From positions 62,001-126,000 of the forward strand of contig JALNQF010000099.1 of assembly GCA_028456385.1 (NCBI GenBank): a stretch of DNA of 64,000 nucleotides, in the 5' to 3' direction. Below are positions 1-64,000 of this stretch, piece after piece. The DNA is from Ophiosphaerella korrae (taxonomy: Eukaryota > Ascomycota > Dothideomycetes > Pleosporales > Phaeosphaeriaceae). The position numbers were made by a program, and so were the translations under genes. Position 1 is the stretch's first letter, and the number at the start of each line of letters is the position of its first letter. Below the pieces are notes generated by a model that searched no databases, was not told the origin of the DNA, and saw only the letters and a program-made list of their open reading frames with translations.

Positions 1-819
1 TTTGTTAAGAGACGTGCTTTTGCGTTGGGCTTAACAGCGTTAGGTGCATGCTCTGGAGGCGTCATCTTTCCTGTGATTGTTCAGCAATGCCTACCGCGTT
101 TTGGATTCCCATGGACCATACGCATCATTGGTTTTATAATGCTTATAACCAACATGGTTAGCATCGCCTTATTTCGTACACGCCTACCCCCCCGTAAGAC
201 CGGGCCGGTCGTCGATTGGGACTCCTTCAAAGAGACACCGTACTCACTATACTGCACCGGCATGTTCTTCTGCTTTTGGGGCTTGTACTTTGCCTTCTTT
301 TACATTGGCTCGTACGCACGAAACGTCTTGGGCGTCAGCTACCAGCAGTCGATCAACCTGCTGCTCGTGCAGATCTGCATGGGCTTTGTATTCCGGTTGC
401 TACCAACATACTACGCGGACAAGGTTGGAAGCCTCACTGTGCTGACTCCATTCGCGTTCGTCTGCAGTGCCATGATGTTCGCCTGGATTGGTATCAAATC
501 CGTCGGTGCCTTGTACGTGTTTGCAGTCATTTACGGATCTGGCAGCGCCGTTATTCAGGCCCTGTGGCCCGCAGCCATAGGCTCGGTTAGCAGAACCCCA
601 GATCTCAAGAAAACAGGGGTGAGAATGGGAATGGCATTCACTATCGTGAGCTTTTCTAGCTTCACCGGCCCACCTTTGGCGGGCGCATTGATTCAGACGC
701 ATAACGGGGATTACACATATGCAAACATCTGGGCGGGCGCTTCCTTCTTTGTAGGCGGATTATTCCTTGTTGCAACGCGCATTTCATTAGTAGGCTGGGA
801 TTGGAAAGCGCGCATATAG
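1..819 (+). CDS. MFS transporter, monocarboxylate-like, 3' part (5' end outside window)
   Basis: The frame is open from base 1 to a stop at 817-819, so the start lies to the left of the window. About 272 residues remain, roughly the C-terminal 60% of a 12-helix major facilitator. Visible hydrophobic helices include FVCSAMMFAWIGI and IWAGASFFVGGLFLVATRI. The polar loop with LPPRK, followed by WDSFKETPYSLYC, matches the central cytoplasmic loop of fungal monocarboxylate-type (MCT/SLC16-like) MFS proteins. By family it should move small organic acids or similar solutes across the plasma membrane; the substrate cannot be read from sequence. No intron is needed in this part. The protein ends with a short basic tail (WDWKARI), and the next gene begins 300 bp downstream on the same strand. 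Confidence 0.85.
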   Translation, partial: FVKRRAFALGLTALGACSGGVIFPVIVQQCLPRFGFPWTIRIIGFIMLITNMVSIALFRTRLPPRKTGPVVDWDSFKETPYSLYCTGMFFCFWGLYFAFFYIGSYARNVLGVSYQQSINLLLVQICMGFVFRLLPTYYADKVGSLTVLTPFAFVCSAMMFAWIGIKSVGALYVFAVIYGSGSAVIQALWPAAIGSVSRTPDLKKTGVRMGMAFTIVSFSSFTGPPLAGALIQTHNGDYTYANIWAGASFFVGGLFLVATRISLVGWDWKARI

Positions 820-1119
820 ACAATTAGGAGGCCTACATGGGTATGACTCGTGGAGGCAGCAAAATTTTTATTCCCTAACCTCAGTGCGTCATTTGGTTAT
901 CCACAACTCTTCGCTTTTTCGCATTTACACAGAACACGACGTGGATTCTTCGCTGTAGTGGTACAAATTGAGCACTGATAATGCACGAAGGCCGATTCAC
1001 GGAGCGGTAGAGCCAGGAGCGCGCTTACCCTAATAGGCTAAACGGCGTGAGTAGCGGTCGCCATCAAAATTGACATTAGCAATTATTCTCCAACTTTGTG
1101 AATACCGCGACCAATTAGA

Positions 1120-2978
1120 ATGCCTTCCGTTACCAGAATATTCTGGCTGGCATACCCCATCTTGCTGGTTGCTTTCATCTACCAGGTTGGCTTTCCAAGC
1201 TTCATTGTTCGGCCCATTACCGAAAGTAGTAGCTTCAATACTTTGTGGAAGCTCTTCGCTACTACACACTGTTACGCTTCCGTCAAAACCCTTAACTCTG
1301 AGACCCCACAAGCTCAATGCTTTAGTATCTCAAACGGGAAATTTTCACGCATCTTCCAAGATGAGGTCTCAGATGGTATCAAGAAGTTTGAACAACCACG
1401 CACAGGGCACGTCATTCCAGGGCTTTGGGATGGTCACGGCCACCTCGTCCAGTATGGGGAAGCTCTAGATTCGGTTGATATATTTGGAGCTACTTCCATG
1501 CAGGAAGTCCAAAAAAGGCTTGTTCAATACAAGACACAGCGCTCTGAGGCTGGGACGCAAAAGCAATGGCTTAGAGGCGTTGGGTGGGATCAGGCACACT
1601 TCAACGGCCAGTGGCCAATATCAGTACGTAATGTGAAACCTATCTGAGTTTGCTCAGTAGATATTCGAAATGACTGATATCTCAACAGGATGACCTCGAG
1701 ATCGACTCTTCGTTCCAGAACCTCTATGTCATGCTAGATCGCGTTGATGTACACTGCATTTGGGTCTCCAATAAGGTCCTTGAACTTCTTCCCAAAAAGA
1801 TCAAAGACGTACCCGGAGGCGAAATTCCTGCAAAAGGTGTCTTTTGTGACAATGCCATGGACATTGTTCTCGCTCATTACCCGAAACCAAACATGGCGCG
1901 TAAGACTAAATTTGTCAAGGATGCCATGCTTGGGTTGAACAAGCTTGGTATCGTTGGCATGCATGATGCGGGCGTGACTCCAAGTGAGCTTCGCTTGTAT
2001 GAAAAGCTGTCGTCTAGCGATGACTGGACCGTGAGAGTCAATGCGATGGTCGAATGTGACATCAGGAATACTTTTTGTCCCGGTGATGTCAAGTCAGTCA
2101 CCACAATAAACGGAAAATTTCACGTTCGAAGCGTGAAACTATTTGGAGGTATTGGTTGCCCATTCACCACTGTCTGAATAGTGCTAATTCTCGCAGATGG
2201 CGCACTCGGAAGTTGGGGTAGTGCTATGATTGAGCCATATACCGACAAGCCAAGCTCTTCTGGATCTCTCCTTGTGAACGCAACCACGCTCTCGAAAGTC
2301 GCCTCTGACTGGTCAACAGCGGGCTACCAAGTCGCCATCCATGCAATTGGGGATCTTGCAAACAGACTCGCTATTGACGCTTTCGAGGCTGCCTTCAAAA
2401 CGTTGTGTCCCAACATCAGTCCCCAGAAATGCCAGGAGAAACATCGTTTCCGGATCGAACATGCTCAAATCATCCACTCTGACGATCAACGTCGGATGGC
2501 AGAGCAGGGCATTATTCCGTCAATCCAACCCACACATGCAACATCAGACATGGGCTATGCTGAAAGTCGACTTGGGTATGAACGCACGAAAACGGAAGCT
2601 TACCGTATGCGTTCACTTCTCCCACTACGCCCAGTGCTTGGAAGCGATTTCCCCGTGGAGCCAGCGAGTATCTTTGAAGGTATGTACGCTGCTATTACGC
2701 GACTTAGCCCTCGGACAGGCCTTGATCCTAGCGGCGGCAAGAAAGGGTGGTATCCTGAGGAGACGATCACTCTAGAAGATGCTTTGAAAGGATTTACGAT
2801 CAACCCGGCATATGCTGCATTTCTCGAAGGCAAAGCTGGTGTCATTGATGTGGGCGCGTACGCCGACTGGGTGGTACTTGACGAACCATTGGAAGACTTG
2901 AATGCCGATTCTTTGCGCCAGGTAAGAGTGCGGGAGACGTGGGTTGGTGGCAAACGCGTCTACCGACGTGACGAATAG
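1120..2978 (+). CDS. Amidohydrolase family 3 (YtcJ-like) enzyme with N-terminal membrane anchor
   Basis: Three exons, 1120-1623, 1689-2148 and 2197-2978, give 581 residues, the normal size for amidohydrolase family 3 (about 540). Both introns (65 and 48 nt) have GT-AG ends and restore the frame exactly. Family signatures are in order: the metal-binding HxH in PGLWDGHGHL, VKLFGDGALGS across the second junction, the HAIGD motif, RIEHAQ and GSDFPVEP. Family members hydrolyse C-N bonds of amides, formamides or related compounds using bound metal; the substrate here is unknown. Residues 5-28 form a hydrophobic helix after a short N-terminus, so the enzyme is probably a signal-anchored membrane or secretory-pathway protein, which is less usual than the cytosolic bacterial forms. 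The start is the first ATG in the frame and gives full family length. Confidence 0.87.
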
Positions 2979-3459
2979 GACTTGGGACCGATAGGTAAAC
3001 ATACTACGTGTAAAGGCTTAGTTAGTTGGTATGGAGGATACATACTCGATAGACAAGTGAGTGGATACGTATGCGGGCTAGTAGGTCATGTGCATTGATG
3101 GCTGATACTCGCAGGGTTTGCGTGAAGCCGCCAATAGGACATAAATGTTATAACAACGCATATCCCACACTCTCCATATATCTTTGCCTCACTCGGCCTA
3201 GCCCCAGGAACTGTATTTTACCTCTAGAACACTTCACCCCACGTACTCATCATGGTGCTCACTATTTTTGACCAGCCAGCTAGCTTCAATTATCGTTAGT
3301 CACGATCTCACTTTCCCCTCTGGAGCGTTTGCCAGCGCGTCCGGTCATGAACATGGGGGTCGAGAAAACTTTCGTGCGTATGTGACGTACTAGCCGTTGG
3401 TATAAATACCATTTCCAAGGGAACCATACGACTAATCCTCCTTAACCACAGAGTCGACC
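2979..3459. other. Intergenic, tandem genes
   Basis: No convincing coding content lies between the amidohydrolase stop and the nicotianamine synthase start. The right half should contain the nicotianamine synthase promoter, including the TATA-like element listed separately. Confidence 0.6.
3401..3408 (+). promoter_or_regulatory. TATA-like box of nicotianamine synthase
   Basis: The sequence tataaata lies 52 bp upstream of the ATG at 3460, a spacing that fits a short 5' leader. No other TATA-like element lies closer to the start. The element is seen directly; its function is inferred. Confidence 0.4.
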
Positions 3460-4537
3460 ATGGCGTCGAATCACTCCAAAACGCCCACTGAAAAGGTGTC
3501 ATATTCTTCCACGCCTCCCCGAACACCCCCAGAATCTCCGAGCCCGGTCCAAATCCTTGCCTTAGAGGTTCAGGATATATACCGCCAATTGACAATGCTG
3601 TCAGACCTCAAGCCAGGAAAAGATACAAATGTCTTGCTGACTAGCCTGGTTCATCTCTGCATTCAACACTACTCGAACGCCTTCACCACACAATTCCTCT
3701 CCCTCCCCGCCATAAAAGCACTCACGCTACCTCTCCGCCAAATCTGCGCCACCGCGGAATCAGAACTCGAGCTATACTGGGCCAACCAAATCCTCGCATC
3801 AGACTTAAAAGGTGTTTACATCCTTTTCCTTTTTTAAATAAAAAAATAAAAAAAATCACCTAACCCTCTGTTCCCCCATATTCGTCGAATTTGTCAAGTT
3901 TCTAATTCGACGTTCAGACCCGCTCAAACTGTTCCCATACTACTCGAACTACACGGCCCTCACGGCCCTCGAACTCGCGTCCATCTCCGCATACCTCCCT
4001 TCGTTCTCGTCGCTTTGCTTCATCGGCTCGGGGCCCCTTCCGCTATCGTCAATTTGCATCGGGCGCCTGCATCCGTGCATGAGCATCCACAACGTCGATC
4101 GTGATGCGTGCGCACTGGAGGTTAGTCGCGCGGTGAGCGACAAGGTAAATTGCCAGGGTATGACCTTTTCGTGCGAGGATGTTGCGGAGGATGGTGGGCA
4201 GGATTGGAGCAGGTTTCAGGTTGTTGTGTTGGCGGCGTTGGTGGGCGACAATGTCAGGAGCAAGATGGCGGTGTTGGAAAAGCTGGCGAAGAGGATGGGG
4301 GTGGGGGCGCTGATTGTTGTGAGGAGTGCAAGGGGGTTGAGAGAGCTTTTGTATCCGGTATGTTTGGGTGTGGTGGGCGTTGGGTGATGTCGGCTAATGA
4401 GTGAATAGGTGTTTGAGCTGGGCGATGGATTTCGGGAGATTGGGCTGGACCTTTTGGTGGAGGTGCATCCGTGGACTGAGGTTGTCAATTCAGTGATTGT
4501 GTTTAAGGTGGTGGGTGGGGTGGGCTCTGGAGCCTGA
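3460..4537 (+). CDS. Nicotianamine synthase
   Basis: Three exons, 3460-3811, 3918-4357 and 4409-4537, encode 306 residues, typical of fungal nicotianamine synthases. Family landmarks are LFPYYSNYTALTALEL, the Rossmann-like FIGSGPLPLSSI, NVDRDACAL (S-adenosylmethionine pocket), VVVLAALVG and VEVHPWTEVVNSVIVFK near the end. The enzyme condenses aminocarboxypropyl groups from S-adenosylmethionine into nicotianamine, a chelator of Fe, Zn, Ni and Cu that acts in cytosolic metal homeostasis. Intron 1 (106 nt) contains a ctaac branch point; its acceptor at 3916-3917 was chosen because it alone keeps phase with the FPYY exon, whereas the AG at 3897-3898 does not. Intron 2 is 51 nt with gtatgt donor and ctaat branch. 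The gene is convergent with the next gene, 250 bp away. Confidence 0.92.
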
Positions 4538-4787
4538 TTGCTGGAATGTTGTGCGATACGGTTTAAGTTATGCGGGTCATGGCGGAAATATTGAGGATTG
4601 ATTGCACATATGTAGAACTGGACACATTGGATATGATGAGATAGGTATTGATGTTGTATTTTTTTTTTCTTTTGACGATCAGTCCATTCCAGGATGAGCG
4701 GAGATTGGAATATATATATGTAAGCAGTGCAATCTTGAGCATGAATCACCACTCCAATTTCTGAGTATATACAGGTTCGAGCATCGT

Positions 4788-5858
4788 TTACTTCCGCCTA
4801 TTTCCTCCCATACCCAAAATCTGCACCATACGAATGAAGATATTGATGAAGTCCAACTCGAGCGAAATGGCCTCATTGACCGGATCCTTTGGCTTCAATC
4901 CCCGTTCTGCCAACCGCGCATTATGCAGCACCTTCTGCACGTCGTACAAAGTGAAGCCACCAAACACGGCTAGACCGCCGTACAGCCAAATATTTTCAGT
5001 CCACATGAGAGTGCGAGCGGCGGTGGCGGGAAGAACCATGGGGGCAAACCCTGAAATAGCGACGATGGCGACGCCAGCGAGGAGAGGGCCGCCGAGGTAA
5101 AGGTATTTGTCCGTTTTAGCTGTGGCGCCAACGAAAGCCAGGGAGCCCATTAGACCGATGGTGTAGATGCCGGCACGTGCGAGGATGGCGGGGTTCATGA
5201 AGAAGAGGGGAGAGAGAAGAAGCGCTTGAGTGCCGTTGAAGGCAGACCAGAGGGCGTATTTTTGAACATAGCTAATTGACGTCAGTCTTAGGCCAAATAA
5301 ATGAATATGTGATACTCACTTGTTTGGGTTCGTGGCCAAGGTGCCGTACATGGTCGCAATACTACCAACGAGTCCAACACCAAGCACGACCCATGGGTTT
5401 GCGCTCATCAGTCTAAAGCTCCAACCATTCATGTGTAGTGCGCGGGCAGCGATGCCAATCATGCCAACACCTAGGCCTGTATGCATGAAGGTGTCGTTGA
5501 GGTAGGCGCGCTCAAAGGGAGGCATGCCGCCATCTTCGCGCGTCTCTCGGTTAAAGACCAAGTTGATGCCTAGCAGTGTTGCACCGAAGATTCCAGCGCC
5601 ATAGATGAGTCGCTGTCGCAAGTCGCCTTGGGCAGCTGGGTTATATGCAGTTTGTTGGTAGGAGCGACGAAAGGTCTGGCGAAATTTGGTAACATGTTGC
5701 GCCGTGGAGACTGATGGCGCTTTGGGCGACAAGAAGTGTGGATGGTTCTTAAGCGGCGTGTTGTGGAAGGCGCGGAAGGTGATGGTTTGCCATGACTTTG
5801 GGGCTGCTTGTCTGAGGGTTACCGTAATGGCGAAGGGTCTCCTTAGGAGGAACGCCAT
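4788..5858 (-). CDS. Mitochondrial Bax-inhibitor-1 family protein (GHITM/MICS1-like)
   Basis: Two exons on the minus strand, 5858-5320 and 5271-4788, separated by a 48-nt GT-AG intron, give 340 residues. The start at 5858 begins MAFLLRRPFAITVTLRQ, an Arg-rich, acid-free leader typical of a mitochondrial presequence. An in-frame ATG further upstream (5975) would add a less plausible Ser/Thr/Pro-rich extension. The body has about seven hydrophobic segments. The C-terminal block with NIWLYGGLAVFGGFTLYDVQ and ISLELDFINIFIRMVQILG is the diagnostic end of the Bax inhibitor-1 superfamily. Animal GHITM/MICS1 sits in the inner mitochondrial membrane, affecting cristae shape and Ca2+/H+ exchange; that role is inferred here by family. 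It diverges from the Arg/Asp-rich gene across an 860-bp region. Confidence 0.9.
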
Positions 5859-6721
5859 TGTGTGCGATGCAGTCTGCGATGGTGTAGTCGATGGCAATGT
5901 GCGCAACGGCGGGTTGACGTGCAGCGAAAGAGAGGTGTATGACGTGTGTGGTGGAAAGCTCGAGAACCGGCCCAAGCTCCTAACTCCGAATGCCTAAACG
6001 GACGTTGGCGAACTACTGCTGAAGGTTCAGGTACCCGGCTAGCTACCGTGGAAAGGCCCAGACACTCCAGATGCTTATGTTGGGACCAGTATCACAGTAA
6101 AGGCGAAGGTATCAATTTGCCATTGCAACGGACGGCCCGAGTGTGGCGTGACTAGCTGTGGCTGTGCAGGTGCGCATGCGCCACACTTCTGGCGGGGTCA
6201 GCGAACACGAACACGACCCTAACCACGGGTATCCAGACTCAAGAGACTCGCGACGCCTTGTGACGGCAATGCGTTGATGCCTTGGCTGAAACGACCATGG
6301 CAATGTCATATCGCCAGTTCGACATCACTGCGAGCGCCTCACCTCGCCAGCCAGACCCTGATCGACCGCTAACCTCTGTGCATCCCCACGCAGAGTACGT
6401 GCGGGGGCGCTCGATCGAGGGGCAGATGGTCAGAAACGGCTGCACGATGATGGCGAGATGGGCATTTCAGCCCAGTCTCGCTCTGCCACGCACAGCCTAC
6501 TTTCCAAACCGTCTATGGGGACCGCCGAGAGCAGAGCCTGCGCTAACCCGATAGCCCATTGGGGCGATGACCTCACATGTGCACCAAGCGTGGTCGGAGC
6601 GTGTGACAGGCCAACCCAGTCAGCGTAACAGGCCACAGGGTCCAGCTCTGCCTTAAGTTTGGCACTTCTGCCAGAATCACTCAATAAACTATCCTGTCCC
6701 CAACGACGTACTCTTCTTACA
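5859..6721. other. Divergent intergenic region
   Basis: This lies between two genes that diverge, so it should hold both promoters. Several open frames on both strands overlap each other and none shows domain-like content. I recognise no defined regulatory site. Confidence 0.5.
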
Positions 6722-7627
6722 ATGGGCCGCCGCGACAGATCGCCGTCCCCACCACCGCGCCCTCCTATGGGTCGCCGTATGTCATCCGATATTTTTATAT
6801 CACACACCGCTGACCTGGCCATAGCAGCACCACCGTCGGGAGGTACTTATCATTTCGAACAATACGAGGACGGCAAGCCAAAATGGGCTCCTGGCGTAGA
6901 CAACCAACGCGAATACTATGATTACCGCGACAGTCGGCGAGACCAGCGCCGCCCACGCCGTGAAGATGCCCCTCCAAAGCGTCCGTCTTACCCAGCAACT
7001 CCAACATCCGTCGCCATACTAATTTCAACAGAGCCACCCCGTCCCCGCCAAAGAAGATACTCTTCGTCCTCAGACTCAGACTCCCCTCCACCACGCCGCT
7101 CAAGCCGCCGTGAAGAACCCAGACGTTACGAGCCCAGGCGTGACGACCGCCGCTCTCGCCGCTACGACCAACCTTCCTACGACTCCTACGACGAACACTA
7201 TCCCCCTCGCCACCGCGACGGCCCCCGCCGCGACGGCTACGTCAGCGACAACCGCCATAACCGGCCCCGCAACGACTCGCGTGACCGCTACGACCGCGAT
7301 CGCCGCCGTGACGACCGCCGTGACGACCGCCGTGACGACCGCCGTGACGACCGCCGTGACGACCGTCGTGATGACCGCTACGACGACATGTTCAACCGAC
7401 GTGACTCACGGCGCTACGACGACCGCGACCGCGACCGCGACCGCCGGGATCGTTATGACGATCGCCGTGACCGCGAGCGTGGGGGCAGTCGTGGGGTAAA
7501 GGGCGGGCAGCCCGAGTGGCAGCGCCAGGCAATTTCCATGTTCAAGGATTATGCCATGCCAATTATCAAGAAAGAGGGACAGAAGTATATCGCGAAGCAG
7601 ATGAGCGGGCTTGGAGGGAAGAAGTAA
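6722..7627 (+). CDS. Arg/Asp-rich low-complexity protein with conserved C-terminal helix
   Basis: The ATG at 6722 opens MGRRDRSPSPPPRPPMGRR. A probable intron at 6777-6824 or -6827 (gtatgt donor, ctgac branch, tandem AG acceptors) has a length divisible by three and no stop, so the frame reads through it. A second candidate intron ends at the catactaatttcaacag signal near 7030. The mature protein is about 250-300 residues: a Pro/Arg/Ser N-terminus, a segment GGTYHFEQYEDGKPKW that looks conserved, long RS/RD-type arrays including six RRDD repeats, then a C-terminal amphipathic stretch QAISMFKDYAMPIIKKEGQ. Arg/Ser and Arg/Asp arrays are common in RNA-binding or splicing-associated proteins, but no RRM is present. 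Function is unknown. Confidence 0.7.
   Translation: MGRRDRSPSPPPRPPMGRRMSSDIFISHTADLAIAAPPSGGTYHFEQYEDGKPKWAPGVDNQREYYDYRDSRRDQRRPRREDAPPKRPSYPATPTSVAILISTEPPRPRQRRYSSSSDSDSPPPRRSSRREEPRRYEPRRDDRRSRRYDQPSYDSYDEHYPPRHRDGPRRDGYVSDNRHNRPRNDSRDRYDRDRRRDDRRDDRRDDRRDDRRDDRRDDRYDDMFNRRDSRRYDDRDRDRDRRDRYDDRRDRERGGSRGVKGGQPEWQRQAISMFKDYAMPIIKKEGQKYIAKQMSGLGGKK
7304..7375 (+). repeat. 12-bp coding minisatellite (RRDD)6
   Basis: Six contiguous copies of cgccgtgacgac occur; the last has two C-to-T changes (cgtcgtgatgac). Because the unit is a multiple of three, copy-number change would lengthen or shorten the protein by four residues without a frameshift. Confidence 0.95.
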
Positions 7628-9414
7628 GGAGATTAAGTCAGTTTGCGTGGCGTTTGGGAATGGGAATTGGGATGGGTCAGGTAGGCACGATACTCACGAT
7701 TGAAATTCTATAATATACCACTTTTTATCACTGGATGCACTGATTTGCGTTGAATATAGCAGATGTGAATGAGGGCTGTGAAGTTGTGAGCTATAGCTAG
7801 ACAAAAGCACCATGTATGAACATAAGATGGTATTACTCACTTGCGTAGCTTTTCCTATCTTCATCGCCTTCTAACTGGTCATATCACCTGTCTGTGCCCA
7901 CATGTAAAATTTTACGGGTGTTACATTGTACACTGTAATACCGTCTTGGCTATATCTAGAGTCACATCTCAACAACTACTAATGCATGTCGTGCTGGTTT
8001 TGCCAGCGAATTCGCTAAGGTTACCTAGCATTGCACAAAGACAGTGGTTTCCCCATCCCAAGTAACGCGGTAATGACTAGTATAGTATCAATACACCCCA
8101 CTACTGTACAGTTTGTAATACTCTAAGCACAATCCTATCAACGATGACGATGACAAGGAGGTCTTCGATTATGGGTCCGGCCTGGATGAGCTAACACAGT
8201 TTGGAGAACACACCGCGACTGAAAAAAGATAGCGTAATTGAGAGTAAGTTCAGATATGTCTTGAGAGTTTCAGCGGAAAAAAAGTCGGAGAGTATATCAG
8301 CGACGCTGAAACATTGCCCATTGAAATCCATCCTATTCACATAAATAGAATCTGCTAAATAGCCATCTTGAGCGGCACTATTATCGATGCACATGAACGA
8401 ATGTCTAAATATGTCGATAGCACCAAGCGATCCGATGACCTGACATCTGCCATCAAAGTTCTCAACGAATAAGACTGTGTATTACTTCTTGCATAAGCCA
8501 AATATCTGGTCTGGCACAATGGAATCCCACCTATCACTAGCCGGGATCCTGGTCCGTACTCTTCATCTTGTTCGTATATGGGCCATTAGAATTTATGCTT
8601 CCGGGCACTCTAGACGTTGTTTTTACCACATTTCGATAGCCATAAGGGCAAAAATAGGGCCAAATAGCCGGTAAAAACAACAACAATAATAATAATAAGG
8701 CTATATGTATATCTAGGCTTATATCTATCAAGAGTATGGAGTGCTGAGTTACTTCAGGGCAGCCTACTAGGTCATTGTTGTTCAGTCCCCAAGCTATATT
8801 GATACTCAAAATGAAATAGCATACAACAAGATGGTCGGAAGGGAGCAAGAAATTTATATGCCTCATACCGTCCGAGCAGTGAGAAAGGGGATGAGACAAG
8901 CGGGGCCAGGGTATTTACACAAGTCATAATTACTTGATCTTAAGTAACTATGCTGGGTCGACACCTAAAAGGGTGTTCTGCAGAACCGGATGACAAAGTG
9001 ATTGGGAAGTTTCACGACTACTTCATTCCAAGCACGTAAGAAACAAGGTACAATTGCTGCTGAGCAGCAAAGTATTAGACATTATTATTTGCAAGACATT
9101 ATGATTCAAAGCAGCCCCGGGTATAGCGCGCCCGCAAAACTATGCAAAATCGTTGTTAAAATTCGGAAAAAAGAAGTCGGGGAAACTCAAAAAGGAAAAG
9201 GAATAGGGGAGGGGGAGGGGAGGGGAAGGTCATGTAATGACTTGGGAAAATCAGGGGGGAAGTGGAAAAGGGAAGAGGGGGAAAGGGGAGGGGGAGAAGC
9301 TATGTAAAAACTTGGGAAAAAGCCATGCAAAAGCCATATCAAACGAAACCCAAGGACCACCCAAAACCGAAAAAAAAAGGTCAGAAAGAAGTGAAGCAAG
9401 AAGACCGGCGAATC
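7628..9414. other. Intergenic between convergent genes
   Basis: No gene is supported. From about 7,800 to 9,000 the DNA is AT-richer with frequent stops in all frames. The right part carries a strongly asymmetric polypurine tract, listed separately. Confidence 0.55.
9165..9300 (+). other. Polypurine tract with G-quadruplex motifs
   Basis: Over about 135 bp the plus strand is almost entirely A and G. At 9206-9225 four G runs of 4, 5, 4 and 4 are separated by single A residues, a near-ideal G-quadruplex pattern, and a second set of G runs follows at 9268-9295. The tract starts about 115 bp beyond the stop codon at 9415, in the 3' flank of the minus-strand gene. Confidence 0.8.
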
Positions 9415-11382
9415 TTAATCAACATTGAAACTCACACGACGGTGGCTCAACTTCTTGCGCTTCTCGCCACTTTCTTCACCCACATCCTCGCCACCATTAT
9501 CCTCAGCAGCCAGCTCCGACCTACGTTTCTTGATCAGCTCCGTCTTCACTCTATTGGAGCGCGCATTGCTAGCAGTGCGAATGTCTATCTCAAAGGGGTT
9601 GCCGACGGTAGTCCAGAGGCGCTCCTGCTTCATGATGTCCGCGCAAGTGCGCTTAGCATACTACACGCCAACAAGTCAGCCACGAAAACACTCAGGGGAA
9701 CAAGGATACTTACCATTAGGGTGCGGATAATGCCGTACATGCGCTCCTCAAAGGTGCAGAACATGGTCTTCTGGATCGTCTCGCGCAGAGTGTAGTCGAG
9801 GATCCTCTTGGTCCATCCGTTGGTGTGGATTTCAACGCATATTTCCTGTGCGCGCGGGTTAATAGCGTGACGTGAAGATAGAGCGTGGGGGGGTATGTAT
9901 ACTTACGACAATGTCCCAGGCGCAGGCCTCGAATTCGACCATGGTGAAGTGAGTACTGCCATCCATCCAGCGGTTCGTAAACTCCTTGGTGTCGGAATTT
10001 TCCTTGCAAAACCTGTTGTTGCGAAGGGCGGAGATAACCTGCTGCTGGCGCAGCGCCATGGTCTCTGGGGTGGTGGGGATGGAAGCATCGTCCTGGGGCG
10101 GCTGCCAGTAGACGCCCTCGATCTTGGTACGGCCGTTGTCGTTGGTGATGGTGATATCTTGGCCTAGACGCTGAGCAAGGTCGTCGTTGGCATTTTGTGC
10201 GTTGATGACGTGTGCTGCTTTCTTGAACTTGTTGGTGATACTCTCTCCGAGAGGGTCGTTGGGGTCAATGTCATCAAACTCCCAGAGCTCACCTCCAAGG
10301 AAGTTATCAGGGTCAGAGAAATCAAAATTAGAAAGCCCATGTGCTTCGTCGACGTCTTTTTGCCTTAGCTTGGTCTTAGGGCTGGACTTTGCGCGCATAG
10401 TCTTGTTGCGGTTGGTGGTGGCACCAACAGCTTGCTTGCGGGTTGATATGTTAGCAGCTTTGCTTCCAGACATGTTCTTGTGCGTGCTGCTGCGGGTTAT
10501 ACGGCCGCTCTGGGGGTTGCGGGTGTTTGTACCGACGTCAATCTGCTCACTACTTGGTGTGTGAATGTGGTTGGCGGCAGTGACAGCGTTAATAGTTTCC
10601 GATGACTCTTTGTCTGTGTAGGTGCTGACAGTGTGGGAAGAGTCCTGGGTGTGGTGGGCGGTGTCAATGTCCTTTATATTGGATTCGTTTGCTTCAGAGA
10701 AGCTAGCGTTACCAAAGTTACCGTTGGTGAAAGTCGCGCTGCTGTTGGTGAAAGTATAGTCACCGTTGATGAGGTTGATTGAATCGGCATTCTGGAAGGT
10801 AAAATTGGGACCCGTGGGACAAAAGTGATCGTCAATGAGATTGTTAGGGTCGGGGCAAACAAGAACACCTGGTCGGCACACACCAGTGGGACCAGCTACT
10901 TGTTGAAGATAGGGGCTTTGTTGATAAGCCTGAGGAACACTATTCTGGTGTGCCGAAAAGTAAGGATGAGCGTATTCGATGCCTGAAGCATCACTGGAAG
11001 CAATCTGTTCGGCAGGGTAGTAGAGTTGCTGTCCAACCATCGAGTAACGACCACTAGAAGGGACTAGAGTATTTTGTAGGCCGCTTGTAAAGCCATTATA
11101 CATTGAAGGAGGGAGCAATGGATGACCTGGCATCTGGCTAAGACTGCCAATCTGCTCACTAGCGCTCAGTGGGCTAGAGCCAGTGGTAGTTGAAAAGATC
11201 CTCAAAGGGATTGCTTCGTTTATGTTAGGCATGGCCATACCATCAAGACATGGAAATCCAGGAAGTTTCAGAGCTCCTGGAGCCTGCGAACTCCAATTGC
11301 GGTCGAAGTTGCCCAGTTCGCTGCAGGGTTGGTTGGGGTCATGCGGCTGAGAATTTGGGGAATCATTTGCGGATTGATCCAT
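9415..11382 (-). CDS. Low-complexity protein with conserved C-terminal domain, function unknown
   Basis: Three exons on the minus strand, 11382-9907, 9845-9714 and 9660-9415, give 617 residues. Both introns (61 and 53 nt) start with gtaagtat and join in phase 0. The start MDQSANDSPNSQPHDP is the first ATG after a hydrophobic, intron-like upstream frame. Residues 1-340 are Ser/Asn/Gln/Pro-rich and disordered, with imperfect TFTN repeats. Residues 340-400 are basic (RKQAVGATTNRNKTMR), a likely nuclear signal. From about residue 460 the composition becomes ordered: CAWDIVEICVEIHTNGW, then FEERMYGIIRTLMYAKRT, ending in an acidic then basic tail. The helical C-terminal block resembles conserved fungal regions of unknown function. 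The architecture suggests a nuclear regulator, by inference only. Confidence 0.78.
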
Positions 11383-12540
11383 TTCGAAAGATAGAAACAA
11401 ATAAAGGTTGAGAGGAATTTTGTAAAAGAGGGTTTTCGTTAATAGGAATTGCACCAAGGCAGGATAGGTAGTAGCAAGAGCAGTCCCGAAGAAAGAATTA
11501 CAAGTGGGTGGCGGGAAGAAAAGGTTGTCATAGAAGTGTTTTTGGTAACTCTTCTGTGCGGCTAGCGAGCGGAAGTCCTTGGCATAGCCGTTTGAGATGC
11601 TCAAATGAGGTAGTCGTGTGAACCTTGGAAATAGCGCAAACTGGGGGTTCATGTGTGCTGCTCCCAGAGCTTCAAGAGAGACGTGCGACTGTATCTGCGC
11701 CGAGAGGAGCTGTACATTCATTCAGTGAACACGTTTGATACCAATAGAGTGCGGATTATTACTAGCTAGACAGGGAATGCATTCGCCTTCGCGATACTGC
11801 GGAGTGTGTGGGTTTGTGTTAGCCCGGGGTGACAAACACGAACGCACCATTTCCTCTTCAACCCGCGCACCCAAATTCCAACCTGCTCTAGAAGCCAAAA
11901 GCCTAATTAGTGGGTACTCTGGTATTTAAATTCCTGAAATGAGTATGTTGCGCATAAATGGTCGCAGTGATCCGGTAGGTGCGGAGTGTTTGTCTGGTAG
12001 CATACGCCTTGCAAGGCTATGCGCCGATGCTATCCCCACTGCTGGAGTGCTATTAGGAGGCTTCTTTATCTTGCTTATCCAAGCTGTTACTTACTTTAGT
12101 CTAGTATAACTCTCCCCTGTCTATTATTTTGGCATAGCCAAGATACGCTCAGTATCTAAGAGAAGACAAAATGCACATACTAGTGCATAGGCAACAAGCG
12201 CATAAGAACATACCCGTACAAGAACGGCAGCTGTATTGATAGGATGTAATGATTGAGATCTGCCGAAGGGTAGATAGGCGCGTAGAGGTACCGCAACTAC
12301 TCAAAGCTGACCAGCTGAGGTTGAATGACTAGCTAGAGGAGGCGATAGGTATTGCTCGGTTTTTGCCATTGCCTCTATGTTTGCTGGTAATGGGTCAGTT
12401 GTTACGAAAAGCAACTCATCTGCAATCGCAGCTAGAGCCTTGCCGATCGGCCTTTTCTGGTCTTGTTCTTGTCTGACGAGAATCTACAGTACCCCATACG
12501 TGAACTGATCATCCATCGGCTGCTGATTTGATCACTTGCA

Positions 12541-12840
12541 GAGAAGCTGCCATCCGAAAAGCGCTCCATACTCGAAGTACTGCCAAGCCATATCCAACGA
12601 AGCAAAAATATGACCCGTCGAAGTTCGTCGAGCGGACCAATACCTTCAATCATGGGTAGTAGATACTATACGACTTTCAGCCACTCATACCAAGACTACA
12701 CAGCCCATGTGCGAACCTTGGGATCTTTCAGCGAGGCAGAGTTGTTTGACAAGAGAGGCAAGGGCGTCGAGCAAGATAAGCAAGATCACTTGGTAGATCA
12801 AGGAGAATTATGTGGCGAATCTTGTGTGATTGTGCAGTAA
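12541..12840 (+). pseudogene. Possible exon remnant of unrecognised gene
   Basis: A ttgcag acceptor at 12535-12540 is followed by an open frame to a stop at 12838-12840. It encodes LPSEKRSILEVLPSHIQRS, then a Ser-rich stretch, and ends CGESCVIVQ. Upstream, a second intron-like signal (ctgac followed by ctacag) lies at about 12,470-12,487. I cannot find a matching 5' part, so this may be a decayed gene or chance. Confidence 0.22.
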
Positions 12841-13302
12841 GTCTAGGAGGATCTGTCAACAATAATAGCAGGGAGGCTAAGCGAGATTGACAAGATGATT
12901 TAGCAGGCCTGGCAGAGTCATTCAGCCGTTCTAGTGGAGTTGTTCAGAGGAAGTGGTCAGGTTGTTCGGGAGGTCAACAGATGAGGCTGTTCATGGGCTT
13001 TGCAGGGGGGGAGGAACAGGATCATTTGGAAGGGATATCAGAGATTGAACAGCGTGATGTTGAGCGATGGCCATTGCCCCTATAGTCTTCCTGGTTTTCT
13101 TGATAATAGTTGGTGTACTACCAACGAGACTAGGTGCGACCCAGTGCCCCTCCTTCCTTCAAATGTGCCTGTCGGTCCCTCTTATGGTCGCGGTCACGGT
13201 CAAGGCCACTACCCCGCCGTGATCGCGATCGTAGGAGGGACTGAGGGATTGTTAGGTGGGCTGGGGGACAGCTATTTATATCCTTCAGTGGGCATACTGA
13301 CT

Positions 13303-13425
13303 AAGGTCCTCAAGTGGTCTACCAAGTAAAGTCGTGAGGCGGTGTACAAGGCAAGGTTCTCAGGCGGTTTCCCAGTAAGATCATATGGCAGTATACCAAG
13401 TAAGATTGTCTAGTTGCTAACTGTA
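13303..13425 (+). repeat. Degenerate 25-bp tandem repeat
   Basis: Successive units begin at 13303, 13328, 13353, 13377 and 13402, each starting AAG/AAA, then a GTC/ATC-like core, GGCGGT/GGCAGT, and ending ACCAAGT or a variant. Copies differ at several positions, and weaker relatives appear on both sides. Confidence 0.6.
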
Positions 13426-15341
13426 ACATTCAGGTTGGTAACAATTTTCCGAGAGGCTAGCAAGATTGTGCGGGTTGGCAGGATGTTTGGGAAGACAGAA
13501 GACCTTTCAGTCTAGTAGAACCTTGGGATTGTCTAGAGGAACTAGCAAAACCGGTCATTTTGGAAGGGCCTCTGATAGCTTATCTATAATGAATACTCAA
13601 GTCCACAATCATTACCTATAAAATTATCAAACATGAGATGGCCCACATTGTACCATCAACACCCAAAAGCTCAGTTATGTGTACTTACTCGATCGCATGT
13701 TTGCGCGATTGATATTAGTAGAGAATATCAAGTAGATTATATATTACTTCCATTCTTTTCGTAAAAGGCGGTGTAAAGCCGCAGTCGTGGGTTGTACTCT
13801 TATCTTGCCGCGTTCTTACCTGACTGAATCCCCACACCGTCGACACATAAGACTCTGGGTTTCTACACCCCCAGATCAAATTTTATCGCACTATCAGAGC
13901 TACCAGCAGCACATAGAAGATTTTATCGTCGAGCTACGTGTCAAATTTGCGACACAAGCTGTATTTACTAAATATGAAGTCAATCTTCAAATTGTGCAGC
14001 TACACCTGCAGACCCACCCCCTTATACCAATTTCGCCACAAGCACCAGAACTGCTACGACCGACCACAATCATAGCGAGTATGAAAGTAGCTGCCACTGT
14101 CACGACGACCCAATCTGGGCTGCTACTCCTCTTCCAGGGACCATATCCTTACTTCATTCCGCATTTGACCGCTGCCACGATCCTATCTTCAACCTTATTT
14201 GTTTCTTACAGCCCCCCAAAACCCAATTACCTATTGTAGAATCCCCATGCCGGTCATTTCGCCTAAGGCACTGTCAATTATTTGCTATTAGGCCTGTTCC
14301 TAGCTCTCGTCACCTACAGATGGGTATACTACACCTTCGTACAGGTGCCCGGCAAACCATGAGAGTTATCACTAACGGTAGCAGATGTACGGCCTGAGGG
14401 TTTTTCAACTACGTGTATCTCAAAGATGAGATGTGCTGCGCATGATTGAAAGCTTAGAACCTGTAATGGCCAAGCTTGCAAGAACTTCCGAAAGGTCAGT
14501 TTTGACAAACAGATAAGGCAAACCTAGGCACCATCGGTATCATCGTCACCCTATCTCTCTCAATTTGGTATCAATACTGACACAGATAGACACCTGCTCT
14601 CACCTGCGTTACGATCGTGACCATCATTACTGTCTCGTGTTTTGTTATTCCTTTTCCACTACCACCACCGCTGCCCTTACTCTCATGTAAATTCTCTGTC
14701 CAGCCTTCAACTCCTAGACTCCTCGATGATAGCCTCAAATGAATTAAAGATCCCAAGCGTCTGTCGGCATATTTCTACTAAAGGTGTGCGGTCGCCTGTC
14801 TCTGGATTTCGTGACTACGATAGCCCTTGAAACCCCTACTCAGCCTTCTCCTACTTGAATGCGCTCACTTCCATTTGTATGATGGACAAATTCTAGTAGC
14901 AGGGTTGTTAGCACAATATTTAGGCAGGTTCTTTAAAACCCAGTGGCGATGCTATTGCTTCAGGAGCATGTAGGCTACAATTGGGCTATATCAGGGGCAA
15001 CTCTACGAAGTACACTTGCTTATTGGCTCACTCACAAAATTTGATATCTATTAGAGTGGAACACCTCCACTATCATAAAGGTCGGTCGCTTTTCAACACC
15101 ATACAACGGGCGGAAGTGTCTGCCAAACTTACAGTAGCATTTCCCTTCGCCTTTGGTCTAATCTTAGGTTGGATTGATAGTGTGGTCATCTTATCGGAAA
15201 ACTAGATAGTGCTCAGTCCATCGTTTCAAGCAACGCATTTTCGAAGAGATCTCGTAGTCAGAACACTCAAATTGATCAAATCACTACTATCTAATGCAAC
15301 CTCTGTGGATTCTAAGGTATTTGTCCTCAAAGTTCATGTCT

Positions 15342-15974
15342 TTAATAAGGGTTCTTCCCCGTTGGATCCTTTCGAATCCTAACCCACCCGCTCATTAATT
15401 CCACTCTCTTTAGCCAAGCGTTGACATTTGGTCCGACCTTGAACCCTATCGTTTCCGCCGCACGTGTGTAAGCATAAAGGCAAATGTCTGCAATACTGTA
15501 CGCTTCTCCGACGAACCAGTGCTTCTCATGGAGATGCTTTTCCATTATGTCGATAGCTTCTTGCCCGCGCTGCCTGAGCTTTCGGATCTCTCCATCTGTG
15601 AGATTACTGAATCCTTCTGGAGCCCAGTAAGTCCTGTACTTCCACACCGCTACGTATGGCTCGTGCGAGTACTGTTCGAAGAAAAGCCACTGAAGTACTT
15701 GTGCCTTCTGGAGTTTATCATCAGGTAGATACTGGGTTCCCTCAGCGAGATAGAACAAGATGGCATTTGATTCAGCTAGTGGCGTACCATCATCCAGAAC
15801 AAGGACGGGGATGCGACCGTTGGGGTTAAGTGCAAGGAAGCTCTGATTCCGGGTTTCAGATGGCGTGGCAAGAATATCGAGCGATGTTGTTGTGTACGGG
15901 ATAGAGAGATGAGAAAGTAAGAGTTGAACTTTATAAGCATTACCGGACGGGAGGGTAGAGTCGTAAAGGTGCAT
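15342..15974 (-). CDS. Glutathione S-transferase
   Basis: A single exon encodes 210 residues, standard GST length. The thioredoxin-fold N-domain starts MHLYDSTLPSGNAYKV, where Ser/Asn in the loop after strand 1 are the likely glutathione-activating residues. It continues with LNPNGRIPVLVLDDG, containing the cis-Pro, and the glutathione-gamma-Glu site LAESNAILFYLAE. The helical C-domain includes FVGEAYSIADICLYAYTRAA, the N-capping and hydrophobic-staple motif. The enzyme conjugates glutathione to electrophiles or acts in peroxide or dehalogenation chemistry; this type is widespread in fungi, probably cytosolic. The start is the first ATG and gives a normal N-terminus. It lies alone, about 1.2 kb from the photolyase gene on the same strand. 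Confidence 0.93.
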   Translation of the reverse strand: MHLYDSTLPSGNAYKVQLLLSHLSIPYTTTSLDILATPSETRNQSFLALNPNGRIPVLVLDDGTPLAESNAILFYLAEGTQYLPDDKLQKAQVLQWLFFEQYSHEPYVAVWKYRTYWAPEGFSNLTDGEIRKLRQRGQEAIDIMEKHLHEKHWFVGEAYSIADICLYAYTRAAETIGFKVGPNVNAWLKRVELMSGWVRIRKDPTGKNPY

Positions 15975-17143
15975 TGTGTTGTTGTATCCTGTGCCGTTCT
16001 GAGGTATGGTGTTGTTTCTTCGTTCTAATCGACTCTAAATAGCTTATGGCTTATCCGCGCCCTACGAATGACTAGGCTTGGCATCTCTGTCGAAAGAGGA
16101 ATTACATGCCCGGGCCTGAGCGTCCAGAATCTGGCGATCAACTCTCCGTTCTAGCACTCTAGTCAGCCTTTCGAGGCCCCTTTTCAGGTTTCCTCCGGAG
16201 TTGTTATTTTTGTTCTCAACCAAAGTGGCATAGTTGGGGCCATTGCTAGAATTCGTGTTTGGAAGACGTGGTGAAAGCATGTTGACCATGAGTTGAATTG
16301 TTCGAGAAATGCTTGAATATTGCAGGCAGTCTGGGAATATTGGAGTTTCAGAATCGCTGAGGGAATGGAATTTTTAGGTATGCCGTTGTGAAACCCTAAC
16401 TCCCATGTATATATGTGGGTTTGAAGGTCGTGCCAACACATAATAAATACTCCCTAATTTCATTCGCCGATGCGTATGGATGACGTACGCGCCTACGTCG
16501 CTTGAGTTCTGACTGTGTCGTGTTCGTCAATGGAGTAGGCTGTGGGACGCGTCCGCGGCTTTGGCGGATGGTCGGAAACCGAATACCTCTCCGTTCGGTC
16601 AGACTTGCCCGAGTGTCCCTGCCCCAATCCACTACACACCAGGTCTATCTTCAAATGACTCGATGCTGACATGATCAGGAAGGAACACATGGATTAGGCT
16701 GTGCCCACACGCTGCTGTTATGAAGGACAGACGCAGCGGTCGCCAACAACCGTGTGTCGGTACCTAAGTAGTTGTCCGTGCGTACAGCGCTGCGAGCGCT
16801 GCACAGCCAACACGATGCTGCAAGTAGCTGCAAGTTGCTTGCCTCCCCCAATTTTGGTACGCGTCCCATCTATAGCAGGCTGTGTGTGCCTCTCGCACTT
16901 ACCCATGTTGCTTGCCCAGCGAAAAAGCGAGCAAACCTATCAAGATTTCAAGGGCAATAAGTAATTCCGAGCTAGCCAATGAGCATTGAGGATGAACGAA
17001 CGATTCTCACGTCTAGCCACGAATCAAGCTGTCTTTCCAAGTTGCAAGAAAAGAATAGCACCTTGATTACAACGCGCTGCTTGTGGGATGAAATTCTACC
17101 ACAACGCGCATGTACGCAACTTGTAGGAAGATATATGGCAACA
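15975..17143. other. Intergenic
   Basis: This contains the upstream region of the GST gene and the 3' flank of the photolyase gene. I see no further gene. An ATG at 16281-16283 on the minus strand opens only a short frame without features. Confidence 0.55.
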
Positions 17144-19093
17144 TCATGCGGTATCTCTCCCAATGCCCGCTTTGTACCTCGCCAAACACCTTTCCCTCGC
17201 AAACTTGTGTTCAACAATTGGCTTCGGATATTTGTTCTTCTTCGCCACCTCGGCCCCTTTCTTGTCTTCATACGGGTTATGTATGGCCTTGCCCTGCACG
17301 TCTTTCAATTCTTCCACCCACGTCCGAATAAAGTCGCCGTCCTCATCAAACTTCGCGCTTTGCAGCCATGGATTGAACACACGGAAGTACGGCTGCGGAT
17401 CAACACCGGTGGACGACGAAAAGCCCCAGCCTCCATTGTTTGCCGCGAAGTCCCCATCAATGAGGTGCGTGATGAAATACTGCTCGCCGAGACGCCAATC
17501 GAGGAGCAAGTGCTTCGCTAAAAATGAGGCGGTTATCATGCGGAGACGGTTATGCATGTATGCTGTTTTGTTCATTGAGCGCATTGCGGCATCGACAATA
17601 GGGTAGCCCGTGCGGCCTTCTGCCCAGGCGCGGAAGTGAGATTCATTGTATTCCCATTCAATGTTTGTGTATTCGAATTTAAAAGGCTTGTTCATGCTGA
17701 TGCGTTATTAGCGGGCTGGTTTGAGCAATGTTTTCAGCATTGCTTACCAGATGTAGGGCCAATGCACGAGTACATGGCGGTAAAAGTCTCTCCAGGCAAC
17801 CTCTGATATCCACCCCCGAATACCTTCTACGCCGCCGTCCAGCTTCTTTGATGAATTTACATCTCGCGCCATTCGCACGCTTGTTCGTGCTGCCAAGGTT
17901 CCAGCGGCGTGATGTACACTGACACGTCCTGTACTATTTTTACTAGGGAAATTGCGCGTTGCTTGGTATTGCCCGACTTTTTCTGTCAGGAATCGTTGAA
18001 GGCGGTCAAGTGCTGCTGCTTCGCCCGAAGGCCAGAGAGCGCGAAATCGCCTCTTTTCGTCATCTGTTAGGCTTTTCGACACTGGAAGCCCTGGAACTTG
18101 GGCATCGAACAAGGCTGGGAACTTGGCTCGGAAATCGGCTGGGTTTTTGGTAGGCATTGGTCGCTCATTGAGCAGATTTGGATGCGCATGTAGGTAAGCA
18201 ACCCACTGTCGATACCAGGGGGTGTATACTGCGTACTGCTTGCCTCCACCTGTCTTCAGACTGCCTGGTGGAACCACACAATCATCATGACGTGGATCAA
18301 AATTGATGCCAGCGTCCAGCGACAATCGAACAAGTCGCTCTTCTCGCCGCAGCTCATCAGGCTCGTACTCGAGGTTGCAATATACGTCCTTTGCCTGCCA
18401 TTCTTGTGCCAACTCTACCAACCGACTCGTCACATTCTTTCGCTTCGATATCGTCTCGATGTAAAGTGGGATGTTGAGTTCGTTCAATTCCTCTTTCAAC
18501 AGCGCCACAGATCGCAGCTCGAAGTCGCACTTCGCCGGACTAACAAGATGCGCTTCCCAGTCCTGCGGACTCATGATCCATACTCCGATCACACCGACGC
18601 CTTTTCCCTTCGCCAGCTCCGCTGCTTTCGATAATCCGGTATTGTCTCGAACACGCAGGTCGCGCTTGAACCAGTGTATGACGGCATTTCCGTGTCCTCC
18701 GACCTTGCCTTGCCGAATCGCCTCACGCTTGTCTTTAGTCTTTCGCAGAGTGTCGTTTAGAATCTCCATTGGCCGTGGTACCTCATCCGCATTATATAGC
18801 GCGGCGCGTTCGTTGCTCATCTCGGCCGGGTAGTACCTTCGGTCCACGATGCCTGCTCTTTCCTCTGGCCGCGAGTGATCGAATGTTTCGTCTTTGACGG
18901 CTTCGCCTGGCGCGCCATTTTCTTTAATCCTCGCGATAAAGTTTGTGGGAGGTGCTTCTTTCTTGAATGCCTTCGGTACGGGTTTGGACATGCGCGAACG
19001 TTTATTTGGCAGATCTCCTGAGACATCGGTGTATTCGCTAGCCGAGGCCGCATTCGGAGGTCTGGAGGACCTCAGTTTTCGTTTTGGTGGCAT
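17144..19093 (-). CDS. phr1: DNA photolyase, class I CPD type
   Basis: Two exons on the minus strand, 19093-17748 and 17696-17144, with a 51-nt intron, give 632 residues. The basic N-terminus (MPPKRKLRSSR) is a probable nuclear signal and is followed by a disordered region to about residue 130. The N-terminal alpha/beta antenna domain follows (AVIHWFKRDLRVRDNTGL). The FAD-binding helical domain has WREFYRH-like WRDFYRHVLVHWPYI, the junction C-MNKPF, GRTGYPIVDAAMRSM, MHNRLRMITASFLAKHLL, and DGDFAANNGGWGFSSSTGVD leading to PQPYFRVFNPW. These residues bind FAD and the cyclobutane pyrimidine dimer. The enzyme repairs UV dimers using blue light. An in-frame ATG 33 codons upstream (19192) could add an Arg-rich, mitochondrial-like leader. 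The next gene upstream diverges, 1.8 kb away. Confidence 0.96.
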
Positions 19094-20314
19094 ATTCAAT
19101 GCACGTCTGAGGGCTCTATGTGAGTATCTAGTTGTTCTGAACACTTCCAATGGTAAAAAAATAGCAGAGCTGAGAGTTTTGGGTGCGCCCACTTGATCGC
19201 CTTTAGGACACCGGGTACGTCAGGGATGCATCAAACGATGTTGTTTATCACAAGCATGTATACTGATAGTAAAGCAAAGGTTCTCATTTATCAAGGTTCT
19301 GTTTGTAATTGGAAAAGGCTTTATACCCCCTGACGCAACGCGCTGAACATGTGCGATCGCGTGTGGAAGGGGTCCGATCGATGACGCAGATGGTTCCTGA
19401 ATCGCCGCCCTCCAGATCGCGGACACGATAAGCGAGGCTCACTCTCTCCACCCTTGCCGTCAGGCACATTGCCTTCTCCACCCTCATGTGCTTGTGCACT
19501 TACATAGGTATGAACCTAGTTTGGAGTTGAGGAGGGTCTCATCGCCTTTATGTCCATTGTTGGCCGCACAACATGATTGGCAGCGTGCCTAAGTATTGCC
19601 CGCATGTCATCACCGCAGCCTTCCTGTCATCATCACTAGCGTGTCTCGTGCATAAGTCCTGCTCACGCAACTCGATGCATCAGGATGGAAGTACTGTAGG
19701 TTTAGTAACGCTTCGCTGGCATTTGTTATACAGGTCGAGGATTATGAGGCGAAATGCGCTTGGAGTTCGGGTACAAAGACAACGGAGGCATTTGCTGCCT
19801 CGGGGATCCTAAATTAGTTCACACTTACACGCTTGCTATTATGAGAAGCATAACAAACTTTAAATTTCCAGGCTCCCAGGACCCGTGCGAGGGACTTCGC
19901 GAAGGCGTGGATTTAGCCTGGATAACGTAAAGAGCGGCATCAGTGCAACTAGGTAGAGGCCCCAATTTTTCAGTCAGCCTCGCATTCGAAACGAAAGGTC
20001 TCGCAAGATTAGGGTTTCCGCCCCATGCAGCGGATACGACCAATCGGCCCCAGAAGCTTACCATTAGCGAATTAGCCCTCGTACTTGATATTAAACTTCC
20101 CAGTTCCTGCCCTTGACCTATTTTTGATGTTCGAGTGGTCGCCGAATTTTCGCATCTGGTACCTGGGCAAGAAGGTAATTAGGGTTATTCACGAGACATG
20201 AGGTTAAGCTATGTTTATCCATGTGGAGTTGAGATCTCGTTTTGCACTACGCGAGCCATATCCAGAAACACATCTGTGTTGCACGTGGGAAACCGAAGAC
20301 TATGTACCACGCTT

Positions 20315-20410
20315 CATCGGGTGACAGACGGTGCCACATCGGGTGACAGACGGTGCCACATCGGGTGACAGACGGTGCCACATCGGGTGACAGACGATGC
20401 CACATCGGGA
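20315..20410 (+). repeat. 22-bp minisatellite, 4.4 copies
   Basis: The unit catcgggtgacagacggtgc-ca starts at 20315, 20337, 20359 and 20381, with a partial fifth copy at 20403. Copies 1-3 are identical and copy 4 has one G-to-A change, so the array is recent. Confidence 0.95.
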
Positions 20411-20793
20411 GCATTCGAGGTCATCCAAGTAATGATCGTCAACCATGGATACTATGTTTTCCTTACATACATTGAACCTCAACTCAACCTGTCCCATTGA
20501 GTTGTCGGCTAGTATCCTTGCGAATGGAGAAATTATTCTCGGTGACTCTTCGTGTTGAACTAGCCTCTTATCCCCAAGAAAACACCACAAACTTCGCTTA
20601 TGGTAGGAAATTACCAGGATATTTTCTATCTTAGGATGTTCGAGATCTTCATGCTCCGTGCATCTTTCCTTATGTGCGTATCTTTCGCATTAATCGTAAA
20701 ACCTTTGGCGCTCTAAGCAAATGCAGCAATAGATCAGTAATAATGGGCATAGTGACCAGACTAACATTCCAAGCGTTGAGAGCTCGTCTAGAG

Positions 20794-20800
20794 TATAAAT
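20794..20800 (+). promoter_or_regulatory. TATA-like box of small secreted protein gene
   Basis: tataaat lies 120 bp upstream of the ATG at 20920. The stretch between it and the start is CT/CA-rich, as in many ascomycete leaders. Confidence 0.4.
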
Positions 20801-20919
20801 TCAGAACAGTTGCTCCCTATATCTCGTATCATCCAACTGCTCATCCATTTCATCTCATCAACCAAGCCAGCAACACCGCTCATCAAGATCCCTAGATCCT
20901 CTCAACTCAAATATTCATC

Positions 20920-21287
20920 ATGAAGTTCTCTAGCTCTGCCATCATTCTTTCTGCTTTCGTCGCCAGCACCCAGGCTTGGGACCTCACCGTCTACCTCACC
21001 GACGGCCGCCACGTTACCTCTCGCGGCACCCGGAACTCAGGATGCGTGACCTATGACTTCAGCAGTAAGTCTTGCTCATCCAAGACTTCATGAACTTGAA
21101 AAGAAACTGATAACACCACGCAGTGAACCGCGGTGTCAACAAGGCCGTTTTCCATGAGAGCTTGCTCGCTGATACCTTTGAGTTGTACGCTCAAGCCAAC
21201 TGTGCCGGACAAGTCAGCTATAGGGAGGGCAAGGGAACACATACGGTTACCCCACCCAGGATCATCCGCAGCTACAAGGTGTACTGA
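20920..21287 (+). CDS. Small secreted protein, candidate effector
   Basis: Two exons, 20920-21064 and 21124-21287, with a 59-nt intron (gtaagt donor, ctgat branch, cag acceptor), give 102 residues. Residues 1-19 are a clear signal peptide (MKFSSSAIILSAFVASTQA) with cleavage expected after Ala19. The mature part of about 83 residues has exactly two cysteines, in NSGCVTYDF and QANCAGQVSY, able to form one disulfide. Strand-like segments (WDLTVYL, FELYAQA, IIRSYKVY) and the pattern ...NCxG...IRSxKV recall beta/gamma-crystallin-like secreted proteins of fungi; that is a weak resemblance. Such proteins often act outside the cell or in host tissue. The gene sits alone, with repeat-containing noncoding DNA on both sides. 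Confidence 0.82.
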
Positions 21288-22959
21288 GCACGGAATTCGC
21301 TGGGAGAACTTGCGATGCTGTATCGAGGTGTGATTAGGTAACGAGTAGTGGGTATAGCAGGTGCATAGTGGTCTAGGCCGTTGTGATTGAGGCAATGTTG
21401 GCGATGTTGTAGATCTAGAGGAAGATTCACTATCGTTATAGAATGCAAATTTGATTTGAGAGTCCACGTTTATTGATGGCTGTGAATTGCGACTTCAAAA
21501 TTGCAAAATCTGGTCCAAATCTAAAACGCTGACATCGAGATAGGTGGGCTGTCATCGCTCTAAGAACGAGTATAATAACAATCTAGTTATCTCGAATCAC
21601 CATCAATTTGAGAACAAAAGCGCAAGTATGCTTGGTCATATTCACCTAATGTCGTTGTGCTGTGACTTTTCAAAAGGTGCTGCACACGATCTTTTCGACG
21701 ATAAAGGTGGTAATGGCTAGTTTCCATATCCCTTTTGAAGATTAAATATTGCGATTGCCATAGGATGCTGCGTTAATTTTAGAGCTTTCATCTCGAATTG
21801 CGCAAGTGATTGGTTACAGATCTGTCCAATGAAGATCGACTCTACCTCGGCAAATGTCCACATTGGTTGCTGGCCACTGCTCCAAAATTCACAAGCTTTT
21901 CAAATCCACTAGAAATGTTCTGGGTGCACCAATAATATACCACGATGAGAATATCGAATGCCAATGAGTTCTGCAAGGTGTGATAGGCTTATCGAAAAGG
22001 CACCAGGGGTAAGATGATCGGCGGCAAGGCCCCCAAGGGTGATCACTTCAGACCCAGCTATCTCATGTGGATACCGCCTCGTGGTAAACTAGGATGCTTG
22101 CCTTATTTCATGCCTAGTAAGTATTGCCGACGCTACCGCGGCAAGGTATCTTGTGGTCCCATGCGAAATTTTCTTTTGCGCAGTCGCGGATTTTGTTTGC
22201 CAGATGTGCATTTACCCACGTGGATTAGTGCTACTTCGAAATCGGCACTACCGTAGAGCGAATAGGGGTTCGGACTGAAAGTGGTTATAAGTATACAAAT
22301 AGTACAAACTCGTGGAATCGCACGCCTGACCCCCAGTCAACTCTATTTCTTCGCACGAGGCAGACAGGGCCTTATTACAAGGGCCACCAGCTCGCGGATA
22401 TGAGCCGACAATCTATTATTGCGCTTCCATGCTGAAGCTTGTAGTTACACATGAAATAGGCGGCCACTGCATAGTTGTTGCCTACTTTGTAGATGTGTGC
22501 TGGCTACTCGTAGGGATACTGTGTCTGCTGGGCCGTACCGGATACTCGGTACTTGGCAATGTTGGCTCCTAATCAAGGGCCTTAGCCCTCGGGGGGCAAT
22601 CGGCTGCTGAGGTGAGAAATAGAGTGTAATTCTTGAAAGTGCAGCCCTACTGAACCTGCACACTAGAATTGTGGGGTGGATTCAATGGTTCCCGGACGTT
22701 GTACCTGGGGCTGGAGGCTTGGAAAGGATGATGAAGTTGCAAAAATGACTCAGGGCTCGGGAAGGGTCGGTATCGGTGTTAGAAAAACGGTCCTGCCTAT
22801 TGACTTAGTGCAACGGTGTTGAGAAAGAACGGAAAGAGCGCGCATAGCGAATATACTGCACAAGGTTTCGCTAGCAGCAACCAATCACACACCAATGGCC
22901 CAAGTGGGGCAAAGGCATACATACCACAAGCCATAGTTTACTACATTCCATGTTCTTAG
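21288..22959. other. Intergenic
   Basis: No open frame here has a credible start, domain or splice pattern. The first 200 bp should be the 3' UTR of the secreted protein gene. Confidence 0.5.
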
Positions 22960-23142
22960 ATCAAGTATGATGCCTGTTACACATCTTTCGCAGGCGTTAC
23001 GGTAATCGAACACTGCCCGGGTGGCGAGCCAGGGTGCGGCTCCTCTGACCAATGTTGCAAGGCGTCCAACCCAGTGGCTTCGCTGGCCAATGAGTATCGC
23101 TTCCTTGGTTGCAACTACAAGTCACCGCCACACTCAGGTTGA
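22960..23142 (+). pseudogene. Cysteine-rich exon, possible effector gene remnant
   Basis: Directly after a ttcttag acceptor with a tactac branch-like signal, 60 codons are open to a TGA at 23140-23142. The peptide has six cysteines in a spacing typical of secreted disulfide-rich proteins: one in KYDACYTSF, then HCPGGEPGC, SDQCCKAS and FLGCNYK. A donor at 22900 could give a 56-nt intron, but the sequence before it encodes no signal peptide. The fragment could be the last exon of an undetected gene or a decayed gene. Confidence 0.33.
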
Positions 23143-23854
23143 GTCGCCGGCCCATTTTTTGCACTTCTCGTTGGTTGAGAAGACAGATCACTCCTCTCCT
23201 AGGCAATGGCAAGCCTCCCTGGCCAAATCGGGCTTCCGCCCCTCCCATCTCGCAGTTCACGGCCGAATTCGGAAATTGCTCAACATATATGAAGTGTTTG
23301 TGTAAAGCCTCATTAGGCAGTCTTCTTACTAAAGTCATCTGATCAATCACTGGCCTTGTAGCTTCTTTTGCCAGTTTCAAAAACCCAAAGATAGACGGCC
23401 ATTGTTCTGGGCACGTCCTCGAGTGTGGCTGCGAGCGAGACAAACCACCTGTCAAAAGGCATTACAGGCAAATGGGCGGGACGATGGGGCCAGGTGTCAA
23501 AAGTAGCTTGTGCAAAGTCAGGTCCAGGACTCTAGTCATTGGTAGGTATGAGTCGAGGAGCTGGAGAGGAGTTGGTGAGACTGGACTTCTTGTATAAGAG
23601 GAAGCTTCAGAGACCTTACGAAAAGAATCAGCAACGCGTCGTCGACCTTCAACTCACACATTTCAACTTTCTGCCATTACACCCTTCATAAGAAGGACAC
23701 CTCGTTCTGCCATCTTGAACAGTCGCATTGCCGATATCACAGCTAGTCTCTGGGCGCCTAGATGCTGTGTGTTCATAGTTGGGAGCTCCCACAAGTGTTC
23801 CACGATCACGGGAGGAAATCTTTGTTCACACTAGGTTGTTCGCTCCAGGAAATT
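23143..23854. other. Intergenic
   Basis: No gene is supported. The last part may be leader or additional 5' coding sequence of the next gene, since an in-frame ATG also exists at 23762. Confidence 0.45.
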
Positions 23855-24916
23855 ATGCGTCCAAGGACTGCTGCCGAGCGAAGCACCGTGAGTCGCATTT
23901 CTCAGGGCAGCAATCGACGATCCGAGCCACGGCCAGATCCAGAGCCACCAGCAGCACCACCGTGAGTTTGATTGCCATTTTCATCACTCCCATCTCACTG
24001 TATCAACCTTAATCCCTCCATCAACTGTCGAGCCGTCGAAGTGCAGTCGGTCCGATTTATGGAAAGTTTGGCTAACCAATTTTTGAGCATCATCATTTTG
24101 TCCCAAAACGGCAACGTGGGAACTGCGCCCCACGCCCAGGAACCAGACCCTGAAATTCAGCCTCGCCAAGCTACGTCATCAACGGCGTACGTACGCAATT
24201 CAAACATCCCTACCTTTCTCAAATATAGTCTCAGCTGACTCCCATACAGTCCAGAAAATTTTACGAGCACTCGGTACAATTTTCGCACACGAAAAGCAAA
24301 CCGTCCTGTTGCTCGTGGAGAGCCTGAATCTCCTGATCCGTTTCCTGCTGCTCCTCCGTAAGTAGTTGTCTAATTTCCGCTGATACGGCGCACGCGACAC
24401 TTGGCGCATGTGCCCCGGCTTCCTCCCTTCGCACCTTGATGAAACTTGGAATATTGAGTCTGTTGCAGGATAATAATTTTGTCTCATAAACGGCCTGCCT
24501 CTGCCTCACCACCTCGCTCTCCAACCTTCATCGAAACTACACCAAGTGTGCCGCCATTCAGCCTCTCCTCCCCAGACTCTCCGACTTCACTTTCTCCTAC
24601 CGACGCCGCACAAGCACCTGTGATCCCGGCTTCCGCGATCCACGTCCCTAGTACTGAACCTACAACTTCTTACTCCGCTCAGGACCCCGCTGAGCCTGCA
24701 TCCGCATACCATAAGCAAACTATGGGTTCCAAAGCTAGCAAGCTCTCTCCATCTGGCGGCAAGTTGCAGCCTTCGCTCGACAAGCAGGACAAAGCAGAGA
24801 TGAAAGAACCATCCAACTACTACACGCATCGCAGCAAGAGTATGCGAAGGAAGGCTGGGAAAACGGGTGCTTCTGAGGGGACTGGGGGTGCTGGAGGTGT
24901 TGGTGGTGCTGCTTAG
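23855..24916 (+). CDS. Proline/serine-rich protein with apparent internal exon duplication, function unknown
   Basis: Four exons, 23855-23961, 24088-24186, 24250-24357 and 24469-24916, join in phase 2 throughout to give 253 residues. Introns are 126, 63, 111 nt with gtgagt, gtacgt and gtaagt donors. Exons 1 and 3 both end in a Pro/Ala run (DPEPPAAPP and DPFPAAPP), and exons 2 and 4 both begin with IIILS, so the two halves look duplicated. The C-terminal exon is Ser/Pro/Thr-rich, with MGSKASKLSPSGGK, YYTHRSKSMRRKAGK and a Gly-rich tail. No domain is recognised. The start is uncertain: ATG 23762 is in the same frame. The last exon is the best supported part; the first intron acceptor (24086-24087) is weak but is the one that keeps phase and the duplicated pattern. 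Confidence 0.5.
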
Positions 24917-25935
24917 CCGGGGAGCCGGGGGCGCTTTCATTTTGTTTGGCGCTTTGGTTCGATTTGTCTTCAGTTTCTTTCGCATAGCCGGCTTGGTTCT
25001 AGTTTTGATTATTCCCGGAATAGCAATGTCGTTTATCAAATCCTGTTTATGTAGTACTCCCGAAGCGCGTGTGTTGAAGTAGTAGTGCTGCAAGAGCTCC
25101 CAGTATTCGAATTGGAATTTATCTCAATCCTGTCGCTAAATTGGTTGCACCTGACATCCGTTCAGCGCTATTTTGTTACTACTGTTGGTTCTTGGTTAGT
25201 TGGTGCGAGCTCGAATCTATTATTATACTTTTATGGTCTCCTAGCTAACTTGAACGCGAACTGATAGCACGTTTTCATGTGTTGCTAGACACTCCTACCT
25301 AACAATAACGTTTCTATATCTTTTATTATAATGCCACGAATCTAGAAGATCTATTGTATCTTTAGGATGTAGGAGAGGTACGATATATACTACCCCTAGA
25401 GGTTTCCACAACCTAGTAAAGACGGCCACGTTACTGTGTAGAAACAACACTAGGGCCAAAGGAAGAACACGTAGTATAGGATGGAAATCATGCACAAAAT
25501 AACACCGCTATTGAAATATTAGGTGGGCTGGATAGCGAAGAGCTTTGAACTGTTTCTCAGACAAGTTGCACATCCTAGGAACACCCTTGGGGAAACTGTG
25601 AGGCTTTCCGCAAAACTCTCATTGACAAACAGCAGCATTCCTTGACACACCGTTTGTTTCCTCATTCAATTCAGTTAGCAGAGTTGTATTAACGAGGGGC
25701 TAGAGTAATACATACCGCACATTCACAAAGTCTGAGAACATAAATTCTAAATGAAAACCACACTCTACCTTTACCTTCTCCTTACGTTTACCTCCAGTAC
25801 CACAGGGCTGATTGCTGTCTCTTCTTCTATAATCTACTGCCAGTAGCCACTCTTTGGTCTCCCAATTGCTATTTGCGGCTAATTGCTGTCTCCCCTTTCG
25901 ACACCCCGCAGCCAGCCGCTTGCTGCCTCTACTTT
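24917..25935. other. Intergenic
   Basis: This contains the 3' flank of the Pro/Ser-rich gene, an AT-rich stretch at about 25,200-25,500, and the upstream region of the F-box gene. The frame of the F-box protein is open back to 25873 but lacks an ATG there. Confidence 0.5.
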
Positions 25936-27432
25936 ATGCCCCCACAACCGCCTACTACCTCAATATTTGAGCGGCAGCTGCTCCTCCAACAGCTGTTCAG
26001 CAGCAAAAACACCCCAATGGCTGACAACTCTGACCGGCTCTCTGACCCTTCCCAGGTAGATGACCTAGACCTCACCCGGCTTAAAAAAATTCCTGCCGAA
26101 CTTCTTCTCAGAATCTTCAACTACCTGTCAGGTGTGAATGATGGAAACCAGAACCAATCTCGTCTGGAGGCTTTGACAAGAGGAGGTCATCAAATCAGGC
26201 CTGCAGCTACTGAGGTACTGTTCAGTACCTACCGTTACGATCACACTCGGTCACATCTCTTCTTCCGACCGCTTCTTGAAAATCCACTTCTTGTGAAATG
26301 TGTAAAACACTTGAGCATGCGGGACTTCAGACTGGAAGATTTCAGAATTACTTCTACTCGAGGCTTTGGCGCCACATCAAGTTCCAAATATGGGTCGATG
26401 AATACTGGAACCACGCACAAATCCTTGAGCTTCGACATAATGACACTTATGACTCATCTTGAGAGTCTAGAGTTCAACATTCATGACGGTCAATTTAGGA
26501 GGCTCAACCGGTCCACCGCATTCTTGCAGCACTATTTACCACATTTGACATCGGTCTCCATCTACTTCAATATGAAGCATTTTATCGACAGAGATGAAGT
26601 TGATTCTTACGATGTGAAGGACTTCGCTAGTTTTCTCCTGTTACCTTCACTGCGGAAGATCTATCTATTCGGGCTCCAGGTCTTTGGTTACTCAGCAAAT
26701 TACATCGATCAAGTGCTTAAGCCCCTCCTCCCAGAAGGCTGCAGCAAAGTCCAGGAAATCTGGCTAGAACGATGTGAAATAGACATGAACATCATCGGGA
26801 TCCTGATCTTAGCTACGTCAAACCTAAGAAAGTTTCATTATAGATATGAGCGGGAATCCGACACAAACTATGCGGTCCCGCTAATCGCTTACCTTGACCG
26901 TCATTGCACAACACTGATACATCTGTCTGTATGGTGTGTAATCCAGCTTAACGAGCTTAATCCTGCTTTCAAACTCGGAGAGGGGTTGGAAAAGTATGAA
27001 GTATTGGAGAAACTCAATTGTCCAATGGAATCGGTCTTCGATCCCTATTTGGATGAAAATTCTCAAAAGCAATTAGCCGGAATACTGCCTGAATCACTTA
27101 CTACCTTCAACGTTTTCGCACCATCCACCGATTCTGAGATTTGTTCCTCCGGCTTCAAAGTACTTAAGAATGCCGCCGAGGGATTCGAGGTTTATCCACC
27201 TAAACTCTCTGAGATCTCGATATACGCGAATCCGTTCGACTATGCCCTCGATAATCAAGAGTTAGAGCTCGTTAGGATATACCGCCGCTACAAAATGGAT
27301 TTACTTCGGAAGGCATTGATTCATTTCGACGAAAATCTTGAGAGCTGTGATGAAACTAAGCGTGGAGAGAACGTATGTTTCCCACCCTTTCTAGAGCAGC
27401 CACTATGTTTGTGTCAGGCATTGCGAATGTGA
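25936..27432 (+). CDS. F-box protein
   Basis: A single open exon of 498 residues from ATG 25936; a second in-frame ATG at 26017 (MADNSDRLSD) would give 471 residues and lies closer to the domain. The F-box motif is LKKIPAELLLRIFNYLSG, at about residues 52-69, which in the family binds Skp1 and recruits substrates to SCF ubiquitin ligases. The rest contains leucine-rich segments (LLPSLRKIYLFGLQVFG, SNLRKFHYRY, TTLIHLSVWCVIQLNELN) that look like irregular leucine-rich repeats, the usual substrate-binding part in fungal F-box proteins. The segment after the F-box lacks the common second half of the motif. The substrate is unknown. It is convergent with SLX4, 1.8 kb away. Confidence 0.78.
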   Translation: MPPQPPTTSIFERQLLLQQLFSSKNTPMADNSDRLSDPSQVDDLDLTRLKKIPAELLLRIFNYLSGVNDGNQNQSRLEALTRGGHQIRPAATEVLFSTYRYDHTRSHLFFRPLLENPLLVKCVKHLSMRDFRLEDFRITSTRGFGATSSSKYGSMNTGTTHKSLSFDIMTLMTHLESLEFNIHDGQFRRLNRSTAFLQHYLPHLTSVSIYFNMKHFIDRDEVDSYDVKDFASFLLLPSLRKIYLFGLQVFGYSANYIDQVLKPLLPEGCSKVQEIWLERCEIDMNIIGILILATSNLRKFHYRYERESDTNYAVPLIAYLDRHCTTLIHLSVWCVIQLNELNPAFKLGEGLEKYEVLEKLNCPMESVFDPYLDENSQKQLAGILPESLTTFNVFAPSTDSEICSSGFKVLKNAAEGFEVYPPKLSEISIYANPFDYALDNQELELVRIYRRYKMDLLRKALIHFDENLESCDETKRGENVCFPPFLEQPLCLCQALRM

Positions 27433-29259
27433 CTGTAGAAAGCTGTGTGCCAGCATCCCAGGAGCAACCATGGTTCTTATGGGTCTTTTGATTTTGAAGC
27501 CAAGGCAGAAGCAGCAGCAGCAGCAATGTAATTGCTTTTAATACGGAGAATGAACGAACCCTCATCCATGGTTAATCATTTGAAATATCCCCTCAGGAAA
27601 TCGAGTAGCCAAGATAGAAAATTTCAAGCAGTTTTGCACCACTTCCGTTATCCTTAGGTTTTCCATTGTATCCCCCCAACCTGTGCAGAACCACTTGTTC
27701 AAACTTTACCTAGGTAATATACCCTACACAACCTTGGAATAGAAATGGGGGAGGCTTAATAGATATAGGTAACGCTTGCTATGGTGTTTTGAAAAATCCT
27801 ACTATAACATGCAAGTAGGGATCTTAAGGATTACGTGTTCGATTGAATGACATGACTGTATCTGAATTTTATTTGAGTGGTCGAAATATTAAGCAGGATA
27901 TCTTGCACGTTATTTAACGAGATCTTTATATTGGTAAGATGGCAACACCGTTGTAATGATGTTGCGATGCTGCCAGAACTATTCTAAAGTTGGAATAATT
28001 TTGAGATATAGTCGATATCAGTGGTATACCCAGGAGCAGCGAGGTGCATTCACTTACGCACTGCTCTCCCCGCTTCCTTCCTTCCTTCCTTCCTCCCTAT
28101 TTTAAGTGCGGGGAAAGAGAGCTCATAGACAAGATCATTAGTCAGTGTGCTGTACCTCCTTGTTTTACATGCAGCCCTTTTGATTGAATGATTACTCTCC
28201 GTGAGTAAACCTAACGATTGCTAAGAGTTCTTCTTGCTGAATATTTCATCGATAAAACTCGCATCGCTAAAATACTCTCGTCACTAAAATACTCTTGTAC
28301 TTAAAGTTTTCCTATTGCGTCTATCGTTCTTAAATTGTCTTAGTATCGTGACAAAATCAATACTATCTCGATCAATTACTATTACTCTCTCCTTATTACC
28401 TACATTAGACTGGAATATACTGCTTACTTACTCGTAGAACCTCTTGTACACAGTACGCTACCCTCTACTCAATAGAAGCCAAGAGATTTGAAAAGTTTGG
28501 ATATTGCATCCGTCACCAGGAGTTTTTGTTCATTCTAACAATGTCTTTCCTGAAACTATATATATCTTGTGGGAATAAAGATAACGCTTTGGGTCTTAGG
28601 CACCGGTTGGCCTTAATTGAATTGTGTGGAGCTTGACACATTCCCTTTGAGAAATACCTTTTGCCAGGTTTAATTTTGGGGCGTATGTACCGGCATTACG
28701 TTTGAGATTTGATGTATCTTTGCTACTTATTGTTCCTACGCCTTTTTCTAGAAGATTTCCTAGAGCTGGACCCAACATACATCATTTGAAATGTCCATCT
28801 CGTATTTCGAACCGAAGTGAGTCTACGCCAAGCATCGCGCCCACACCTCTAGAACCGCTGTCACGAAATTCACCCAAGATGCTTGAAATCGCGCTATCTA
28901 GATTGGGCAAGACACTAGGTCAAAAACAGATAATGAGTGAATCCGAATAGAGTTTGAGGAACGCACGTGACAACGCGTGCGCCTAGCGTACCAAGTGAAT
29001 ATTGGTCAGGACTACTATTTCGCACTGCGCGCACCTTGCTCAAAGAAATTGGCGGGGTACGAAAATACATGCGGTGTAAACTCGGGACATCTGCGGGGAC
29101 ATAGACATGGATTCATGATGCTGAAGCGGTCGCGATTGAAAGTGCCCAGGTGTCAGGCGACCCTATTGCTGTGATTTGTTTCATCATTCTTCTGTGGTAT
29201 GCTGCGTGATATATCGTCTTATCATAAATACATTTGGGTCCGTGTGCATAGTAGACCGC
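27433..29259. other. Intergenic between convergent genes
   Basis: AT-rich with a CTTC microsatellite at 28073-28093 and no supported gene. Short frames at 28,700-28,950 have no domain or start support. Confidence 0.55.
28073..28093 (+). repeat. CTTC microsatellite
   Basis: Five uninterrupted CTTC units are followed by a degenerate tail, in otherwise AT-rich intergenic DNA. Confidence 0.9.
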
Positions 29260-32172
29260 TCAATAAAGGCTCTTGCGCAACCCCCCTTTGCTCTTTCCGT
29301 CCCGCCAGATGCAGCACACACTCATGCTCTCGCACCAGGCCTGTGCCTGCCAGGCCTCTAATTCCTTCTCCACAGTCAAAACAAAGTTTTCCCCCTCGAG
29401 CACACTTAGTACTTCGCCGCCCGTTGCTTTCATGTTCTTGTTCCATGTTTTGATCTGGAGCTTGGTAGCCCGCTTGTGCGTACGGATGTTGGTGGCGGAA
29501 TTTAAGTACGACGTGAAATCTTCGAGGACGATGGGGTCGTACATGAGTATCTTCTCGTGCCAGCTGGGCCCCTTGGGGTCTGTAGTTTGCTGGAGGGATC
29601 GTACGTGCGAAGTAATCAAAGGGAAAATGTGAGGTTTGATAGCACCCCAGGTCAGGTGCGCAACAGGTGTGCGATGGACAGGTGTCAAGGATGAGTCTCT
29701 AAGGGTGGAGACATGTTTGCTCGTCTTACAAGACGGTTCGATGTGTAACGGTAATGGTTCCAAGTCTTGTGTTTTGCGCACACGAGGTGGTGTGGGTGAG
29801 AGGGCGGCCATGATCTCATCTTCTGAATCGAGTATTTCATCAATGTCGACGAAGCGGCCCGAACCTTTCGATGGCGTTGCGGGCGGGGCGGACGCGCTCT
29901 TCTTCGGCGATGTTTTCGCAGTCGAAGGGATCGCTGATTTCAAACTTGGAGGAAGACCACGGCCTTTTTTAGGTTGATTAGTCGCAGTTCCTGGTGAAAA
30001 TGCTGGTGGCTGTGGCTTTGGGGGTGAGGATGTCGTCGGGTTGGTTTGAGGCAGGACTATTTTATGAATATCGGTGAAAATATTCTGAGATGTTGCATTC
30101 TGATTTGATGGAGGAGGCTGGAAATCAAAGTCATCAATATCTTCGAATATAGCATCCTTTGGTGTGTGATGAGCAGCTGTGGGCTGAGCGCTCGGAATTG
30201 CCTGTGAGGCTTTGTGCATCGAACGAGGCGGTGTTGGCCGGTCAGATGATATGGTGACCGCTTGAACGATATCAACATTATCAATATCTAAAAATGGAGA
30301 TGATGCCGCTTTTGGCTCGTCATTCGTGCCGTGCGTGAGCAGGGGGAAGTCCTGCGTTCGATCAAAATCTGCAATATCGATATCTTCTAGTTGTTCGAAC
30401 AAGCCACCCCCGACATCTCTAGAGCTTGCATTCCACAGGCCGCGCTTGCCCATAGTCTTCTCCAGCATGGGCCAGCGCGGTGGCGGTGCGAGCGGCTGGT
30501 CAAGTAAGTTACTTGATTCTTCTTCTGACTCTTTGAGAGCGAATTGTAGTTGGCGCACCATTGATGGAGACTCGTCGAGAGCAAGTTGACTCGATGTGCC
30601 AAATAGCATGTCTTGCTTGTTCAGTCGCAGCAATGCCGCTTCAGGGCTGAGTAACTTTTCAGCCGCAAGCTTGGGTTTTGTTGACGACTTGGATGACGCT
30701 TTTTTGGGTTTGGCCTCTGGTTTAGCATTCTCAGCGCCAGGCTTCGGCTTTGAGCGCTTCCGCACTGGTTTCTTTGGAATTACATTATTGTTAGGCGCGG
30801 TGAGATCGTTTAAGGGTGCTTTGGTGACCGTCACTTGGGGTTCGAAGAGATTGCAAGTCTCATTGGCAGTAGTGGCATTGTGGGCCTGATATTGTTCTGT
30901 GGCTATGTCCGTAATGGTTCGCGCTTTTTTCTTGGGTGCTCGACCCTTTTCTGGAGACGAGTTGCGGGAGATGGTCTGGTTGGTAGGAACATCGACAAGC
31001 TCAACTCGCCGTCGCTTGATCGGTGCCATAGTTGTTGTTGTTGTTGTTGTTGTTGTTATGGTGGTGGTGGCGAGCTGCGTCGAGGATTGCGCATATGCAA
31101 AGTTTGAGACTAGGTGGGTGAATTCTCCATTGCTGAGGCCTGGCCCTACTTGTTTGTTCTCTTTGCCGGTCGAGTCTGTGAAGGGACTTGGTATTGTTGT
31201 ATCTTTAGGCGGCGTCCAGTCTCGTCTTCTCGATACTGCTTCGTCCAAGTCTAGGGACACCACTACTGAGGGTTTAGGTGGACCTAGCTTCGGCAATCGC
31301 TTTTTCTTAGATTGAGGGGCCAATTGTTCTTCTCCTGGTGGTGCGCCTTCTGTGTTGGTAGATTGATCATTCGCTGCCGAATCATCGCCCTTCCCAGTGC
31401 CTTGCCGAGAATGTGCAGACTCAGCGGATCCATCCTCCCGTTGCGACTTTCCGGTGGTTTTCGTGGCCTCTCTCGGCTTTCTAGCCCTCGCCTTTTTCGG
31501 CACCTGGTCTGCACCCTCACTAGTAGCTTGCCCCTTCTTTGTACGTGGCTTTCGTGGTTTGACCAACTTTCCTGGTTTCGATGCCGTGGCTGTGACCTCG
31601 ACGGCGGACTCGGCTGCAGCCTCTGCGCCCTGATCTGCAAAGTAAGGTGAGAATTTGGGTGTTGGAAGTCGTAGTTCTGGGTCTTGTGTTGGGTTGGGTT
31701 TATCTGCGGGTGGTTTCCGAGCTCGCGGTTTTGGTTTCGGCTTTGCATTGGCGTCCACCACCGGTGCTGCCGCAGCATGTTTCCTGGGTTTCCTGGATTT
31801 TTTAGTTGCTGTAGCTTCCTCCGAGTCCCCGAGTGAGCGTGTGCGCAATTGCGCTGGGCGTGCCTCCTCGATTTCCTCATCGAGCTGACGTGCAAAGTGC
31901 TCAGAGCGTACCAGACTGCCGATGGTGGCAAATCCTCTCATTGTGTCAGGGGGAAGGGCAGCCTTTCGTGAGCCTAAAGCCGACGCGCCGGGGGTCTCCC
32001 TCTGAGGGCCAGCTGGTGGGGAAAGTGCTAGGAGTGGCGATGCGGGCATTGCGACGCGCCGCGGGGAGCGTCTAGGGCTGCCATTGAAGGGAGGCGAAGG
32101 CGAAGGAGCATACAGATCAGGAGCAGGCGGGGAGGAGGAGAGAAAGACTATGTCGAAGGAGGTGCCCGCCAT
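29260..32172 (-). CDS. slx4: SLX4, structure-specific endonuclease subunit
   Basis: A single exon encodes 970 residues from MAGTSFDIVFLSSSPPAP, the N-terminus typical of filamentous-fungal SLX4. Most of the protein is disordered and basic, with many KPRKPR/ARKPR motifs, a Thr homopolymer encoded by a GTT microsatellite (on the plus strand about 31,032-31,060), and acidic patches such as DIDEILDSEDEI. The C-terminus carries the conserved domain that binds SLX1: ILMYDPIVLEDFTSYLNS, then AWCESMSVCCIWRDGKSKGG. SLX4 is the scaffold that activates the SLX1 nuclease to cut branched DNA such as 5' flaps and Holliday junctions, in the nucleus. An ATG 42 codons upstream (32298) is also in frame but gives an atypical extension. 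Confidence 0.88.
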   Translation of the reverse strand: MAGTSFDIVFLSSSPPAPDLYAPSPSPPFNGSPRRSPRRVAMPASPLLALSPPAGPQRETPGASALGSRKAALPPDTMRGFATIGSLVRSEHFARQLDEEIEEARPAQLRTRSLGDSEEATATKKSRKPRKHAAAAPVVDANAKPKPKPRARKPPADKPNPTQDPELRLPTPKFSPYFADQGAEAAAESAVEVTATASKPGKLVKPRKPRTKKGQATSEGADQVPKKARARKPREATKTTGKSQREDGSAESAHSRQGTGKGDDSAANDQSTNTEGAPPGEEQLAPQSKKKRLPKLGPPKPSVVVSLDLDEAVSRRRDWTPPKDTTIPSPFTDSTGKENKQVGPGLSNGEFTHLVSNFAYAQSSTQLATTTITTTTTTTTTMAPIKRRRVELVDVPTNQTISRNSSPEKGRAPKKKARTITDIATEQYQAHNATTANETCNLFEPQVTVTKAPLNDLTAPNNNVIPKKPVRKRSKPKPGAENAKPEAKPKKASSKSSTKPKLAAEKLLSPEAALLRLNKQDMLFGTSSQLALDESPSMVRQLQFALKESEEESSNLLDQPLAPPPRWPMLEKTMGKRGLWNASSRDVGGGLFEQLEDIDIADFDRTQDFPLLTHGTNDEPKAASSPFLDIDNVDIVQAVTISSDRPTPPRSMHKASQAIPSAQPTAAHHTPKDAIFEDIDDFDFQPPPSNQNATSQNIFTDIHKIVLPQTNPTTSSPPKPQPPAFSPGTATNQPKKGRGLPPSLKSAIPSTAKTSPKKSASAPPATPSKGSGRFVDIDEILDSEDEIMAALSPTPPRVRKTQDLEPLPLHIEPSCKTSKHVSTLRDSSLTPVHRTPVAHLTWGAIKPHIFPLITSHVRSLQQTTDPKGPSWHEKILMYDPIVLEDFTSYLNSATNIRTHKRATKLQIKTWNKNMKATGGEVLSVLEGENFVLTVEKELEAWQAQAWCESMSVCCIWRDGKSKGGLRKSLY

Positions 32173-35100
32173 CCTCAGCCGCGCAATGAGCTTAGGGACT
32201 GCCAAAGCGGCAGTTCCCTCGAGTTGAGGTCGTGGCGGGGTGGTGGGGAGGGACCACCATCGGTTGATGGGGAAGGAACGTCCCAACTTTGGACTCAAGA
32301 TAGACTAACACCATCTCCCCCTACACCATCGCCTCAACCCCACCACCACAATCACCGTAACCCAACATGGCCACATCTCCTCAGTCTACTTGCGCCCATC
32401 TCTTTTTACCACTGTATGTTGGTCCTCGAGTCTCACTAGCTCCCTTCGCTTTTTCGAGCGATGCTGGGTAGGCCATGGTGAGAATTGACGTCTGCATTCT
32501 TGCCCACGAAGACTCACGTTGTGAGGCTTGGCTGCAAAGCATGAGATAGCCCTTCCGAGCATCTAAGGTGGCTTCTGCCATATTCCTGGCCACTTGTCGC
32601 TACATTGTTGTAGTGGCTTGCGTGTGAATGGCCTTGAGCGGTTGCTGGGGGCAGTCGTCTGCCTTTGCCGTGCACACACGGCAAAATCTCAACACCAACT
32701 CCGCACACTTACTTGGATCTTGAGTATCCAACTCTCTCAGAATCCCTTGCAAGTATCCAAATTTCCCTTCAACATCTCACGAGCCATCGAGGCCACTCGC
32801 TGGTCGCTCCGCTTTCTCACGTGCCACCACCGATGCTGCACCATTTGAGCATGGTGCTGCTTTGCCACAGCGGAGACGGCAGAGACAGCGGAGCCGTGAT
32901 AATTGTGCTACAATTCTATCATGCTGATAACCAAAGTAGTATCGATGTGCCTGACATTGTGTTGGCACATAGTCGCGGACTTGGTCACGCTCAACTGGAC
33001 CTTGCAGCACTTAAGGACATAACAATCATCAGTCGAATTTCAGCGCGAGCTAGGGTTGAGCGTCGTACCCCATTGGCAAAAGTACATTGGCTCAATTAGG
33101 CTGATGAGCCTCCTCGACGACATCGGAATGGGATATGCGAGGAAAGCAACCTCCAATGCAGCCTCAAGCGACAGCAGCAGCGACGTTGGCCGCACCGCGG
33201 ACAATTTCACCGTCTACCATGAGGCTGCAAAAACAAGGATTTTGCCTTGGGCAGGCAACAACAGGATGAATCCTGATCAAGATCTCATTGGAATGACTTG
33301 ATGGCGACAATCGATGTCGCTGCGGATGGTTGAGGATTCCTTGCTTCATCGCCAGCGAGAGGGTCAGGCGACTACCAAAGCCGAGCACTTGATCGGCTTA
33401 TGGATCATTTGTGTGTTGTTGAAACACCACTCATAATCTTCCATGACGACGTTGATGAGAAGCAGTCCGGCATCCTCTCATCGCAATCCGCATGGCTGAG
33501 CTAGGGATCCCCCATCGACATAGAGTTGTGAAATCGTAAGACATAACTTGATAGGATATGAGCTTGGCCATCGGCAAATGTATGGTCCGACATTCGTGGG
33601 ACCAAGGACCAATTGTACCCCTTGTCGGGTGACATTATAACCTCTCGTGGAGTTGACGAAGCGGTGAGTATTGCAGCACAGGATGAAAGGGTGTATGCTC
33701 AAAAATCCACGGCTGTAATCCGTATAACATCTTGCGAATCACTCTTCAAGTCTTCAAAACAACCATTAACGCTTTTTTTTTGTCAAACATTGCCACCATA
33801 ATTGGGAGTTGATGTCGCCGTGGCGTCGATGTTCTCTACATCAGCTTTAGTATATGCGATGAAGCATGAAGCAATTCCGATTTCATTTGCAGTACATACC
33901 TTATGCCGTCCACAGCTGGATGACATTACTTTTCAGCAAGTACCAGCGCGATGCGTAATCACCGACATCACTATTCGTGCAAAAGGGCACGGCTTGGTAC
34001 AACTGTATATTCGCTACTTGTCTTTTGCCGGCGGCCGCGGCAGGGCTGAGTTCTCGGAGCTTTTCAGGAAAGGATCTCACAGATCGAGGTCTATTCCTCT
34101 CGTAAAGACCAAAACCTTAACAACTCCAACAACTATCCCCACAATTGCCAGCATCCTTCTAGCTTCTTCAGCTCGTACCTTTCTTCTGAAATCCTGAACC
34201 AATATGAAGTATTGATGTACATTCCAAGACCGATCCAAGGGGGCTGGCCATAATCCCTTTGCTGCCAGCTATCTCCGGGGCAATCCCCCGATAACCGACC
34301 TCAGACTATCATGGTGGCAGTCACTCCGCATCCCTTGGAACTGGTCAGGATGTTAACGTTGCCGCAAATGGATGAGTTTGTGTGGTGGAACTTAGCGTTG
34401 TTGATCTCGATATGGCAGTACCTGCTCGCATGGCTTTCCGGTTTCCTTTTCTCCAATTTTGTAAGGGAAGAGGAGTTCCTGTTTCCAAATCAGCAACAAA
34501 TCTCGACAACGCATATGCACAAAGCTTGGTAGCTATCCGAAAAAATGTGTCAGCCTGTAGCATCCCGCTCAGGAAGGTGTCTCGTCTGGGAGGATGTTCG
34601 ATCACTGGCTAGTACTCAAAGCCAAGATCGAAATCTTGTTGAATACCTTCACTCTGCGAGTTCGAGAAAGTCATTGACATGCCATGGAGAAAAGGGCTAC
34701 GCCCACTGAGCCAAGCTCCGTATCTCGTCTCGCGCATTCACGCCATCAAATCAGGACTTACCATCTTCCAATATAACGGCATATCCATAATGCCAGTTAG
34801 CTGCCCGATATTTACCTTGCTATGTTAGTATGTCAGTTCGTTTCGGGATGTACCACATAGTAGAACCGCCGAGGTATGAGTCTGGACCTGGCGGGATGTG
34901 TAGAAACACAGTGGTTGGTGTATGAAGCTAAAGGCCGAAGTCTCAAGCTCAACCCACGATAATCTGCGATGTATGGATTGTCCCCGACATACCATGGAGG
35001 GTAATGCCAGTTTTCCAATCCAATTGCTCAAACATAAAATGTACCACGTATCTGTTCACCGCCCCGCTTTAGCCTCGCGCTGGGCAGCAATTTGGTTGGC

Positions 35101-38100
35101 GATGGCTATCACCAACATCATCATAACGGGCTCATTCCTTGAGGTCGTACGCGATACTCAATTAACGTCATCGTAAAGGCTCGTTCCTTGCGGTCGTCCA
35201 AGATACTCGGTTAACGTCATAAAGGAAACATTCCTCGCAGTCGTCCACAATACTCAGTTAGGATGACTACCACCTTGCTCTTCCGTCGAGAATTTTGTCA
35301 GGCATCCATGAAAAGGTTGTGCGCGACTGAGAAGGCCGTACCTCAGCTACAAGTGCCGTGTTCAACGAAGGATGTCCCCCAGCACAAGTACTGGGTTCAA
35401 CCCTCCCTCTTCTCCCGGGAATATATCCTTTTGTCTTTCAACTCGGGATATGCTGAGAAGAGACCCACACGTCTGATTCTCATTGCTCTCCATCTCTTTC
35501 TTTCTTACCTTATTCCTTTCACTGCCTGCCAATGGTGTGAAGCGACAACTCTCATTGAGAAGTTGAAAGATCGCCGTTCGTTTTCGTTGTGGGTCGTCGT
35601 CGTTCGTATCGAGCAAGAATGCGAATGTTTCGATCTGATGGCACGAGGCGATGTAGTGAGATGCCTTGTAGCAGCGCGATATTGCTGCTACGTAATCGGC
35701 GATCGTAAGCGTATGGGTATATCAGCCTCTTGTGCCGATTAGTTAGGAGTCAAGGATTGTACTTGCGTTTTGGCGACATGAACACCTCGAGGGTGGAGCG
35801 AACGATCACAATTGCGATCGTGACAAGGAAGAACATAGTTTGTACCACCACTTGGAGTACCACTATCAAGTCTGGCCAGCGACAATCGATGGATGCTAAT
35901 GATTAACGACGACCGAAAGTCGCTGGAGAGACGTGACAGCAGCACTCCTAATGGTAGGGGTTGGTTTGATGGTTAGTATCGATTTTCGCGACTTGTACAG
36001 CCGGCTAGAGACTTACCGTTTCATTGGATTCTCAATGTGAGACTGGCTCGTACCTTGATTGTAAGGAGACATCTAAGACGAATGATCGACTGGTAATTTA
36101 GTAAAGAAGAGGGCTGTGGTTAGAATCTGACGCATCTGATGCGAGGATGTTGATTTCCATCACGATTGGAGGCCGGTTTCAGCTGGGTTCCTTGCCTCGA
36201 AACTGTTGGATGACGATCGATCCAGGCTTGACGAAGGAACATTCATGGACAAGACGCAAAATAGCTATCCTGGACGACATTGCGCTCAGCTTGTACTGAT
36301 ACTATGCATAAGTCGAAGGACTTTGGCTGAGTGCCTTTGACTGCTGCAAAACATGGTGTTGTCAACGTATCATGCTTGTCAAGACCCATGGCGACCAAAG
36401 TAATAAGCTGAGGAGCGAACAACAACAAAAACAACAACCAGGCATCGGTATTGCTGTTGCATCAGTGTTCATATAGCTGGGTGTTGTGATGCCCATATGA
36501 GCCGCTGACTGACGCCCGATATGAAGATTTCGATGCCATAGATGCTATCGAAATTCAGGCCGATGGTTGACGGGCACAAGGCCTTTGGCGTAGGCAAGCT
36601 TTCGCCCACTTGGTACAGGCACCCGTGACCTGCTGGAAAGATTTCTGATAAGGGTACAAGCAACCTCAGTATGGTTGCGTGAACAAATATCCTTATGGGC
36701 AACGATGTTCTCTTCCGTGAGGACTTATCACTTTAAGGCTTTAATCGAGGTTCTTGCCATTGTCGTGGATGAATTATTGCATGTAGAAATGTCTGCCAAC
36801 CTTGCTGTCGGCGAACATGTTTGACGTGCGGGTCAACTCGTCGTGGTTGAGGAAGAGATGGACAATGGGAACGACGATGACCGCCTGACAAAACTTTGTT
36901 TGTCACGCTTGGTGCTCGGCTTGATCCAACAAATGGCCACCACATTGAAGCCATGGGCAGTTGCTGTAATCGACAAGCTATGTTCGATACATGCCACCTC
37001 GAGGAACATGCAAGGCAGCCGTGTGGTGTTGGTGTTGCAGCTCGCCAGAAGGTAACGCGTGCAGCAAACATGTCTTGAAGTCCAAAAGCCTCGATACTAT
37101 GCGTCGTGTTTGGCGCATAATTTTCGACCAAGACGGTGTTGTCGTGATGGTGAAAAGTTTGCATCGCCCGGGATCAAGTCACCCACCGCGAAGTGCTTGT
37201 TTGTCTCACGCTCTTGCGGTTGCAACAAGGAGAAAAGAGCAAGTCGACCTCGCTACAGCTGGTCGGCACGATCTTCGAAGTGCCTTATGACCCAATGATT
37301 TTGGACGCAGGTGTTGCTCATGACGCCGGGCACATGACTTGCCTCAAGCTTGCGACAAACTGTGTCTGTCACGCAGCAGCACTTGACTAGTGCCGCAATC
37401 ACTTGAGGTTTCTCCATGATGATGGCTAAGCGACATGCAAGAAGGTACCCAGGCCAGACCCTAATGTGCCAAAGCCCGCAAAGTCCCATTTTCATGATGG
37501 CAGGCCGATGGCCATGTCAACAGAGGGCGAGGAAGTAGCTTGCCGCAAAGTGCTTGTTACCTGCATTAATATGTCAGTTCGTGCAAAAAAAAGTGGTGGC
37601 GCGGCACTTGGCTTACGCTGCTGCCTGTGAAGACATGACTGCGCGGGGCACAGCTGCCATAGACTGACGAAGTCGATGCAAGCGAACCTGCGAAGGCTGC
37701 CCCCCTGCCAGATGCTGTCCGGCGGTCAAATAGCTTACTCACGTTGGTGAAGTAAGGCCTTTGGTGTTGTGTCCAGCCGCATGTTGGCAAACGCTTCCTG
37801 CGCGCGAAGTCAGTAACCTTGCTAGAAGCACGAGTGCCATCAACGCCGATGCATGCAGGGCGCTCCTCAGGGGCTTACAGGCTTGAAGGTGCCCGGACAC
37901 TTGACCAGAAGGGAGATGCTTGCCCTTGTGTGTGTCAAGGCTTGCCATGCCGCTCACTGTGGAAGTGACTTGCCCAAGTTTGCGCGCCGCGACGACAACA
38001 CATCGCGTCAAAGGGAGCTGAGTACATACCTCCTGGTTACCCGAAGCGAAGGGTCATCGCCTTCATACCATGTACCTTTGTATAGGGTGTGAGGTTGCTG

Positions 38101-39341
38101 AGATGTGTCAAAAGATGTGCGCCCGCTGCCGCGGCGTCAAAGATGTGCGCTCCGTAGTGACACACAAAAATCTTCAGCCGATTCTCCAACTCGCACAGTA
38201 GCTTGATGGAGTTACCCTGCTAACAGGAGATGCGGCGTGGATGTTTTTGTTGGTTTCATGAGCGAGGTGGTGTTGGTGTGGGAGTTTGAGGCTGGAGTCA
38301 CGACGACCTTTACCTTACTATCCAGCGGTGTGGGGCACGAGCCACACTACCCATCTACAGCACGGCACCCACAATAGCCCGCCAATGAGCTGCCTGTGCA
38401 AAAAGATTGCTGAAATTCCCGAGCAAATTCTTGTAAAGATGTGCGTGCCCTTGTTGAATAACAGAGGTTAGACTGTCGGGTTCAGGGGACTGGGATATTT
38501 CAGTACCGCAGTGACTTACTTTGCGGCGACTGAGCCCTTAAAAGACATGTCCACTATTTCTGAGCGGCCTCAAGGGCAATATTGCATAGTTTGACAATGA
38601 CGCAACTTGCCAAATTTGCCTTTGCAAACGTCACAGGCAATACCAAAGATCTCCTTCACTGCTTCAGGCGGCGCAACATTGGAGATGGCAAAAGCAGCCT
38701 TATAGGTTGGACCAATGCTCTCAAATATAAGCTGTGAATATATGCAGAAGATATGGCTTGGTGTTCGTCACTTGTTGATACATGGGATTCGGGAAAGCAA
38801 GTCACAGAAAATATGCACCGCGCTGCACTCTTAAGGAGTTTCCTTGTAACAAGAGGGTGTTCCTCTCTATGGCCGTGTTCAACCAGGAGTGCAACTGCCT
38901 GGCTACAAGTACCATACCATCGCTCTCTACGTACTAAGTTGTAACTATCCATTGCGCGCGGAATTGATGGTTTCCATAACTAAGCCCATCTGATATGGCA
39001 ACCATTGGTACAAGCAACTTACGGGGAAGGGCCCAGTCCACTCTTATGAGCATGCGCCTGCGGGTCGGGTCGTACATCGCGCCTGGTCCAATCTATGACC
39101 TCTCGATATTGTGTCTGTGTGCGGAGCTCACCCAAGCCCCAAAGTTTCAGGATTCGTGATCAGTTCTTGATCTTCTCAATTGGTTTAGTGGTATCGTGAC
39201 TTGCCGTAATCTTGCAAGTACGTCCAACGTGCAAATTTATGGTAAAAGAACTGCAAAAGTTCGGCCAACCACTACCCCGCAGGTTGGATTCACTATTTAC
39301 TATTTATTGAAAAAGTATGAGAATGTCCATCAAAAATCTAC
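32173..39341. other. Gene-poor block, left part
   Basis: About 7 kb without a confident gene. Many overlapping short frames exist on both strands, none with recognisable domains, signal peptides or consistent introns. Composition is close to that of flanking noncoding DNA and not strongly AT-rich, so wholesale RIP decay is not obvious by eye. The one clear structure is the repeat at 35,121-35,263. Confidence 0.5.
35121..35263 (+). repeat. Degenerate ~48-bp tandem repeat, three copies
   Basis: Units start at 35121, 35168 and 35217. Each begins tcat, contains ATTCCT or GTTCCT, then CGGTCGTCC or a variant, then GATACTC/AATACTC and TTAACG/TTAGGA. Copies are roughly 75-80% identical by eye. Confidence 0.75.
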
Positions 39342-39488
39342 GGGCCGGTGGTCTAGTGGTCATGACATCCTCATCAAAGTGTTTAGGCAGGGTGGATGCC
39401 CGGGCTGACCACCCGGGGACTCTAACACTTCCACCTTGCTTGATACGCGGGAATGAGGAGGACCTGCGTTCGAATCGCAGCCGACCCA
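39342..39488 (+). tRNA. tRNA-like Pol III gene with 75-nt insert in anticodon loop
   Basis: The ends fold as a tRNA. Acceptor stem GGGCCGG/CCGACCC has six pairs and one C-A mismatch, with discriminator A. The D arm has GTC/GAC and canonical A14, G15, G18-G19 and A21. Anticodon stem TCCTC/GAGGA is perfect, the variable loop is GGAC, and T arm CTGCG-TTCGAAT-CGCAG is perfect. Removing 39379-39453, placed where eukaryotic tRNA introns sit (between positions 37 and 38), leaves 72 nt. The insert contains ttgat, which pairs with the anticodon loop atcaa, as in real pre-tRNAs. A T-run terminator follows. The anticodon by geometry is CAA (Leu), but the long variable arm of tRNA-Leu is absent, so identity is unclear and a tRNA-derived element or pseudogene is possible. 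Confidence 0.5.
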
Positions 39489-39490
39489 AA

Positions 39491-39502
39491 TTTTATTTTT
39501 TT
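39491..39502 (+). terminator. Pol III T-run terminator
   Basis: TTTT followed by a single A and seven T residues begins three bases after the acceptor stem ends, where a Pol III terminator is expected. Confidence 0.6.
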
Positions 39503-39543
39503 GCTCTTTTTGCCATTCCCCGCGAAGGCCATCCCGAATGGCT

Positions 39544-39620
39544 GAGCGGCCTTGGGAAAAAGATTGAATAGCCTTGGAAAAAAATAAATCGAGCAGCCTG
39601 GAGAAAGCTGGAGCGGCTTA
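39544..39620 (+). repeat. Degenerate 20-25-bp tandem repeat
   Basis: Units start at 39544, 39566, 39591 and 39611, each beginning GAGCGGCC, GAATAGCC, GAGCAGCC or GAGCGGCT, followed by TTGG or TGG and an A-rich tail. It lies just downstream of the tRNA-like gene. Confidence 0.6.
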
Positions 39621-40024
39621 TCACTAAGTCCCATTCTTCTGTTTCGGTATCAGACTTATGAGTTTTGCGCTCAAACTTGCCGCTCGCATCACTTCTGATC
39701 TCATCTTATGTGGTGATGGCCTATGTCCAACCTTCCTCATGTCATTGCGACAAGGACTTAGAGACATTAGATGAATCGGTGCGCACACAGAAAGCAGCTT
39801 CACCTGGACGATCAAATCATCGCGTCTTTGAGCTGAATGTGACGTCAACATGCCTGGCTTTCTGGTGCCTTCTTCACTAAGTGAAATTGCGACACGTGCG
39901 CAGGCTCGCCAATCAATCACTCAAACACTTGCTCATTATCCATTGGCCGGTCGCGCTCCTATGCCCAACTGTATCACATGTTGGATATAAGGTGTTCAAT
40001 TGTTCAGAATTCCATCCAAAACCT

Positions 40025-40164
40025 GGGCTAGTTAGTCTAGTAGGTCAAGACAGTTCCTGGTTTCGTAGATGTCGCCGCTGTTGGCAACGACAGTTCCCTC
40101 TCCCATGCGGTCTATTGATTCCAGCGCACGAAGAATACCGCACGTTTGAATCGTGACTGGTCCA
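40025..40164 (+). ncRNA. Second tRNA-like Pol III cassette
   Basis: The architecture mirrors the element at 39,342. GGGCTAG at 40025 pairs with CTGGTCC at 40157-40163 over seven positions with two G-T wobbles, followed by A. A-box TAGTCTAGTAGG and D-stem GTC/GAC are present, and a B-box/T-arm CACG-TTTGAAT-CGTG closes the 3' end. About 70 nt separates the halves. The anticodon stem cannot be paired cleanly, and one extra base lies before the D stem, so this is more degenerate. Six T residues at 40195-40200 could terminate Pol III. Confidence 0.35.
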
Positions 40165-40194
40165 GGTTTAAGTTTCTCTCTTTCCCCGGGAAAC

Positions 40195-40200
40195 TTTTTT
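40195..40200 (+). terminator. Possible Pol III T-run terminator
   Basis: Six consecutive T residues lie 31 bases after the second tRNA-like cassette. Confidence 0.3.
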
Positions 40201-42942
40201 GGCCTCGCCAACCCCACTATTCACTGCCCCCGCCTTTTTTTTGTTCGGGACAGTAAGAAAAGAATAAATGGGAGAAAGGCCTCAATAATCCCGTGGCTTT
40301 GTACTCGCGTTCCCTTTTGGAATGGAGCGCAATTTTACTTGTATCGCCTGTGTTCCTCCCTTGTGCAAAACCAAGTCAGTTATGTTGGCAATTTTGCGCC
40401 GATGTTTTGTTGAAAATGCAGAAATGCAGTCCAACAATTGATATATTCCCGGGCTTCTGTAGATGGCCGCCATGGGGCTCGGTGAACTCCATGTGCTTTA
40501 TCATGTCTGGTTACCCTTTTTATGTACGAATTCACAACCCGAGGATTCATATACGTCTCAACGCTTGTAAGTTCGTTATGGGAGAAGCTGCTGCCCCAGA
40601 AGCCAAATTTCATGGCGTGGAACGACTTTCGAATATCTGCATTCCTTGCCATCAATGCTGGGACTTTGGTCTCAAATATCGATGTCTAAGTCTTATCGTA
40701 AATCCCACTTTTGTTGGATTTCTTATACAGCACTTGACGTTGCGCAAGCTAATCCACGTCAAACTCATAATCACAACAAGTATATTCTGGATCTCCGTAT
40801 CGTGGGAGATGTTGATCGATGCTTACGCCTTACAAATGGTTGTGTGAAGAAGCTTCGTAGTTTCGCAGTTTCACAATACTTTGATCTCTCGACCATGGTC
40901 GCATTCATAACGTCACTAACTCTTAGCTAAATCTACTCTAATATGCAATGTTTCAACCTTTGAGTCTCATGAGCAGACTCAACATACACATGATTCTCGA
41001 AGACCTCTCATGTCTCCGGTAAAGCTGACCTGGAAAGCCTAGATCTTCAAGGACACTTATAACAAAAGTTCATATATGTTTCTCTGCAACTATCTTACGT
41101 CCATTCGAAATCAACCTATGGTAAGTCAGGCCCACATGCTGGAATGGCCTAGCCGGCATTTTCGATCGATATGAAAACCACAAAGACTATTAGCCGCACA
41201 AGGTCCTAGTTTCGTTTCGACGATGACCTTGTATAAGGTGGTGACCGCTGGTCCCTGGCCCAGGTCACTTTGTATTCTTGATCCTGGTCAAAATGAAGAT
41301 CTCTAACTGGAGCCTCGAATTGACGACTCTCAGCTGCTATTCCAGCATCGAGATTGTAGGCGTAAATGCTCAGGATCCCTCCAAGTTTTCATTTTGTCCT
41401 TTTCCTCTACTTTTTTTCATTTTGCTTTTTCTTTTCCTTGTTCTTGCCAGCCTCCAACTAGTTGTTCCTCCTATATTCTTGCTCCTTCCTGTCTCCTTTT
41501 GAATTCCCCGGTTTCTACCTGTTCTTACCCTACAAGCTATTCTAAACGAGCATTTTTACCTTGGCTTTTCATTTCCAAGTCCACCTTGTCCATGCTCATC
41601 ATGATTCTAGCCTTTTCCCAAGCTCGAGTTCGAGCAATCTTTCCTTTGATGGTCTTTGCAAGCACTCCTCGTTGCCACCTTCTCTCCCTTTCCCCAAGAT
41701 ATCATCGTTCGCTCTCTTACACTTCCTATCATTCCTCGTCAACACGCTTTCGATCACTAGAGCATCCGAAAAGTGTTCAGACACGCAACAGGATGATCCT
41801 GGAAACCACCACTCGTACTGGGTGTGTTTGAAACCCTTCTTATTCCCTGAGAGGGCCCTGAGATACCTTTCAAACCACAAGAGTCTTGGAATACTGCCGT
41901 GTCCGCGCTGTGTATGTTTGCTTCTGGTGGCCGTAAGCGTGTCGGCGAGCGTGATACGGAGAGTATGGAGAAACAGGACAATGGCTTCGCGGTCGAAGGG
42001 AAGAAAAGCGTGTCCGATGTTCGAGTCTTGCAGCGGTACGTGATTGGCGTCCTGTGACGAAAGCTTGTGGATTTGGTGTTTACTTTGCATTTTTCAACGG
42101 CCTCCCCGGCAAGCATCTTGTCATGGCCTGCCCCAACTTCTTCTTTCTCTTGTTCCATGTTCACATTATCATGCATGATTTGTCATCTTGCTTGCCCTTT
42201 GGTTTCGCGCATTGTTCTCCCAATACGACCCGTTAAAATGCCGTGACCTGTGTTCCTATGTTTATTTTCGGCGTGTAAGGACGTATGCGATACTAAGTCT
42301 CATGCAGCAGTTAAAATCAGTCCATCTTCTGAAATGAATCCATTTTAATGGTCTTATGAGGCGTGTTTACCATGCGCAATCGGTTTCTCGTGGGCATACC
42401 AAGATTGGGTAATATGATCTTGCGTCGCTTCGAATTCTATGAAGTTCGGCATTTATTAGTCGCTCAATTTAAGGTTCTTCTTTGTTGTTACTTGATTCCT
42501 AGGAACTTCTGAGAGGCGTTGTGGGTAAGCGACGGTTGAGCGAGTCGAGATTGCCAGCATTGGTTATGAGGCCAAGGACAAACAAACCTAAGCGTTGGCC
42601 ACAAGACATTAGCGAAACCCCATCCACACCTTCGACATATGTACGCCAGGGATATCACAGAAAAGTGCCTACTATCGCAGATATGCCAGAAAAAAAGCAT
42701 GCGCTACTTGCCCCATAAGAGCATTCCATCATGCCACCACTAATGCGACAGCATGGATAGAATATCAACCGCATAGAATGTGCATTTGGCTGACTTATTA
42801 CCAGTCGCGGTTCATCTATCCCTCGAGGACACCGTTTGGCAGAAGGCAACAGCTAACCTCACTTGCATAGGGAATCGCTCTCTTATAACCCCGGCACAGC
42901 TTGCACGCCTCTCGATAGAGATCCCTCGCAAGACCGTAGTTC
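40201..42942. other. Gene-poor block, middle part
   Basis: No gene is supported. A pyrimidine-rich stretch at about 41,390-41,760 creates long Ser/Leu/Phe/Pro-rich frames on the plus strand that look like composition artefacts. Confidence 0.45.
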
Positions 42943-43325
42943 TTGGTGGCGACCGAAATTGTGCGGCTGCATCTACTTATTCAACCCTTCGGGTCTATCG
43001 CTCTAGAAGCGTACAACGGTAAGCCTAGAGGATCGATCACAAAGGTTAAGACTAGTTACTGTCAGATACACACCTGCATCCAATGCGATGTTCATCATCG
43101 GGCTCAAACCTATGCAGTGATAGGCAATTTACTACAAAAGAATGCCCAGGCAGCATCGATAAAACGCAGTGCACCTCTTTCCAAGTCATACACACCATGT
43201 CTTCTTGCCTATCCTGCGAGCGAACATTTAGTCCTACCTTACCATGGGGTGCGCAATACTCTACCGAGCACGAATACAACAAGGATTCCAAATTCCATGC
43301 TGGCAAATACAAGTCAGCGGGCTAG
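42943..43325 (+). CDS. Possible partial two-exon gene ending in a cysteine-rich exon
   Basis: A 47-nt GT-AG intron (43019-43065, gtaagc donor, cag acceptor) joins the frame ending IQPFGSIALEAYN to an exon that runs to the TAG at 43323-43325. The second exon carries six cysteines: PMRCSSS, NLCSD, KECPGS, KTQCTSF, and SSCLSCER. That content resembles small disulfide-rich secreted proteins. The 5' part is unclear: no ATG or signal peptide is found before an upstream ccgtag acceptor-like site, and the coordinate start is only where the frame opens. It may be a fragment or chance. Confidence 0.25.
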
Positions 43326-44920
43326 GCTATATTGCTGGCAGGGGTGTGTGAAGACATGATGTTGTTGCGATGTGGTACCGTAGTTGAGATGTCGTTGTTC
43401 GAAGCGTGATGGGATGACCCATGTCTGCGCAGATTCCAGCCTAGCGCCCGGCCTCATCAGGCCGCACGAAGAGCCTTACATAGGCATGCGATCGTATGCG
43501 ACGAATCGAAACCCGCTTTATAAACTGTATTCCTCAGATACTTTGGGTTACAGAGGCGCAAGGATCTATGTGCTATGTTCTGTAACCCAAGAAGCCGATA
43601 TCGAAAATTGACAACTCGACATAGTACAGAAGCCGCGACGCACAAGATGTCGGTATTGAGTGCAAGGCAACAACGACAATCGCACGACACCCAAACACGA
43701 AGGTTTCCTGCAGTAACTCTGCTTGTATATGACATGGTTATGGTTTACTGACCGGACACCAAGGGCATGTGAACCACAGGACAACGGCTTTGAAACACGA
43801 ATGATGCGTATAGGTACCGGACACAAGATCGCTACACATCCAAGGTCAGCATAAATCCTGTAAGTCTCGAATATCAATAATATGCCGGATGAAGGGTCGT
43901 CTGGAAAAGGATACCAAAGCTGCCACGGCCGCCATGACTATCGCACCTCTTTGGTAGGGATATCACCTAACGGAGAACAAAGTGGACAATATCTGTCCTT
44001 TCTAGTAAAAGATTCTGCTATTACTTAGAAAAAACCGCCTTGCCCAAGATGTTGCGAGGTATTGATAGGCGGGTTTTGATAGTTGTACTATCCGATCGAA
44101 TTTCTTTTGCTTTTAACTATACCTCGTGGGCATGCCGTAAAACTATATATGGTATTGAAATTCTTAGTACAATGAATTAAGCCATCTTGCTATCTATCTG
44201 ATAACAAAAAAGCAGCCGTGATATAGTAAAGCGTCCCGAAAACTCTATCCATTGTTGGAGTCCACGATTCTGATAGTCATGCTAGTAAGAAATCTCTCAC
44301 AAACGGGTGCCATGAACAAGTCACTTTGAATACTTAAAGTATGATACCGATAAATCCCTTGAGAGTTTATGCCTGAGGTACTTGAAGTCTAGTAAGGATC
44401 GGCAACAACTTGTCTTACACGGAGGATGCAATGCAGATGCATGGAAATTGGAGCTGAATTCATTCTACGGATAGGACGAGAAGCGTTGCTATCAACATGT
44501 ATCTATTCCTGTCCGCGCATCAAGCATAATGCCACAAGGTAGCTGCAAGCTGCGCTGTACATTGTTTATAGACGTTTAATCTAAGTAGCAATGTATCTGA
44601 CAACTAGCATAGGCCTTGCAGCCGCTAGTACTCACTGATACCAGTACTTCAAGTCCGGGGCAATATTGTGTATGCGATGTGTCTGTGTTGATTGGCGATC
44701 TTTCTCGGTGGTGCGTCGGCGGGCAAGGCAAGAAGTTGGTGTTTGAGTTCGTAGGTGCGATATCGCTCGGATGGGTATCGGCGACAGGTCGTGTTCGGCG
44801 TAGAGTTGCTGTTGCTATAGATTCGAGAAGACTGAAAAGAAGGCAATGCGTAGATGGTTGGTTCGAAGAATCTGCAAGGCATTATCATTTTGTCCAAACG
44901 GCTTTCGAGATTATCTGATA

Positions 44921-45340
44921 ATGTTCGCATCAGGTAGACCCCAAGGCTGTACCTTGGGAGGTCATGCAGTTTTAACATCGAGGCCTCAAGAGCACCACTC
45001 AAACTGTTCTAAAACCCATCCTCTGCGAACGAGATGTAATGTATTGGTAGGCAGGAGTGTAATAAGGAAGGGAACTTAACTTTGTTTGGAGAGAGCATGA
45101 GTGTGGTATTGTCGAGTTAACTGACCGAGGAAATCTAACCGAGGAATTACTGTGGGTTCAGAAAACGTGTAACGTACTTGGCTTCTAGTGACGTTCGCAT
45201 CAGAAGGATTCATGTGTGCAGTATTTTTGGTGTGATCATTGGCCTCAAGAGCGCCATTCAGCCCGTTCTGTATTTCATCTCTTGCGAACGAGATGGATCA
45301 GCGTAGACGGAAGGGGATATAAAGGCAACTTAACTTTGTT
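44921..45340 (+). repeat. Imperfect direct repeat, two ~150-170-bp copies
   Basis: Copy A is about 44,921-45,090 and copy B about 45,191-45,340. Shared blocks in the same order are GTTCGCATCAG, GGCCTCAAGAGC, a GTTCT block, TGCGAACGAGATG and AACTTAACTTTGTT. Spacers between blocks differ, so the duplication is old. Confidence 0.8.
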
Positions 45341-45820
45341 CCGAAACCCTGGGACTCGAATGCAGGTGCCTTGACTCGAGTTTATTGTAATATCGAGAGC
45401 AGGTTGTCTGTAGATACGTTAATAAGGATTATGAGGCAGACAAAGTAAGAGGTTAATGCATGAGCTTTTATATCAGAGGTTTAGCTTGTGTAGATAGACG
45501 CTGATCATGAAATCCATACTCGAAAGTAGGTTATTTCAGACGTTCTAGAAGCTTCATCACAAGGTAGGGAGTAACAAAGTGGCAAGCCTTACCTTTGACT
45601 AATTGCAATTTGTTGAAAGCGTGGTCCAAGTAGCTTTACAGAAGCAGCAAGGAGCCTATACAAGCGTTAGCGGTGAAAGTAGAATATAGAACGTAGAATG
45701 GTGAGTGTGAAGTGTTGGTTGGCTCAGAGGGTTAGCTAACATCATCGACGACCTCGACAGAGCCAAAAACTCTATCGTGCTGTCTCTGTGTAGTATCTTA
45801 TTGCATCATTGCCATTCGTA

Positions 45821-45846
45821 GTGGACAGTGGACAGTGGACAGTGGA
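45821..45846 (+). repeat. GTGGACA heptamer repeat
   Basis: Three perfect copies of gtggaca plus a partial gtgga. Confidence 0.9.
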
Positions 45847-46514
45847 GCTTACCTTTGCGGAGTCGCGGCCGAAGGATGCTTTTGCCATACTCTTTCGAGT
45901 TCTTAATAAGGAGGTATCTGCATAATTATTGTTAGCTTTGACTATCAATCGTGTCGCGTGCGAAGTCTTGTTGTTGAGGCGTGCTCAGAAGTCAAGTGTA
46001 AACATAACAGCTCAAAGGCTGGTCTTTAAACGATACAGTAATAAAGGTTCATCATCGAATGCGCAATGCTTAGGAGACGAGCTAACATACCTTTCGATAG
46101 CTGTGGGCCAGAGGTGGTGGGCCAAAAAGATGTGGGAGACGGAGAAGGTATCGCATAAGTAGGCGCGGTTGTTGTTGTTGAAGGAAAAGTTTTAAGGCAG
46201 CCAAGGGAGGTGAAGAACCCTTATATGCTAGCGCGAACGCGTAGGGCACGTCATGCAAGGACTCTTCTGGAAAACCTATATTCACTTTGACTCCGCTCTC
46301 GGAGGGACGTTGTTGCCTTGACCCCGCTATCAAATTTGGTGGGTACGTGCACAGGTAATCAAGCTTGCTGTAGCTACAGCCGACAGGCTCTGTAAGTAGT
46401 AGCTTCACAGTTATTTTTCCAGGAGATTCAATAAACTTGCGCCCAAGAGGCTCTCATACTTATTCTAGTCTCGAACTGTGTCCGTAAGTTACCTTAACAG
46501 CAGTTAATTTGCAA

Positions 46515-47063
46515 CTACATAAGATTTACAGTCATCAACCATGTTAATTTAAAACCGATTACAGAACGAACAACAGCACCTGGCCAACTGCCAAGCCCGC
46601 ACCCTCCATGAAATCCAAAAACATCTTGCAGCTGGCCATAACCAGAGCTCTCCACAATTCCAAAAATCGAGGTTTCGGTGGGCCACTGGCCCAGTTCGAA
46701 TGAGGTGGCTTGAATTTGCCATAGGGTGGCTGTTAGGACCGGAAAAATTGTCACTCCTGAAGCAGAGGACCTGGAACTAGTAAACCTCGTTTGTGCCTTG
46801 ATATTTGACCCTTGTATACAAACTTTGTCTTGCGTGTGTCATGTCATCTGCGTCCGCGCAGTCGAATCACTACAGCCCCCAACGGCAGGCGGGTGGCTCA
46901 TCGATGCGGCCAAGCTGCTCCATACATCCAGGGCTGTTGCCAGAAGCACGTTGCGCTGCGCTCGTCCTAGCTCGAATCTTACAACAAAACCTTGACACTC
47001 ACCCGTGCCGTCAAAAATCAGACCGACGGCGTTACGCTTACGGCCGGCAGCCGCCGTAGCCAT
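46515..47063 (-). CDS. Speculative two-exon small gene
   Basis: On the minus strand an ATG at 47063 in good context (acaATGGC) starts MATAAAGRKRNAVGLIFDGT and runs into a gtgagt donor at 47002. A ttcag acceptor at 46757-46758 keeps phase with a frame ending at 46515, giving about 100 residues and a 246-nt intron. The second exon has hydrophobic stretches but no known domain. The first exon looks gene-like; the joining is speculative. Confidence 0.2.
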
Positions 47064-50000
47064 TGTGTTGTCGGAGTATGCGAGGGCTGCAGCAGCGCGG
47101 GCACATGAAGACGTGGGAGGGGAGGGTGAGATGCGCCTGTAGAAATAAAGAAGGAGTTGCACTGTGGGGCAATCCTACTGTATCCAACTATAGTAAAGGT
47201 ATAAACTACCTAGTGTCAAGAGGGTACTTGTTGGGCGATGGGGGATTTGAAGGCCAGTTGAAGCATGCAACATGGATAGAATAGGAATATCCAAGTTGTT
47301 GCTTATTCAAGCTGGAATTCAATACGTATCAGTAGAAGCGTTGAAACAGATTATCATTGTTATTGCTCAAATACCAGTCACCCTGCTGCAACTGCCAATA
47401 TCCTTCAAGAGCAGGCGTTCACCTCCAATATGCTACCTCACGTGCACTAAGAATCCCGGCTATTCTACAAGCTAATGGAATCACAGAGATCGCGCTAGAG
47501 ACGAGCACTGAGAAAATCACATGACTCCAGGCCTGTGCATTCCTCTGGGTAGGTATATAAAACCTCCACCCCCCTCCTCCAACGAAGTTTCCTTTATCCA
47601 CAAGCTGCACTCATACTTGTAGAGGCTTGGCTTCTCTCCTCGAATAGGTGGGTGCGGTCGTTTTTCTTACTTTCAATTTTTGAAACCCGACTTTGGCTCA
47701 CTGGGCTTGCTCATAGTCATCGTCACAGTGTCGCCTCTATTGCACTACCTGAGGTGTACGCGAACCTTTTTTCATTGAGACATTTGGCTTCTGCTAGATG
47801 CTTGAGGAAGAAGCTGTGTTTTGGGTTTCTTGTGATGTACTGCGGTCTCCATACTACTTAGCTTTACCTACCCTACCTATAATCCACAACCTGCGCTGTA
47901 ACCAGTGTGTAGTCTAGGCCACGGTATAACTGCCTTTTGCTAATTTCGTATTTAGATTGATTCGCCATGTCTTCAATACTCACGATACTCGTAATACCAA
48001 TGCGTCAAAGACAGACCACAGTAACAATCCCCAGATGCTGTGGCGCCTCGTCCATCGAAGATACTTTAGGAGCATTGCTAGAGCTGAGGGAGCTTTCAAA
48101 GCGCTGTTTATAATAGAAAATTACTTGACGTATTGAACTAGAGGATGTCTAAAACGGATTGTGTCTACCCCAGCTTCGTAGATCTGCGTTTCTATACCAA
48201 CATCATACATACCATCATGATAACCAACATAATATTCTTCGACTTTCTTACTATAAGGAGAGTTTATAAGAATTCCCGAACGTAACAATAGGGCTGATTA
48301 CCTGTTCTTTGCACGCGTCTCCGGTCAGGCTAGTTGTTCAGCAATAATACCGAGATTTCATCCTCAACTTCGTCCAACCAAACAGAAGTTCGCACGTCAC
48401 TACGCCTTGCGACCAACCTTGTATAGCGCGCAAACCAGATTAAGCAGATTCAAGTACAATGCGCACATCCCAAGGCGCACTTTTTGACATATTTTGTACT
48501 ACTCAAAGTTGTGCTAGCTTCTATTCGAAGAAAGGCCCTCGTCTAGTCAATGAGCTGACACAGCGCGGTAAACAGACACCAGCATAGTTTCCAGGCGAGA
48601 CCTCGGGAGCCTTTAACCTTATAGGTGGCGCCTAGATTGCACTTTAGCACTAGCTATCGCCTGGGGGCTCGACGCCATATACGTTCTACTAAAAGTCATA
48701 GCCGAACGTAAACCATAAGCCCTGAGCCGAGTACTCAAGATACTGCCTATCCTTTCAAGCCTCGAGATAATATTGAGCAGCGGCTCAAAGCCAAAGGGAG
48801 CGCTCCGCAGCTACGAGAAGAGGTAAGTCAGCCAACACCAGAGATAAGGCTGCCACAGCATCGTCACGGGCAACACGCCTATTTTCAGCTTTGCTATGGC
48901 AGCCAGAAACGGTCGCCGGGTTATCCAAGGCTAAAGCGCTCGTATAGAAAACGGTGGAGAAAAAGTCGACCAAGTCGAAGATGTCAGGCTTCACCAAAAG
49001 CTTCTACTTCACCTCGGCCTTCAAGTTCGGGCGGCACGCTCGCCACAACTCTGACGACCTGGACGCTAGCTTCAGGTGCGTCACGGCCATAGCAAGACGG
49101 GTACTTGGAGCCTGGGTAAGCTCGTTTCACTAATCGAAGAGGCCCTGAAAGCCCAGAGCTAAAGGAAGTGAAGAAATGCCGCAGAGGAGGCGCAAGCACG
49201 GAAGAGTACAACGCGTGGGCGGCGCAGCTGGCGCAATGGTACGTTATGCGTCGCAAACTAGCACGAAGCTTTATGTTCGCGGAGCTCGAGTCACGATACA
49301 AAACAGAGGACAACACTTCCTATGTCGAGTACATTACAATGTCAACCATACCAACAAAAGGTTACGCATGATCAAGCAGTAGGTACGGATAGAAGTCGAA
49401 TATGAACACCAGGTATCTACAACAAAAACCTTTCATCATACTGGATACTGACTTTTAGCAGTAGCCGATACGAAACAGCGACTCCACGATCGCGATCGAG
49501 TGACCCTACCTGGAGCGCAAATTAAGTATCTCAGGCAATAGCTCCAATTTCAATGTCCAGCTCATGCGTACAAATGCGCAACTCAAATACAGAAAGTTCA
49601 CAAATCGCCTAGCTTCCATCGGAAGACAGTTGGATAAACCTTAGTAGATAGACCCTTTTCATGCTAAGAATTTATTGGCAAGACATGATGAGCTGAAGAC
49701 AAAGCATGGTGGAATAGTGCATATATATATCAGACCCTGTTGAATGACGGCAAACTTCTAGGGCAAAGGAATCGGATAGGACATACCGAAGGCTGTATAA
49801 TCTCAAGACTTTTGGATCGACCTTTGACGCTCCTATCGGTGCTCATCTACAGTTTAGGCCATTTCGCGGTAGTGGAGGAGTACTTTGATAGATTGCAATA
49901 GACCATAGATTAGGTTATTACCCGACCCAAGTGCAAAACCAGGCTTCCAATTCACGGCTCACAAGTGCGTAGACTAGCTTCAATTTCCTTTTGATATCGA

Positions 50001-51229
50001 AAGCTACTGTAGGTACTATCTACAAAACCTGCGTAATTAAATATGGTCTTGTGACGTAAACATACGGTGCGAGCAAACGGAAGTGAGCACAAATTTTCCC
50101 TTCTGATGCTGCTCCTCGTTTACTCTTCCACTACACATTGTAAATACAGGAAACCAAGGTAATCGAATGTCTTATGGCATATTCGAGTACTCTTGTAAAT
50201 TACATCTCCTCGATTAAATGCACTAAGCTGGAAGGTTTGGCGCCATACTGTTGGGCATGGTCTCGGCCCTCTGTCTGTAGTCATGCGTTTACTCTTCTGC
50301 GACATTTCTTCATACTGCTACCTAATCAGGTCTCGAGTTCTTTGCTAATCGGGCAGATACCTCACCAAGCATCCTGCAGCCCGAGATCGCCCTACAAAGA
50401 ATATCCACTACCCTACCAATGTTTCGCCATTTCAGCCAAAGCCCGATACTTGCTACCTATGCTACCTTCCACACCCGAACACCAAGCTGTGCGCCTCCTC
50501 GGCGCTGCTCATTTTACGACACATCGAAACCTTCGCAAAATATCACGAGAAGAATCTTGCCGACCAATAACTTCATATGCACCAGACAACACCAAGAACA
50601 ACACCAAGAACAACACCTGAGAACGTGGTAGTGTACGGATTATACCACAACACCCGATCACGAGTGGTAGCAAGATAGGGGACGGCAGGCCAGATACATG
50701 AAGGTTTATGGGGATTAGAGCGCTTGGATGGGCAGTGGGCAATGGGATAATGTTGCACAGATACACGGCAAATACTTCTACATAGGTTCTAAGGCACAGG
50801 CTAAACCTTAGGGTAATACAAATGTACATCGGATGTCTGACCATCGGCACACCTGTGGCAGCATGCTGAGATTGCGATTAGACATCATCTCTGTCAATGA
50901 CATAGTAACAAGACATCATTTGGGCTACCTGGTTATTTTTTACTTCTCACAGCGTAGGTCGCAGACCAGATACACAAGATGACACTTGGATAACGAAACA
51001 TTGGGGGTCTGCCCTGGTAGCACGGTACAATATACTAGGAAACCGGAACACAGCTACAGGCATCAGCTCAGATCCTGTGAACGTTTACGAAATCGAAGGT
51101 ATGTTTCGATAGATGAGATCAAATGAAAGTGTGATTTCCTGAGAACTATGAAGAGAATTCTGCATCTACACTACTATCGTAGCTAGAGTGTTCTAGTAAC
51201 ACCTCGCGGATTACCCCCTTCCTTTCTTT
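47064..51229. other. Gene-poor block, right part
   Basis: No gene is supported. A TATA-like tatataaaa at 47554-47562 has no credible coding start after it. At 48,620-49,380 several broken frames on both strands suggest decayed coding sequence, possibly a transposon relic. A 12-bp repeat aacaccaagaac occurs 2.5 times at 50588-50617. Confidence 0.4.
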
Positions 51230-51878
51230 CTATGTGACGTTGAGCAAACTAAATCGAAGTTGATTGACGAGTTATCTTCAAATGATGAAGTGTCACTTAC
51301 CGTCTCAATTCCACAGCCTGGCCAACATATGGTGCCATCCAGGCAGCGACATTTCGCCTGCTCTCGCGGCACGTCCTGATCCTTTTCTGAATGTTGAGAA
51401 CCCATTTTACGGCCTCCTTATCTGAGATGGCAAAAGCCCATCCGGGGGCGCTAGGATTCTCATCGATGATGGTGTTTTGCGCAATTGTATTGCGAAATAG
51501 GCGATCATAGGTGCTCAGACACGCTATAGAAAACGGACTTGGAGGCGGAAATGGACCTTCACCCTGGGGGATGCCTGGCATGCTAACAATTGCCATATCT
51601 GGCGAAGGAGTTGGCATTGTTGACATAATGGGGTTGGCTGTGAAAGTGTTAGTTTGAGAAAAAAGCTGATTTCTTTGCTTTGACTTACAACTCCAAGCTA
51701 CTACTTCACTAACATAATCTTTGAGCAAACTGCAAGATCTCTCCTCCAAGATATAAGCCTGATCATACTGGCCAAACCAAGAGATAACTGCCTCAAAGTA
51801 GTCAAGCCAATCAAAGTAACTGGTGAGACTAGGGTCTTCGCGGGGGAAGCTGGAGTCGGTAAGAGCGGGGAAAGACAT
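51230..51878 (-). CDS. Hypothetical protein, three exons
   Basis: Exons on the minus strand are 51878-51689, 51637-51301 and a 19-nt terminal exon 51248-51230, giving 181 residues. Introns are 51 nt (gtaagt donor, ctaac branch, cacag acceptor) and 52 nt (gtaagt donor, ttag acceptor). The first has a length divisible by three and no stop, so an unspliced form also keeps frame. The protein begins MSFPALTDSSFPREDPSLTS, has an aromatic segment YFDWLDYFEAVISWFGQYDQ, a Pro/Met-rich middle and a C-terminal part with DKEAVKWVLNIQKRIRTCRE followed by NVAAWMAPYVGQ. No signal peptide or domain is recognised. Clean splice signals argue that the gene is real. Confidence 0.6.
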
Positions 51879-53159
51879 TGTTGCTGTGGGTATGGAGAAA
51901 GTGGGCGAAATATTGGTGGGCGTGGAGCTGGTATGCAGGTGTATGGCGCTGAAGATGCCTTGGAAGAGGGGAGGGTTAGTTGGTGGGGGTGGACAGTTTA
52001 TATACTAGGGCAGATGAATCTAACAAGGAGTGCAAACGGAGGTGAGAATTTTGTGAAGTTGTGTATAAAAGTCACGGTATTGTGAGCACTAGCAAAACGG
52101 CCACTTTGTACTTAAAATAGGGTAAGAAAGCTACTGAAATAGGCAAAGCCGTGGCCTAACTAGGAGAAATTACATTCACTTAAACTTGTACACAAGATGG
52201 GATAGAGATGCAGCAGACAGACTCCTATCTGCTTAACCGTACCTAGGCGCCTAGGTAGCGGGCTTGTGAATGGCCAATCTACTCTTCAAAAGAACCTCAG
52301 CGGCCCTCTATTCCCTCCCTCTTTCCTACATGGCATAGCATGGTAAGGCTCCCACTATACTCAGGTACGTAATTAGAGACTTTTCAACACATATTTGACT
52401 AACCTACCCCAGCGGCGCGAAATAAAGCATTGATATAGCTAACCTCAACAGGTCTTTCTCTAGATCTAACTACCCGATTTTCAACTATCGCCTCAACAGC
52501 ATTTTTTCTTCAGTATTAAACTCTCCCTCCTCTTCAAAAGGTGCAGTACAACAAATAGCTAATAGCACAATAAGGCTTTTAAGGCATTCTATTGAGATTA
52601 TTCGGCGCATTTCTGACTGATCTGCTCCAGTAATCTCAAATACAACACCGTCATCATTGCCACTGCTTCGTTGCCGCCAACACTCGAGAACGCCCGCAAC
52701 CAACAACCTCACCGAGCCCTTACAAAAGCACCTCGCCCCCCACCGATGCCTTAGCAACCCGTTGCTTTCAGCCTCACTCGAAAGCGGACGCTCAATGCCA
52801 GGGTCCATAGCAGCTTGGAGCCCACTAGATGATGATCAGCCATAGTCGACTGATCTTCACACAGTCTCAACGGATCCTCGCCTCCCCTCCCGACTTGGCA
52901 GATTCTTACCTTCGATCACAGAACATTCTCACCTTCAGTTTCAATGGCATGACCGCGTTACCAATTCTCACAAGGATATGCAGGTTTGACTAGCAGGTAC
53001 TATAATAGACAGCAAGCAACTAACAACTTCGCAGATACTCGTTACATTGTGAACTCCTGCTCCACGTCCTACAAACAATTTTACCCGCACATGTACTTTA
53101 CTAATTTGTCCAGTCTCGATGCTCAAACCACGGTGCTTCCCCTGCTCCGGCCACCCAGG
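51879..53159. other. Intergenic
   Basis: This holds the upstream region of the hypothetical gene and the 3' flank of the peptidase gene. A minus-strand frame of 107 codons (52808-52485) has an ATG but no domain, and was not called. Confidence 0.45.
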
Positions 53160-55669
53160 CTATGCTTCAAGCCAGTCTGCCGCGGCATCAATCGACCGAC
53201 TCGCAATTCCAATCCACTTCTTCAGCGCCGCATCATCCTTCTCGTCAATCCCTTCCACAATGCCTGGGAACGTAGCACCAGCATACCCAGTCCACTTCCC
53301 TGGCGCAAAGACAACATGCTTGAACCAAGGCCGGCCATCAAGCCCCGCCGGATACAAGAACTTCCGCTCCAACAGCTTGTATTTCGTATTGATGTTACGA
53401 ATTGCGAGGTAAAGCTTGAGTTTCTCCCATGGCTTCCACCATGGTATGTCGTTGTGGTAGTATTCATACAGAAGCTGGGCTGCAGTGGCGTCGTGGATCG
53501 TGGCGGCAAACCGGAAATGCGATACAGAACGCTCAAGTGATCCCCAGAGATCGCTTTCTTCGATGCCGTGTCCTGCTTCATGCGCCTTTTGTTTGACACT
53601 GCTGACATATCTCTCCAGGCCAATACTGTACTCAGTAGCGTTGAGCTGCAACACCGGAGTCTCCACGAGGCGCGCGGCAACCAGTGCCCATACCTTCGCA
53701 ATTGCAGCATGATACTCGAAACTTGGATCTCCGAAGCGTTTCATCCAGTCGAATGAGTCATAATTGCTGTGGTAATGATATATGGCTGAGTTGGGCCCAA
53801 AAGTAAAGCCCATGTCAATGGATGGTATGCCGGCGAAATCCTGGAATGCGGTGAAATCGCTACCCGAACCCATGGTGGCAATGTGTTTGTCCCATACATC
53901 GTACACAGATTGGCCATGGACAGTCTGATTCGGGGAGGAGACCAGTTGCACTACAAACAGTGAGCCAGCTGACTGAGATATAGGTTAGGGAAACTTACAG
54001 GCTTCCTGGACAACTTGATTTAGCAAAGGTGCCGCTGATAACTTGAAGTGCGGTCCGTTTGTCCCTACATCCACGTTCAAGTACGCGACTGCAGAACCTG
54101 ATAGCCAAGGAAGATATTCCTCGACCCATTCCGTGCTGCCGACTAACCCATACTCTTCGCCATCCCAGCTAGCGAGCACGATCGTCCGCAGTGGCTTCCA
54201 GCCGTTCTGCAACGCCAGACCAAAGCTCCTGATCACCTCATTAAACGCCGCAGAGCCGCTATTCGGGTCCCCAGCTCCTCCGGCAATCCAAGCATCACGA
54301 TGGTTTCCTAAAACGATGACCTCATCTGGCAGTGTACCATTGATGATTCCGATGACATTCCAAAGCGGAGTTGTTACATACTCTTGTTCGTTGACAAGAT
54401 TCAAGAGTGCGCTATCTGGGGAAGGCCCGATGTTGTATTTGACACCTTTGTAGCCCAAGCCACCGCCCTGCCAGTGCTCGTTGAACGAAGAAGCTTTTGG
54501 TCCGTGACCATTAAGTGCCTGAAGGAGAGGAACAGCATCTTTATATGAAATGGGAATGGAAGGTATGTGTGGAATGGCATGGTCGACAGGCTGACGTGGC
54601 GCTCCAGGTTTCGAAGGGTAGCCAGGTGTGGTAGGATCGCCCGGAGCAAAGCCTGCACCATCGTCAGTCCCTGCCATCGACCAAAAAATGACATTTACTT
54701 ACTCAGAAATTGAACGCTGCCGCGTTGCACACTGCTTGGCTGTCTAGCCGGTCCCTGAGGATACGTCGCTTTGCCGTTCCTCTCAGTAACATCTCCATCA
54801 TCCCCTGGATCCGAGTAGATGACGATACCGACCATGCCTAATTCTTGCGCGCGCTTGACTTTCAAGCCTCGGAAGACGCCTCCATACTTCGCCAGTGCGA
54901 TCTTACCAGCCAGACTAATATTTGTTGCCCGCAGCTCCTCGAAGTCCTTATAAGTACCGTAATTGACGAAGACATATGGTGCTGTGACATTGCCGGATGC
55001 ACTGTAGCCATGAAATGTGGGGATACGGTCGGTGAGTTTGCTCGTTTCATCTTCATCTAAGACGTCTTCTTCCAGGCACGCTTCGAACTGCACCTTCCAT
55101 TCTCCTTCGATTGTTGGCAGGGCAACCGAATGCTCATCGCCCTTCTTACTCCTTTCCAAGAGCGCCAATCGATGGCCCTTTGGATAGTTGATGTAGACAT
55201 CATAGTCCACAATCAGACTGTTCTCGATGCCAAAGTCTCGCCACCTATCCAATGTCCAGAGCGCTTGGCTGAGATTCTTTCCGGCCAGATGTGGCCCGCT
55301 GGTATAGTATCTACTCCATTCCCTTGCTTGATTTGCATCTGGAGCACTCAGAAGAATGCTCTGCAGCTCTTCATATTCCAGCGCCGTCTTGCCCAGCCAT
55401 CCTGCTGGTATTCGTGTGGTGGATAACAGCGAGTGTTCCGAGGCGGACGTGGGTTCGTGGGAGTGGTCAAATGGGCCAAAGCCGAATAATAGGACTGCTG
55501 CTATGCCTCCGATGAGCACGACTGTGGTAAGAAGTGTGGTGCAGAAGAAGCGTAGTCGATGATGTGGATACCGATCGCGGTGAGGCCGGATGTCTACGCG
55601 CTGGATGAGAGGCGTGCGTTCGTCGGGCATGTCGCACGCAGGTTTCTCATTGCTCGCAAGAAGCTGCAT
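53160..55669 (-). CDS. M28 peptidase, glutamate carboxypeptidase II / Vps70-like
   Basis: Three exons on the minus strand, 55669-54703, 54652-53999 and 53950-53160, give 803 residues, close to yeast Vps70. Introns are 50 and 48 nt; the first uses the acceptor at 54653-54654 after a ctgac branch because it restores VQFL-S-FAPGDPTTPGYPS. Layout: cytosolic N-terminus with ERTPLI, a transmembrane anchor (TTLLTTVVLIGGIAAVLLFGF, residues about 44-64), PA domain (NYGTYKDFEEL, GKIALAKYGG), then the zinc peptidase core with ligands in GNHRDAW, DPNSGSA and DGEEYGL, and a later ligand in YHYHSNYDSF. The C-terminal dimerisation domain completes it. All metal ligands appear present, so it should be an active type II membrane carboxypeptidase of the vacuolar/endosomal system. 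Confidence 0.92.
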
Positions 55670-56757
55670 GAATAGTCAAGTTTTCAGGCAGAGCAATCGT
55701 CGCAGACTTTACAGAACGGATCGAGGCTCCACGAGCTTTACAAAGTAACGGTGTGCAGTCCGGTCGCATGGCGTCATCAAGCCATTCGGATAGCGAATAC
55801 GAGCGGGGCGGATCATTTGGCATGCAGGGTGCGGGAGGGAACCACCAACTTCCCCATGGGCTGCCATAGGAAGCACACCCATGCGGCTAAACTTAAATTT
55901 AACATCTCTGGAAAACATGCATAGACTTGGTACACTATTGTCCAGTCCACAAACTATGCGACAGCATTTTACCCGGCTACGCGACACTCAATCTGGCATT
56001 GAGCTATCATACTCTTCCATCGCCAAACGATACGACAAACAATTTCTACGTATTGCTTTCTCTCAGCTCTCGGACCCCTTGCTGTGCATGCTCTGCCCCG
56101 CCTCTTCGCTCATCCCACTGGGATCAAGTCATTTTTATTGAGTATTCTCTTTGCGCAACAGCCGATAGCATTCCGTTAGAGAGATCTAGAGTACTTGTTG
56201 ATTTTAGAAACCCCTCCCCGGAGCCATGCCACAAAGGAATCGAGGATACCCTATACTTTGTTATTTTCTCTGCAAGCACAGGGCGGATTATGGCCGAACA
56301 TCATTGCACGGGCTATCTGGCAACTGCGCAATCTCTATCCACACCCCGCCAAATCCATAATTGCTGGCAACTATTGATGGTTCTCTATCCGGCATCGATA
56401 CGATAACCTACAAGTTCCTGCCATTCCTCGCCTTACCATATTATATTGACCTCATTCAACATACAAAGGGTTAGCCCCATCTCCTTTGTTCGATTCCTCG
56501 AGGCTTTGTATCGGAGTATTGGGGCATAGTACACCCGTTCACAATGCTCTTTGTGCGCCAGGCAAGTAGAGACGCTGCTTTTCTGTCACTGTGGAACAAC
56601 CTTTTATTCAAATATTCTGTACTTCGGTATATATTATGTACCAGCTTCGTCGAATTGGCCCTGCCACTACATACGATTCTATCACGCAAACATTTACAAG
56701 GTTACATATCAATAACATCCTCACTTCACGTTTCAGCTATCATCAGCACGACAAGAT
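55670..56757. other. Divergent intergenic region
   Basis: Promoter region of the peptidase (minus) and RING-like (plus) genes. Overlapping frames here show no gene-like content. Confidence 0.55.
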
Positions 56758-57603
56758 ATGTCTGACCTCGATTACCAGAATATCGCCACCACGGTCTGGC
56801 CAATCCTTCTTGGTGTTACTGGGGATGCTTGCGCAATGTGCAAGGCCACCCATGTCCCGATCTATGACCTTTCATGCCACGATTCAGATGACTTCTACTG
56901 CCGCGATTGTCTTACAAAAACATGGTACAACGCCCAAGACGAAGTAGTTCGTTGCCCCTCATGCAGCCAAGACTGTGGCTTTGTGCATCTCAATTCATCA
57001 GAAATCTTTTACATCAACCGTGACTTCTGCGACGATGAGGCTTTTGATAAGATCCGCAACCAACCTGAGGTCATGAACAATCAGATCAGCTTCACTTCAA
57101 ACGAGGCGGTTGCGTTCCTCCAGCATGCTTACAGCCTCGTCGAGGATCAGATTCTCGACCCCTCTGAACTTGGTGGCTTACCTGGGCACCAGACCGCACA
57201 TAACGAAGATTCCCTCGGGTCAAGCTTGAAAAACAATTTCATGTACAACGCCGTCTTCCACCAAGTCACCGCGGCGCCAAAGATGATGACTACTCCTCTC
57301 GAACTTGAAGGAGATGTGTTGGAACTACTCAATCAAACCATGCTAGACTTCATAAAGGTCAAGTATCATGATCCACTATTAGCTAGCAGTATTGACCTGA
57401 GCGATGACAAAGCGGTTGCTGAAGAGGGTGTGTGCCTCGTATCACAGTTTCAAGACGAATATATCCCGAAGATCACCGAAAACTGGATCTCCGTTGTGAA
57501 CATCTGGGTCGATTTGTTGGCCTGGAGGCACATCGAGCGTACTGCGCCTGTGGATGGAGGCGCTGCTGAGCGCCACCGGGAATCACTTGTCATATGCTCT
57601 TAA
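56758..57603 (+). CDS. RING-like zinc-finger protein
   Basis: A single exon encodes 281 residues. The N-terminal third has a Cys/His array: C25-x2-C28, C40-H41, C48-x2-C51, then C66-x2-C69 and C73 (CAMCKATH, LSCHD, YCRDCLTKTW, VRCPSCSQDCGF). This resembles a RING finger, but the adjacent Cys-His pair departs from the canonical spacing, so E3 ligase activity is only possible. The rest is mostly helical and acidic without a recognised domain. It ends HRESLVICS. The family looks fungal-specific. It lies 1.5 kb upstream of the AAA-HET gene on the same strand; nothing in the sequence proves a functional link. Confidence 0.75.
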   Translation: MSDLDYQNIATTVWPILLGVTGDACAMCKATHVPIYDLSCHDSDDFYCRDCLTKTWYNAQDEVVRCPSCSQDCGFVHLNSSEIFYINRDFCDDEAFDKIRNQPEVMNNQISFTSNEAVAFLQHAYSLVEDQILDPSELGGLPGHQTAHNEDSLGSSLKNNFMYNAVFHQVTAAPKMMTTPLELEGDVLELLNQTMLDFIKVKYHDPLLASSIDLSDDKAVAEEGVCLVSQFQDEYIPKITENWISVVNIWVDLLAWRHIERTAPVDGGAAERHRESLVICS

Positions 57604-59106
57604 TATATAATAAATTATTCTTTTTACATGAAGTCTTCCTCAATATCATGCAAATCAGGACTAGCTTCACATCTTTTGATTATTTCAACATCACCAACTT
57701 GTCACACTTTTAATGCTTCCCACTTTCCCTTCGTTTTGCTTTTTGTGCTTGAAGTGAGTATCGATGTTGACGTCCATCCACGCATCTGACTATCATGTGT
57801 AAGCGAACCGCTGTACTTCGGCTATGCTGCTTTGGTACTAACCCAACATGCTGTCTTGTTGATGAGGGATATATCACCCGTGGCGGAACGACCTGTGTTT
57901 GTAACGATGGATGCTTCAACATGTGTTGGCTTGTTCTAATGCATTACCAAGGGGATTTTGCTGTGAGGAAACAGGCAGGGCGTATCTCGTATACTGTTAG
58001 CACAAAGCATCACGTGATACACACACTGAAGCATGAATCTCAGAATTCATCGCCTAGATCTATTATTAACCCGTCAATAATTTTGTACACTTCGACTCTG
58101 ATATCATGCTCATGTTATATGGGGACCAAACTGAGGGAGTATATGTACAAAAAATCAAACTCCTGCACACATGACTTCCAGTCTTACGACTTTCAAATTA
58201 CCTATCCGTTTTACACAAAACATAGGGACGCTATCGATGCCACCCCCTCGTCTTAAAGTGGCATAGATCGAGCACCCTTACTCACCAGCATTGCAGTGCC
58301 TTTGCGATTGTTCAACCTCGCATTTGTCACTCGTCAGCAGCTTTCCAATGCTGCAAAAATGCTTCTAACTCTGTTGCATGGTTGTAGTGTGGCAATAACG
58401 CGTATAGTGTGGCGAGAGAGCAATTCTAGTTGTGGGCCATAAATCATTTCAGTGGGCTCCGATCAACCTGCCGATGCGCAGGAAGTCCAGAGATATGAGA
58501 GTTCTCGGTCCTCTCAGCTGTTGGCCGCACTGCCGCAGCTGAGCCTGGCAGAACTTGCATGTCACCAATGAGAGCTTCTGAGTGGATGTCATCGCCTTAC
58601 GCATCTTTCGCCATCTTTCTGTCATCTTTCAGCCTAAATACCCTCCAGGAACCACATATTCTGCGATCCTCTCCTAGAATACTCCTCAAAAGCATAAACT
58701 TGATCCCATCCATCATCTTCACCATGGATAAAAACATAGCGCGAGCTTTAGAACGGTACATTAATGATAGCATTTATTATATATGGAGGTCCTAGTATAC
58801 AGAATATTTTCCCAAAAATTCACAGTCGCCCTGGTGATAAGCGAAGGGTGGGGGCTACCTACACGGTGAAGCATGGTGGGGCGGACCAATAAGCGCCCGA
58901 CCGTGTCAGCTGCCTGCCACGTCACATCAGGCAACTGCAGAGACCAACCTCGTATTGTAGTTTAAGTTTACAGATTGAGACGCGTATGGAGTGCGCTGCA
59001 CGTGATTTTTTTCTCAGCCTTGCTTCAAAAAATGCAGAATTTTTGCCTCGTTTCACGATAACGTAGAAGCATTTACGGATTCGACCGTTCGACGTCTAAT
59101 ATCGTC
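57604..59106. other. Intergenic, upstream of AAA-HET gene
   Basis: AT-rich 3' flank of the RING-like gene, then upstream region of the AAA-HET gene. A 153-codon plus-strand frame at 57,795-58,256 is cysteine-containing but has no signal peptide and was not called. Confidence 0.5.
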
Positions 59107-62100
59107 ATGGCAACCGTCATTTCCGAGAAGACAAGCCCGCATCCCTCCGTCGATATGGCGACGTCGAATGGTGTTATTCTAGAACCAACGGACAAAAACT
59201 TCTCCCAGGCTCCCCTCCGTCTGCCAGAATGGTTCCTTCAAAACTGCGTGAAAACTTCAGAAGAATTGAATGAGCACAATCATCTTTTAACTATCTGCAA
59301 CAATGGCCAATCATTTCCGAAGAGTGCAGGTCTCCCAGTACAAACGGTCTCAAATCCAGAGACCTATATGATTGAATCAGCCATGTATAACAAACTCATT
59401 GATTTTGCCTCAGTCAATGTGTTACCTGGAGGGCATGGTTGGGCGAATAACAGCATTGATGGCAAAAAAGCTTTCGTCAACGATGGAGCGATGCTTAGGT
59501 TTCCTGGTGATACCAAGAGCCTGCCGTTTCTCACTGCTGTGATTGAGTATTTCGCGAAGGACATTGGTGCAGACTTGATCACGATGAGTTATGATGACTT
59601 TGAGGACTTGTGTGAGCACTTTGCTATCATGCAAAAAAGGAAGAAGTTGATGATGTTGACTGCCGCATCAAATTGTACTTCGATCAGAATCACCTTTCTG
59701 AGGATAAAGAAGATAAAACCCATACACTCGAAGAAATACTTGGGCCAGAACCGGAACAAGAAACGTATTCAGGGTTAGACGATGGCCTTTTCTTCTCCAA
59801 GAAAGGAAAGAATAAGAAGAAGAGTAAGAAGAAGACATTGGTCTGGGATGATGAGGAGGTGAATATGGAAGTGGGCGTAGAGGAGGTGAATTTTGAAACG
59901 GAGGATCAGACGACACAAACTAATTCTAGTCCTACTGTCGACGACAAAGCCTTTCCATTCAGTCTTATCCTTCAATCCACAGCAGCGAAAGGCGAGCTAA
60001 AACAAGGACCGAAGAGCCTTCGAGCGTATTGCCATCCACTTATAATACACATCCGGGGTGTACATAAATTCGTGAAGGATAAAGTCCAGCATAGCATCCT
60101 CATACAACTTCGAAACTATGTGCAAATGTGGGTGAAGCGAGGGAATGTGCTTTTGATTGCCACCGATTGCAATTCAGGAAGTGATCCCTATCAATCAAGC
60201 TTGAAGGACTCGTCAATACTAAATACCATCGGCCGCAATCCTGCGAGGAGAGTCACACGAATTGTTCCAGTCAACTCACAAGCACAGAGATCACTCCTCA
60301 AAAAGGACGACGGGAGAGAGATTGAACGAGAAAATATCCGAAAATTACAGAGACAAATACGGCAATATCCACTGATTGACAAGAGCTCATTCCTATTGCA
60401 ACCAAACGCTGTATGGTGTCTTGATGGAAGCCAGGCGTCGAAGCTATTACGGAAGAAGCTCTTGGATAGCGATGAATCTGAAGAAGCTGCAAGCAGCATC
60501 AGTAGAAAATTGGAAGTTAGCCACATCGAAAAGGTGCTTGTGCAAGTTGATGAACACATCAAAGCCTTAGATAATTGGAACCAATCTAGCGATGGTGATA
60601 AATGGTTGAGCTTTCCTCTCAAAGCACAAAGGGCTATTGCAGAGATTGAGAGCAAGAGATCGGAATACAAGTACGAGTATAATATGTTGAGCCTCCTTGT
60701 AAATCCCGGTAAGCTTTACTTCTCACAAGCATAGTTCTTGGGCTAATACTAATACTATCCAGATAATGTGGAGCAGGCTTGGGCCGACATCGAACTCGAC
60801 GAGCAGGTCACGAAGGCCATCACTCAGATGGTTGCCCTTGCCATATCTGGCCGCCAAGAGGCATATGGAATCCTCAAGACTGGTCGTATCGGAGACGCTC
60901 TACTCTACGGTCCGCCCGGAACGGGTAAGACACAACTAGCGCGTGTGCTTGCTCGAGAAACTAGATCTAATGCTGTTATGATTCACGCCTCAACTGCTGA
61001 GATCGAAGAGAAGTGGGTAGGGGAGACTGAGAAAATCATTAAAGCAATATTCAACCTTGGCCGGATGTTGTCTCCATCAATTATCTTCATCGATGAGGCG
61101 GACGCCCTTTTCAAAGCCCGTGGTCGCGATGATCGTGCATACGAACGCACCCGCATAAGCCAGCTTCTAGCTGAGGCAGATGGAATGGCACGGGCTTCAG
61201 CTGGAAATCAGCCATTCTTGTTACTCGCCACGAATTTTCCGCATCAGCTTGATAGTGCCGTCTTAAGACGTGTTCCAGGACGGTTATTTATCGGAATGCC
61301 AACTCTTGATTCTCGAGAGCGTATATTTAGCATATCACTTCGAAATGAGGTCCTCGATGAGGCCCTAAATCTACGAGAACTTGCGGCTCGCACGAAGGGT
61401 TATACTGGCTCTGATATCCAAACGGTGTGCGTCCAAGCGGCACTTATCTGCCAGGATGAGCTTGGCAATCAAGATGGAAAGATGAAGCGAGTGCTTCGAC
61501 ATACACACTTTCAACAAGCACTCACGCGCAGCGGTCCGACTGTTTCACGAAAACTCTTAGGAGACATCAAAGAGTTTGCCGCCGAGTTTGACCCTGCAGC
61601 GGTAGCAAAGTTAAACTTTGTTGAACCAGATACTTGGGGCCAGTTGAATAGCCAAAAGGAGAATGTTGTAGCGACAATTGCGTCCGAAGGTGGTGAATCA
61701 AAACCGGTGTCAGAGACACAGCTTGATGAAATACTCGAGCAGCCTTGGAATCCTAGCTCTGAAGATACCAGCGATATCAATCGTGGAATTGACCTTGTTC
61801 AACAGAATATCGTCAACAATCTGTTTGGTCGAGAGCATTACTCTTATCAGTCTCTTTCTGTTTCAGATGACGAAATAACTATATGGGATATTTATAGGCC
61901 AATACCAAGGGTCCGCCTTCTCCATTTATTCCCAGGCAAAGACCTCGAGCCTCTGCAAGGTTCACTGCAAATTTCAAGTCCCTTCCCACAACTAAGCCTC
62001 GGACGGGATCAGGCGAGCGAAAAAGACTCTAATATCGTGTACGAGGCTGTTTCTTACTGTTGGGGCGATGGTACGGACAAAGAAGACATTATCTGCAATG

Positions 62101-64000
62101 GAAAACGACAACAAGTAACCACCAGTCTTGCGAGGGCACTTCGAAGAGTTCGTCTCCCCGACAGGGTCCGGATTCTCTGGGCTGACGGCATTTGTATCAA
62201 CCAAAATGACATTGAAGAGCGTACCAAACAGGTCATGTTAATGGCAGCGATCTATTCACAAGCCGAACGTGTGCTATGTTGGCTGGGCGAGGATGGGGGG
62301 GACCATGCCAAGCATACGTTTGATATCGCAAAGCGATTCTGTATGAAGGTCGAGCGTCCACCGGGTGATGGGGAATACACTGAGATGAAAGGTGAAAATG
62401 GAGAGACTTTCCATGCCGACCGTTATCTTCATTCCGCACTCAACATCGTTGACGATGAATTTGAGCAGGAATTGAAAGCAAATAAAGTCCATATGACATC
62501 GTTATTCAAGAAATCTTGGTTCACTCGAATGTGGATCCGACAAGAAATAGGCTACGCTCCGAAAGCTTTGGTCTTATGCGGCGACATGGAACTAGATTGG
62601 AACGATCTGGAATGGTTTCGATCTTGGGCTGTTTTCAAATGTCACATCTCGACAGGAGCAACCCGAATGCAACTTGGCAATTTTCGCAATGTGAAATATC
62701 TTGTTAAGAACACTACCAGTTCATTCTTAGACCTGCTGCTTGAATCATCTAGATTTCAATGTACGGAACCTCGTGACAGGATATTTGCCCTGTTGTCTCA
62801 CCCTTCGGCGTATAAGGAATTGAGGACTGGGATAATGAGAAACTACAGCACCGAAGTCGTTGAAGCGATCTCTAACAGGGAAGGGAAAGCCAACATAGAC
62901 GCAAAAACAGACGGTGCATGGAGCGCTCTATGCGCTGATATCAGCATGTTTGCAGCTTCTCTGGCAGAAGAACTTGAAGGTAGCGATCCTTGGAAAGAAT
63001 TTTTCATCAACACCGCTAAAAGCCTCGAAACTTCAAGTATGATGATTGGCGGTGATTACCCAACATGGGATTCACCTGATAAACATCTAGAAAGACTGAT
63101 AGTAAAACAGAGTGAAAGTCGTAAATACCTTGAATCAGCCAGATACTACTTCAACAGAATGTTAGTATCTTATTCTGTTTCAAACAATGAATTTTAGGCT
63201 GACTCTTTTAGGTTAAATAGAAAAAGGCACATCAAAAATGATATAACGCTGGAAGACCAACCCATGTCTTCGAATTCACCGGTTTCCGAAAAACAAGTAG
63301 ACAGTCCGCTTTCCGTTGAAACGGACAATCCTGATGACAACTTTGGCCCAGAAGACAAAAGCATGCATAAGCTTATATCGTTTCTATCTGAAGCCAGAAG
63401 ACTCAACGAACTTGAAAACCCTGCCAAACATCCCCTCTATCGACTTCAACCCATGTCTGGGGATGCAGTCCTCAGCGTTCCAATCATCGAAGCAGATTAC
63501 AGTAGAACCCTCGAAGACATTTATCTCGAAATAGCCTGCCAAATTTTACTTGGTTCCCAAGACCTACGAATCTTATCTGCTGTTGATCATATTGGTAAAG
63601 ATGTAGTTTCTAGAGGTACTTTACCATCATGGGTTCCTCGATGGGACACTCATATCAGTAAGCTCAAGCCCGGCCTCTTAAAATCACCCTCTCGACCCCA
63701 ACCTTGGACAAACAAGATTTCGTTCGGAGAGGCTGTCCAAATTGAAGGGGAGATCTTAAACTGCCGCGGTTTCATTATCGACAGCATAGCATCGACTACT
63801 ACCCCCATATCTCGTAACTCATTCCTGGACTTCGACACACTGTTGAACTTCTGGAAACCTCTGATCTCCTGGCCAACACCCAAACACCCAACAGCAACTG
63901 ATAAACTTAAATTCTACCAGCGTCTCTTAACATTGAACAACGCGGGTAATTCAATTATGAGCGCCCTCGGCATTGGGCCTCATAACGAGAAACGGCTTGC
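59107..64000 (+). CDS. AAA ATPase-HET domain fusion protein (3' end outside window)
   Basis: More than 1,590 residues are visible. The ATG at 59107 is in good context. Coding segments are 59107-59638, about 59639-60708, 60763-63160 and 63212 to the window edge; introns 60709-60762 (ctaat branch) and 63161-63211 (ctgac branch) are clean. Around 59633-59638 (A6) the frame shifts by one, discussed in the findings. N-terminal part: region with FLTAVIEYFAKDIGADLI, a Lys-rich patch (KKGKNKKKSKKK), and PLIIHIRGVHKF with LRNYVQMWVKRGNVLLIAT, as in fungal Msp1-like AAA proteins. AAA core: Walker A GPPGTGKT (60909-60932), pore loop KWVGETEK, Walker B IIFIDEAD (61080-61103), sensor LLATNFP, LRRVPGR. HET domain: YEAVSYCWG (62040-62066), RILWADGICINQ (62169-62204), WFTRMWIRQEI (62517-62549), then the usual post-HET region with LPSWVPRWD. 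HET domains trigger fungal incompatibility cell death. Confidence 0.87.

What the first reader, a model, noticed from the sequence alone, without database searches (positions are those of the whole stretch)
59107..64000. HET cell-death domain fused to a classical, threading-type AAA ATPase
HET domains are best known alone or with NACHT/NB-ARC STAND modules (as in HET-D/E). Here the ATPase has classical-AAA hallmarks: Walker A GPPGTGKT, Walker B FIDEAD, sensor-1 Asn, an LRR-x-PGR Arg-finger region and, notably, a KWVG pore-loop-1 motif that in Msp1/p97-type enzymes grips and threads substrate. A HET effector tied to a probable hexameric unfoldase suggests a different trigger: engagement or unfolding of a protein substrate, perhaps a mislocalised or foreign one, rather than ligand-induced NLR oligomerisation. 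Motifs are seen; the mechanism is inference, and I do not know how widespread this fusion is.
Basis: partly seen in the sequence, partly recalled or inferred. Interest (0 to 1): 0.8.

Follow-up and report, generated by a model that had tools for sequence, protein, structure and literature searches.

The report
Fungal death domain on AAA motor
A fungal gene joins a protein-handling AAA motor to a HET cell-death domain in one protein; the same joining recurs in many fungi, which suggests a receptor-like cell-death switch driven by an AAA motor instead of the usual NLR switch.

Summary
One intron-free stretch of 814 codons (60753-63197) encodes a classical AAA ATPase (PF00004, 1e-28) followed by a HET domain (PF06985, 2e-31). 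No NACHT or NB-ARC model matches. The gene runs 59107 to 64409, 409 bases past the window, and reads as about 1,732 residues with two introns and one apparent frame change near 59,634-59,655.

The fusion is no one-off. Of 211 listed homologues 65 carry both domains, always AAA before HET, in ascomycetes including Podospora and Colletotrichum. In 65 fused rows examined the catalytic AAA residues are nearly invariant; the pore-loop aromatic is kept in 57. The N-terminal region probably holds a second, catalytically dead AAA domain. AAA and HET parts give conflicting trees in four of five tests, so parts were probably exchanged.

Best reading: a fungal HET (TIR-like) cell-death effector driven by a pseudo-AAA/AAA ring instead of a STAND switch. 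Ring, substrate and killing are inferred. Threading as trigger is plausible, not shown; a ring that only clusters HET domains is the main rival. I found no description in print within the searches run. New variant of a known kind.

The parts
59107..60708 (+). Exon 1: N-terminal region, residues 1 to about 534 of the predicted protein. It probably holds a degenerate AAA-like domain (VIA matches span about residues 34-404 of the close relative P0001) with a low-complexity K/E-rich insert. The frame changes between about 59,634 and 59,655.
60709..60762 (+). Intron, 54 nt: GTAAGC ... CTAAT ... CAG
   Evidence: the joined protein matches P0001 across the junction
60763..63160 (+). Exon 2: AAA domain, linker, HET domain and start of the C-terminal region, open throughout
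60900..61292 (+). AAA ATPase core PF00004: Walker A 60909-60932, pore loop 1 61011-61022, Walker B 61086-61103, sensor 1 61233-61235, Arg fingers 61263-61283
   Evidence: (100.6 bits); motif census
61365..61469 (+). AAA_lid_3 (PF17862)
   Evidence: 36.4 bits, cut-off 27.2
62040..62546 (+). HET domain PF06985 (VSYCWG, WADGICINQ, RMWIRQE)
   Evidence: 110 bits, cut-off 22.5
63161..63211 (+). Intron, 51 nt: GTTAGT ... CTGAC ... TAG
   Evidence: protein resumes the match to P0001 after the junction
63212..64000 (+). Exon 3: C-terminal region of the HET part; continues beyond the window to a stop at position 64409 (L009:5510)
   Evidence: 260 of 379 residues identical to P0002

Best explanation
A fungal receptor-like cell-death protein built as dead AAA-like domain, active classical AAA, linker, HET and HET C-terminal region. 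SHOWN: AAA and HET content, order and single reading frame; conserved ATPase residues; recurrence in 65 of 211 listed homologues. SUPPORTED: the dead AAA-like first tier; different histories of AAA and HET parts. INFERRED: the AAA domains form a hexameric double-tier ring like other classical AAA proteins; the dead N-terminal tier recruits a target protein; ATP-driven engagement of that target by the pore loops changes the ring and brings six C-terminal HET domains together on the exit side; clustered HET domains, distant relatives of TIR, start regulated cell death. AAA is the input and timing module, HET an exchangeable output, much as NLRs exchange N-terminal effectors. My estimates: real AAA-HET protein family 0.97; HET acts as death effector under AAA control 0.65; substrate threading is the trigger 0.35.
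Against: No expression, oligomer, substrate or killing data. Pore-loop aromatic absent in 8 of 65 fused rows. Frame change in exon 1 of this very copy. 38 of 103 family rows have no detected HET, so the AAA part also exists without it, though some may be truncated gene models. AAA/HET conflict is not seen in one test: with the partial row P0003 added, p-AU 0.064; and a single clade of all fused HET domains is not rejected in the fuller set, p 0.133. For the N-terminal model Foldseek gave no match at E 0.001 or better (best 0.005, the AAA protein PCH-2), and hhalign gave P 0.02 and 2% probability. The AAA-HET model has pTM 0.47 and its HET part was not fold-searched on its own.
Confidence: 0.5

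Rival explanations
1. The AAA ring is only an oligomerisation switch. Nucleotide or ligand state assembles it and clusters HET domains as in NLR/TIR resistosomes; no substrate is threaded.
For: 8 of 65 fused rows lack a pore-loop aromatic; Podospora P0043 has SRVG. HET is otherwise known in STAND receptors that oligomerise (PMC4986451, PMC12881547, passages).
Against: 57 of 65 keep W/Y/F at the pore position and 64 of 65 the Gly; a pure scaffold would not need this.
Confidence: 0.3
2. The AAA part is a quality-control unfoldase and HET serves as adaptor or regulator, or is the motor's own client, rather than a death effector.
For: Among single AAA domains whose score I saw, Msp1 is the closest solved one, 140.1 bits. 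HET-less relatives exist; one, P0172, is called mitochondrial by its source, as is the HET-bearing P0186, and P0103 has what looks by eye like a mitochondrial presequence.
Against: A HET domain is reported as sufficient to induce cell death when overexpressed (PMC12881547, passage). Fused HET domains fall into several supported groups on one AAA family, though one common clade is not excluded.
Confidence: 0.12
3. This copy is a decaying gene: the frame change in exon 1 removes the N-terminal domain or the whole protein.
For: Two frames overlap at 59,616-59,778 and P0001 reads straight across the place.
Against: No stop in the 1,556 codons after the frame change, good splice signals, AAA and HET motifs intact, AAA and HET among the best kept parts. 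A single wrong base in a draft assembly of 974 contigs could do it.
Confidence: 0.2
4. Artefact: two neighbouring genes read as one.
For: None found.
Against: No stop between AAA and HET; 65 homologues in the same order.
Confidence: 0.02

Closest known systems
HET-NACHT-WD40 receptors of Podospora (HET-D, HET-E, HET-R)
   Same: HET effector joined to a P-loop ATPase in one protein (PMC4986451, PMC12881547, passages)
   Different: Those have an N-terminal HET, a STAND NACHT module and WD40 repeats. Here HET is C-terminal to a classical AAA with Arg fingers and pore loop, and no repeats were found.
BH of Podospora het-B (HET plus lectin-fold domain)
   Same: HET in a non-NLR architecture (PMC10890737, passages)
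   Different: No ATPase is mentioned in the passages seen; HET is N-terminal.
Msp1/ATAD1
   Same: Closest solved single AAA domain among the scores seen, 140.1 bits; RRxP Arg-finger context shared with own-genome L013; W at pore loop 1
   Different: No transmembrane helix, no Trp-Asp motif (window EADG, L013 HWDG), V instead of Y after the pore W; own-genome L013, named Msp1 by eye, falls outside the family, 98/97.
p97/Cdc48
   Different: First tier lacks catalytic residues; CDC48 model 147.6 bits against a cut-off of 802.65; HET appended.
IetA, anti-phage ATPase of IetAS
   Same: Classical AAA in a defence setting with a separate effector (the pairing with a protease is recalled); 99.1 bits to the PADLOC model
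   Different: Far below NCBIfam's cut-off, 99.2 against 510; bacterial, and no HET (recalled).

Membership tests
Classical AAA (PF00004) | Pfam match over cut-off with Walker A, Walker B, sensor 1 and Arg fingers | tested here: met
   motif census
Classical AAA (PF00004) | Hexameric ring with substrate-gripping pore loop 1 | not testable with these tools
   KWVG present at 61011-61022 and aromatic in 57 of 65 fused rows; assembly not tested
HET (PF06985) | Pfam match over cut-off | tested here: met
   110 bits against 22.5, profile positions 1-146 of 146
HET (PF06985) | Cell-death activity | not testable with these tools
   literature only, for other HET proteins
STAND/NLR receptor | NACHT or NB-ARC module | tested here: not met
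   no NACHT or NB-ARC match at E 0.1; nSTAND3 20.1 bits, below its cut-off of 27.2
STAND/NLR receptor | WD40, ANK or TPR repeats on the C-terminal side | tested here: not met
   no repeat family in the ORFs up to 63998 at E 0.1 or in P0001 and P0002 at E 0.001; the last 411 bases of the window's gene were not scanned by themselves
STAND/NLR receptor | N-terminal effector domain | tested here: not met
   HET lies after AAA in 65 of 65 and in the window
Msp1/ATAD1 | N-terminal transmembrane helix | tested here: not met
   highest 19-residue Kyte-Doolittle mean 1.56, at residue 1674; no dedicated TM predictor was run
Msp1/ATAD1 | Trp-Asp motif contacting the Arg fingers (PMC7018516, passages) | tested here: not met
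   window reads AEADGM there, own-genome L013 HWDGL (aligned by eye)
Msp1/ATAD1 | Pore-loop-1 Trp-Tyr pair (PMC7018516, passages) | tested here: inconclusive
   Trp present, Tyr replaced by Val
Cdc48/p97 | CDC48 subfamily model over cut-off | tested here: not met
   147.6 bits against 802.65
IetA | NCBIfam equivalog NF042959 over cut-off | tested here: not met
   99.2 bits against 510
AAA+ fold (N-terminal domain) | AAA alpha/beta fold | tested here: met
AAA+ fold (N-terminal domain) | Walker A Lys, Walker B Asp-Glu, sensor Asn | tested here: not met
   of 21 aligned N-terminal regions 12 cover the Walker A place and have no GK[ST]; 18 cover the Walker B place, none with DE, 9 with D or E at the second position; 20 cover the sensor place, none with Asn there (counted by eye)

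The most novel reading that the evidence does not exclude
A separate, modular class of fungal immune receptor in which a classical AAA motor with a dead first tier senses target proteins by gripping or threading them, and licenses interchangeable TIR-like HET death domains: the AAA counterpart of NLRs, guarding protein quality control or proteins attacked by non-self.
Probability: 0.3. Interest if true: 0.87.

Novelty: new variant of a known kind. Interest (0 to 1): 0.6.

Why it matters
HET domains are among the most abundant fungal domains, and HET proteins lack clearly assigned architectures (PMC10197012, section read). A conserved AAA-HET family gives a tractable input module with mutable, well-understood catalytic sites, so the question how a HET domain is switched on becomes directly testable. 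It would also mean that TIR-like death domains can be controlled by a protein-remodelling motor and not only by a STAND switch.

Tried and rejected
Fusion as artefact: rejected, one open frame and 65 homologues in the same order.

STAND/NACHT module: rejected, no such match.

Msp1 or Cdc48 membership: resemblance real, defining features not met.

N-terminal relatives by sequence: the search with residues 1-560 returned only P0001, so that part seems to evolve too fast for word search.

Profile comparison of the N-terminal part with active AAA: P 0.02 and 2% probability, though Walker B, sensor and following strand fell in register; weak support only.

Single origin of all fused HET domains: rejected at p 0.025 with 11 own-genome HET domains as others, not rejected, p 0.133, with 28. 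So I claim conflict between AAA and HET trees, not a number of separate HET origins. The 28 are a sample of at least 150. One search missed own HET domains on minus strands; one search corrected this. The first HET tree used a strict pattern. HET trees hold 29 fused rows of the first homologue search (short ones and P0003, P0008, P0073 left out) and none of the second.

A test I drop: HET data rejected a nine-row group of the 64-row AAA tree (p 4.7e-7), but the 148-row AAA tree does not show that group and itself rejects it with P0003 added (p 5.6e-5; rows added later lie among them), so it proves nothing. Rejection of one clade of all fused AAA rows (p 7e-6) is also weak news, since HET-less rows nest inside and Colletotrichum gives two AAA rows each. 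The first attempt at the test, did not finish. AU groups were named after seeing the trees.

HET presence on the AAA tree: 22 changes against a shuffled mean of 30.9, minimum 25 in 200: clustered yet labile. HET-less rows may include truncated gene models.

Literature: 10 searches; nothing listed describes HET joined to a classical AAA. Listings were partial for (25 of 32; 12 of 340); two papers that hold both Pfam numbers (PMC4782317, PMC6525431) were not opened. The library holds open-licence PMC papers only.

The organism was not identified. Padloc and NCBIfam libraries are of bacterial and archaeal proteins.

Full report
WHAT IS THERE. The finding is real. One frame of 814 codons, 60753-63197, is open across a classical AAA domain and a HET domain. 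The window lies in a genome of 63.0 Mb in 974 contigs with at least 150 HET matches; 150 of 481 candidates were scored. The gene continues past the window; with the next stretch of the contig it ends at position 64409. Two short introns with normal signals (60709-60762, 63161-63211) give a protein of about 1,732 residues. Exon 1 shows one change of reading frame between about 59,634 and 59,655, where the scan for standard introns listed none; the relative P0001 (Dendryphion nanum) reads straight across it. Whether this is an assembly fault or real damage cannot be told without reads.

HOW WIDESPREAD. Of 211 proteins listed by two searches, 65 carry both AAA and HET by profiles made here, all 65 with AAA first. 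Only the best 120 of 427 and of 6,131 matches were listed, so more may exist. Names include Dendryphion, Bimuria, Kalmusia, Lophiotrema, Stipitochalara, Hyaloscypha, Coleophoma, Cudoniella, Podospora, Colletotrichum, Xylaria, Apiospora, Magnaporthiopsis, Gyalolechia and Squamulea, which by recall span four classes of Pezizomycotina. Colletotrichum P0006 to P0009 have two AAA domains before HET. Across 65 fused rows, the window protein included and one of 66 dropped for a short AAA match, Walker A Lys is kept in 62 with 3 gaps, Walker B Asp in 64 and Glu in 65, sensor Asn in 65, each Arg finger in 64, and the pore aromatic in 57 (W27, Y27, F3; others H3, R3, L1, D1).

HISTORY. In the AAA tree of 64 rows (31 of the 34 fused proteins of the first search with the window, 15 chosen HET-less hits and own-genome AAA proteins) the window protein sits in a 30-row clade (100/99) of mostly HET-fused proteins. 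HET-less P0057 and P0083 are its sister, and the set with mitochondrial-looking P0103 and own-genome L012 lies outside. Own-genome Msp1, Vps4, Rpt, Pex and other AAA proteins (names given by eye) are separated at 98/97. In the HET tree the window protein groups instead with P0004 and P0005 (100/98), whose AAA domains lie outside that clade. Five tests bear on this conflict. AAA data reject window, P0001, P0002, P0004 and P0005 as one clade in 64 rows (p-AU 1.3e-4) and in 148 rows (0.016), but not with the partial row P0003 added (0.064). HET data reject the fused rows without P0004/P0005 as one clade (0.0018 against 30 rows, 0.018 against 3). Parts have therefore probably been exchanged or re-acquired. 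Whether all fused HET domains have several origins is not settled (p 0.025, 0.133). On the 148-row AAA tree HET presence changes at least 22 times, fewer than in 200 shuffles on 103 family rows (mean 30.9, minimum 25). Some HET-less rows may be truncated models.

HOW IT MOST LIKELY WORKS. Shown: the fusion, the intact ATPase residues and the recurrence. Supported: the dead first tier and the module exchange. Reported for other proteins: HET domains induce cell death and are distant TIR relatives (PMC4986451, PMC10197012, PMC10890737 and PMC12881547; passages, and one section of PMC10197012). Msp1 forms hexamers that grip substrate with pore-loop aromatics (PMC7018516, passages). Inferred: the protein forms a double-tier ring, recognises a target with its N-terminal tier, engages it by ATP-driven pore loops, and as a result clusters or frees the C-terminal HET domains, starting cell death. 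The main rival is a ring that clusters HET without threading; the Podospora protein with Arg at the pore position favours that rival at least there. IetA, a bacterial anti-phage classical AAA, matches at 99 bits but fails membership.

NOVELTY. Ten literature searches in the held library listed no paper that describes HET joined to a classical AAA; I opened seven papers by passages or one section and saw no such protein there. The proteins are in public databases with generic names such as Cell division control protein 48 or AAA-domain-containing protein. I call it a new variant of a known kind: HET receptors are known, this motor in place of a STAND switch is not, as far as I could see. On checking, the evidence for module exchange came out weaker than first written (one search test dropped, one search added); interest was lowered from 0.62 to 0.6, other odds stay.

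Noticed in passing
L009:5768-8500, about 0.3-3 kb downstream of the gene (window positions about 64667-67400): Remains of what looks like an NB-ARC/TPR receptor gene on the minus strand, broken into short frames; the TPR part matches PF13374 (2.5e-8), the NB-ARC part was seen only by eye.
   Followed up: partly
L010:1734-2960 (G000:C974, minus strand): A second HET gene (PF06985 117.9 bits, ankyrin match below cut-off) about 6 kb downstream of the HET-AAA gene.
   Followed up: partly
L012 (G000:C213:24928-25626): AAA paralogue, 44% identical, no HET seen in the fetched 3.7 kb by eye; it falls in the set with P0103, which has a mitochondrial-looking N-terminus, and its N-terminal part seems by eye to have the same dead AAA-like domain.
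   Followed up: partly
P0187 and P0166: Relatives with other partners: SH3 before the AAA part in Dendryphion nanum P0187, and PF01425 (amidase, name recalled) listed with HET and AAA in P0166, which may be a joined gene model.
   Followed up: no
P0006-P0009 (Colletotrichum): Two AAA domains with intact Walker A before HET; the pore-loop aromatic is shifted by one (KHWG, KYWG, RYWG) in the second.
   Followed up: partly
whole genome G000: At least 150 HET-domain matches, 150 of 481 candidates scored, several with internal stops.
   Followed up: no
window 53160-55675 (-), 17744-19219 (-), 29260-32304 (-), 1-819 (+): Ordinary neighbours: PA/M28/TFR-dimer peptidase, DNA photolyase, Slx4-like protein, MFS transporter piece.
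   Followed up: no
window 56716-57603 (+): 295-codon open frame upstream of the gene, without Pfam match at E 0.001.
   Followed up: no
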